From IMG/VR virus record IMGVR_UViG_3300026484_000162, positions 1-35,027 of that record: DNA of 35,027 nt; one strand, 5' to 3'. The number at the start of each line of letters is the position of its first letter. Position 1 is the stretch's first letter. Shown here piece by piece: positions 1 through 35,027 of this stretch. Below the pieces are notes generated by a model. The model did not search any database. It worked only from the letters and a program-made list of their open reading frames with translations, and was not told where the DNA came from. The position numbers were made by a program, and so were the translations under genes. This DNA comes from a virus.

Positions 1-240
1 GAGAAAAGGCAATACAGTTCCTAAAATCTCATAGTACCAATGGAAGTAAAAGGGTTAATTGACTCTTTTAACTTTAGTAGTAACCATTTAGAAAGTTATC
101 TTACTGGTGGAAATTATAGCATACAAATAGTAAATAGATAAAAAACCCTACTAATAAAAAACCCTCTTAGAGTATCTATTGATTGTTGTTTTAATACATA
201 ATCAAATTTATATAACATAATTATTTATGTAATTTACACT
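1..240 (+). other. Window-edge region with the tail of a possible upstream gene
   Basis: One plus-strand frame is open from base 3 to a TGA at 60-62 and could be the last 19 codons of a gene outside the window. A second frame gives a 33-codon ORF from an ATG at 40 to a TAA at 139-141, without a convincing ribosome-binding site. Neither resembles anything I recognise. The rest is A/T-rich with two AAAAAACCCT repeats (about 140-166). I see no other gene before the promoter at 249. Confidence 0.3.
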
Positions 241-248
241 CTTAACTA

Positions 249-277
249 TTGACATTAAATATAAGTTAGTGTATAAT
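249..277 (+). promoter_or_regulatory. Consensus sigma70 promoter for the small HTH gene
   Basis: TTGACA at 249-254 and TATAAT at 272-277 are separated by exactly 17 bp, a perfect match to the housekeeping promoter consensus. Start of transcription is expected near 284, about 24 bp before the ATG at 308, and an AAAGGA ribosome-binding site lies just upstream of that ATG. Confidence 0.85.
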
Positions 278-307
278 TGGTAAGTTTAAAAGATAAAGGA
301 CTTTAAA

Positions 308-517
308 ATGGATTATGATAATTTTCTGAAGCTATTAAAAGAAGCAAATTTAACTAAAAGTGAATTTAGAGAGTTTACAAAAACCAAATTAGGTACTTAC
401 AACGGTTGGGGAACAGCTAGATTGGGGAAAAAAACCCCATCTTGGACTAGAAGTTGGCTCAAATTATATATCGATAACAAAAATAAAGATATTGTTATCG
501 AAGCCCTTAAAAGTTAA
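308..517 (+). CDS. Small HTH-like DNA-binding protein (copy A)
   Basis: This is a 69-residue basic protein with the layout of a short Cro/phage-repressor helix-turn-helix: a first helix (FLKLLKEANLTKSEF), a turn, a recognition-like segment around GTYNGWG, then PSWTRSWLKLYID. It is a paralogue of the minus-strand gene at 7066-7275. That gene has the same length and shares the NL(T/S)K.EF start, the NGW/NNW core and the PxW..SWL..YID C-terminal block. An AAAGGA ribosome-binding site and a perfect promoter precede it. The next gene starts 87 bp downstream in the same direction, so the two probably form one unit. The family is not one I can name. A regulatory role is inferred from the HTH-like pattern and small size. 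Confidence 0.7.
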   Translation: MDYDNFLKLLKEANLTKSEFREFTKTKLGTYNGWGTARLGKKTPSWTRSWLKLYIDNKNKDIVIEALKS

Positions 518-604
518 GATACTTTTTGCATTTTGTGGTGGCTTTTACAGCTTAAAAATCTACATCAAAAGATTTTTGATGTTATTATCTTAAAGGATAG
601 AAAA

Positions 605-979
605 ATGAAAGAAGTTAAATTTTTAGGAAATTCGTACAACAGAGAAGTAGATTTAGCAGAAGCATTGGCTACGATTGTTATGGAAGATTTAGTTGATGAG
701 GGTATTCAAATGTCAGTTATGTACCTTTCAAAAACTAATGAGATAGATGTTGAAGTGAGAGGATGGAATAATGGTGATTATATAAGTGTTTATAATGAAA
801 CTGGATTTAACAGTAACAACGAAATCACGAGAGAAACATTGTTTATTTTTACTGAAGAATATGCAGACGTTGAAGAGGGTGGCTATGACGACTATGAGCA
901 GTATATAGAAATAAATGCAGAAAGAATTATCAGTCAAATAGCTGAAAAATTAGAAGACTGTGAGAGTTTAAAAGATTAG
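605..979 (+). CDS. Hypothetical acidic protein downstream of small HTH gene
   Basis: The predicted protein has 124 residues. I start it at the ATG at 605 because AAAGGATAG lies just upstream. An in-frame ATG at 533 would add 24 residues with no ribosome-binding site. The sequence is strongly acidic in its second half (a run of E, D, Y around EEYADVEEGGYDDYEQ), with no signal peptide or membrane segment. I do not recognise the family. Placed behind the small HTH gene and ended by a perfect stem-loop, it looks like the second gene of an accessory (moron) unit inserted beside the head genes. An acidic, DNA-mimic or partner role is possible but unsupported. Confidence 0.6.
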   Translation: MKEVKFLGNSYNREVDLAEALATIVMEDLVDEGIQMSVMYLSKTNEIDVEVRGWNNGDYISVYNETGFNSNNEITRETLFIFTEEYADVEEGGYDDYEQYIEINAERIISQIAEKLEDCESLKD

Positions 980-984
980 TGCTT

Positions 985-1014
985 ATAAGATACATTTTAT
1001 TAAGTGTATCTTAT
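985..1014. terminator. Stem-loop between convergent genes
   Basis: ATAAGATACA (985-994) pairs perfectly with TGTATCTTAT (1005-1014) across a 10-nt loop. It lies between the stop of the plus-strand accessory gene at 979 and the stop of the minus-strand portal gene at 1021, where a bidirectional terminator is expected. There is no clear U-tract. Confidence 0.6.
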
Positions 1015-1020
1015 TAAGTG

Positions 1021-2292
1021 CTACTCTTTCCCCTCATCCTCCAACTCAGACACTATCTCATCAAATACATCAATTTCAATATTAGTCAAATCATTATTTA
1101 TAATTTGAGTAGCTTTTTGTTTAAAATAAGTTGGAGAGTTTATCAAGTCTTTCATCTCAGATAATATTTCTATCTCTTTGTTAATGTCTATGATAGAAAA
1201 AGTTTTAGGGTAGTTTATCTCAACTTCATTATTTACAGCTAGATACTTACAAACAACATCAAATACACGAGCTTCAAAATCTTCTAGTTTTGTAGCAAAT
1301 TTACTAAGTGATGAGTTTAAACCTTGAAACTTTATATCAAGTGCGATACCACTCTCTTTCGATTGAGAGGTGCTTAAATCATAACAAATATTACTTATCT
1401 GATTTTCAATAGCAGTTATTCTACTTTCATACAATTCAGCTGGTGCAGATGGTGGTGCTATAAACTCTGGTCGGTTCATATCTCTATCGTAAAAGATAGC
1501 ACTATCATTAGCTACTTTTATTTCACTATCTTCTGTATCGCCCTGAATAGTTAGTATAGGGAATGTTTGATAGCGAAGTATCTCATCTAGTTCACTATGC
1601 AGATTGTAGTGCCTTTTAGCTAGTTTTGCTACTTGTGTAAATTCGCCAACAGAGTTAAAATCGCCGTTTTCAGAAAAATACACAACAGGGCAAATCCCTA
1701 AGTTGTGTTCGCCACTTTCTAAAATTTTATTATCTTCATCTTGCACATTCCACGAAGTAGTATCATAGTATCTTATGATATTTGTTAACTCATCATCAAT
1801 GTATATACTATCACTAAACTTGATATACTCAAACTTACCAAATTTATCAAGTCGATATTCTGTAACTCTTGATGGATTTATATCCACAAAATAAGGCAAT
1901 ACACGATTATCTATCTGTTCTTTTAAATTAGCTGGTAACTCTTTGCTCATATCTATAAGAACAAGACCAACACCACGAACTTTGGCACGAGTTGAGAACT
2001 CATCCATAAATACATTTATATTGCTACCCTTATTATCGCAGTTATCTAGTATCTGAGACAAAAGGTTATTATTGACAGTTCTGATAGGTAGTTTCTTATA
2101 GATGTAGCCTACATAGCGATTAATCTTAGAAACTAAGATATTTGTGTAGTATGCTAACTCTTGTCTATCTTTGAACTTAGCATCATCTTCACGAACATAC
2201 TTTACTAAGTTGTTACCATTTAGATAACCCCCACTACCTAGAAATGCTTCATCGGCATCCTGCCATAATCTTTTACATACTTCAAATTCCAT
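1021..2292 (-). CDS. Phage portal protein
   Basis: A protein of 423 residues with the features of siphophage portals of the SPP1 gp6/DUF4055 type. An N-terminal YYTNILVSKINRYVGYIYKKLP segment corresponds to the anchor before the wing domain, a central beta-rich region follows (DINPSRVTEYRLDKFGKFEY), and the C-terminal half is helical and coiled. The portal forms the ring at one capsid vertex through which DNA enters, docks terminase and attaches the neck. It starts from an ATG preceded by AAAGG and overlaps the neck gene by 11 bp, the last of four leftward genes. Portal genes usually stand upstream of scaffold and capsid on the same strand. Here it is on the opposite strand and last in its operon. 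No terminase gene follows. Confidence 0.75.
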   Translation of the reverse strand: MEFEVCKRLWQDADEAFLGSGGYLNGNNLVKYVREDDAKFKDRQELAYYTNILVSKINRYVGYIYKKLPIRTVNNNLLSQILDNCDNKGSNINVFMDEFSTRAKVRGVGLVLIDMSKELPANLKEQIDNRVLPYFVDINPSRVTEYRLDKFGKFEYIKFSDSIYIDDELTNIIRYYDTTSWNVQDEDNKILESGEHNLGICPVVYFSENGDFNSVGEFTQVAKLAKRHYNLHSELDEILRYQTFPILTIQGDTEDSEIKVANDSAIFYDRDMNRPEFIAPPSAPAELYESRITAIENQISNICYDLSTSQSKESGIALDIKFQGLNSSLSKFATKLEDFEARVFDVVCKYLAVNNEVEINYPKTFSIIDINKEIEILSEMKDLINSPTYFKQKATQIINNDLTNIEIDVFDEIVSELEDEGKE

Positions 2293-2722
2293 TTAGTAAC
2301 CTTTTTACATTGTTGAATGTTGTGTTTAGTGCTTTATCCATAAAATTATCGCCTTTGTAACCCTTATGTTCCACTCTTTTAGCAAAGTGAAACTTACCCC
2401 ACATAAGAACTTTTTTATCTTTTGGTACGATAGTGTGGGGTTTAGTACCAAATAAAACAAATATCGCATAATTAACTTTACGACCTTTAAAGTCTACTAG
2501 CATATTTGCATCATCTATCCAAACTATACCAGCTTGACCCTTTACACGGTGTTTTATGTTTGTTTCCATTACACCAGTATCACGATGTTTTTTTGCTAAC
2601 TTTTTAACAGTTTTATAAGTAGCAGTTGTTAGCACTTGTATAGACTTTTTAGCCTTTGCTTCACTTATATCATCAAGAGTTTTAAAAGTATCTTCTATAC
2701 TTGACATCTTGATACTAAGCAT
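2282..2722 (-). CDS. HK97 gp10-like neck/head-tail joining protein
   Basis: The product has 146 residues. The HK97-gp10 family signature is clear: YAIFVLFGTKPHTIVPK, then LMWGK.HFAKRVEHKGYKGDNFMDKAL near the C-terminus, matching the family pattern Y.xFVxxGTxPHxI.PK and HPGxKGxxFMxxA. Proteins of this family sit at the head-tail interface (head closure or tail completion). The start codon overlaps the stop of the upstream tail-terminator gene (TAATG), so translation is probably coupled. An internal ATG at codon 6 is a possible alternative start but lacks a ribosome-binding site. Confidence 0.8.
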   Translation of the reverse strand: MLSIKMSSIEDTFKTLDDISEAKAKKSIQVLTTATYKTVKKLAKKHRDTGVMETNIKHRVKGQAGIVWIDDANMLVDFKGRKVNYAIFVLFGTKPHTIVPKDKKVLMWGKFHFAKRVEHKGYKGDNFMDKALNTTFNNVKRLLNGI

Positions 2723-3093
2723 TAGTTAAGACCTAAATGTGTTATGTTAAATCTTACTATTCCAGCTTTTAGAGACTTTAGCATATCTTCATCCATTATC
2801 GTATCTAAATGCAAAGTACGATATGGGATGCAGTTCATACTATCTTTGATGGTTTTTTCAAGTGCATAAAACTCTTGATAAAGTGTTTCTATATCGTTTT
2901 TCAAATCAAATGCTACGACAATTTGAACTGTTAGAGTTTCAGTATTTCCAAATGCTTCACTACCCTCTGGAACTATGCGAACAAGTGGGCAGTTACTAGA
3001 TACATCAGCACCTTTTTCAAAACCTATTTTTAATGATTTGATAGTATCTATCTTAGAGAGTTCATTTTTTATGGTTTGTAATACTTCAAACAT
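2722..3093 (-). CDS. Probable tail terminator / neck protein (gpU-like)
   Basis: This 123-residue alpha/beta protein (FEVLQTIKNELSKIDTIKSLKIG, then a VRIVPEGSEAFG strand region, then a helix and a C-terminal beta strand FNITHLGL) resembles small phage tail-terminator or tail-completion proteins in size and order of elements. The call rests mainly on its place between the connector-like gene and the gp10-like neck gene, where tail terminators usually sit. Coupled start and stop with both neighbours. A different neck role cannot be excluded. Confidence 0.5.
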   Translation of the reverse strand: MFEVLQTIKNELSKIDTIKSLKIGFEKGADVSSNCPLVRIVPEGSEAFGNTETLTVQIVVAFDLKNDIETLYQEFYALEKTIKDSMNCIPYRTLHLDTIMDEDMLKSLKAGIVRFNITHLGLN

Positions 3094-3094
3094 A

Positions 3095-3400
3095 TTAACC
3101 CCTTACCAGTTTAACAGATTTAACAGATGGTTTAGTATCTACTGTACTAGAACTTTGTAACTCTTTTAGTAAGGTGTTGTATTCATTTAACAATATTGTA
3201 TATTTTTTATCTATCCCCTCAGCTTCATAGTTCATCTTTGCTAGTTGAATATACACATTTAAGATAACTAACTTTTCAAAGAAAAACATATCTGTAATGT
3301 TCATTTTATCTATCTCTTTGATAGCAGTATCTTCAATTCTTGTTAGTTTTTCATCATCTATATTTTTAGTTAAAAACTCATCTTCATAGTTATATTGCAT
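3095..3400 (-). CDS. Putative head-tail connector, first gene of leftward head operon
   Basis: A 101-residue, mostly helical acidic protein (IEDTAIKEIDKMN and a long helix LVILNVYIQLAKMNYEAEG) with an unstructured Ser/Thr-rich basic tail. Small helical proteins at this point of head modules are usually gp6/gp15-type connectors that extend the portal. No specific motif proves it. An AAAAAAGG ribosome-binding site precedes the ATG. The divergent promoter region at 3401-3507 separates it from the rightward scaffold gene. Confidence 0.45.
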   Translation of the reverse strand: MQYNYEDEFLTKNIDDEKLTRIEDTAIKEIDKMNITDMFFFEKLVILNVYIQLAKMNYEAEGIDKKYTILLNEYNTLLKELQSSSTVDTKPSVKSVKLVRG

Positions 3401-3445
3401 CTCTTATACCTTTTTTAAAAATTATATTTTTAAACTTCTGTATTC

Positions 3446-3463
3446 TTTGACAAATATGTCAAA
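3446..3463. promoter_or_regulatory. Perfect palindrome in the divergent head-operon promoter region
   Basis: TTTGACA (3446-3452) and TGTCAAA (3457-3463) form a 7-bp perfect inverted repeat around AATA. It lies midway between the divergent connector (minus) and scaffold (plus) genes, so it is a candidate operator or activator site for both late operons. A minus-strand TATAAT (3428-3423) follows toward the leftward genes. Each arm also reads as a -35-like TTGACA. The binding protein is unknown. Confidence 0.5.
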
Positions 3464-3507
3464 TGTTTTGTTTTACACTTCTTTAAATCTAAAAGTGGAG
3501 ACTGAGG

Positions 3508-4122
3508 ATGTTTAAAAAAGTAAGTGAGTTACTTAATAATGGTTCGATTAATGAAGAAGTTGCAAAAGCACTAGATGCTGAGATACAAGCAGAACTTACA
3601 AAGTTAAGAGATGAAAGTGCTAGTTGGAGAGTCAAACACAAAGAGTTACAAGACACTTTTAACGAAGTATCTGAGAGTAAAAAGCAGTTAGAAACTCAAG
3701 TAGCAGGGCTTGATGAAAAGATAGCTAAGGCTAAAGAAGATGGCAAAGCTGAGTTAGTGAAGTCGTTGGAAACTGAAAAAGCTGAAAAAAATGAGTTGGT
3801 TAAAAAGTTTAATGATATGGAGATGTCAAACAAAAACTTAAAGATTGAAAACTCATTAAATAAAGCACTTGGTGGGTATGAACTTATAGACAACGACATA
3901 GTATCGCAAGTGTTAAAAGCTGATTTGGATGTAAAAGATGATGGTAATGTATCTTTTAAAGATGGCAAGTCATTAGAAGATGGTCTAAAAGGTTTTTTTG
4001 AAGCTAAACCACATTTATTAAAACCTAAAGGTAATGGTGGAAGTGGTGCAGAAGATAACAATAGTGGATTTGCTAAAGATAGCTTAACAGCTCAAAAGTT
4101 AGCAATGTTAAATAATAGATAA
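3508..4122 (+). CDS. Phage scaffolding protein (GP20-like)
   Basis: A protein of 204 residues: a short N-terminal segment, a long charged coiled coil (about residues 25-110, rich in K, E, L), then a folded-looking C-terminal part (GGYELIDNDIVSQVLKADL) and a Gly/Asn-rich linker. This matches phage minor structural GP20/scaffold proteins, which assemble inside the procapsid, guide capsid lattice formation and leave or are cleaved. It lies 10 bp upstream of the major capsid gene, the usual position. Start ATG at 3508 follows GGAGACTGAGG. Confidence 0.8.
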   Translation: MFKKVSELLNNGSINEEVAKALDAEIQAELTKLRDESASWRVKHKELQDTFNEVSESKKQLETQVAGLDEKIAKAKEDGKAELVKSLETEKAEKNELVKKFNDMEMSNKNLKIENSLNKALGGYELIDNDIVSQVLKADLDVKDDGNVSFKDGKSLEDGLKGFFEAKPHLLKPKGNGGSGAEDNNSGFAKDSLTAQKLAMLNNR

Positions 4123-4132
4123 AGGTTAAAAA

Positions 4133-5128
4133 ATGGCAAAAGTAAAGATAGAGGATTTATTTGTAGCTGAATTATGGTCTAGTGATGATTTCTTACTAGC
4201 ACCAGAGATGCAAAATGTTTTAAGTAGTGGGTTATTAGTACAAGATACAAAGCTTCAAAAATTGGTAAATGCAAGTGAAGCAGGTACTAGATTTGAGTTA
4301 CCATACATAGATGAGCCTGATTATTCAGAGCCTGAGGGTATGGATGATAGTGATGATGAACTAACTACTAAGAAAATAGCATGGAACAATATGTTTGCTA
4401 CTGTTGGTATGTATAGTAACTCTTATGGTTTTGCACATATGGCACAAGCAATAGGTAGAGATAGCGACCCAGCGACTGTTATAAGAGATATTATCGGTAA
4501 CTATTGGGCTAGAGATTTACAAAATCGTATGATAGCTGGTGTTGTTGGTCTAAGTGCAAAAGCTGGAGCAGATTTAACACTAGATGTAGCAGATGATAGT
4601 GAAGATGGTGCTGATGTAACTTTAGAGAGTGCAATTATTGTAGATGGTATCTCTTTACTTGGAGATATGCAAGATAAATTCTCAACTATGTTTATTCACT
4701 CTAAAGTTTATGGAGATTTGAAAAAAGCAAATCTTATTCAGACTATACAGCCTACAACACAAGGTGCTAAACCTATTGAGATGTATGGTAATTATAAGAT
4801 TGTAGTAAATGACTTAATGCCAGTAGAACAAGGTGATAACAAGAAAAAATATACAACTCTTATCGCTCAAAATGGTATGTTTGCTTATGCAGATAAAGCA
4901 CTAGGTAAAGAGATGCCACCATTGGAAATACATCGTAACCCATTAAGTGGACATGGTGCAGGTGATAGCAAAATCATTAGTCGTAAAGGTTTACTGCTTC
5001 ATCCTATCGGTTGGAGTTATGAAAAAACAGCACCAAATCCTACTTTAGCAGATTTAAAAGCAAGTGCAAGTTGGAAAATGAAATTTAAACCAAAACAACA
5101 AAGATTTGTTGCAATAATTACAAACTAA
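4133..5128 (+). CDS. Major capsid protein
   Basis: The protein has 331 residues and the character of HK97-fold coat proteins of the P22/phi-like coat group. An N-terminal arm (DLFVAELWSSDDFLLAPEMQ) leads into an E-loop-like strand region (GTRFELPYIDEPDYSEPEGM), then the long spine-helix region (DPATVIRDIIGNYWARDLQ), and then A-domain strands such as MFIHSKVYGDLKKANLI and IVVNDLMPV. It would form the capsid shell. It directly follows the scaffold gene and precedes the tail-tube gene by 10 bp. No protease gene is seen, so maturation may not need head-protease cleavage. Confidence 0.85.
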   Translation: MAKVKIEDLFVAELWSSDDFLLAPEMQNVLSSGLLVQDTKLQKLVNASEAGTRFELPYIDEPDYSEPEGMDDSDDELTTKKIAWNNMFATVGMYSNSYGFAHMAQAIGRDSDPATVIRDIIGNYWARDLQNRMIAGVVGLSAKAGADLTLDVADDSEDGADVTLESAIIVDGISLLGDMQDKFSTMFIHSKVYGDLKKANLIQTIQPTTQGAKPIEMYGNYKIVVNDLMPVEQGDNKKKYTTLIAQNGMFAYADKALGKEMPPLEIHRNPLSGHGAGDSKIISRKGLLLHPIGWSYEKTAPNPTLADLKASASWKMKFKPKQQRFVAIITN

Positions 5129-5138
5129 GGGGTAAAAA

Positions 5139-6146
5139 ATGGTAAATAGAAATTTTACAGACAATTTCAATCTAAGTGGTGGAGAGTTATTCTTCAAAAT
5201 GAAAGGTGAGGATAACTTCTCATACTTTGGTGCAACAAATGAGTTTAAGATTAACTTCAAATCTTCAACAGTTGAACATAAAAATAGTGAAACAGCTACA
5301 CTTGTTACAGATATGGAAGTTACTAAAGAGGTTGAAGCATCTCTTAGTTTTACTACAGAAGATTTAAACAAAAATGCTTTAGCAATGGCTTTCAGTGGTA
5401 AAAGTGCAGATACTACACAAACAGCAGGTAATGCTACAGATGAAGTTTTTACAGCAGTTAAAAGTAAAAGTATTTATGATTTAGCAGTTGATGGTGTTCG
5501 TAAAGTAAAAGTTTCAGATGTTGTAGTTTATAGTGAAGAAACTCTAAACTTAAATAAAGCATTTGCAGAAGTACAGCTTGAAACTGATTACAGTTTAGAG
5601 AGAACTAATGTAACTGATGTAGTTGTTAAGTATGATGATGACGATGATAGTTCAACAGAAGATGCTACAGCTACTTTAGATACTGATTATAACTTAGATG
5701 CTGAAACAGGTGTTATCACAATCATTGATAATGATGTTTTAAAAGGTAAAGATATTTCAGTAACTTACAAAGCTATTGAAAAAACAGATGCTATTGTAGA
5801 TACTGATTACTCAGTAAATGAAGAGTTTGGAACTATTGAGATAGCAGATAATGGTGCTTTAGATGGTAAAGATATAAAAGTAAGTTTTGCTTATGCAGAG
5901 GTTGCACTTACTAACTTCTCTAGTCTTGATGAAACTTCAAGAGAGTTTACACTTAGATTCGTTTCGGCTAATGCTACTGGTAAATCTAAAGAGACTACAG
6001 TTCATCGTGTTAAACTTTCACTAAATGGGGACTACAGCCTTAAAGATTTAGAAAAGTTTACTTCACTTTCTTTCAATGGTAAAGTGCTACTTGATAGTTC
6101 AAAACCAGAGGGTAAACAGTTTGTAGAAACTGTTATGATAGGCTAG
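5139..6146 (+). CDS. Major tail tube protein with a duplicated beta module
   Basis: The product has 335 residues. Position between capsid and tail-assembly chaperone, and a start FNLSGGELFFKMKGEDNFSYFG followed by a VTKEVEASLSFTTEDLN segment, fit a siphophage tail tube subunit. The C-terminal part (FTLRFVSANATGKSK..VHRVKLSLNGDYSL) closes the tube fold. Between them lies an insertion with two copies of a roughly 32-residue module at residues 181-212 and 221-252. Both begin DTDY, have a GxIxI strand and a L.GKDI.V strand, and the insertion also contains a run of Asp (about 166-170). The insertion probably forms an Ig-like decoration on the outer face of the tail. Confidence 0.7.
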   Translation: MVNRNFTDNFNLSGGELFFKMKGEDNFSYFGATNEFKINFKSSTVEHKNSETATLVTDMEVTKEVEASLSFTTEDLNKNALAMAFSGKSADTTQTAGNATDEVFTAVKSKSIYDLAVDGVRKVKVSDVVVYSEETLNLNKAFAEVQLETDYSLERTNVTDVVVKYDDDDDSSTEDATATLDTDYNLDAETGVITIIDNDVLKGKDISVTYKAIEKTDAIVDTDYSVNEEFGTIEIADNGALDGKDIKVSFAYAEVALTNFSSLDETSREFTLRFVSANATGKSKETTVHRVKLSLNGDYSLKDLEKFTSLSFNGKVLLDSSKPEGKQFVETVMIG

Positions 6147-6149
6147 TAG

Positions 6150-6413
6150 ATGAGTTTATTTGTAAAAACTGAAACTATCACAATAGATGATACAGAGATT
6201 ACAATTAGAGAGTTAGGGGTAGATTATCTACTTCTATCTGAAACACAAAAAGCTAACACTAAAGAGGTGTTAGAGATGCATACATCACTATCTAAAGATG
6301 AGATAAACAGCTTAACTATAAGTGCATTTCAAACTATTTTAGATGCTTTCTATAAGCTAAATGATGAACATTTTAGTCCTAAAGATAACAATAGCGACAA
6401 ACCCCCAAAGTAA
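6150..6413 (+). CDS. Tail assembly chaperone, short form (gpG-like)
   Basis: Predicted product: 87 residues. Small acidic alpha/beta protein located between tail tube and tape measure, the conserved site of the tail-assembly chaperone pair (lambda G and G-T). It starts 4 bp after the tail tube stop. The frame ends in CCA AAG TAA, so the slippery heptamer C CCA AAG (6404-6410) sits directly before the stop. Most ribosomes would end here, giving the short form. Confidence 0.75.
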   Translation: MSLFVKTETITIDDTEITIRELGVDYLLLSETQKANTKEVLEMHTSLSKDEINSLTISAFQTILDAFYKLNDEHFSPKDNNSDKPPK

Positions 6414-6643
6414 AGGGGCTTGTCGCATTACTTATTCAGAATAACCACACACAAGCCCACACATACGGTCTAACTTTTTTTAAAGAAGCACTTGAACAGA
6501 TACATCATGAGAAACAAGAGAGTATTAAAAATATAAGTATTGCTTTAAGAGTAGCACGATTTGCTGATGATGAAGAGTTTAGGGAGTTTGTGAATCCTCC
6601 TGAAGATGTTGTAGTTGCTGATGATGAGTTGGTAAGTTTTTAA
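6150..6643 (+). CDS. Tail assembly chaperone, -1 frameshift fusion (gpG-T-like)
   Basis: Slippage by -1 on C CCA AAG (6404-6410) moves the ribosome to a frame that continues GTA AAG GGG and stays open for 77 codons to a TAA at 6641-6643, giving a fusion of about 164 residues. Both tRNAs can re-pair well (CCA to CCC, AAG to AAA). The pattern is the same as lambda's G GGA AAG. The extension (KGLVALLIQNNHTQAHTYG, then a helical acidic tail) has no start codon of its own near its beginning, which supports frameshift expression. In the known system the fusion binds the tape measure and tube subunits. The second frame alone covers 6410-6643. Confidence 0.8.
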
Positions 6644-6668
6644 AGTGGTGGAAAACCCCCACTTTAAA
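6639..6668. terminator. Long stem-loop between convergent genes
   Basis: The segments 6639-6651 and 6656-6668 pair at 12 of 13 positions around an AAAA loop (TTTAAAGTGGTGG against CCCCCACTTTAAA). It covers the stop of the chaperone fusion and reaches the end of the leftward gene at 6664. It probably ends transcription from one or both sides. The U-tract is weak. Confidence 0.55.
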
Positions 6669-7026
6669 AACCAATTAAATTAGGAACTTTACCTATACTT
6701 ACTCTTACAATTTCATCATCACTTTTTCTTGCTTTAAAAGTTGTATTAATCTTTGGAAGATATGCTATCCAGTATTTATTATTTGTACCTTTTAATGTTT
6801 GTGGATTACCATATTCAGACCATTTCTCATAAGGAACATATTGACCAACAAACAAATACTTTTCATTGCTAATTTTTTGTTGATTTTCCACACTATAATA
6901 ATTCAAGTTTAAAGCCCACATAAAAAAAGTTGGAACATAAACAACAATAGTCAAACTTATTACAACTTGTAATATCCAACTTAAACCTAAGAATCTTTTT
7001 AATAACACTTTAAAAAATGCTTTCAT
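6664..7026 (-). CDS. Hypothetical single-pass membrane protein (accessory)
   Basis: This gene gives 120 residues. A basic N-terminus (MKAFFKVLLKRFLG) is followed by one hydrophobic segment at about residues 17-40, and then a soluble domain with several Tyr and Trp (YVPYEKWSEYGNP, NKYWIAYLP). Topology suggests the C-terminal domain faces the periplasm. I do not recognise the family. It lies downstream of the small HTH gene at 7066-7275 on the same strand, in an insertion that interrupts the usual chaperone-to-tape-measure order. It is therefore likely an accessory gene, perhaps expressed in the lysogen and acting at the envelope. Confidence 0.55.
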   Translation of the reverse strand: MKAFFKVLLKRFLGLSWILQVVISLTIVVYVPTFFMWALNLNYYSVENQQKISNEKYLFVGQYVPYEKWSEYGNPQTLKGTNNKYWIAYLPKINTTFKARKSDDEIVRVSIGKVPNLIGF

Positions 7027-7065
7027 TGAAACCTTTTGAAATAAAATTTAACAATTATACAATAA

Positions 7066-7275
7066 TTATATTTCATCTTTTATTATATTCTTAATATTAT
7101 CAAATTTCTTTTTATCTATGTAGTTTTGTAGCCAACTTTTTACCCAAGGTGGAACAGGTCTATTTTCATCATTCCAATTATTTACAGTGTTATATGAAAT
7201 ATTTGATAAATTTGCAAATTCTTTTTTACTTAAATTTATATCTTTTAATGTTTTTGTAAAATCTTCTTTTTTCAT
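7066..7275 (-). CDS. Small HTH-like DNA-binding protein (copy B)
   Basis: A 69-residue paralogue of the gene at 308-517. It reads as an HTH: FTKTLKDINLSKKEFANLSN, the turn, then ISYNTVNNWN as the recognition helix, then PPWVKSWLQNYIDKK. The match to phage-type HTH proteins that bind operators through a T-V-N-N-W helix is better here than in copy A. It is transcribed away from the antirepressor gene at 7445, and the intergenic region holds several repeats that could be its operators. Likely an autoregulated repressor of the inserted cassette. Confidence 0.7.
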   Translation of the reverse strand: MKKEDFTKTLKDINLSKKEFANLSNISYNTVNNWNDENRPVPPWVKSWLQNYIDKKKFDNIKNIIKDEI

Positions 7276-7296
7276 TGTTTTAAGCCCTAATCTTAG

Positions 7297-7320
7297 TCAT
7301 TTGCCCAAAAAGTCAAATGA
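7297..7320. promoter_or_regulatory. Inverted repeat upstream of small HTH gene
   Basis: TCATTTG (7297-7303) and CAAATGA (7314-7320) are a perfect inverted repeat with a 10-bp spacer. The repeat lies in the leader between a minus-strand extended -10 box (TGATATAAT, TATAAT at 7353-7348) and the HTH start at 7275. Candidate autoregulatory operator. Confidence 0.4.
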
Positions 7321-7337
7321 GTTATTTTATATCTATT

Positions 7338-7407
7338 TGTTGTAATTATTATATCACAATTTATCTAAATGTTGTTTTATAACTTGACTTTAATAACTAT
7401 ATGTTGT
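7338..7407 (+). promoter_or_regulatory. Three TGTTGT direct repeats at 32-bp spacing
   Basis: TGTTGT occurs at 7338-7343, 7370-7375 and 7402-7407, each exactly 32 bp (about three helical turns) apart, in the divergent control region between the HTH gene and the antirepressor gene. The last copy overlaps the antirepressor -10 box. Regular phasing suggests cooperative binding on one face of the DNA. Confidence 0.4.
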
Positions 7408-7433
7408 AAAATTCTACTATCTTTTCAACATAT
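7384..7433 (+). promoter_or_regulatory. Promoter and inverted repeat of the antirepressor gene
   Basis: TTGACT (7384-7389), 17 bp, TAAAAT (7407-7412) preceded by TTG. The -10 region is flanked by a perfect 8-bp inverted repeat, ATATGTTG (7399-7406) and CAACATAT (7426-7433), which would place a bound protein on the transcription start. AGGGG precedes the ATG at 7445. Confidence 0.65.
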
Positions 7434-7444
7434 AGGGGTATAAA

Positions 7445-8140
7445 ATGCAAGAATTAATTAAAATAAGTCAAGAATTAATAGGTGCTGAAACAGTAAATAG
7501 TGTAAATGCAAGAGAGTTATATGAAACTTTAGAGATTAAAAAAGAGTTTGCTACTTGGATAAAATCTCAAATCAAATCTTTAGGACTTGAAGAAAATATA
7601 GATTATATTACTTTTAATACAACTGTTAAGAGAAAAACTGGTGCATCAATTCGTAAAGAATACATCATAACAACAGATACAGCAAAACATATCTCAATGG
7701 CAAGTCGTACAGCAAAAGGTAAAGAGGTTCGTACATACTTTATAGCGATAGAAAAAGAGTTTATCAAAGATTTACAAAATACAAAAGCATACATAGCAGG
7801 TGGCTACAAAAGCCAACTATCACAAAAAAATAAAAAGATAAGAGAGTTAGAAGCTAAATTACTATTGTTAGAAAGTGAAGCTGATAAGGTAGATTATAGA
7901 CTTAAAGCAAAAGCACTTTATCCTATCATCTTAAATCGTATAGAGAAGATAGAAGCAGAGTTTAGCAAAGAGTTCGCAGGTCAATCACTACAAGTATATA
8001 AAAACCTTTTAGAAGAGATAGTAAAACTTTTAAGTCGTGAAGCAAGAGTAAGTAGATTTATGACATTTTTCGGTAATGGTAGTGCAGTAAATAATGAAGT
8101 TATAGAAGATGATAGAAGAACTTTAACTTTTGGTAAGTAA
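7445..8140 (+). CDS. AntA/AntB-type antirepressor
   Basis: The product has 231 residues. The N-terminal 90 residues show the AntA/AntB antirepressor domain: VNARELYETLEIKKEFATWI, NIDYITF, then EYIITTDTAKHISMASRT.KGKEVRTYFIAIEKE. A coiled coil follows (about residues 115-135, NKKIRELEAKLLLLESEADK), then a C-terminal domain of unknown type. Proteins of this class bind and inactivate phage repressors or act as regulators from a strongly controlled promoter. It has its own promoter with operator-like repeats and lies inside the late region, not by cI, as part of the inserted cassette. Confidence 0.8.
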   Translation: MQELIKISQELIGAETVNSVNARELYETLEIKKEFATWIKSQIKSLGLEENIDYITFNTTVKRKTGASIRKEYIITTDTAKHISMASRTAKGKEVRTYFIAIEKEFIKDLQNTKAYIAGGYKSQLSQKNKKIRELEAKLLLLESEADKVDYRLKAKALYPIILNRIEKIEAEFSKEFAGQSLQVYKNLLEEIVKLLSREARVSRFMTFFGNGSAVNNEVIEDDRRTLTFGK

Positions 8141-8262
8141 AAGCCTAAGGGGTGGTTAATCCCATAGACTGTAATCTACTTAAAAGCTAAAACTATGTAG
8201 CACATAGCTATAATTAAGTAGACTACGGAATGAAAATCGAATGTTGGTAGCATAAGATATTC

Positions 8263-8388
8263 CTATGGTTTTCTAACCCCATAACCCAACCATCTAAAAA
8301 ATAGACCATAAAAAAAGCCCCACACCTCAAAAAGAGATGCAGGGCTTAACCATAAGTCTATGCTACCAACTAAGACCTCATACACCAT
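8263..8388 (-). CDS. Possible 41-residue hydrophobic Trp-rich peptide
   Basis: An ATG at 8388 lies about 15 nt after the predicted start of the minus-strand transcript and opens 41 codons to a TAG. The peptide starts MVYEVLVGSID and is rich in W, F, G and L in its second half, ending GYGVRKP, so it would sit in a membrane. GGTGG abuts the ATG, which is a poor ribosome-binding geometry, and the frame runs through the terminator-like hairpin. It may be a small membrane peptide (type I toxin-like) or an accidental frame in a non-coding RNA. Confidence 0.3.
   Translation of the reverse strand: MVYEVLVGSIDLWLSPASLFEVWGFFYGLFFRWLGYGVRKP
8310..8347 (-). terminator. Rho-independent terminator, leftward
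   Basis: Read on the minus strand, an outer 6-bp stem (AAGCCC/GGGCTT), an internal mismatch and an inner 6-bp stem with one G-U pair close a five-U loop, followed by a run of seven U. This is a classic intrinsic terminator. It would stop the transcript begun at the promoter at 8439-8410. Confidence 0.7.
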
Positions 8389-8403
8389 CCACCACAGACA
8401 GTT
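8310..8403 (-). ncRNA. Candidate small RNA of about 94 nt
   Basis: The strong minus-strand promoter at 8439-8410 predicts a start near 8403. A rho-independent terminator ends at about 8310: minus-strand AAGCCC pairs with GGGCTT, then CATCTC with GAGGTG, TTTTT loop, followed by seven Us (plus strand A-run 8310-8316). Promoter and terminator on the same strand about 94 nt apart, with no conventional gene between, is the signature of a small RNA. Part of the 12-bp inverted repeat (8359-8370) lies within it. Confidence 0.5.
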
Positions 8404-8409
8404 AGCAAA

Positions 8410-8439
8410 ATTATACCACAAATTTATTTATTTTGTCAA
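8410..8439 (-). promoter_or_regulatory. Near-consensus leftward promoter
   Basis: On the minus strand TTGACA (8439-8434), 18 bp, TATAAT (8415-8410), with TGG directly before the -10 box (extended -10). It faces away from the tape measure gene and overlaps the TTG at 8433 that could be that gene's start. It is one of the best promoters in the window, yet points at no conventional gene. Confidence 0.8.
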
Positions 8440-8483
8440 AACCAATAACCATAAAATATTATAGTAAAAACAAAGACCATACT

Positions 8484-11400
8484 ATGAATAAAGACTTAAC
8501 CCTAGAGATAAATGCTAACACAAAACAAGCTATTTCAGAGATAAATCAACTCAAACAAGAGATAAAACACTTTACTACAAATGTAGATACTTCATCAAAT
8601 TCACTTAAGAAAAATCAAGTAACACTAGATGCCGTAACTAAAAGAGTTGGTGCTTTAGCCGTAGCCTTTGGTGGGTTTGAAGTTGTTAAAGATATGGTTA
8701 CAACATTTGCAGAGTTTGAAAAGACCATAGCTAAACTTGGTGCTATAAGTGGTGCAAGTGCGAATGAACTTCAACAACTTCAAGATAAATCACGAGAGTT
8801 AGGAAAAACTACACAATATAGTGCATCACAAGTAGCTGAGGCTATGAACTATCAAGCTATGGCAGGTATGAAAACAAATGAGATACTAGAAGCTACACAA
8901 GATGTTCTAAATCTTGCTAGTGTTGGTCAAATGGACTTAGCAAGAGCATCTGACATTGCGACCGATAGTATGAGTGGGTTCGGTTTAGAAGCTGAGGATA
9001 TGCAGAGGGTAACTGATGTTATGGCAGTTACTACAACAAATGCAAATACTAATGTGGAGCAGTTGGGTGAAGCTTTTAAAAATGTTGCACCAGTTAGTAA
9101 GAATTTAAATGTATCTTTAGAAGAAACAAGTGCGATGCTTGGAGTTCTTGCAAATAGTGGGCGAAAAGGTGGCGAAGCTGGTACACACTTAAAGATTATT
9201 TTGCAGAGGTTGGCATCTACTTCTAAACCAGTTTTAAAAGCTTTTAAATCTATTGGTGTAGAAGCATATACAACAGATGGTAAACTTAAGCCAATGACTG
9301 AAACTCTAAAAGCTATACAAGGTAAACTTAAAAATCTAAGTGAACAAGATAGAAATGACATCTTAAAAGATTTGTTTGGAGAGGAAGCCATAGCATCGGC
9401 TAGTATCATCTTAGATAATCTTGATGATATGGACACTCTTATAACTAAAGTCGGTGATAGTAGTGGCAAAGCTGGTTCTATGGCTAAAGATATGAATGAT
9501 AACCTAAGTGGTCATTTCAAAGAGTTAAAAAGTGCATTAGAAGATTTACAGTTGGAGATAGGCGAATCGCTTAGTCCTGTACTAGATGAACTTACTAAGA
9601 CCACTACTGAATGGATTAGGAGTATAGACCCTAAAACATTAAAAGGGATAGGTGATGCCTTTGGTGGTATAGTTAGTGCAGTTCAAGCACTAGCAACTAT
9701 ACTTATAGACTTAAACGATTATGCGATGCCTGATTGGTTAGGTGGTGAAGATAGTACATTTTTAGGTAAAGTTGCTGAGGGATGGGGTTACATCGGTGAA
9801 GCAGTTGGTAAGTTTAGCCGTGCCATAAGTGGAGAGTTTAACAACTCTATAGAAAAAGCTGATAAAAACTTTAAAAGTTTAGATAAAAGTGTAAAAGATT
9901 TTAAAGGCGATAATAAAGAGTTCTCAAAACTTAAAACCTCCATAGATGATGCCGTAAAATCAAACAACAAACTTATAGACCAAATGAGAGCAGATGATGC
10001 TGAATTTTATGCATCACAAATTAAAAACCTTACAGATAAAAACTTTGAATTAAAAAAAGTTTATGAGGAATTAGAAACTAAAAAACCTCATAAAGAGATA
10101 GCTAAAAATGCTAAAGAAGCTACAACAGCAACTAATCAGTTAGCACTAACAGAAAAACAACATCAAGAAGATTATCTAAAAGATTTGGATAAGAGAATAT
10201 CCAAAGAAAAAGAGAAAGACCAAACACTAGAAGAGAGTTATAATAGTGAGTTGGAGTATCTAAAAACCCTAAAATTTAGTACCGAAGAGTTTACAAAAGC
10301 TAAAGAAAAGTTAGATAAACTCTATACTCAACAACTAGCAGAAGCTTATAAAAAAAGAGTAGATGAACATACTAAAACAGTTGATAAACTTCAAGCCAAA
10401 GAAACAGACCTTACAAAAAAGATAGTTGATTTAAACAAAAAGTTAGTTGATGATTTAAAAAAGATAGATAACGATAGATTGCACTCAAAAGAAGCACTAG
10501 AGGGTAAAATACACAACTTATCTATGGTTGGTGCAAGTGATGTAGCAAAATACCACGATAAACAAAAACAAGCTGATGAGAAACTATCAAAAGCAAAGAT
10601 AGCCCTTAAAAATGGTGAGTTAGAAGCATATAAAAGATATAAAAACCAATATGAAAGTTTAGTTACCTCCATAGCAAACACTGAGATTAGAGAGGGTAAC
10701 AATGTTGTAGTATCTAAAAAGAAAAGTGCAGACTATGGGATAAATGCACTTAGAAAACTTAGTGGTTTAGAAGATAGCTACTATAACCAGCAAAAGACTA
10801 AGACAAGAGCATTACACAACCAAAAGTTAGCACAATTAAAAGCACAACTTACAGCTACTAAGGCTCAACTACAGTTAGAAGTGCAAAGATTACAACTAGA
10901 AAAACAACTTGTAGAAGCAACTACAGGGCAAAAGATAGACATAGATGTAAGTGGTGCATTGAGTGCTATTAAAAACATTGATAATAGTATAGATAAGTTA
11001 GATAAGCAGATAAAAAATCCTAAAAAGATAGATATAGATAATGCACAAGCAAACCAAAGTATAGATGAAGTTAAGCAAAAATATACAACTCTAAAACTTG
11101 GTAATAAAGTTTTTAGAATAGATGCAAATACAACACCAGCTGATTTAGGGATAAGTAAGCTTATAAATAAAAGAGATGGTGAAAAAGTAAGTATAGAAGT
11201 TAATCCTGAGTATGAGAAAGCAGAAAGGGAAATAAAAAGTGCTATAAAAGGTTTTGAAAGACAAGAGGTAGAAGCTAAAGTTGGTGCAGATACTTCTAAG
11301 GCAGATACTAAGTTAAAATCATTTAAAGATGATGTTACTACAAAGCCATTGATATCAGAAGTGAAAGCTAATGTAAAAAAAGCAAAAGCTACTATTAAAA

Positions 11401-14204
11401 AACTAAAAGATTCACTTAAAAAACCATCAAAGCATGAAGTTAAAATAACAATATCAGAATCTTCTAAAAAACTTTTGAAAAACATAAGAAAAAATACTAA
11501 ATCAACACATACAGTTAAAGTAGTAGAGGTTAAAACAAAAGCAACAGGTGGACTCATAGAGCCTATTTACCGTGCAGATGGTGGTGAAGTAGATTATCAA
11601 AGAAAAAGTGGAAGAATATCAGGTTACGATGCATCAGATAGCGATGATGTTCCAGCTATGCTTACTCGTGGGGAATTTGTAGTAAAAAGAGATGCAGTAG
11701 CACATTATGGAGATGACTTCTTATATGGTTTAAACAATATGCAAATACCACAGAAGTATGCTACTGGTGGACTTGTAAATATTGGCACACCTCAAAGAGA
11801 TACTAAAAATAATGATAATTACAATAGTTATGATAACAGTAGTAACGATAGTTATGATAACTCTTACAACGATATACAAGAGAAAGAACCCATAGACACA
11901 TCTGAACTAGAAAGTCTTTTAAGCGAGATAAGTTCATTTAAAACTAAACCTATGAATAGCACTTTTTTAGGGCAATTAACAAGATTAGAGGGCGAAGCAA
12001 GAAATACTATAAATAGTGCAAGTCATTCCACTCAAGAAAACATATCTACTAAAACATCTGAGATAGAAAGTAAATTTAGTGAAGTCCAATCTAAATATGA
12101 AGAGTTTATAACTAAGGTATCAGAGGTAAAAGAAAAAGCCAACAGTGAAAATGTAGATGAGATAGATAAAAGTGGTCTTGAAAGTGTTGTAGATGAGATA
12201 CAAAGTGCTAAAAATGATGAGGAGATGCCCTCTAAAATAAAACAAGTCTATACTTCTTTAGAAAATAAAAAAGATGTACCTTTAAAGTATGAAGAACTAC
12301 AAGAAAAAGATAAAAAAACTATTGATAAAATTGGTGAAGGTATTACCGAAAAGATAGAAAAATCTAAGTTAGATAAAGATGATAAAGAAGTTGATAAAAC
12401 TTTTATAAATGCAGAAAACAAAGCTGATAATTTTGATAAATCTGTTACTAAGATAGAAAAGGTTTTTGATAAACTTGGTTCACAATTTGAACAGTTTAAA
12501 GTGTTTAAACACGAAATAGATGCATCTAAACTTAGTTTAGTTAGTAAAATAGCACAAGCAAAAATACAGCAGTCTTTAGCTAGTCAGTGGGTTTTTGGTG
12601 GCAGGAATGGCAGAAGAGCAAAACATTGGGCTAACCAAGTAAGAGAGATGCAAAGGGCTATGAAAGCTAAAGATGCAAGTCTAAAGAAAGCTGAAAATAA
12701 TTTTAAACTACCAAAATTCCAAACTGGTGGACAAATAAACGGCTTAGAGGGTGGAAAGCTTAAAGGTTATGGAGGTGGAGACAAGAATCTAGCACTACTT
12801 GAAGATGGAGAGTTTATCATAAAAAAAGAAGCCGTTGCACATCATGGTACAGGCTTTATGGAACAGATAAACAATATGAAAAGTGCTATACCAAAGTTCG
12901 CGACTGGTGGGCTTATAGGGTATAACAAACCTGAACAGCTTGTGCAGAGTTATGATAGTGGTGGTGGTTCTAGTGGTGGGAATTCTAAGGGTAGTGATGG
13001 GTATGATAAGAAGAAAGAAGAGATAGAAGATAGAGTTTATGGAGTTATTGGGGGAAGCAGTAGACATCATTTTAAATACTTAGATACTGGTTACAATGGA
13101 TGGAAAAACTATAAAAACCCATCTCTTGCAAAATTTAAAAAGCTAGAAGTACCTGAAAATTTAAAAGATAAAAAATTAAAAATTGTGAATGATGGGGAAA
13201 CCATTAAGAAAGATTGGAAAGCACTATCTGTAAATGATAGTAGAATTGCACTTCTTAACCAAAAAATAAGGGCAATGTCCGAAGATGCACTAGCAAAAGG
13301 TATAACATTAGAAAATAATCCTGAGTTACAAAAAGTAAAAGCTGAAAAAGTAGAATTAACAAAAAAAGTAGATTTGGATAGATTATCTGTAAGACTGTAT
13401 GATTTTAAAGAGAAAATGGATAAGTTTACAGAAAAAGCAAAAACAAGAAATGCTGAAGAAAAAGCAATAAAAGATGAAGAAAAAGCAAAAGCAGATAAAG
13501 AAAAAGCAAAAGCAGATGAAAAAGCAAAACCACAACAAAAAGCACTAGAAGCTTTAAAAAGAGGTCATTTTGATATTCCAAACAAACAAGCTATTTTAGA
13601 AACTACAAATGAAGATAATGTTGCATGGAAAAATAAGGTTGACCAACAAAAAATAAAAAAAATAATAGCAGTAGCCACAAACCCAGCAGGTAAATTCAAA
13701 GGAACACCTGAAGAGATTAGAAAAAAAGCAAATGACTACTTAGTAAAACTTCAAGAAAGTCTTCATTCTAAAAAATCTTTAGATGATAAGCATAGAAAAG
13801 AGGTTGAACAAAGAAAAACAGATACATTAAATAAAGAAGTTTTAGGCTACAAAAACGGAGGTGAGATAAACGGCTTAAAAGGTGGCAAACTAAAGGGCTA
13901 TGGTGGAGGAGATAGAAACTTAGCACTCTTAGAAGATGGGGAATTCATAGTTAGAAAAGAAGCCGTTAAACACCACGGAACAGACACTCTACACAAACTA
14001 AACAATATGCAAGTAACTTTACCAAAGTTTGCAACTGGTGGAAGTGTTGGAGGAGTAAATTTACCATCTTCTATGAGTGGAAATAGTGGTTTAAATGATA
14101 CAACAAATATCAACTTCAATATGCCAAACGGCAAAGGTTTTGCGATGAAGTCAAGCCCTGATGTAGCAACGGCACTAGCACAAGAATTTAAAAGGTTAGG
14201 ATAA
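8484..14204 (+). CDS. Tail tape measure protein
   Basis: About 1,906 residues from the ATG at 8484; a TTG at 8433 would add 17. I prefer the ATG because MNKDLTLEINANTKQAISEINQL is the usual tape-measure opening. Residues about 70-350 carry the TP901-type tape measure domain (AKLGAISGASANELQQLQDKSRELGKTTQ.., GEAGTHLKIILQRL). Long coiled coils and charged repeats follow. Three copies of an ATGG...GEF[IV]VK[KR]xAVxHxG module occur near nucleotides 11551-11770, 12720-12910 and 13850-14045. The protein sets tail length and exits with DNA at infection. At roughly 1.5 Angstrom per residue the tail would be near 290 nm. No lysozyme motif is seen. Confidence 0.9.
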   Translation: MNKDLTLEINANTKQAISEINQLKQEIKHFTTNVDTSSNSLKKNQVTLDAVTKRVGALAVAFGGFEVVKDMVTTFAEFEKTIAKLGAISGASANELQQLQDKSRELGKTTQYSASQVAEAMNYQAMAGMKTNEILEATQDVLNLASVGQMDLARASDIATDSMSGFGLEAEDMQRVTDVMAVTTTNANTNVEQLGEAFKNVAPVSKNLNVSLEETSAMLGVLANSGRKGGEAGTHLKIILQRLASTSKPVLKAFKSIGVEAYTTDGKLKPMTETLKAIQGKLKNLSEQDRNDILKDLFGEEAIASASIILDNLDDMDTLITKVGDSSGKAGSMAKDMNDNLSGHFKELKSALEDLQLEIGESLSPVLDELTKTTTEWIRSIDPKTLKGIGDAFGGIVSAVQALATILIDLNDYAMPDWLGGEDSTFLGKVAEGWGYIGEAVGKFSRAISGEFNNSIEKADKNFKSLDKSVKDFKGDNKEFSKLKTSIDDAVKSNNKLIDQMRADDAEFYASQIKNLTDKNFELKKVYEELETKKPHKEIAKNAKEATTATNQLALTEKQHQEDYLKDLDKRISKEKEKDQTLEESYNSELEYLKTLKFSTEEFTKAKEKLDKLYTQQLAEAYKKRVDEHTKTVDKLQAKETDLTKKIVDLNKKLVDDLKKIDNDRLHSKEALEGKIHNLSMVGASDVAKYHDKQKQADEKLSKAKIALKNGELEAYKRYKNQYESLVTSIANTEIREGNNVVVSKKKSADYGINALRKLSGLEDSYYNQQKTKTRALHNQKLAQLKAQLTATKAQLQLEVQRLQLEKQLVEATTGQKIDIDVSGALSAIKNIDNSIDKLDKQIKNPKKIDIDNAQANQSIDEVKQKYTTLKLGNKVFRIDANTTPADLGISKLINKRDGEKVSIEVNPEYEKAEREIKSAIKGFERQEVEAKVGADTSKADTKLKSFKDDVTTKPLISEVKANVKKAKATIKKLKDSLKKPSKHEVKITISESSKKLLKNIRKNTKSTHTVKVVEVKTKATGGLIEPIYRADGGEVDYQRKSGRISGYDASDSDDVPAMLTRGEFVVKRDAVAHYGDDFLYGLNNMQIPQKYATGGLVNIGTPQRDTKNNDNYNSYDNSSNDSYDNSYNDIQEKEPIDTSELESLLSEISSFKTKPMNSTFLGQLTRLEGEARNTINSASHSTQENISTKTSEIESKFSEVQSKYEEFITKVSEVKEKANSENVDEIDKSGLESVVDEIQSAKNDEEMPSKIKQVYTSLENKKDVPLKYEELQEKDKKTIDKIGEGITEKIEKSKLDKDDKEVDKTFINAENKADNFDKSVTKIEKVFDKLGSQFEQFKVFKHEIDASKLSLVSKIAQAKIQQSLASQWVFGGRNGRRAKHWANQVREMQRAMKAKDASLKKAENNFKLPKFQTGGQINGLEGGKLKGYGGGDKNLALLEDGEFIIKKEAVAHHGTGFMEQINNMKSAIPKFATGGLIGYNKPEQLVQSYDSGGGSSGGNSKGSDGYDKKKEEIEDRVYGVIGGSSRHHFKYLDTGYNGWKNYKNPSLAKFKKLEVPENLKDKKLKIVNDGETIKKDWKALSVNDSRIALLNQKIRAMSEDALAKGITLENNPELQKVKAEKVELTKKVDLDRLSVRLYDFKEKMDKFTEKAKTRNAEEKAIKDEEKAKADKEKAKADEKAKPQQKALEALKRGHFDIPNKQAILETTNEDNVAWKNKVDQQKIKKIIAVATNPAGKFKGTPEEIRKKANDYLVKLQESLHSKKSLDDKHRKEVEQRKTDTLNKEVLGYKNGGEINGLKGGKLKGYGGGDRNLALLEDGEFIVRKEAVKHHGTDTLHKLNNMQVTLPKFATGGSVGGVNLPSSMSGNSGLNDTTNINFNMPNGKGFAMKSSPDVATALAQEFKRLG

Positions 14205-14581
14205 TGACAAGGATAAAAAATATAGGTGGTATAGAGTTAGATAATAGTTTATTTTTCTTAGAGAGTTTTCAAGTTAAAAATGTTCAAGCAAAAAGTTTCA
14301 AAACTCTTGATGGTGGTGCAGTTATATACGAGAGTATCAAAAGAGATAATGCAAATAACTTAACTTTAGACTCAAAAGAAAATGGTTGGTTAAAAGAAGA
14401 AACTATCTCTAAACTTGTAGCTATGGCAAATGATTTAGGTGTAGAAGCACTACTAACTACTACAGAAAACACAACTATAAAAGCAAGATTTAGATTAGAA
14501 GATGATGAAGTTATAAAAGTTGAACAAGTTTTTGAGGGGTCAGAGTGGTATAAAGTTGTTGTTAAGATGGCTAGACTTTGA
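14204..14581 (+). CDS. Minor tail protein (small, after tape measure)
   Basis: A beta-rich protein of 125 residues starting from an ATG that overlaps the tape-measure stop by 1 bp. Its place right after the tape measure matches lambda M- or distal-tail-like proteins at the tail tip, and the layout (GGIELDNSLFFLESFQVK, repeated strands, ending VVKMARL) is compatible with that. No family signature is certain. Confidence 0.5.
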   Translation: MTRIKNIGGIELDNSLFFLESFQVKNVQAKSFKTLDGGAVIYESIKRDNANNLTLDSKENGWLKEETISKLVAMANDLGVEALLTTTENTTIKARFRLEDDEVIKVEQVFEGSEWYKVVVKMARL

Positions 14582-14632
14582 CAAAAAAAACAAAACTAAA
14601 AAGCTAATATAAAAACAAAAAAGGCTTAAAAT

Positions 14633-15292
14633 ATGGCTGATATAGAGTTTTATAAATCAACAGTTGATGAATGGGATGAATCGGTAAATGGTGGAGATAT
14701 TACAGAAGATTTAATCGAAAGTGGTGTAGCTCATAGCCTTATGCTACCAGTAAGACCAGCCACAGCTGAAAATGGTGGCGAAAGATGGTTTAAATACTAT
14801 GCAAAAGCTACAGTTGATACTATCACTCTTGGATTTGATGTTGGTAAGTTTTCAATAAGTCCTACTGAAAATGTATATCTATCTCTAGCAGGTAGTAACG
14901 ATGAAGTTGAGGATGATTTAGATAAGCCAAATGTTAGGCTTTATAGTGGTTTTAAAGCAGATGATTATGATGCAGATAACAAAAAAGTAACAGCTGATAG
15001 AGATGTTAGCGACTTTGTAAAAGCTGATGATAGAGTTACTTTTTATGATGCTGATGGTGCTAAACTTACAAGTTGGGAAGTTGAAAGTGTAGATGTTGCT
15101 GATATAACTTTTAAAGATACTAATGATGATGATGTAGCAGGTTTAAATGCAAGTAGTACGATAGAGAGAGATACACTAAATACTGATGAGTATATAGGGT
15201 TTTGGGTAAAAGAGGTTATACCAGCTTTTACAGCACCGATGGAAGACCCATTAAATGAGTTTATTTTAGCCGTTTGGTATGATGTGAAGTAA
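14633..15292 (+). CDS. Putative baseplate/tail-tip structural protein
   Basis: A 219-residue acidic beta-rich protein. The N-terminal half contains a repeated DVGKFSISPTENVYLSLAG type strand pattern, the middle is Asp-rich (DDYDADNKKVTADRDVSDF). The end (FWVKEVIPAFTAPMEDPLNEFILAVWYDVK) resembles a tail appendage subunit. I do not recognise the family. It sits in the rightward tail operon 6 bp upstream of the next gene. Confidence 0.45.
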   Translation: MADIEFYKSTVDEWDESVNGGDITEDLIESGVAHSLMLPVRPATAENGGERWFKYYAKATVDTITLGFDVGKFSISPTENVYLSLAGSNDEVEDDLDKPNVRLYSGFKADDYDADNKKVTADRDVSDFVKADDRVTFYDADGAKLTSWEVESVDVADITFKDTNDDDVAGLNASSTIERDTLNTDEYIGFWVKEVIPAFTAPMEDPLNEFILAVWYDVK

Positions 15293-15298
15293 AATAGT

Positions 15299-16111
15299 AT
15301 GGCTCAGATAAGTACTAACATAGTTTATAGTATAAATAGGTTTAAAATACCATCTGATGAGATAGAAATAGGTGAAGTGTTTAACCCTATAGCTTCTAAT
15401 TTTAATGGATGGACTCAATATGAAGAAAATGCTAAAGCTTATGTGGAAGATGGGCTTTTAAAATTTCCATCTATCGAGGATGATGATATTAATTATTCTA
15501 TAATTTACAATGAAAATATACCAAATATTATAAAAATAGAATTTGATTGGAAAGTTGAATGTACTGAAGATGATAGTGCATTAGGTTTTTCTACTTCTGA
15601 AATTTTTGATTTTATGACTGGCTCGGTAGATTGGGAGCATAAAATTTTTGAATTTAAAAGTGCTAGTTATCCTACCTTTGTTTTTTTTAAAATGGAAGAA
15701 AACTCAAGTGGAGATGGTACTGGTTATTTTAAAAATATAGTTATCACTACATCAAATAAAATTTTTGAAATTAAAAACGGCAATTACATAAGAAGCAAAC
15801 TAAGCAGATTTCCAACTACTCTAAATCATAATAATTTTGAAGTAAGCAGATTTCCAACTACTCTAAATCATAATAATTTTGAAGTAAGCAGATTTCCAAC
15901 TACTCTAAATCATAATAATTTTGAAGTAAGCAGATTTCCAACTACTCTAAATCATAATAATTTTAAAATAAAAAACTTCACAAACCACAACACAACACAA
16001 CCATACATCATAAAAAACTTTCTAACCAAATCAAAAAAACACTATTACAGACTAGGCAGAGACCTAACAGTTCCACCTAAGAGAATTATTTTTAAAAACT
16101 TTGAGGACTAA
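15299..16111 (+). CDS. Tail protein with four tandem 14-residue repeats
   Basis: The protein has 270 residues. Residues about 45-155 look like a carbohydrate-binding-type jelly roll (FNGWTQYEENAKAYVEDG, IIKIEFDWKVE, GYFKNIVITTSN). From about residue 169 there are four copies of SRFPTTLNHNNFEV, identical at DNA level except the end of the last copy. The C-terminal 45 residues are basic and Asn/Lys/Thr-rich. It lies in the tail operon just before the hub gene, so a role in the tail tip or adsorption apparatus is likely. The basic repeat-rich end could be flexible or bind a partner. Confidence 0.5.
   Translation: MAQISTNIVYSINRFKIPSDEIEIGEVFNPIASNFNGWTQYEENAKAYVEDGLLKFPSIEDDDINYSIIYNENIPNIIKIEFDWKVECTEDDSALGFSTSEIFDFMTGSVDWEHKIFEFKSASYPTFVFFKMEENSSGDGTGYFKNIVITTSNKIFEIKNGNYIRSKLSRFPTTLNHNNFEVSRFPTTLNHNNFEVSRFPTTLNHNNFEVSRFPTTLNHNNFKIKNFTNHNTTQPYIIKNFLTKSKKHYYRLGRDLTVPPKRIIFKNFED
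15803..15970 (+). repeat. Four tandem 42-bp repeats within a tail gene
   Basis: Unit of 42 bp starting AGCAGATTTCCAACTACT, at 15803, 15845, 15887 and 15929. The first three are identical. The fourth diverges only at its last codons. 42 is a multiple of three, so copy number can change without shifting the frame. Confidence 0.95.
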
Positions 16112-16113
16112 AA

Positions 16114-17544
16114 ATGAATGTAAAATTTAGCATATACTTTACAAACCATTTAGATAAAAAAATAAAAATAGATAACAAGATAGTAGATGCAGATGATGAT
16201 GGTGTTTTAGAAGTTGAAGAAACGAAGCTTTTTAACACTTTTACTTTTACGGTAAATGATGTTTATTTTGATAGTGCTATTGTGAGTGATTTAGTAGAGC
16301 GAATAGAAGTTAAATATCAACTGGATGATGAAGAGATAGTAAGTGATTTTTATGTAGTAGATAGTATAGAATACTTACTAAATAACAACATAAAAGTATA
16401 TTGTAAAAGTAAAACAGTTGAGTATAGCTATAAGTATAGTGGCAATAAAAATGAACTTATACAAGCTTCTAGTTTAAAAGTTTTGCTAAGTAAGCTTTTA
16501 GTAAATACTACTCTAAACTATACAAATCTAACAGATATACTCTTTCTTTTTGACTATGAGATAAAAGACAAATCAGTTGAGGAAGTTATAGAAGAGTTGC
16601 ATAATATCACTTTGTTTGATTACTATTATGAAAAAGGTATTTTATATTTTGAAGATAAAAGAAGTATAAAAGAAGATGATGTAAGTGTTCAGAGATTTAC
16701 AAGTTTAAAAGATATACTAGAGTTCAACACATCTACTAACAAAGATGACAAAAAGATAAATAAAATATTTATAAATACTAAAAATCAAGAAACTATCTTT
16801 GCTGAACCCATTATTACACTTGATTTAAAAGACAGTCCTCAGCCGTGTAGTCCTGATGCCGTTGTGATGTTTGAAGATGAGGAAAAGACCTATAAAGTTA
16901 GTCCAGTTAATGCTTACTACATAGTTTATTATTCCCCTACAACTCAACTACCAAATATAAATATGAATTGTGAAAGTGGCGATAGAATACTTATAGAAAA
17001 CTATCAACTTGAAAAAGATTATTTTGTAAGACTTGCAGGGGGTATAAAAGAACTTATAGCTGTTGAGGGTGTAGAAAATTATCACTATGAACCAAACTAT
17101 AATTTCCTAACTTTTGACTTAGTAGAAGCTGGTGAACTAAAGATAACTTATAAAACTACTGTTTTGCATGGAAACATACAGCATCAAAAGTACCCAACAG
17201 AGATGAATATAACTATACAACATTTTGACCAACTACTAGAACATACTCATAAGATAGCGATGAACGGCTACTATCCCATACCTTATGACTTTACACTCAA
17301 CTTGGTTAGTGATTGGGGTTTAGACTATTATCAAGCGATTGAGGGAGAAGTTAAAATCTCTAAATATGATGCAGATAATATCCCTAATTTTTTAGAAAGT
17401 AAAACAGTTAGTTTATTTGGAGAGTTGGAGTTTAGTATAACTTCTTATGGTACTTATAGATTTGATAAAGATGGTGCTGAACCTTTGTTTTTAGAATACT
17501 ACATTAACAAAAAAAGATTTTCTCTACATGAAGCAAAACAATGA
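16114..17544 (+). CDS. Putative baseplate hub / tail-tip protein
   Basis: Predicted length: 476 residues. Position after the tape measure and distal tail genes and the strand-rich pattern (VKFSIYFTNHLDKKIKID, VERIEVKYQLDDEEIVSDFYVVDSIEYLL, HNITLFDYYYEKGILYFEDKR) fit gp27/gpD-like hub proteins, which cap the tube and hold the fibres. In that fold an N-terminal tube-like domain is followed by inserted domains. The usual closing segment seems to be missing and may be supplied by the small protein at 18131-18484. The stop overlaps the next start by 4 bp. Confidence 0.5.
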   Translation: MNVKFSIYFTNHLDKKIKIDNKIVDADDDGVLEVEETKLFNTFTFTVNDVYFDSAIVSDLVERIEVKYQLDDEEIVSDFYVVDSIEYLLNNNIKVYCKSKTVEYSYKYSGNKNELIQASSLKVLLSKLLVNTTLNYTNLTDILFLFDYEIKDKSVEEVIEELHNITLFDYYYEKGILYFEDKRSIKEDDVSVQRFTSLKDILEFNTSTNKDDKKINKIFINTKNQETIFAEPIITLDLKDSPQPCSPDAVVMFEDEEKTYKVSPVNAYYIVYYSPTTQLPNINMNCESGDRILIENYQLEKDYFVRLAGGIKELIAVEGVENYHYEPNYNFLTFDLVEAGELKITYKTTVLHGNIQHQKYPTEMNITIQHFDQLLEHTHKIAMNGYYPIPYDFTLNLVSDWGLDYYQAIEGEVKISKYDADNIPNFLESKTVSLFGELEFSITSYGTYRFDKDGAEPLFLEYYINKKRFSLHEAKQ

Positions 17545-18122
17545 TAACAACAGTAGAGATAGATAACATATCACCTTTTAGGGTGATAGATGGTGCTTTT
17601 GTGATAGAGATGGCTTATTCTAGTGCTAGTTTCGATAATCTTAACTCAAATGATGACAGTATAGATTTTGATAATCGTACTGTTATAGATGGTGCTTATT
17701 TAGTTGAAAATAAAATAATAAATGTAGTAAATCATGGAGACTATGCACCAGTAAATAAAATTTATGCTGATAATAGTGGGAGTATGTTCAGTGAATTTGT
17801 AGATAGCGATTTAGAGGGTTATAATCTTATAAAGTGTTATGGAAGTACAAAGTATGAAGTTTTTAAAGGTTCAACTTGCTATGTTTATGTAAGAGATACA
17901 ATATCTGTTAATTTTACAGAAAATGGTGATGATGGGGATTTAGGTGTATGGTTAAATGTAAACGAGCCTGACTTACTGCTAGATGCTTCTTGTCTTAAAT
18001 TCATAGATACAGCCGATGAAGACAACAGATGTGATATGAATAATACATTTGATATTACAACCACCCCTGATGGCTACTACATACTTAAAGATGATGGTGC
18101 GATAGTGCCATATACTGATTAG
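17541..18122 (+). CDS. Putative tail accessory protein
   Basis: The gene encodes a 193-residue, acidic, beta-rich protein (TTVEIDNISPFRVIDGAFVIEMAY; two INGAY/IDGAF-like strands repeat near residues 15-55). No known domain. ATGA overlap with the hub gene indicates coupled translation. Probably a tail-tip or baseplate part. Confidence 0.4.
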   Translation: MITTVEIDNISPFRVIDGAFVIEMAYSSASFDNLNSNDDSIDFDNRTVIDGAYLVENKIINVVNHGDYAPVNKIYADNSGSMFSEFVDSDLEGYNLIKCYGSTKYEVFKGSTCYVYVRDTISVNFTENGDDGDLGVWLNVNEPDLLLDASCLKFIDTADEDNRCDMNNTFDITTTPDGYYILKDDGAIVPYTD

Positions 18123-18130
18123 GAAAAACA

Positions 18131-18484
18131 ATGATAATAAAATCAAACAAGATAGACACATCTAACAACCTATACAACAACATCTATGAGATAGAAAGAA
18201 AAGGTGAAAGCAAAGAGATAAACGAGCCTTTAATCTCAAACGAAACCATAGCAAACACAAGAGCAGTAGCCGAGTTTTTAGAGTATGGGTATGACAAGCA
18301 AACAGTAGAGTTTACGACATATTTTGCACCTTTAAAAATCAACTCTATTATATCTATCTATGCACCTGATTATCGCATACCTAAAGATTTAACAAAAGAT
18401 AGATTTATAGTAAAAAAACTAACTCATCTTTTTAAAAATGGTGTAGTAAAAACTAAAATCAAGGCGATAAGATATGATAAATGA
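18131..18484 (+). CDS. Hub C-terminal-domain-like tail protein
   Basis: A 117-residue basic protein: SNNLYNNIYEIERKGES, then AVAEFLEYGYDKQTVEFTTY and INSIISIYAPDYRIP..DRFIVKKLTHLFKNGVVKTKIKAIRY. The last part reads like the closing strands of hub proteins, where a viewpoint such as 'define the coordinate, then integrate to a strand' is common. I infer a detached C-terminal domain of a split hub, separated from the main hub by one gene. Moderate to low certainty. Confidence 0.4.
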   Translation: MIIKSNKIDTSNNLYNNIYEIERKGESKEINEPLISNETIANTRAVAEFLEYGYDKQTVEFTTYFAPLKINSIISIYAPDYRIPKDLTKDRFIVKKLTHLFKNGVVKTKIKAIRYDK

Positions 18485-18605
18485 ACTTAAAAAGGTTATA
18501 AAAAAAACCATAAAAACAGAAACTAAAACTAATCAAACTAAGAAGATTATACAAGTTAAACTACAAACTAAAAAAGCTGTTAAATTAGATAATTTATCTG
18601 TATAA
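18474..18605 (+). CDS. 43-residue Lys/Thr-rich small protein
   Basis: It starts at an ATG inside the end of the previous gene (AAGGCGATATG context), ends with TAA at 18603-18605. The product is strongly basic with many Lys, Thr and Gln and no hydrophobic segment. Not recognised. Overlap and ribosome-binding site make it plausible as a coupled gene. Confidence 0.45.
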   Translation: MINELKKVIKKTIKTETKTNQTKKIIQVKLQTKKAVKLDNLSV

Positions 18606-18707
18606 AAATATTTATTGACAAAGTTTAAGATTTTGAAAAGCTAATATTTCTTTACTCAAACATAGAGGGATTTGTGTTTGTGAAAATTTTATTTTAAGGA
18701 GCTTGTT
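18606..18707 (+). promoter_or_regulatory. Leader with candidate promoter and hairpin
   Basis: This is a longer gap than elsewhere in the tail operon. TTGACA (18615-18620) is followed by TAATAT at 18642-18647, spacing 21 bp, longer than ideal. A CAAACA...TGTTTG stem lies within 18657-18681. A strong TAAGGAGCTTGTT ribosome-binding site precedes the ATG at 18708. The region may start a separate transcript. Confidence 0.35.
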
Positions 18708-19244
18708 ATGAGACAAGTTAAAAAAGGGTTAAGTTTTTACCCTACGATAAATACTGGAGACTTCGCAGATAAAGATAATTTATCTATGAAAGTTGTTGAT
18801 ATTGATAACAATGATATTGCAAATGATGGTGCAGGAACATTTGATAACTTAGTAAAAGCTATCGAAGCTCATAAAGGTTCAACAGCTGGTGTGGCTCATG
18901 CTGGAGACCAAACAATCAATTTAGATTCTGGCAATGAACTTGTTGCTGGAGATGTTTTTGTAACTGGTGGACACGGTTATCGTGTAACTGCTGCATCTGA
19001 TACTTCTATCGACATCAATCGTGCTTTACTTTCTGATATTAATAGTGGAACTGATATAAACAATACTGGAGATTTATCTAGTTATGAAGCTGAATGTATC
19101 GTAAATACTGCAGGTGTTATGAATGTAGTTATTTCACACCCTGAAATGGATGATACAATCATTAAGTATGAAGTTGTTGAAAAAACAACAGCTGAACTTA
19201 TTTCAGAAGTAAGTGCTGGTCGTAAATTGGTAGCTGTAGTTTAA
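18708..19244 (+). CDS. Putative abundant structural protein (decoration or tail)
   Basis: The product has 178 residues, beta-rich with a Gly/Asp-rich middle (GDQTINLDSGNELVAGDVFVTGGHGYRV) typical of small phage decoration or tail-sheath-like subunits. It has its own leader, the strongest ribosome-binding site in this operon, and a perfect 12-bp stem-loop just after the gene. These features, not homology, suggest high expression as a structural component. The family is not recognised. Confidence 0.45.
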   Translation: MRQVKKGLSFYPTINTGDFADKDNLSMKVVDIDNNDIANDGAGTFDNLVKAIEAHKGSTAGVAHAGDQTINLDSGNELVAGDVFVTGGHGYRVTAASDTSIDINRALLSDINSGTDINNTGDLSSYEAECIVNTAGVMNVVISHPEMDDTIIKYEVVEKTTAELISEVSAGRKLVAVV

Positions 19245-19265
19245 AAACAAACTATTGTTTTTTTC

Positions 19266-19297
19266 TTATCAAGAGAGGTCATGCACTCTCTTGATAA
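19266..19297. other. Perfect 12-bp stem-loop after a structural gene
   Basis: TTATCAAGAGAG (19266-19277) and CTCTCTTGATAA (19286-19297) pair completely, loop of 8 nt. A run of T comes before it (19258-19264) but no U-tract follows, so it may be an mRNA 3' stabiliser or processing site rather than an intrinsic terminator. Confidence 0.6.
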
Positions 19298-19323
19298 ACA
19301 TTGTCTTAACTGAGGAATTTTAA

Positions 19324-20109
19324 ATGAGACATACTGATTTTAAAGATAAAAATTCTTCATTTAACATAATAGAAACTTGTAGCGATGACACCAAAGTTTT
19401 TAAATTTACACTAGCCGATGGACTTGCAGAACTTGACACCATAGAAGCTACTGAGATAGGCGACTTCTACTCTTTTAGCATAGATACACCCGATGAAGAT
19501 TGCTTTTTATTTACCAAACAAGGTTTAAACATAGGGATATTTAGAGTTGGAAAACCTGATGTACTTGTGATAGTTTGTAGCGATGAAGATGAGACCATAT
19601 CATACAAACAGCTTGACATGGATGGAGCAAAGCTTGATGAGGGGGATATGAAAGAGATAGGCGAAGGGTTTTACTACATAGAACCATCAACTTTAGATAA
19701 AAGCTTTTTTACTATAGAAGATATGATAATTCCTCTTGTAGTTCCATATCGCTTAGATTATCTAACTTCTAAGGGTACTATCAGACTAGAAAGTGATAGG
19801 TTTGAGTTAATATCTATGCCAGTAAGGGGCGAGACCATAGCAAGTTATTTTATACCACTTATTGAAGATGCAACAGGTAAAGATGCAAGTGAAAGTATAG
19901 AGTTAGTAAAAGCATACCCATCAAATGATGTAAGTAGTGGTAAATGGCTTGTTTATATTCCAGACCTTACAAAAGATACAAATACAAATAATTTTAAATT
20001 AGTTGAAGAAGATAACGGAGTTGAAGCCCATGTACCGTTTTTAGTAAGAACTAAAGTTTTAGATGAACCTATCATTTTAGAATGGGATGCCTTAAAGGTG
20101 GAAGATTAA
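19324..20109 (+). CDS. Putative tail/baseplate protein
   Basis: The product is an acidic beta-rich protein of 261 residues. Regular short strands (VFKFTLADGLAELDTIEATEIGDFYSFSID) and a middle section LVVPYRLDYLTSKGTIRLESDRFELISMPV give it the look of a tail or baseplate subunit. Not recognised. It ends directly before the PKD-containing gene, so it may be a partner of the tip fibre. Confidence 0.4.
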   Translation: MRHTDFKDKNSSFNIIETCSDDTKVFKFTLADGLAELDTIEATEIGDFYSFSIDTPDEDCFLFTKQGLNIGIFRVGKPDVLVIVCSDEDETISYKQLDMDGAKLDEGDMKEIGEGFYYIEPSTLDKSFFTIEDMIIPLVVPYRLDYLTSKGTIRLESDRFELISMPVRGETIASYFIPLIEDATGKDASESIELVKAYPSNDVSSGKWLVYIPDLTKDTNTNNFKLVEEDNGVEAHVPFLVRTKVLDEPIILEWDALKVED

Positions 20110-21441
20110 ATGAGTTCTTTTGTTGGAAATGTTTATGATGCAGATGATAATGAAATAGATTGTAAATTTACCTTTTTTCATTACAACACGAATAAACAAA
20201 GTGATGAGAAAGAAACGGATGATAAGCAGTTTACAGTAGATAGTGATGATGCAGATATAAATGATGGAGGGGCGAGTTTTGCAGATGGAGACATAGCTAT
20301 ACTTCATTTTTATACAGATAATGCTTGTAGTGTTGTTAAAGTAGTTGGAGATGGCTCAGATAGCTACACTTTTGATGTTCAACTCTTAGAGTGTCAAGCA
20401 CCATATACAACTATAATCGTAAATGATGGAACTATCAACCACGATATAACAGCTTCATCAATTTCAAGTGATGAATACCAATGGGATTATAACGATATAA
20501 CACACTATCATAAAGCTAATTGGTATGGGAAAACTTTTTGTGATATTGGGATTGATAAAATTGAGTATGATTTTGGAGATGGTTACGATGAAAAAGATAG
20601 TTATAGCTTTGATGATGTAGATGATTATGATGTAAGTGTAAGAGTTACAAATAAGTGTGATTTGCAAACAGAAGATACTAAAACCATCAGAGTAAATTAT
20701 AATAAACCTCTTGTTAGCATCTCAACAGATAATGAAAATCCCATCATAAACGAAGATATAACCCTAAGTATAGATAATGATGATGTAGATGACACGATAG
20801 TATCTCAAACTTACTACTTAGATGATAACGAAGTAGATGAACTAACATTTAACTTTAGCAAACTTGGTACTTATGTTTTTAAAGTGGTTACAAAGTGGAA
20901 TGATAGTCAAGATGACTTAAAATTTACAACTACATCAAATATTGTCATAATCAATCAAATCCCTACACTAGACTTACAATACACAAAATACGATGATAAT
21001 CGCTACATATTTGATGCTAATGCTAAAGATGCCGAGGATGATTTAGTATCTGTAAAGTATAGCATTTTCGTAGAAGTATCTAGTATATTTGAGACTAACA
21101 GCAGATGGCAATTACTAGATACTTTAGTCATAAAAGATGATGAGTTTCTAGCAGATATAACTTTCTATGTAAGTGCTACTTTTAAAATAACAGCAAGTGC
21201 AAAAGATGGTCAAGGTGGCGAAAGTGTAGTTGATGAAGTAGAGATAACAACATCATCAAACAGTACAGCTTCTAGCAATGATGTAGTTTACAAAATAGTA
21301 CCAGTTTGCAAATTTGAAGTAAATCTTATAGAAGATATACCAACAGCTACAAGCTATGACCATTTCAAAGCTAATCTTATAGAAGAAGTACCAAATGCTA
21401 ACTTTGTAGAAGATAAACTAAATGGAGAGATGCAGTTATGA
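20110..21441 (+). CDS. PKD-domain tail tip/fibre protein
   Basis: The protein has 443 residues. Around residues 150-198 it shows a PKD motif (YDFGDGYDEKDSYSFDDVDDYDVSVRVTN), the Ig-like fold found in surface and adhesin proteins, where the D-F-G-D-G turn and the Y..V.V.V strands are diagnostic. Two further Ig-like segments seem to follow (LVSISTDNENPIINEDITLSI; IPTLDLQYTKYDDNRYIFDA). The end has a repeated CKFEVNLIED/FKANLIEEVPN pair. Located just before the BppU-like gene and the lysis module. Likely a receptor-binding or fibre component. Very acidic with no signal peptide. Confidence 0.6.
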   Translation: MSSFVGNVYDADDNEIDCKFTFFHYNTNKQSDEKETDDKQFTVDSDDADINDGGASFADGDIAILHFYTDNACSVVKVVGDGSDSYTFDVQLLECQAPYTTIIVNDGTINHDITASSISSDEYQWDYNDITHYHKANWYGKTFCDIGIDKIEYDFGDGYDEKDSYSFDDVDDYDVSVRVTNKCDLQTEDTKTIRVNYNKPLVSISTDNENPIINEDITLSIDNDDVDDTIVSQTYYLDDNEVDELTFNFSKLGTYVFKVVTKWNDSQDDLKFTTTSNIVIINQIPTLDLQYTKYDDNRYIFDANAKDAEDDLVSVKYSIFVEVSSIFETNSRWQLLDTLVIKDDEFLADITFYVSATFKITASAKDGQGGESVVDEVEITTSSNSTASSNDVVYKIVPVCKFEVNLIEDIPTATSYDHFKANLIEEVPNANFVEDKLNGEMQL

Positions 21442-21755
21442 TTAAAAAAATAGAGAGATTTCAAGGCGATACATATCCCATCATCTATGAGTTATCTATC
21501 AATGATGAACCAGCAGATTTAAGTGATGCGACAAGCATTGAATTTGCTTATGCAAAAAGAGGTGCAGAAGCTACTGTTATAAGTGGAACTATAGATGCAG
21601 ATAGACCAAATTTTGTGATATTTGAAATAAGTGAAGATGACTTTTCAGAACTTGGAGATTATAACTTTGATATTCAAGTGAAATATGGGGATTTGTCAAA
21701 GAGAACTTTTATAAAAGATAAGATTAGTATTTTAGAGGGGGTAAATAATGGCTAG
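21438..21755 (+). CDS. BppU-like small baseplate protein
   Basis: The product has 105 residues. FQGDTYPIIYELSINDEPADLSDATSIEFAYA followed by short strands and DISILEG at the end resembles the N-terminal domain of upper baseplate (BppU) and similar tail-appendage attachment proteins. It begins with an ATG overlapping the PKD gene stop by 4 bp and its own stop overlaps the endolysin start by 8 bp. Probably a chaperone or attachment subunit of the tip fibre. Confidence 0.5.
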   Translation: MIKKIERFQGDTYPIIYELSINDEPADLSDATSIEFAYAKRGAEATVISGTIDADRPNFVIFEISEDDFSELGDYNFDIQVKYGDLSKRTFIKDKISILEGVNNG

Positions 21756-22221
21756 TTTTAATCAAGCAATAGAAAAAACTCTTATAAATGAGGGTGGATA
21801 TGTAAATGACCCATCAGATGCAGGAGGAGAAACAAAGTTTGGTATATCTAAAAGAGCTTATCCAACCGTAGATATAAAAAATCTTACAGTAGATGGGGCA
21901 AAAGCTATCTATAAAAAAGACTACTGGGATAAGTTAAAAGCTGATGAAATAGTATCTCAAAAGGTAGCTAATGAATTATTTGATACAGCCGTAAACATGG
22001 GAGTTAGAACAGCAAGTAAACTCATGCAAGGTTGTAGTGGTGCTTATGTAGATGGAATTATCGGAACTCAAAGCTTAGAAACTATAAATGCTATGGATGA
22101 AGAATTATTATTACTTAGATTTAAGTTAGCAAAGATTTCAAGATATGCCTACTTAGCTAAAAAAAGACCAGCAAATAAAAAATATTTACTTGGTTGGATA
22201 AATAGAGCTTTAGAGGCTTAA
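21748..22221 (+). CDS. Endolysin, GH108 N-acetylmuramidase
   Basis: This 157-residue protein has the start INEGGYVNDPSDAGGETKFGIS, the signature of glycoside hydrolase family 108. The catalytic Glu is E15 in NEGGY. The C-terminal half (DGIIGTQSLETINAMDEELLLLRFKLAKISRYAYLAKK) matches the PG_binding_3 region of that family. It hydrolyses the beta-1,4 bond between MurNAc and GlcNAc in peptidoglycan. No signal peptide or SAR segment, so it needs holins for release. First gene of the lysis module. Confidence 0.9.
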   Translation: MASFNQAIEKTLINEGGYVNDPSDAGGETKFGISKRAYPTVDIKNLTVDGAKAIYKKDYWDKLKADEIVSQKVANELFDTAVNMGVRTASKLMQGCSGAYVDGIIGTQSLETINAMDEELLLLRFKLAKISRYAYLAKKRPANKKYLLGWINRALEA

Positions 22222-22222
22222 G

Positions 22223-22576
22223 ATGGATAAGTACGATTATTTTACAATAGTTATAGCAGGAGGGGCAGGAATGGCACTTTTGAGTAGAGCTTGGAAGATG
22301 GTTAATAATATTCATCTTCTAAAAAGAAAAAAAGATGGGAAAATTCATTGGACTTTTGAATTGACTTATCTTTTTATAAATAGTTTACTTGGTGGTGTGG
22401 TTGGTTTAGGTGCTTACATATTATTACAATATACAGGTTATATAACAGACCAAAGTGTCTTAACTTTTGTAAGTTGTATGTTTGCAAGTGCTAGTGGGGA
22501 AGTTTTTACACTTGTTCAAAGTAAAGTTATAAAAGCCGTTGAAGATATGAATCAAGGTGTAAATGATGGAAGATAA
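22223..22576 (+). CDS. Holin-like membrane protein
   Basis: The product has 117 residues. Hydrophobic segments at about residues 7-21 (weak), 48-69 and 78-97 separated by a basic loop (HLLKRKKDGK), with a charged C-terminus, match class holins of the LydA/phage holin 3 type. It follows the endolysin by 1 bp and overlaps the next gene by 14 bp. It probably forms membrane holes releasing the muramidase. With another holin-like protein at 23049, which one is holin and which antiholin is open. Confidence 0.6.
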   Translation: MDKYDYFTIVIAGGAGMALLSRAWKMVNNIHLLKRKKDGKIHWTFELTYLFINSLLGGVVGLGAYILLQYTGYITDQSVLTFVSCMFASASGEVFTLVQSKVIKAVEDMNQGVNDGR

Positions 22577-23039
22577 CAAAGAGATTGATTATAACGACAT
22601 GATACCAATGTATGTAAATAAAATTGATGAAGTTTATGATTTTATCAAGGAGCAAAAAACAATTCAAGAGATGCCGTTAAATAAGTATCTTAGTTATGCA
22701 GTATTTATCACTCTTGTTATGGTTGGTTTGATGTATTCTCAGATGGCAAATGTTCAAGAGAGGGTAAGAGTAAGTGAAAGCAAACTTGATTTTGTTCTTG
22801 AGTCTTTTGATAGTTATAAAAATAGTGTAAAAGCATTAAACGGAATAGTTTGCATCCAATGTCATAATACCCCTGATATGATGCTTCAAAATTTAGGGGT
22901 TGTTTTTAGTGATGTAGAAAGTTTTAAGGATTATGTTAGAACTGGGGGAAGACAAAAAAACAGCATCGTAATGCCACCGATACCAGCCGAGAGTGTAGAT
23001 GATTATACACTTGCAAGAATTTACAAAGCTTTAAAATAA
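22563..23039 (+). CDS. Membrane-anchored protein with c-type cytochrome motif
   Basis: The protein has 158 residues. A soluble acidic N-terminal part (1-40), a transmembrane segment at about 43-60 (LSYAVFITLVMVGLMYSQ), a short helix (62-92), and then a domain with C97-x-x-C100-H101 (VCIQCHNTP). M137 in IVMPPIPAES is in place for the sixth ligand, and DDYTLARIYKALK forms the usual closing helix. This is the plan of a mono-haem c-type cytochrome anchored by an N-terminal helix with the haem domain in the periplasm. It lies between two holin-like genes with overlaps on the upstream side. Function is unknown: a redox or energy sensor for lysis timing is my speculation. Alternative: a diverged motif without haem. 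Confidence 0.65.
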   Translation: MMEDNKEIDYNDMIPMYVNKIDEVYDFIKEQKTIQEMPLNKYLSYAVFITLVMVGLMYSQMANVQERVRVSESKLDFVLESFDSYKNSVKALNGIVCIQCHNTPDMMLQNLGVVFSDVESFKDYVRTGGRQKNSIVMPPIPAESVDDYTLARIYKALK

Positions 23040-23048
23040 GGGGAAAAG

Positions 23049-23504
23049 ATGGGAATGTTTGATTTTTTAAGTGGTGGATTAGTTGAAGCAGTTGGTAAGG
23101 TTGCTGATGAGTTAATAACAAGTGATGATGAACGATTAGAAAAAGAGAATGAAAAGTTAAAAGCTGAATTAAATTATAACTTGGAAAGTAAAAAGTTAGA
23201 TGCAGAAGAGTTAAAAACTTTTACACAAGATAAACAAGATGCTAGAAAGATGAACACGGATCTAATAAGTTCGACTGATTGGCTTGTTAGAAATACTGGT
23301 AGTCTTTTAGCTTGGTTTATCATTATAGGTACTTTTGTGATTGATTATATGGTGGCTTTTAATGGTTTGAAAGAGAGTGTAAAAGACAAAGATGTATTGA
23401 TGTTTATCTTAGGAAGTATGAACACATACACAGCAGGTGTAATTAGTTTTTATTTTGGAAGTTCTAAGACTGAAGCAGATGCTAGTAGAAAAGGTGCAGT
23501 ATAA
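23049..23504 (+). CDS. 3-TM-type phage holin
   Basis: A protein of 151 residues. A coiled, charged N-terminal part (25-65, EKENEKLKAELNYNLES) is followed by QDARKMNTD and W.VRNTGSLLAWF, and hydrophobic segments at about 84-105 and 115-137, ending GVISFYFGSSKTEADA. This is the pattern of the Holin_3TMs family (DARKMN, then WLVRNT, then YFGSS). A GGGG-rich ribosome-binding site lies just upstream. Likely the main membrane-hole former of the lysis module. Confidence 0.75.
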   Translation: MGMFDFLSGGLVEAVGKVADELITSDDERLEKENEKLKAELNYNLESKKLDAEELKTFTQDKQDARKMNTDLISSTDWLVRNTGSLLAWFIIIGTFVIDYMVAFNGLKESVKDKDVLMFILGSMNTYTAGVISFYFGSSKTEADASRKGAV

Positions 23505-23522
23505 AAAGTTATGAAAGGTGGA

Positions 23523-23894
23523 ATGACTCAAGAGGAGGTAGATGCCTTACTAGAAACTGATGAAGAAGAGAAAGAACTACTTTTTGAAGAGATTATAAAT
23601 AACACTACACCGTTGGCAAATATAATTCAAGATATAGCTATCTTACTAGATGGTTTACTTGGTCATAATGATTTAACAATTTTAAAAAAACAAGATGGGG
23701 AAAATGGTTTTTTAATAGCAAACAAATATTTTATAAAAGTTTCTTTAGAGGCTATTTATTATTATAATAGATATATTTTAAGATATGCTTTCAAGTTAAG
23801 AAAAACTTTTGTAATATTTACAGCTAAAAATAAAAGAGCAGTTTTTAAGCATCAAGCTTATCAAAATATCGGGATTTGTAGGGATGAGATGTAG
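23523..23894 (+). CDS. Hypothetical protein with FliM-like N-terminus
   Basis: Predicted length: 123 residues from the ATG at 23523, chosen because AAAGGTGG sits just before it. An ATG at 23511 would add four residues. The first residues MTQEEVDALL resemble the CheY-binding peptide at the start of flagellar switch protein FliM (SQDEIDALL). The rest has a helical acidic region and then a basic aromatic-rich C-terminus (YYYNRYILRYAFKLRK). It is the last gene before the candidate attP. Function not known. Confidence 0.5.
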   Translation: MTQEEVDALLETDEEEKELLFEEIINNTTPLANIIQDIAILLDGLLGHNDLTILKKQDGENGFLIANKYFIKVSLEAIYYYNRYILRYAFKLRKTFVIFTAKNKRAVFKHQAYQNIGICRDEM

Positions 23895-24244
23895 TCTAAA
23901 ATATTTTTTAATCTTTTAAAGATATACTTTCATAAAAAAAAGGGAAAAAAGGGAAGTATATTTTTTTAAATAAGGGTCGGAATAAGGGTCAGATTAGATT
24001 AAATTATTGTTTAACTCATATTTTATTGACTTTATTAGTCACTCCGAACCCACCACTGTTTAAAAACAAATCAATTCAAATCTTTCCAAATTAATTCTTT
24101 AAACCTCCAAAATAAGGGCTTTGTAAAGCTTTTTTAGTTATTATTCTTTTTAAATCTATTCAAATCTTTTTATATTTATCCGTTTAAAACCTTTACAAAT
24201 GAGGGTTAGAATAAGGGTTAGGTAAAAAGTGATAAGGGTCAAGT
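23895..24244 (+). other. Candidate attP region with repeated ATAAGGG sites
   Basis: There is no gene in this 350-bp stretch. ATAAGGG followed by TC, CT or TT occurs five times: 23970-23978, 23982-23990, 24112-24120, 24211-24219 and 24232-24240, on the same strand. Two lie at the left end, two close to the integrase start and one between. ATTCAAATCTTT is directly repeated at 24074-24085 and 24158-24169. Arm-type repeats around a central part, next to a P4-type integrase, are what an attP looks like. The actual core cannot be set without the host junction. The last repeat also overlaps the integrase ribosome-binding site (AAGGGTCAAGT). Confidence 0.5.
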
Positions 24245-25447
24245 ATGGCAAAGAGTGTTAAGCCTCTTAGTGATGTTGAGTTAAAAAGGGCTAAGAGTAA
24301 AGATAAACAGTATAAACTTTATGATGGTGGTGGGCTTTTTTTGATAGTTCGTCCAAATGGTAAAAAAGTTTTTAAAGTTAGATATAAAGTTGATGGTAAA
24401 GATACTGAAAAAACTTTAGGGGAATATCCTACACTTACATTAGGGGAAGCTCGTAAAAAAGTGTTGGAACTTAAGAAGCTTTTATCTGATGGGGTTAATC
24501 CAAATTTAGAAATTAAGAAAAATGATAATTTTACTTTTGATGAGTTGGCTTTAAAGTTTTTTGAGTTTAAAAGTATAGATTTGAGTGAAGATTATATCAA
24601 AAAACAAAAAAGCCGTTATAACTACTTTGTTAAACCTATGCTTGGTGGGATGGTTGCTGAGGATATAACAAAAAAAGATATTATAGATACTATCAACAAT
24701 ATACCAAATGCAAATACTAGAAGCACTAAAAAAACAGATCTAAGAGAGACTAAAAGAATAGTTTTGCTTCTGATAAGTAGTATATTTAAATATTCAAATT
24801 CTAATGACTTGTTAAAAAATAATGCTTATCTAACCATAGACCCTAAAGTTTTAGTACCTAAAAGAAGTGATAATCATTTTAAATCTATCACAAATGAAAC
24901 TGAATTTAAAAAACTCTATAAAATGTTATATGATTATGTAGGGGATGTTAGTACTAAATATGCTTTACTTTTTTTAGTGCATACAGCTTTGAGGTCGCAT
25001 AATGTTAGATTTTTGAAGTGGGATAATATAGATTTTGAAAAAAGAATTATTGAATTTAGTAAAGATGAGATGAAAGCTCGTGAAGTTTTTAGACTACCAT
25101 TAACTGAAACTACTTATGAGATACTACAAGAGGTTAAAAAATACAATAGTGGGTACAAATATGTTTTTAGTAGTGTTTTATCTAAAAATAAGATGCTTAG
25201 TGAAAACACTTTAGGGTATGCACTTAAAAGAATGGGTATAACAGAACATACTCCACACGGCTTTAGAAGTAGTTTTAGTACGATTTGTTATGAGAACCAT
25301 AAGTTACACGGTTTTAGTAGTGAAGTGATAGAAGCTCAACTAGCCCATAGTGTAGGTAGTAAGGTAAAATTAGCTTATCTTAGAAGTGATTTTTTGCAAG
25401 AGAGAAGAGAACTTTTAAAATGGTGGGATGAGTGGCTTATGCACTAG
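24245..25447 (+). CDS. int: P4-type tyrosine integrase
   Basis: Product size: 400 residues. The N-terminal 85 residues are the arm-binding DUF4102 domain (LYDGGGLFLIVRPNGKKVFKVRY, TLGEYPTLTLGEARKK). The core-binding domain follows (about 95-190) and then the catalytic domain: R250 in TALRSHN, K273/K277 region, H338-G-F-R341 (HGFRSSFST), H368 in LAHSVG and the nucleophile Y378 in AYLRSD. It would catalyse site-specific integration and excision. The C-terminus overlaps the facing AlpA-like gene by 11 bp. Proteins of this class usually target tRNA genes. Confidence 0.95.
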   Translation: MAKSVKPLSDVELKRAKSKDKQYKLYDGGGLFLIVRPNGKKVFKVRYKVDGKDTEKTLGEYPTLTLGEARKKVLELKKLLSDGVNPNLEIKKNDNFTFDELALKFFEFKSIDLSEDYIKKQKSRYNYFVKPMLGGMVAEDITKKDIIDTINNIPNANTRSTKKTDLRETKRIVLLLISSIFKYSNSNDLLKNNAYLTIDPKVLVPKRSDNHFKSITNETEFKKLYKMLYDYVGDVSTKYALLFLVHTALRSHNVRFLKWDNIDFEKRIIEFSKDEMKAREVFRLPLTETTYEILQEVKKYNSGYKYVFSSVLSKNKMLSENTLGYALKRMGITEHTPHGFRSSFSTICYENHKLHGFSSEVIEAQLAHSVGSKVKLAYLRSDFLQERRELLKWWDEWLMH

Positions 25448-25619
25448 CTTTTAAGCCACTTACCCAGTTTTGAACATCCTCATACCTATAATATTTGGTT
25501 TTACCAATCTTTATAGGTGCTGGAAAGGTTTTATCTGTTACTACTTCTTCATAAAATTTAGTAACTCCTACATTTAGTACATTCGCACAATCTTTCGGTT
25601 TTAATAGTAGTGGTTGCAT
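25437..25619 (-). CDS. AlpA-like transcriptional regulator / excisionase
   Basis: A 60-residue protein with a HTH_17/AlpA pattern: LLKPKDCANVLNVGVTKFYE is the HTH and FPAPIKIGKTKYYRYEDVQNWV the wing. Such proteins control integrase promoters or act as recombination directionality factors. It overlaps the integrase end in convergent orientation. An AAAAGGA ribosome-binding site precedes the ATG at 25619. It is the last gene of the leftward early operon. Confidence 0.75.
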   Translation of the reverse strand: MQPLLLKPKDCANVLNVGVTKFYEEVVTDKTFPAPIKIGKTKYYRYEDVQNWVSGLKASA

Positions 25620-25639
25620 CTTGTTTTCCTTTTCTGATT

Positions 25640-25708
25640 TTAATTTAAAAGAGGTGCTAACTCTTTTACTATTACATAAATTTTATCTACTTGCATTTTT
25701 AATCTCAT
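25640..25708 (-). CDS. Possible 22-residue coupled peptide
   Basis: The ATG at 25708 overlaps the stop of the upstream gene (ATGA), ORF ends at 25640 just before the AlpA-like gene. Mixed basic/hydrophobic sequence beginning MRLKMQVDKIYV. Overlapping start fits the operon's style, but at this length it may be chance. Confidence 0.3.
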   Translation of the reverse strand: MRLKMQVDKIYVIVKELAPLLN

Positions 25709-25956
25709 AAAAGCTCATCATTATCCAAATACTTCTGATTAACATACAAGTTACAGCTACCATCATCTAAAAGCATATCTGGATAATCTTCATTTAGAAT
25801 ATCTACACAATCTTTACAAATATCATTAAAAGCATCAAAATAATTTCTAAAGTGTCGTTTTAAAAACTTTTCAGTATCGGCATCTATTGAATATACTGTT
25901 GTGTCATCTTCAGTAACACTGCAGTCTTCACAATCGCAATATCTTAAGCTACTCAT
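25705..25956 (-). CDS. Cys-rich small protein
   Basis: The protein has 83 residues. Cysteines are grouped CDCEDC near the N-terminus and ICKDCVDIL in the middle, with few basic residues, a pattern of a zinc-binding or redox small fold. Overlaps its upstream neighbour by 8 bp. Unrecognised; part of the early operon, so perhaps a host-takeover factor or nucleic-acid associated. Confidence 0.55.
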   Translation of the reverse strand: MSSLRYCDCEDCSVTEDDTTVYSIDADTEKFLKRHFRNYFDAFNDICKDCVDILNEDYPDMLLDDGSCNLYVNQKYLDNDELL

Positions 25957-26185
25957 CTTTTAGTCTTACAAATTCAATACATCCAAATTCTGCCGATATA
26001 AATTCTGTACATAAAGGGCTATCACTATTGCAACAAACCTCTTTTTGATAAAATTTACAATTATTACAAGTTTCACTTTTAAAATCATCGTAAATCTTAT
26101 GAACAAGTTCAGAAGTTGGAATTGTTTCTAATGGCAATTTACATGCATTTTCTCTAAACATTTTTATTGCTTCTTCTCTAGTCAT
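25949..26185 (-). CDS. Second Cys-rich small protein
   Basis: Product size: 78 residues. TREEAIKMFRENACKLPLE and then CNNCKFYQKEVCCNSD.PLC give three to four cysteine pairs, possibly a zinc ribbon or knuckle. Adjacent to another Cys-rich gene on the same strand with overlapping ends, and overlaps the tiny upstream gene by 8 bp. Function unknown. Confidence 0.5.
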   Translation of the reverse strand: MTREEAIKMFRENACKLPLETIPTSELVHKIYDDFKSETCNNCKFYQKEVCCNSDSPLCTEFISAEFGCIEFVRLKDE

Positions 26186-26321
26186 CTTCTACCACCTCAT
26201 ACTCTCTTTCATTGAATGGACAAGAAAACCCAAACATCTTAACAACTACAACTTTTGTTTTTTCGTTGTAGCTGTGGACTTTTAGTATCACATTATCGTG
26301 AAACAGTAGTTTTACTTTCAT
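26178..26321 (-). CDS. 47-residue small protein
   Basis: It begins with ATG at 26321 behind GTGGGGTTGA and ends with TAG at 26178, overlapping the next gene start (ATGACTAG). The product starts MKVKLLFHDNVILKVHSY and has a beta-like pattern, acidic tail. Not recognised. The coupled overlap and acceptable ribosome-binding site make it a probable real gene. Confidence 0.5.
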   Translation of the reverse strand: MKVKLLFHDNVILKVHSYNEKTKVVVVKMFGFSCPFNEREYEVVEDD

Positions 26322-26332
26322 TTCAACCCCAC

Positions 26333-26683
26333 TTATCTTTGTTGCTGTTGTTGGTTATAAGCTTCTTGTGTCATTGATTGACCTTGTTGATTTTGATATT
26401 GAACTGGTGGTTGCTGTTGCTGGTACTGTTGCTGTTGTTGTTGCTGTTGTTGTTGTTGCTGTTGATAACCACTGTTTTGTTGATTATTTTGTTCTTCTTG
26501 CAAGAATAACTTTATATCTCCATCCCATGCACCAGTTGGTAATGAATCTAAAGTTAGATGAATCGTTGTTTTTCCATCTTGACTAATAACTTCATTTGCA
26601 AAGCCGATGCCTTTCCATGATGTTTTTTCTTGACCTTGATTATCTTGATATTTTTTTCCATAACAAGCTTTAAATTTTCTCAT
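26333..26683 (-). CDS. Small phage protein with poly-Gln tail (SSB-like layout)
   Basis: Product: 116 residues. The first 65 residues (MRKFKACYGKKYQDNQGQEK, KGIGFANEVI, HLTLDSLPTGAWDGDIKLF) look like a small folded beta domain. From residue 66 the sequence is almost only Gln with Pro, Tyr, Asn, including about 13 consecutive Gln encoded by mixed CAA/CAG. The layout resembles SSB with a disordered tail, and its place beside the annealing protein fits a DNA-recombination accessory, but there is no OB-fold motif I can prove and no acidic C-terminal tip. Confidence 0.55.
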   Translation of the reverse strand: MRKFKACYGKKYQDNQGQEKTSWKGIGFANEVISQDGKTTIHLTLDSLPTGAWDGDIKLFLQEEQNNQQNSGYQQQQQQQQQQQQQYQQQQPPVQYQNQQGQSMTQEAYNQQQQQR

Positions 26684-26693
26684 TTTATTTCCT

Positions 26694-27095
26694 CTAATTA
26701 AATTGTATTATTTGTTCTATGGCTTCATCTCCAACGAGTTCAGCACATACATCTATAGCTACACTATAAAACTTTTCAAATTCTAAGTTATCCATAGTGT
26801 GAAAACTTATGCTTTTTGTTTTTATAAACTTTTCATCATTTGAACCGAGAAAAGTATCATAGTAACCACTCCTATACTTTACTATTTCATGTAAATTATC
26901 AACTGTTTTAAATTTATTTTGATTAAGAATTACTGCATTTAAAAGAGCAAAATATTTTTTATGAAACTTCATATTTCTACGAGGTTTATATTCACAAAAG
27001 ATTTGACTACCTAGTGCTACTTTTCTTATAGCTTCTACACTATCATCATCTATGGGGACTAAGCCTTTTTCTGTTCTAACGAGGGTTAATAGCAT
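26694..27095 (-). CDS. DUF1367 family protein
   Basis: The product has 133 residues that match the phage DUF1367 family: a start MLLTLVRTEKGLVPIDDDSVEAIRKV and the central block EYKPRRNMKFHKKYFALLNAVI. Its function is unknown; it usually occurs beside recombination genes of temperate phages. It overlaps the annealing protein gene by 20 bp. No metal or catalytic residues are obvious. Confidence 0.75.
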   Translation of the reverse strand: MLLTLVRTEKGLVPIDDDSVEAIRKVALGSQIFCEYKPRRNMKFHKKYFALLNAVILNQNKFKTVDNLHEIVKYRSGYYDTFLGSNDEKFIKTKSISFHTMDNLEFEKFYSVAIDVCAELVGDEAIEQIIQFN

Positions 27096-27711
27096 TATCT
27101 TTTATCCATTCAATAGCACTATCAAAGTTATATGATGCAAGTTCTGATAATTTATTTATACCAAAAACCTTATTTAAGTCTCCAAGACTTAAATTGTTTT
27201 GCACTATTAATTTACTTATAGTTGAAATTTCCTCGCTATTGATGGTTTCTAAATCTGCAAAAGGTTTATCTTCATATACATACAAACCCAAACCGTGCAT
27301 AGCTATTGCTTTTACCAAGCATCTCATTATAGAATCATTTACATCACCAGCAGTTGCTCCCTCTACTTGCCTAGTTCCTTGTTTTGTTGTATATTCATAA
27401 GTAAAAGCTTTCATTGCTTTCATAGCTTTGTTATAAACTGGTCTTGTCATAGTATGAGTTATCCCCTCAACTGTAACAGATACCTTTACAAATAGACCAA
27501 TGGGGGAATCAAAAAAAGGTAAACCATCTTTATCGCAATGAATTTCATAAGTAGAAGATGGATATTTTTTACACAATTCAGACCAAGTTGTGTTCCAAGC
27601 TACATATTTTCTACCCTGATTTTTTTTTACTTCTAATGCTGTAGAATTAAGTTTTCTAAAAACATCTCTGACATATTTAGCAACTTTTTTTACTGTTTCT
27701 TTCACACTCAT
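27076..27711 (-). CDS. Single-strand annealing protein, SAK3/DUF1071 family
   Basis: A 211-residue protein. I begin at the ATG at 27711 (MSVKETVKK) because GGAG lies 8 nt upstream. The longer frame from 27744 would overlap the preceding gene. YVAWNTTWSELCKKYP, then MTRPVYNKAMKAMKAF, then VNDSIMRCLVKAIAMHGLGLYVY is the SAK3/DUF1071 signature of Rad52-like annealing proteins. It would anneal homologous single strands during phage recombination and repair. No exonuclease partner is seen nearby; the coiled-coil protein upstream may be the partner. Confidence 0.8.
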   Translation of the reverse strand: MSVKETVKKVAKYVRDVFRKLNSTALEVKKNQGRKYVAWNTTWSELCKKYPSSTYEIHCDKDGLPFFDSPIGLFVKVSVTVEGITHTMTRPVYNKAMKAMKAFTYEYTTKQGTRQVEGATAGDVNDSIMRCLVKAIAMHGLGLYVYEDKPFADLETINSEEISTISKLIVQNNLSLGDLNKVFGINKLSELASYNFDSAIEWIKDNAINPR

Positions 27712-27712
27712 C

Positions 27713-28726
27713 TTAGTTACTCCATTGTAAATGAGGTATCTCATTGTCTATAATTGCATTTATAAGAAGTTTATTATCTGGATACATATTCATCGCTTCT
27801 AAAGTTTCTGCAATATTTTTTTCAAAATTTTCTTTTGCTAATCTTTCAGCTTCAAGCCTTTGAACTTCTTGTTTTGCTTGTAGTTCATCTGCTAATCTTT
27901 CAGCCTCAAGCCTTTTTTGTTCTTCTTGAATAGCTTGTTGATGTTGTTCAAATAAAGCTTTTTGTTTTTCAAATTCCATTTTTTGAATTTCTAATGCTTC
28001 TTTTTCAGCTCGGATTTTAGCCTCTTGCTCCTCTCTTAATTTTTGGGCTTCCTCCTCTTGTTTTGCTTGTATCTCTTTTGCTTGTTCAAGTAATATTTTA
28101 TCTTCCACCATCTTTTTTAAAGTGATTACACAAGTGTTATATTTCTCTAAAGCTTCATCATAAAACTCTTCAAAACTCTCTTTAGTTGGTTTTTGTAAAT
28201 CATTTTCTAAAAATATTTTTAAGTCATTAGAGGATGAATTTAAAAATGTCATAGGATAAGTTTCAAAATCTTTTATTTTGAGTTGTATCGCTTCTATCCT
28301 TGCATTTTCAGCTTCAATCGCTTCTCTTTGTTTTCGTTCTTCATTGAGTTCCACGGCTTCTCTTTGAAGTCTTAATTTATCTTCAAAAGGTTTTATTTTT
28401 GCTTGAAACTCTTTTGCGATACTATCAACTTTTCTACCATAATCTAAAGCAGGTTGTTTTAAACTTTTTCTTGTTTTTTCTATGGTGTTTCTCGCTTTTA
28501 CAAAAGCTTTATGACCATTTAAAACAAATTGATACTGTTTAGAAACTATTTCATCATCTGCATTTACATCAATAACTGGTATCTCTTTGTACTCAGTTAA
28601 TAATGTATTTATATAATTATCATCTATTGGATATTTTATATCTTTCAATACAGGGGCTTTTAAATCCTCTTTATTGTTTTTTTCTATTTCCACATCGATA
28701 ATGTTTTCATTTGGCATCACACTCAT
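27713..28726 (-). CDS. Coiled-coil early protein (DUF1351-like)
   Basis: The gene encodes a 337-residue protein. An N-terminal 70-residue domain, a central region with YQFVLNGHKAFVKARNTIEKTRKSLK followed by FQAKIKPFEDKL, then an almost continuous coiled coil from about 205 to 300 rich in E, Q, A, K. This is the layout of phage DUF1351-type proteins next to annealing proteins. It could tether or load the annealing protein. AAGGAG lies before the ATG. The start overlaps the 27-residue micro-ORF (ATGA). Confidence 0.6.
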   Translation of the reverse strand: MSVMPNENIIDVEIEKNNKEDLKAPVLKDIKYPIDDNYINTLLTEYKEIPVIDVNADDEIVSKQYQFVLNGHKAFVKARNTIEKTRKSLKQPALDYGRKVDSIAKEFQAKIKPFEDKLRLQREAVELNEERKQREAIEAENARIEAIQLKIKDFETYPMTFLNSSSNDLKIFLENDLQKPTKESFEEFYDEALEKYNTCVITLKKMVEDKILLEQAKEIQAKQEEEAQKLREEQEAKIRAEKEALEIQKMEFEKQKALFEQHQQAIQEEQKRLEAERLADELQAKQEVQRLEAERLAKENFEKNIAETLEAMNMYPDNKLLINAIIDNEIPHLQWSN

Positions 28727-28806
28727 TTTTTCATCTCCTTAAAGTATTTTTTATATTTTTTAACTGCTTTTTCATAGTAAGCTTGATTTTTTGATAAAGT
28801 GGTCAT
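28723..28806 (-). CDS. 27-residue basic micro-ORF, translationally coupled
   Basis: Start ATG at 28806, with GGAGGT 8 nt upstream; stop overlaps the next gene's ATG (ATGA). The product is Lys- and Tyr-rich and probably helical, starting MTTLSKNQAYYEKAV. Coupled chain of four micro-ORFs leading into the coiled-coil gene. It may matter as a ribosome-coupling leader more than as a protein. Confidence 0.5.
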   Translation of the reverse strand: MTTLSKNQAYYEKAVKKYKKYFKEMKK

Positions 28807-28871
28807 AACTCATACCTCCATAGTATGTATTTAACTTTGTAAACTTGGTAAAGGTGTATAAATCTTTTCAT
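28803..28871 (-). CDS. 22-residue micro-ORF
   Basis: Starts in the stop of the preceding ORF (TGATG) with GGGGAG about 10 nt upstream and ends overlapping the next start. Basic/aromatic sequence beginning MKRFIHLYQVYK. Supported by its place in a chain of overlapping ORFs rather than by similarity. Confidence 0.35.
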   Translation of the reverse strand: MKRFIHLYQVYKVKYILWRYEL

Positions 28872-28969
28872 CAATAGTTCTCTCCCCAGTTTCTTTTATA
28901 CTCTTTATGTATGTTGTAAGAAACAATTACTAGACAAACTACACAACTAACTAAAATAAATTCCACCAT
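28871..28969 (-). CDS. 32-residue single-TM micropeptide
   Basis: Start ATG at 28969 inside the previous ORF with AAAAGGAATGCAA upstream. Residues 4-18 (FILVSCVVCLVIVSY) are strongly hydrophobic with two Cys, then a basic tail (HKEYKRNW). A membrane micropeptide of the early operon; a modulator of the host envelope is possible. Confidence 0.45.
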   Translation of the reverse strand: MVEFILVSCVVCLVIVSYNIHKEYKRNWGENY

Positions 28970-29079
28970 TTGCATTCCTTTTCTTGGTTTTTTTCCATAA
29001 GTGATAGGGCTTTACCTATGCTTATCTTGTTTGTTTTGCTTATGAAGTTGAGTATAAGCATCTGTTTTGTTGCATCCAT
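28951..29079 (-). CDS. 42-residue basic micro-ORF
   Basis: Start ATG at 29079 with AGGAG 7 nt upstream, stop at 28951 overlapping the membrane micropeptide. Starts MDATKQMLILNFISKTNK and ends CKWWNLF. First gene of the leftward early operon's run of micro-ORFs. Not recognised. Confidence 0.5.
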   Translation of the reverse strand: MDATKQMLILNFISKTNKISIGKALSLMEKNQEKECKWWNLF

Positions 29080-29310
29080 TTTTTTACTCCTAGTGTTAAG
29101 GTTTTAAACACTCATAGAACCACATAAACGGCTAAACGGCTACCGTTGTAAATAATCAACATTTATTTTTTTTAGGTTTGAAACTCAACAATAGTCGTAG
29201 GTCTCTTTAGTTTAATAAAAGGTTTATAACTTTGGTTTATCTTTATGTGTGGTTTTATGTGTGGTTTTATGAGTGTTTTATTTGATGATAATAAGCCATT
29301 TTAAGACTTA
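29080..29310. promoter_or_regulatory. Control region upstream of leftward early operon
   Basis: No gene is seen. AAAACACTCAT..AACCACATAAA (29103-29126) is repeated in inverted form at 29250-29280 (TTTATGTGTGGTTTTATGAGTGTTTT), imperfect, around a roughly 120-bp spacer. The second arm contains the tandem TTATGTGTGGT/TTTTATGTGTGGTTTTATGA repeats. ACGGCTA is repeated at 29128-29141. The early promoter for 29079 should lie here. The repeats could be operators or origin iterons. Confidence 0.4.
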
Positions 29311-29550
29311 TTACCATTTATAAACTGTGATGACTTCATTGTGTCTATCACTTCTTGAATATCTTTCATATTTTCCAAATATTCCATTACCTTTAGCTAC
29401 TTGCTTGTAAACTGAAAGATTAAGAGTTTTTTGAAATATGATGCCTTTTGTCGCAACTTTCCCATTTAAAGTATATTGTTGCATTGCCCAGTACCAAGAT
29501 GCAACAGCTATAAAAATAGCCATTGTTGCAAAAAGCTTAAATGTACTCAT
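29311..29550 (-). CDS. Small membrane or secreted protein
   Basis: Product: 79 residues. N-terminal hydrophobic segment (about 5-24, KLFATMAIFIAVASWYWAMQ) acts as signal anchor or TM. The rest is basic and polar (VYKQVAKGNGIFGKYERYSR). It starts inside the end of the TerB gene (overlap of 14 bp), so is coupled to it. Not recognised. Confidence 0.55.
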   Translation of the reverse strand: MSTFKLFATMAIFIAVASWYWAMQQYTLNGKVATKGIIFQKTLNLSVYKQVAKGNGIFGKYERYSRSDRHNEVITVYKW

Positions 29551-29977
29551 CTAGCTTTAAACCTAATTTTTGTGCGATAGTTTTTAACTCTTTTTCTTCA
29601 GCAGGTTCGCACTCACCATCTGCAAAAGCTACCTCAATAGCCATAACAAGCACCATCTCTGAATCTTCTTTGTTATCTTTAACATCAGCAATCTCTCTCA
29701 TAGTGTTGAGGCGACCCATACGATAACCACTCTCAAATACTTTACAAAGTTTGTCGAACTCTTGCATAGGCTCTGTACCAAATGCTTCAAGTGCTTTAGA
29801 GTTTTCTATAATACCAGCGATTGCTGTTATCTCTTCATCTTTTAGTTCACCATCTGCATAAGCGATTAAAGTCGCGGCTCCAACCATAGCTTCCATTAAG
29901 TCTTTGTTTTCAGCTTTTACTGATTTATTTGCAAGTTCAGTACCTGCACCTTTTAATTTCTTCATAAATCCAAACAT
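29537..29977 (-). CDS. TerB-family protein
   Basis: This gives a 146-residue helical protein. Two DGE motifs in homologous halves (D42-G-E in AYADGELKDEEI and D120-G-E in AFADGECEPAEEKEL) are the metal-binding signature of the TerB tellurite-resistance fold. TerB proteins are inner-membrane-associated stress proteins that also occur in phage defence and in phage-resistance (Ter) clusters. Here it stands alone with the small membrane protein downstream. RBS AAAGGATATAA precedes the ATG. An accessory (lysogenic) role is likely. Confidence 0.8.
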   Translation of the reverse strand: MFGFMKKLKGAGTELANKSVKAENKDLMEAMVGAATLIAYADGELKDEEITAIAGIIENSKALEAFGTEPMQEFDKLCKVFESGYRMGRLNTMREIADVKDNKEDSEMVLVMAIEVAFADGECEPAEEKELKTIAQKLGLKLDEYI

Positions 29978-30041
29978 TTATATCCTTTGAGTGTTTTAAA
30001 TGACCTGCACATGACCTAGTGTAAGTGCAGGAACTTTATAG

Positions 30042-30155
30042 TTATTCTTTAGCTTTTGTCTCTGGTCTAAGAAAACTATTAAAAATTAGACCACCTAGAA
30101 ACATAAATGATATGCTTTTAGCTAGTCTAAATAATCCGTTTTTAGACTGGAACAT
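30042..30155 (-). CDS. 37-residue putative membrane micropeptide
   Basis: Start ATG at 30155, stop TAA at 30042-30044, upstream of TerB on the same strand. A hydrophobic segment (about residues 15-27, SISFMFLGGLIF) lies between basic ends. The G-rich sequence AAGGGGG is 13 nt from the ATG, a weak ribosome-binding site. Not recognised; may be a real small membrane protein. Confidence 0.35.
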   Translation of the reverse strand: MFQSKNGLFRLAKSISFMFLGGLIFNSFLRPETKAKE

Positions 30156-30220
30156 AAGCCAGTGAGACCCCCTTGGAGGACTTCCTATTTTTATTGTTAT
30201 GGTGATATGGTTTACAACAA

Positions 30221-30253
30221 AAAAGAGGGAGGTTAAATCGCAGAGCCTCTTTT
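30221..30253. terminator. Stem-loop terminator, best for leftward transcription
   Basis: AAAAGAGG (30221-30228) pairs with CCTCTTTT (30246-30253). Leftward, the stem is followed by TTTTGTTG, so the intrinsic signal is strongest for the minus strand. It would end leftward transcription reaching it from the small ORF at 30517-30678. Confidence 0.5.
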
Positions 30254-30280
30254 ACCGTGTTTGGTTTCTCTCTTTTTTGT

Positions 30281-30286
30281 TATAAT
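30281..30286 (+). promoter_or_regulatory. -10 promoter element TGTTATAAT
   Basis: TATAAT preceded by TTTTTTGT, with no good -35. The same TTTTTTGTTATAATC string recurs at 30505-30518. Start near 30293, just before the hairpin that holds the ribosome-binding site of the 42-residue gene. Confidence 0.65.
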
Positions 30287-30297
30287 CTATGTTATGC

Positions 30298-30327
30298 ACT
30301 TCCAAATCCTATGAGGGGATTGGAGGT
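30298..30327 (+). promoter_or_regulatory. Hairpin sequestering a ribosome-binding site
   Basis: ACTTCCAAATCC (30298-30309) can pair with GGATTGGAGGT (30317-30327), eleven pairs with one bulged A and one G-U pair. GGAGGT, the ribosome-binding site of the downstream ATG at 30335, lies completely in the 3' arm. Predicted translational control (thermometer, protein- or RNA-opened). Confidence 0.5.
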
Positions 30328-30334
30328 GATGAAA

Positions 30335-30463
30335 ATGGCGAATAAAAAACAAAGTTCTAGCAAACTCGCAAAGTTAGCTTCTAAAGTTTTAAGAGATGGT
30401 AGGTACTCCAAGGCTTCTAAAAGTCTTGCAGGTTCTGTACTATCTCAAACTAAGAAAAAATAG
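30335..30463 (+). CDS. 42-residue Ser/Lys-rich small protein
   Basis: The ATG at 30335 has GGAGGT 7 nt upstream. An earlier in-frame ATG at 30257 would place a nonsense leader in the promoter. The protein reads SSSKLAKLASKVLRDG, then SKASKSLAGSVLSQT, a pattern (S.KVAxxAS.VLRDGR.SK.SKSLAGS.LSQ) that I recall from a widespread group of small phage and plasmid proteins of unknown function. It is basic and helical. Function unknown. Confidence 0.7.
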   Translation: MANKKQSSSKLAKLASKVLRDGRYSKASKSLAGSVLSQTKKK

Positions 30464-30511
30464 TTAGAAAATCATTTTTAAACACCCTCATCGGAAGTGC
30501 TACTTTTTTGT

Positions 30512-30517
30512 TATAAT
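30512..30517 (+). promoter_or_regulatory. -10 promoter element for the KTSC gene
   Basis: TTTTTTGTTATAATC, identical context to the box at 30281. Predicted start near 30524, giving a leader of about 150 nt before the ATG at 30677. The start lies by the ACGAAGAGAGGAT arm of a long-range inverted repeat. Confidence 0.6.
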
Positions 30518-30678
30518 CATCTCTTACGAAGAGAGGATATATAATCTAGTAGGTCTATAAACTCTTGACAATACTCAAGGTCATGACCCAACTCATCTGA
30601 GAACTTATACTTTCTGAAAAGGTTTTTAATCTCTTTGATAGTCATATTCTCCAAATCTCTTTTAGGAGGTTCACACAT
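30517..30678 (-). CDS. 53-residue protein overlapping the KTSC gene leader
   Basis: Read on the minus strand from ATG at 30678 (AGGAG 8 nt upstream). Starts MCEPPKRDLENM, continues IKEIKNLFRKYKFSDELG and ends in a helix. A shorter start at 30642 gives 42 residues. Its start overlaps the plus-strand KTSC start (CATG) so the two genes diverge from one point. The amphipathic, balanced composition looks like a real protein, but it lies wholly in the antisense of the other gene's leader. Confidence 0.5.
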   Translation of the reverse strand: MCEPPKRDLENMTIKEIKNLFRKYKFSDELGHDLEYCQEFIDLLDYISSLRKR

Positions 30679-30905
30679 GGTACATACTCCTGTAAATTCA
30701 TCAAACTTAAAAAGTGTAGGCTATGAAAATAAAACCCTAGAAATAACTTTTAAAAATAATACTGTTTATCAATATTTCGATGTAGAAATAAACAAGTATC
30801 ACGGATTATTAAATGCTTCATCTAAAGGAACTTATTTAGATAGACATATAAAAAAAGGTGGTTATCGTTACTCAAAAATAAAATAACTTTAAATCCTCTC
30901 TTCGT
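30526..30905. repeat. 13-bp inverted repeat flanking the KTSC gene
   Basis: ACGAAGAGAGGAT (30526-30538) and ATCCTCTCTTCGT (30893-30905) are perfect inverse complements, one at the predicted transcript start and one just after the KTSC gene stop. They could pair the two ends of the mRNA. Confidence 0.6.
30677..30886 (+). CDS. KTSC-domain protein (copy 1)
   Basis: Length: 69 residues from ATG at 30677, with AGGAGG upstream. VNSSNLKSVGYENKTLEITFKNNTVYQYFDVEINKYHGLLNASSKGTYLDRHIKKGGYRY is the KTSC fold: S-S-N-x..-x-V-G-Y-(D/E), then L.I.F..G..Y.Y..V, then L..A.S.G.Y...I. KTSC proteins are small, of unknown biochemical role, found in phages and beside nucleases and kinases. Copy 2 lies at 31237-31452 on the other strand. 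Confidence 0.8.
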   Translation: MVHTPVNSSNLKSVGYENKTLEITFKNNTVYQYFDVEINKYHGLLNASSKGTYLDRHIKKGGYRYSKIK

Positions 30906-30971
30906 TACACTTTTCAAAGAACTCAACTCAAACAAAATCTTTTTAGGTTTTTTGTTTGGTTGGTGTAATAT

Positions 30972-30984
30972 TAACAATATGTTA
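30972..30984. promoter_or_regulatory. Operator O1 (TAACA-N3-TGTTA)
   Basis: TAACAATATGTTA, perfect 5-bp arms. First of two sites in the promoter region of the gene at 31062, 34 bp centre to centre from O2. Confidence 0.7.
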
Positions 30985-31005
30985 ATTAAAGCTATCTTAA
31001 AATAA

Positions 31006-31018
31006 TAACATATTGTTA
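31006..31018. promoter_or_regulatory. Operator O2 (TAACA-N3-TGTTA)
   Basis: TAACATATTGTTA, the same motif as O1 in inverse orientation. It lies where a -35 element would be for the TATAAT at 31027-31032, so binding would block RNA polymerase. Confidence 0.7.
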
Positions 31019-31026
31019 ATTTATGC

Positions 31027-31032
31027 TATAAT
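31027..31032 (+). promoter_or_regulatory. Extended -10 promoter TGCTATAAT
   Basis: TATAAT with TGC before it (TGn). Start near 31039, leading to the GTG at 31062. Controlled by O1/O2. Confidence 0.75.
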
Positions 31033-31061
31033 TTCATAAATCAGATTAGAAAGGTTAGATA

Positions 31062-31259
31062 GTGAGTGAAAAAGAGATGCTAAAAAAATGTTTAAAAGTT
31101 TTAAAAAGTGTGGAGCATACAATAGCTTTTCATAATGGTTTGTATGCAACAGACTTAGAAGAAAAAAAGAGTGATGAGCATTTTCAGCTAGATACCACTG
31201 AGGATTTAAAAGATTTGCAAGAGATGCAAAAGTTGATTAGTAACAGTTGTACTTTTTAA
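31062..31259 (+). CDS. 65-residue MSEK-start protein under phage repressor operators
   Basis: GTG start (MSEKEMLKKCLKVLK), preceded by AAAGGTTAG. Helical, highly charged, with three Cys. The codons AGTGAGTGAAAAAGAGAT are shared with the start of the gene at 31544. The promoter has two operators identical to those of the cI/cro region, so it should be repressed in the lysogen and expressed on induction. Unknown function; an early regulatory or takeover role is inferred from control alone. Confidence 0.6.
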   Translation: MSEKEMLKKCLKVLKSVEHTIAFHNGLYATDLEEKKSDEHFQLDTTEDLKDLQEMQKLISNSCTF

Positions 31260-31452
31260 ATATAAATTTATAGTAATGTTTACCGTGTGAATTTTTATAT
31301 GGATTGTTTAAGAACTCTTGAAAAACATCACTGGGAACATTACAGTAGGTATATGTTGTCGAGTTATTTATAAATTTGATATTCATTTTATGTGATGATT
31401 CATCATAGCCAATAGCTGTTATAGATGATGAAGTTACTTTTATCATGTTCAT
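31237..31452 (-). CDS. KTSC-domain protein (copy 2)
   Basis: This 71-residue protein has VTSSSITAIGYDESSHKMNIKFINNSTTYTYCNVPSDVFQEFLN followed by KNSHGKHYYKFI: again the KTSC plan (S-S-S-I-x-x-I-G-Y-D, I.F.N..TY.Y..VP..V...F...). It differs from copy 1 in most positions, so the two are diverged paralogues or independent acquisitions. The end overlaps the plus-strand gene's 3' part (31237-31259). Confidence 0.75.
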   Translation of the reverse strand: MNMIKVTSSSITAIGYDESSHKMNIKFINNSTTYTYCNVPSDVFQEFLNNPYKNSHGKHYYKFIFKKYNCY

Positions 31453-31492
31453 TGTTAAATGTCCTTATGTTAGTTTGAATTTTAGCACTTCA

Positions 31493-31498
31493 ATTATA
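31493..31498 (-). promoter_or_regulatory. Leftward extended -10 box for KTSC copy 2
   Basis: On the minus strand TGCTATAAT, like the box at 31027. Start near 31486, 34 bp upstream of the ATG at 31452. Confidence 0.6.
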
Positions 31499-31543
31499 GC
31501 ATAAGGGCATTTTCGAGTGTATTTTAATTTTAAAGGATAGATA

Positions 31544-31699
31544 GTGAGTGAAAAAGAGATTGAAAAAGTACAAAGAGATAAAACTCTTAAAAAGGCTAAA
31601 AAGATTGTTAGTAAGATTGATGATAGTAGAGAAGCTTTAACAATTATAAAAATGATTATGGCTTCTTTTAATGTTCCTAAGTGTTATATTACTGAATAA
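31544..31699 (+). CDS. 51-residue MSEK-start basic protein
   Basis: GTG start (GTGAGTGAAAAAGAG) with AAAGGATAG upstream, stop TAA at 31697-31699. Helical and Lys-rich (KTLKKAKKIVSKIDDSREAL), ending KCYITE. The first codons duplicate those of the gene at 31062. No recognised domain. Confidence 0.55.
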   Translation: MSEKEIEKVQRDKTLKKAKKIVSKIDDSREALTIIKMIMASFNVPKCYITE

Positions 31700-31710
31700 A
31701 AGGTTAGAGG

Positions 31711-31896
31711 ATGAGTGAAAAGAAAGAATTACGAAAGATGATTAAAAAAGCTAAGAAGCAAGATACAACAGTTACAAAGTTATCTAAAGCTATGTTGGAT
31801 TTGGGTTATGTGATAAAAGATTATAAGCTTAATCTTGATTGTGTAATAAATGATGAACCAACGATAGAGTTAAAACTCCATCGTTTAAAATTTTAA
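31711..31896 (+). CDS. 61-residue MSEK-start protein
   Basis: ATG at 31711 close after AGGTTAGAGG. Starts MSEKKELRKMIKKAKKQD, has a short beta-like part in the C-terminal half (VIKDYKLNLDCVINDEPTIEL). Third member of the local MSEK-start set, 11 bp after the previous gene and probably co-transcribed. Unknown. Confidence 0.55.
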   Translation: MSEKKELRKMIKKAKKQDTTVTKLSKAMLDLGYVIKDYKLNLDCVINDEPTIELKLHRLKF

Positions 31897-32090
31897 GCTC
31901 CTATCACTTTCCCAAATTTAACACCTTGGGATGGTTTTCTAGTTGAGCTTTCAATCTCTTTATACTTTTGTTTGAAGAGGTCGTAAGCTTCTATGGGTTT
32001 GTCATCTGCATATAGTTTTTTGACATCATCAAAATTACCGACTAGTTGAACAAAAAGAGGCATTAACAAGTCTTTTTTATCTAGTTCCAT
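31893..32090 (-). CDS. 65-residue hypothetical protein
   Basis: Start ATG at 32090 behind AGGAGACCTCACA. Predicted helical with SSTRKPSQG near the end. A minus-strand -10 box at 32146-32141 drives it. The 3' end overlaps the plus-strand gene by 4 bp. Unrecognised. Confidence 0.5.
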   Translation of the reverse strand: MELDKKDLLMPLFVQLVGNFDDVKKLYADDKPIEAYDLFKQKYKEIESSTRKPSQGVKFGKVIGA

Positions 32091-32140
32091 TGTGAGGTCT
32101 CCTTTCTTATAAGATTTATTTCTGCTACGAAATATAAGTC

Positions 32141-32146
32141 ATTATA
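32141..32146 (-). promoter_or_regulatory. Leftward -10 box TGATATAAT
   Basis: Minus-strand TATAAT with TGA before it, 51 bp upstream of the ATG at 32090. Confidence 0.5.
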
Positions 32147-32189
32147 TCAAAGGCGACCTTAGAGTGAAAAAAATTAAAAAGGATAAAGT

Positions 32190-32546
32190 ATGAGTAAAAA
32201 GAAAAAAGTAAATATCCAGCTTGTAGATGTTGATGTAGTTATGTTTTTAAGTAGGGATGATTATCATAAATACTTACATAAAAAAGGTGTTTATGATGTA
32301 GAAATGCACAGTGATGGTGTTTGTACCTCTTTAGCTAAAGGTACTAAGTTTAAGTTGGTTATAGGTATAGAGGTGGGTAAACATAAGCCGTTAGAGATAA
32401 AAGGGCTTATAGTGCATGAACTAAGTCATGCTATTACTTTGTTGTTTAAAGAGTATGGTTTTAATGATGATGAACTTAGAAGTTACCTGTTACAGTTTCT
32501 TTATATAGAGTTTATAGGTTGGGTTGATGGGGTTTTAACTCCGTAA
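32190..32546 (+). CDS. Small HELSH zinc-metalloprotein
   Basis: Predicted length: 118 residues. GLIVHELSHAITLLFKEYGFNDDELRSYLLQFLYIEF carries H-E-x-x-H (HELSH, H79 to H83 approx.), with a Glu/Asp cluster 12-16 residues on as possible third ligand, in an otherwise all-in-one small fold. This is the gluzincin-like core found in several small phage proteins of unknown function. AAGGATAAAGT precedes the ATG. A peptidase activity is plausible but many such small proteins lack it. Confidence 0.65.
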   Translation: MSKKKKVNIQLVDVDVVMFLSRDDYHKYLHKKGVYDVEMHSDGVCTSLAKGTKFKLVIGIEVGKHKPLEIKGLIVHELSHAITLLFKEYGFNDDELRSYLLQFLYIEFIGWVDGVLTP

Positions 32547-32556
32547 ACCTTACGGA
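32540..32556. terminator. Stem-loop between convergent genes
   Basis: TCCGTAA (32540-32546) pairs perfectly with TTACGGA (32550-32556), loop of 3 nt, between the stop of the HELSH gene and the end of the nuclease gene at 32565. No U-tract; probable weak terminator. Confidence 0.45.
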
Positions 32557-32564
32557 ACTACAAA

Positions 32565-33998
32565 CTACCAAATTAAAAGATTACAATCTACTAAATGGTC
32601 TTTTAACTTATCACCTTTAGAAGTCGCATCTAAATCATTTTTATAATAAAAACATTTATCATAGTTCTTTGATTTATTTGTAATTCTTTTATAAAAAGCA
32701 CTTGGAACAGCTATCTTATTTTTACCTATTCTTTTAGGGTCTTTAGAATATTCAACACCAATAACTACATTTGCACTACCTAGTTTATAAGCTATTTTTC
32801 TTTCAAGTTTTTCGGTTTTTATCCATGTTCTACGATTTACAGTAGGTGCTTGTGGGATGATGTTTGCCATACTGTAAACTTTTCTTAATGCTTTCTTATC
32901 ATAATCAAAAGAGGCATCAGGTGCTAAATGACCTCTATCATAGCCACTATGTTTATAGTCTTTAGATTTGCTTCTGTATTTTACTGGTATGTTTTTCTCA
33001 CTATAAAATTTAGGTCTTTTTTTGATATTTGTTTTATTTACTAAAGTCCCATCTAGTTTATAAGCAACATATAAAGCACCTTTCAATTCATCATTATAAT
33101 ATATTTTATAAATCTCTTTGTCTATCTCTCTATCATAATCATAATGTCTATTGTTTTCTTTCCATATTTTAAAATTTGTTTTAGATAAAACTAAATTATA
33201 TAGTTTTGCATTTAAAATATAATCAATATTTTTTAAATCAATATTTTTTATATTATTCTTTTTAAAATAAAAACTTCCATTAGCACCATAAATAGCAATA
33301 GAACTATCATTTAGAAGCTTTATATCTCTTACATTATATATTTTTCTATTATTGATAATGATATTAGGCTTATCAGCATATTCTAAATCTAATTTAGTTG
33401 GTTTAGAATCTTTAGTGTACTCTTTTGGGTCTAAAAATTTATCTGATAAATTATTTATTCCTACAGAGATAGATGCAGTTATTTCAGATAAATTTAATGA
33501 TGTATCTTTAAAATTAGAAGTAGTTTTATCTTTTTTTATAGCCTCTTTTTTTGTGGAGTGTTGTCGTTTTTCTAATAATTCTTTTGCTGTTGTAACTGCA
33601 TTGTCATTTATATAAACACTAGCACTATTAGATAATTTATTACCTACTATAGTTATAGTACATTCAAGTATTGCCCATCTAGTGTATTTAAAATCATTCT
33701 TACTTATATCCAAATAAGGACTTTGTTCGCCAAAAACAGTTCCTTGCTTTTTTGATATTAATTTTCCTTTAGTATTAGCACTTGTTTCTTTAAAAAGAGA
33801 ACAATTATAATGAGTTTGTATGTCATCATTTAAAATGATACTAGAATCAGTTTTTTTATTTCTTAGAAGAAAAGATACTTCAACAGATTTATTATCAGCT
33901 AAAGAACCATTTATCTTTAATAAATCAGCATCTTTAGGTGAAGTAATATAAGAAAACAATAAACTTTTTAATAAAATTAAAATTAAAAAATATTTCAT
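32565..33998 (-). CDS. Secreted DNA/RNA non-specific endonuclease (NUC domain)
   Basis: The product has 477 residues. An N-terminal signal peptide (MKYFLILILLKSLLFSY) predicts export. A long N-terminal part of unknown fold (20-300) precedes the C-terminal NUC endonuclease domain: D354-R-G-H357 (DRGHLAPDASF, the His is the general base), N379 (MANIIPQ) and N388 in VNRRTW, the metal and substrate residues. It would cut single- and double-stranded nucleic acid in the periplasm or outside. The ATG is 2 bp after the repressor stop, and the ribosome-binding site is inside the repressor end, so it is expressed with cI in the lysogen. This suggests superinfection exclusion or toxin use. Confidence 0.85.
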   Translation of the reverse strand: MKYFLILILLKSLLFSYITSPKDADLLKINGSLADNKSVEVSFLLRNKKTDSSIILNDDIQTHYNCSLFKETSANTKGKLISKKQGTVFGEQSPYLDISKNDFKYTRWAILECTITIVGNKLSNSASVYINDNAVTTAKELLEKRQHSTKKEAIKKDKTTSNFKDTSLNLSEITASISVGINNLSDKFLDPKEYTKDSKPTKLDLEYADKPNIIINNRKIYNVRDIKLLNDSSIAIYGANGSFYFKKNNIKNIDLKNIDYILNAKLYNLVLSKTNFKIWKENNRHYDYDREIDKEIYKIYYNDELKGALYVAYKLDGTLVNKTNIKKRPKFYSEKNIPVKYRSKSKDYKHSGYDRGHLAPDASFDYDKKALRKVYSMANIIPQAPTVNRRTWIKTEKLERKIAYKLGSANVVIGVEYSKDPKRIGKNKIAVPSAFYKRITNKSKNYDKCFYYKNDLDATSKGDKLKDHLVDCNLLIW

Positions 33999-34000
33999 TT

Positions 34001-34597
34001 TTAAAACTCCGTATCAACAACACCCAGAACACGAGCCATCTTTAAAGTGTGTGGTTCATCTGCATGAACTGTTATAACATCATGTTCTGAGTTTATAGGT
34101 ACTAAGCTTATGATATCGCCTTTTTCATTTAATTTATATTTTTTGATGCCACTTTCGCCATTTAAAGTGTAGTGTACGATATGACCATTATCTATGGTTT
34201 CATTTGGTAAACAATATACTAAGTTATTATGGTTGATTTTAGGACTCATGGAGTTACCCTCAGCTTTTACTGCATACATACCATCTCTATAAATATCTAT
34301 ACTTACTGGTACTGGTTCATAACCATCTAGTGCATACTCTTGTGGAACACCACATGATGCAAGACCTATGAGGGGGATTGTTTTTAATTGGATTTTGTTT
34401 TCATTTCCTAGTAAGTAATCTTCACTTACTTTTAATAATTTAGCTAATTTTGGTATATGTTCAATTTGAAACTTTCTACCTTTTCTTTTAAGAATATCAC
34501 TAACACTCGGAGGAGCAATACCAATAGCAGTAGCAATATCTTTTTGGGTTATTTTTAATTCTTTTTGTATTTTTTTTACTCTTTCAACTATATCCAT
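34001..34597 (-). CDS. CI-like phage repressor with S24 peptidase domain
   Basis: Length 198 residues from ATG at 34597 (AAGGAAATT ribosome-binding site). The frame from 34621 would add 8 residues without one. The HTH_3 domain (9-62, ITQKDIATAIGIAPPSVSDILKRKG) is followed by a LexA/S24 peptidase: cleavage site C82-G83 in LASCGVP, nucleophile S116 (GNSMSP), and K152/K153 (GIKKYK) as the general base. It binds operators to keep lysogeny and self-cleaves when RecA is activated. Five TAACA-N3-TGTTA sites here and at 30972 are the likely operators. Confidence 0.95.
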   Translation of the reverse strand: MDIVERVKKIQKELKITQKDIATAIGIAPPSVSDILKRKGRKFQIEHIPKLAKLLKVSEDYLLGNENKIQLKTIPLIGLASCGVPQEYALDGYEPVPVSIDIYRDGMYAVKAEGNSMSPKINHNNLVYCLPNETIDNGHIVHYTLNGESGIKKYKLNEKGDIISLVPINSEHDVITVHADEPHTLKMARVLGVVDTEF

Positions 34598-34615
34598 AAT
34601 AATTTCCTTAAATAT

Positions 34616-34628
34616 TAACAATATGATA
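34616..34628. promoter_or_regulatory. Operator O3 (one mismatch)
   Basis: TAACAATATGATA. It overlaps the likely cI -10 box (minus TATCAT), so binding would autoregulate cI. Confidence 0.6.
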
Positions 34629-34641
34629 ACATGACTACAAA

Positions 34642-34654
34642 TAACAAATTGTTA
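34642..34654. promoter_or_regulatory. Operator O4
   Basis: TAACAAATTGTTA, perfect arms, between the cI and cro promoters, 26 bp centre to centre from O3. Confidence 0.65.
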
Positions 34655-34668
34655 CTCTTTAAGGGTTA

Positions 34669-34674
34669 TATAAT
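34669..34674 (+). promoter_or_regulatory. Cro-gene -10 box
   Basis: TATAAT, no good -35. The start would be near 34681, giving a very short leader before the ATG at 34699 with no ribosome-binding site. Confidence 0.5.
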
Positions 34675-34687
34675 TAACATATTGTTA
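34675..34687. promoter_or_regulatory. Operator O5
   Basis: TAACATATTGTTA, directly after the cro -10 box (TATAAT 34669-34674), 33 bp from O4. Confidence 0.7.
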
Positions 34688-34698
34688 TTATATTAGTC

Positions 34699-34941
34699 AT
34701 GAAACATAAAATAAACACTCAAAAAGTTAAAAACCTACTAGATAAACAAAAAAAATCAAATGCAGAATTAGCAAGAAAGACTGGATTAGAAACTCCTGCC
34801 ATATCATCTGCTTTTAAGGGTAAAAGAAATTTACCTTTAGCTTATTTTATTTCAATAGCCAACTTTTTAAATGTTGAACCTCTATCTTTATTACAAATAG
34901 ATGATACCCCTAAAAAAAATAATGTTCAAGGGAATTTATAA
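34699..34941 (+). CDS. Cro-like HTH regulator
   Basis: An 80-residue HTH_3 protein: KSNAELARKTGLETPAISSAFKGKRNLPLAYF. It diverges from cI with the operators between, the position of Cro. It presumably competes for the same operators and starts the rightward early operon. There is no obvious ribosome-binding site, so the message may be leaderless or nearly so. Confidence 0.8.
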   Translation: MKHKINTQKVKNLLDKQKKSNAELARKTGLETPAISSAFKGKRNLPLAYFISIANFLNVEPLSLLQIDDTPKKNNVQGNL

Positions 34942-35027
34942 ATGTTTGAAGATGATAAAAAACATTCTAAAAAAGTTACTCTAAATCTTACAGAGGAGGA
35001 TTATATAAAACTCTTAGAGTTGAGCGA
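34942..35027 (+). CDS. Partial gene, second of rightward early operon
   Basis: The ATG directly follows the Cro-gene stop, and the frame runs to the window edge (28 codons). The visible part (VTLNLTEEDYIKLLELS) fits a ribbon-helix-helix or small DNA-binding start, but cannot be classified. Confidence 0.5.
   Translation, partial: MFEDDKKHSKKVTLNLTEEDYIKLLELS

Follow-up and report, generated by a model that had tools for sequence, protein, structure and literature searches.

The question raised by this locus is what a gene for a c-type cytochrome-like protein is doing among the lysis genes of a phage, where it touches on a long-standing question about phages, namely by what means holins perceive the energetic state of the membrane. 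The window (the whole stretch of viral DNA that was analysed, 35 kb in length) encodes an integrase, an S24-type repressor and an antirepressor, and the virus is therefore probably a temperate phage. Its lysis genes lie on the plus strand in the order GH108 endolysin, three-transmembrane (3-TM) holin-like protein, cytochrome-like protein and second holin-like protein, and their coordinates are collected in Table 1. The original prediction had set the cytochrome gene between two holin-like genes, overlapping a holin-like gene and directly after the muramidase; both neighbours and the overlap were found, whereas the muramidase gene proved to be separated from the cytochrome gene by the first of the holin-like genes. 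The sequence of the endolysin has no evident membrane anchor, so that, extrapolating from phage lambda, the timing of lysis would be expected to depend on a canonical holin. The 3-TM partner matched nothing in Pfam, PHROG or NCBIfam, and the match of PF11351 to the second holin-like protein was below cut-off (E 0.0011). No relatives of the window holin-like protein were found in a scan of viral contigs, no convincing family was found for the cytochrome or the partner in PHROGs, NCBIfam or PADLOC, and a promoter and terminator scan of the window cassette gave a signal no better than that of shuffled sequences.

Table 1. Features of the lysis module and of the cytochrome-like protein encoded within it, in window coordinates.
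Feature	Position	Strand	Evidence
GH108 endolysin (muramidase) with PG_binding_3	21748..22221	+	PF05838 5e-26; PF09374 3e-12; PHROG_315 endolysin 2e-52
3-TM holin-like partner, class I holin topology	22223..22576	+	Three hydrophobic segments; 14-nt overlap with cytochrome gene
Membrane-anchored mono-haem c-type cytochrome-like protein, 158 aa	22563..23039	+	ORF, TM, CxxCH; about 20 relatives of the same plan
Predicted transmembrane signal-anchor, residues ~46-64	22698..22754	+	Hydropathy maximum 1.62; single TM in every full-length relative
Predicted periplasmic helical linker, anchor to haem domain	22755..22850	+	Sequence; long helix in AF2 models
CIQCH haem-attachment motif, residues 97-101	22851..22865	+	C, C and H invariant in all relatives
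Met137 in IVMPPIP, candidate axial haem ligand	22971..22973	+	Invariant in all relatives; aligns with host cytochrome c Met
Second holin-like protein, GTA_holin_3TM / PHROG 3427 type	23049..23504	+	PHROG_3427 holin 2e-7; PHROG_1544 7e-11

Elsewhere in the window, an AntA/AntB antirepressor gene (7445-8140, plus strand; PF08346, 1e-22) lies within the tail block ahead of the tape-measure gene, and an ORF in the tail region (15299-16111, plus strand) contains four tandem SRFPTTLNHNNFEV-like repeats. On the minus strand are a TerB-like protein (29537-29977; PF05099, 1e-13) and, adjoining the S24-type repressor, an Endonuclease_NS protein (32565-33998; PF01223, 8e-38) with an apparent signal peptide, probably a secreted phage nuclease.

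The anatomy of the cytochrome-like protein agreed with what had been proposed for it: a single hydrophobic segment near the N-terminus, the CxxCH motif and the distal Met were each confirmed in the ORF, and the linker joining the anchor to the C-terminal domain possibly forms a coiled coil. CxxCH occurred in only one of the 39 non-overlapping ORFs of the window, that of the 158-aa protein, and, given the composition of the window, the chance expectation for such a motif in 158 aa is ~6e-5; on this figure, and with the motif conserved in about 20 relatives, a chance occurrence was rejected. The gene is under purifying selection (dN/dS ~0.1 against relatives that are 84% identical).

The relatives, about 20 in number and strongly diverged, were found in Campylobacterota phages and prophages, with a median pairwise identity of 26% over twenty aligned members. 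Most were 18-27% identical to the window protein, while of the two copies at 84% identity one lay at the terminus of a phage contig of 110 kb (L002) and the other in a Helicobacteraceae MAG (L003). A protein search of the class of this MAG yielded two diverged copies, L007 and L010, both with phage-like neighbouring sequence, and when these were used in tblastn against 50,697 phage records, the matches, apart from one chance match in MT836637 that was discarded, were to Helicobacter prophages only (H. cinaedi, H. canis and H. jaachi, and later H. equorum), where every copy is annotated as 'hypothetical protein'. Profile searches found copies in 14 of the 121 genomes of the family that contains the Helicobacter matches, and among the 228 genomes of the L003 MAG family the MAG itself had the only real copy. 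Two HMM matches (L031 and L047) were rejected as F-type b-subunit-like proteins in ATP synthase operons, and four weak ones (L008, L009, L011 and L012) were set aside when they were not recovered with the family profile. Both Cys, the His, R126 and the Met were kept in all of the relatives, so that the loss of CxxCH that would have spoken against the original prediction was seen in no homologue; C97, C100, H101, R126, G128 and M137 were invariant across 17 aligned members, and each full-length member has one N-terminal transmembrane segment. In two distant lineages, DUF1353 (PF07087) genes adjoin the holin-cytochrome pair (L003, 891-1271; L007, 85-522).

Searches with PF13442 (Cytochrome_CBB3) matched eight of nine members (best E 1e-5, below the curated cut-off); the gathering cut-off of 27 bits was reached by no member, with the window protein scoring 15.2 and the best member 25.9. 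Several host proteins in the same genomes that have CxxCH and an ordinary cytochrome plan also fell below this cut-off, which is a sensitivity threshold and not a biological feature. Profile-profile alignment (hhalign) against 13 host class I cytochromes c gave P 1.9e-6, with the CxxCH and the Met in register. The AF2 model of the domain (90 aa, six diverse sequences) was all-helical (pLDDT 72.7, pTM 0.59), while the full-length model with three close sequences reached a pLDDT of 44. The best Foldseek neighbours of the domain model in the PDB were mostly c-type cytochromes (c551/c552/c6), with the cytochrome subunit of p-cresol methylhydroxylase ranked first (1dii_C, prob 0.94, E 0.95), and, with E values that were all ~0.95 or higher, the model no more than hints at a cytochrome c fold; a fold search of BFVD with the domain returned noise and no credible neighbour. 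Of the mono-haem cytochrome c plan that had been predicted, the class I cytochrome c-like domain thus stood on its motif, its Met and its profile match (P ~2e-6), and the fold stood at the moderate confidence of the model.

The family shares with class I mono-haem cytochromes c (PF13442; c551/c552/c6) the CxxCH, an R-x-G before Met-Pro and a C-terminal helix, and differs from them in its N-terminal anchor and helical linker, its very short domain (65-80 aa across the family) and sub-cut-off Pfam score, and in being phage-encoded beside a holin-like gene. A CcsBA-type fusion ORF (ResB plus cytochrome c assembly family) was present in all eight host genomes of relatives examined (8/8), so that attachment of haem to an exported CxxCH is to be expected in these hosts. 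We judge it very likely that the window family consists of true haem proteins, and the protein is most likely a tethered periplasmic mono-haem cytochrome c, as far as haem binding can be read from the sequence.

Two other readings of the domain bear on this evidence. The CxxCH could instead be a metal site or act in thiol-disulfide chemistry of the DsbC/thioredoxin-like kind, and the protein might also be a modified i-spanin; a non-haem protein of any of these kinds is in our view highly improbable. The domain profile does weakly match DsbC (E 0.0027), an enzyme whose active site is likewise CxxCH, but the modelled domain, all-helical at moderate confidence, is at 65-80 aa too short for a thioredoxin fold and unlike it, and the distant Met, for which a thiol enzyme would have no need, is as invariant as the Cys and His residues. 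A DsbC-like function was accordingly rejected, given the invariant Met and a model that departs from the thioredoxin fold. The haem domain might otherwise be a sensor of NO, CO or peroxide, with the ligand displacing the Met, or a peroxide scavenger, in either case a periplasmic protein whose target would be the envelope or the holin. A tethered single-haem domain on an extended linker is indeed a sensor plan, and microaerophilic hosts face NO and peroxide; against this, the Met is lacking in no member, a conservation that fits a six-coordinate redox protein better than a gas sensor with an open site, and no peroxidase family was matched, so that we regard a sensor or scavenger as unlikely.

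The linkage of the gene to lysis genes extends beyond the window. A 3-TM holin-like gene adjoins the cytochrome gene on the same strand in 16 loci, with the frames overlapping by 1-14 nt in 6 of the 15 partner-cytochrome pairs measured. The L002 contig, one of these 16 loci and from a phage of at least 110 kb that is otherwise unrelated to the window phage, ends inside the same partner, and the cytochrome-partner pair is therefore common to otherwise different phages. The partner profile matched 8 of 394 genomes, all eight of which also carry the cytochrome (hypergeometric P ~1e-14, a value that ignores the relatedness of the genomes). Alignment of the window holin-like protein with the Helicobacter partner family gave P 0.002 over 29 columns; the two appear alike in topology and position, a likeness that falls short of established homology. 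Like class I holins of the lambda S topology, the partner has three transmembrane segments, a charged tail and a place in a lysis cassette, but none of the holin families of Pfam, PHROGs or NCBIfam recognises it, and it is holin-like by topology only.

The neighbouring genes extend the cassette. GH108-type endolysins were found in five of the cassettes (L014, L019, L027, L038 and L052) and an M15 peptidase endolysin in L025; Rz/Rz1-like pairs adjoin the cytochrome gene in L016, L025 and L038, and an Rz1-like gene shares 4 nt with it in both L015 and L025. Most of these endolysin and spanin labels were read from the sequences of the relatives; Pfam backed those of the M15 peptidase and of one Rz1 (Rz1 LysC, PF23793, 3e-4). 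The family shares with Rz/Rz1 spanins an inner-membrane anchor, a helical periplasmic region and the same cassette; the anchor and helical linker recall Rz in particular, and L014 is matched by a PHROG Rz-like spanin (0.014). However, the family has a C-terminal haem domain, and separate Rz/Rz1-like genes are present in the same Helicobacter cassettes, as in the three loci where such pairs lie beside the cytochrome gene, and substitution for a spanin was rejected on these grounds. In four loci the arrangement departs from this pattern, with the cytochrome lacking an adjacent partner (L041 and L044) or the partner lying in rearranged DNA (L089 and L092), and all four look like remnants, the first two of prophages.

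Conserved linkage also bears on the view that the gene is a passenger (a moron) with no role in lysis, present in the lysis region by chance. Frameshifts in H. cinaedi, in the cytochrome gene of one prophage and the holin gene of another, would suit a passenger, but a dN/dS of ~0.1 and a linkage conserved in 16 loci across unrelated phages count against it, and its probability is accordingly very small indeed. We propose instead that the cytochrome and the 3-TM class-I-like holin constitute a lysis unit conserved among Campylobacterota phages.

Known lysis systems offer some guidance as to how such a unit might work. Lambda S is set off by a 40% drop in proton motive force (PMF), and KCN brings on lysis (PMC3166277), although it has been questioned whether cyanide acts on canonical holins by depolarising the membrane (PMC8385771). 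Our best explanation, drawn from gene neighbourhood and topology, is that the phage mono-haem cytochrome c ties the triggering of the holin to the respiratory redox state, a reading whose chances we place just short of even. Somewhat more tentatively still, the membrane-tethered cytochrome c may be a redox-gated regulator of the holin, through whose haem the lysis of Campylobacterota phages would read the host respiratory chain. Under this proposal the cytochrome would be made from the same operon as the 3-TM class-I-like holin, be tethered to the inner membrane on its periplasmic side by its anchor and helical linker, receive its haem from the host CcsBA system, and exchange electrons with the pool of periplasmic cytochromes that serves the host between bc1 and the cbb3 oxidase. 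Its redox-dependent state, in contact with the holin, would hold the holin back while respiration runs and let it go once electron flow or membrane potential drops. Bound haem, electron exchange, contact with the holin and the direction of the effect on lysis are all steps that we infer, and the effect on lysis timing could be of either sign, or nil. The nearest functional likeness is to periplasmic antiholins and other holin regulators, of which T4 RI is known (PMC8385771): these too are phage-encoded, lysis-related and membrane-targeted with a periplasmic domain. No sequence relation of the family to T4 RI was seen, and the family differs in carrying a haem motif and in that its regulation of a holin is a proposal.

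The main rival to a redox regulator of the holin is an auxiliary respiratory carrier, which would pass electrons to the terminal oxidase or replace a lost host cytochrome c and so keep up the PMF until late, with no direct contact with the holin and with its place in the lysis operon explained by late expression. Class I cytochrome-like proteins with an invariant Met are of the electron-carrier type, the hosts have many PF13442 cytochromes together with CcsBA, and phages carry cytochrome-type metabolic genes elsewhere, such as soxD (PMC8190135). Yet the gene is tightly linked to holin, spanin and endolysin genes and not to metabolic genes, it co-occurs with the 3-TM partner, and the family is a diverged one of the phages' own and no recent copy of a host carrier; we consider this alternative rather unlikely. 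The comparison with viral SoxD and other auxiliary metabolic cytochromes (PMC8190135) is instructive here, for these also place a c-type cytochrome motif on a phage genome, but SoxD is a recognisable host sulfur-oxidation enzyme, whereas the window family is the phages' own and linked to lysis genes. Should the cytochrome support respiration instead, it would remain a rarity, a respiratory gene of the phages' own that is bound up with lysis.

With regard to the redox regulator, the results suggest that Campylobacterota phages may tie the moment of bursting to host respiration, and a haem protein as a conserved neighbour of the holin offers a specific path, open to experiment, by which respiration could influence when lysis occurs. 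The open-access literature searched contained no description of a cytochrome within a phage lysis cassette, in agreement with what had been stated at the outset, although absence there is not proof; a genus-wide survey of Helicobacter prophages leaves a cytochrome unmentioned in its main text (PMC11840440). Lysis cassettes with a membrane-bound accessory are known, and it is the haem protein as a conserved part that appears to be new. The family, which now goes under 'hypothetical protein' in Helicobacter prophages, gains an annotation and can also serve as a marker for Campylobacterota phage lysis cassettes.

Two further observations concern the Helicobacter pairs. Among the H. cinaedi prophages (L014, 4393-4611; L019, 3804-4264), one has the holin-like gene frameshifted and the cytochrome gene intact, and another has the cytochrome gene frameshifted. 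The tails of several 3-TM partners (L015, L016, L019, L021 and L032) end in CxxCG (for example ICETCGQEVC and ICQTCGQ), possibly a metal or redox site on what is predicted to be the cytoplasmic side.
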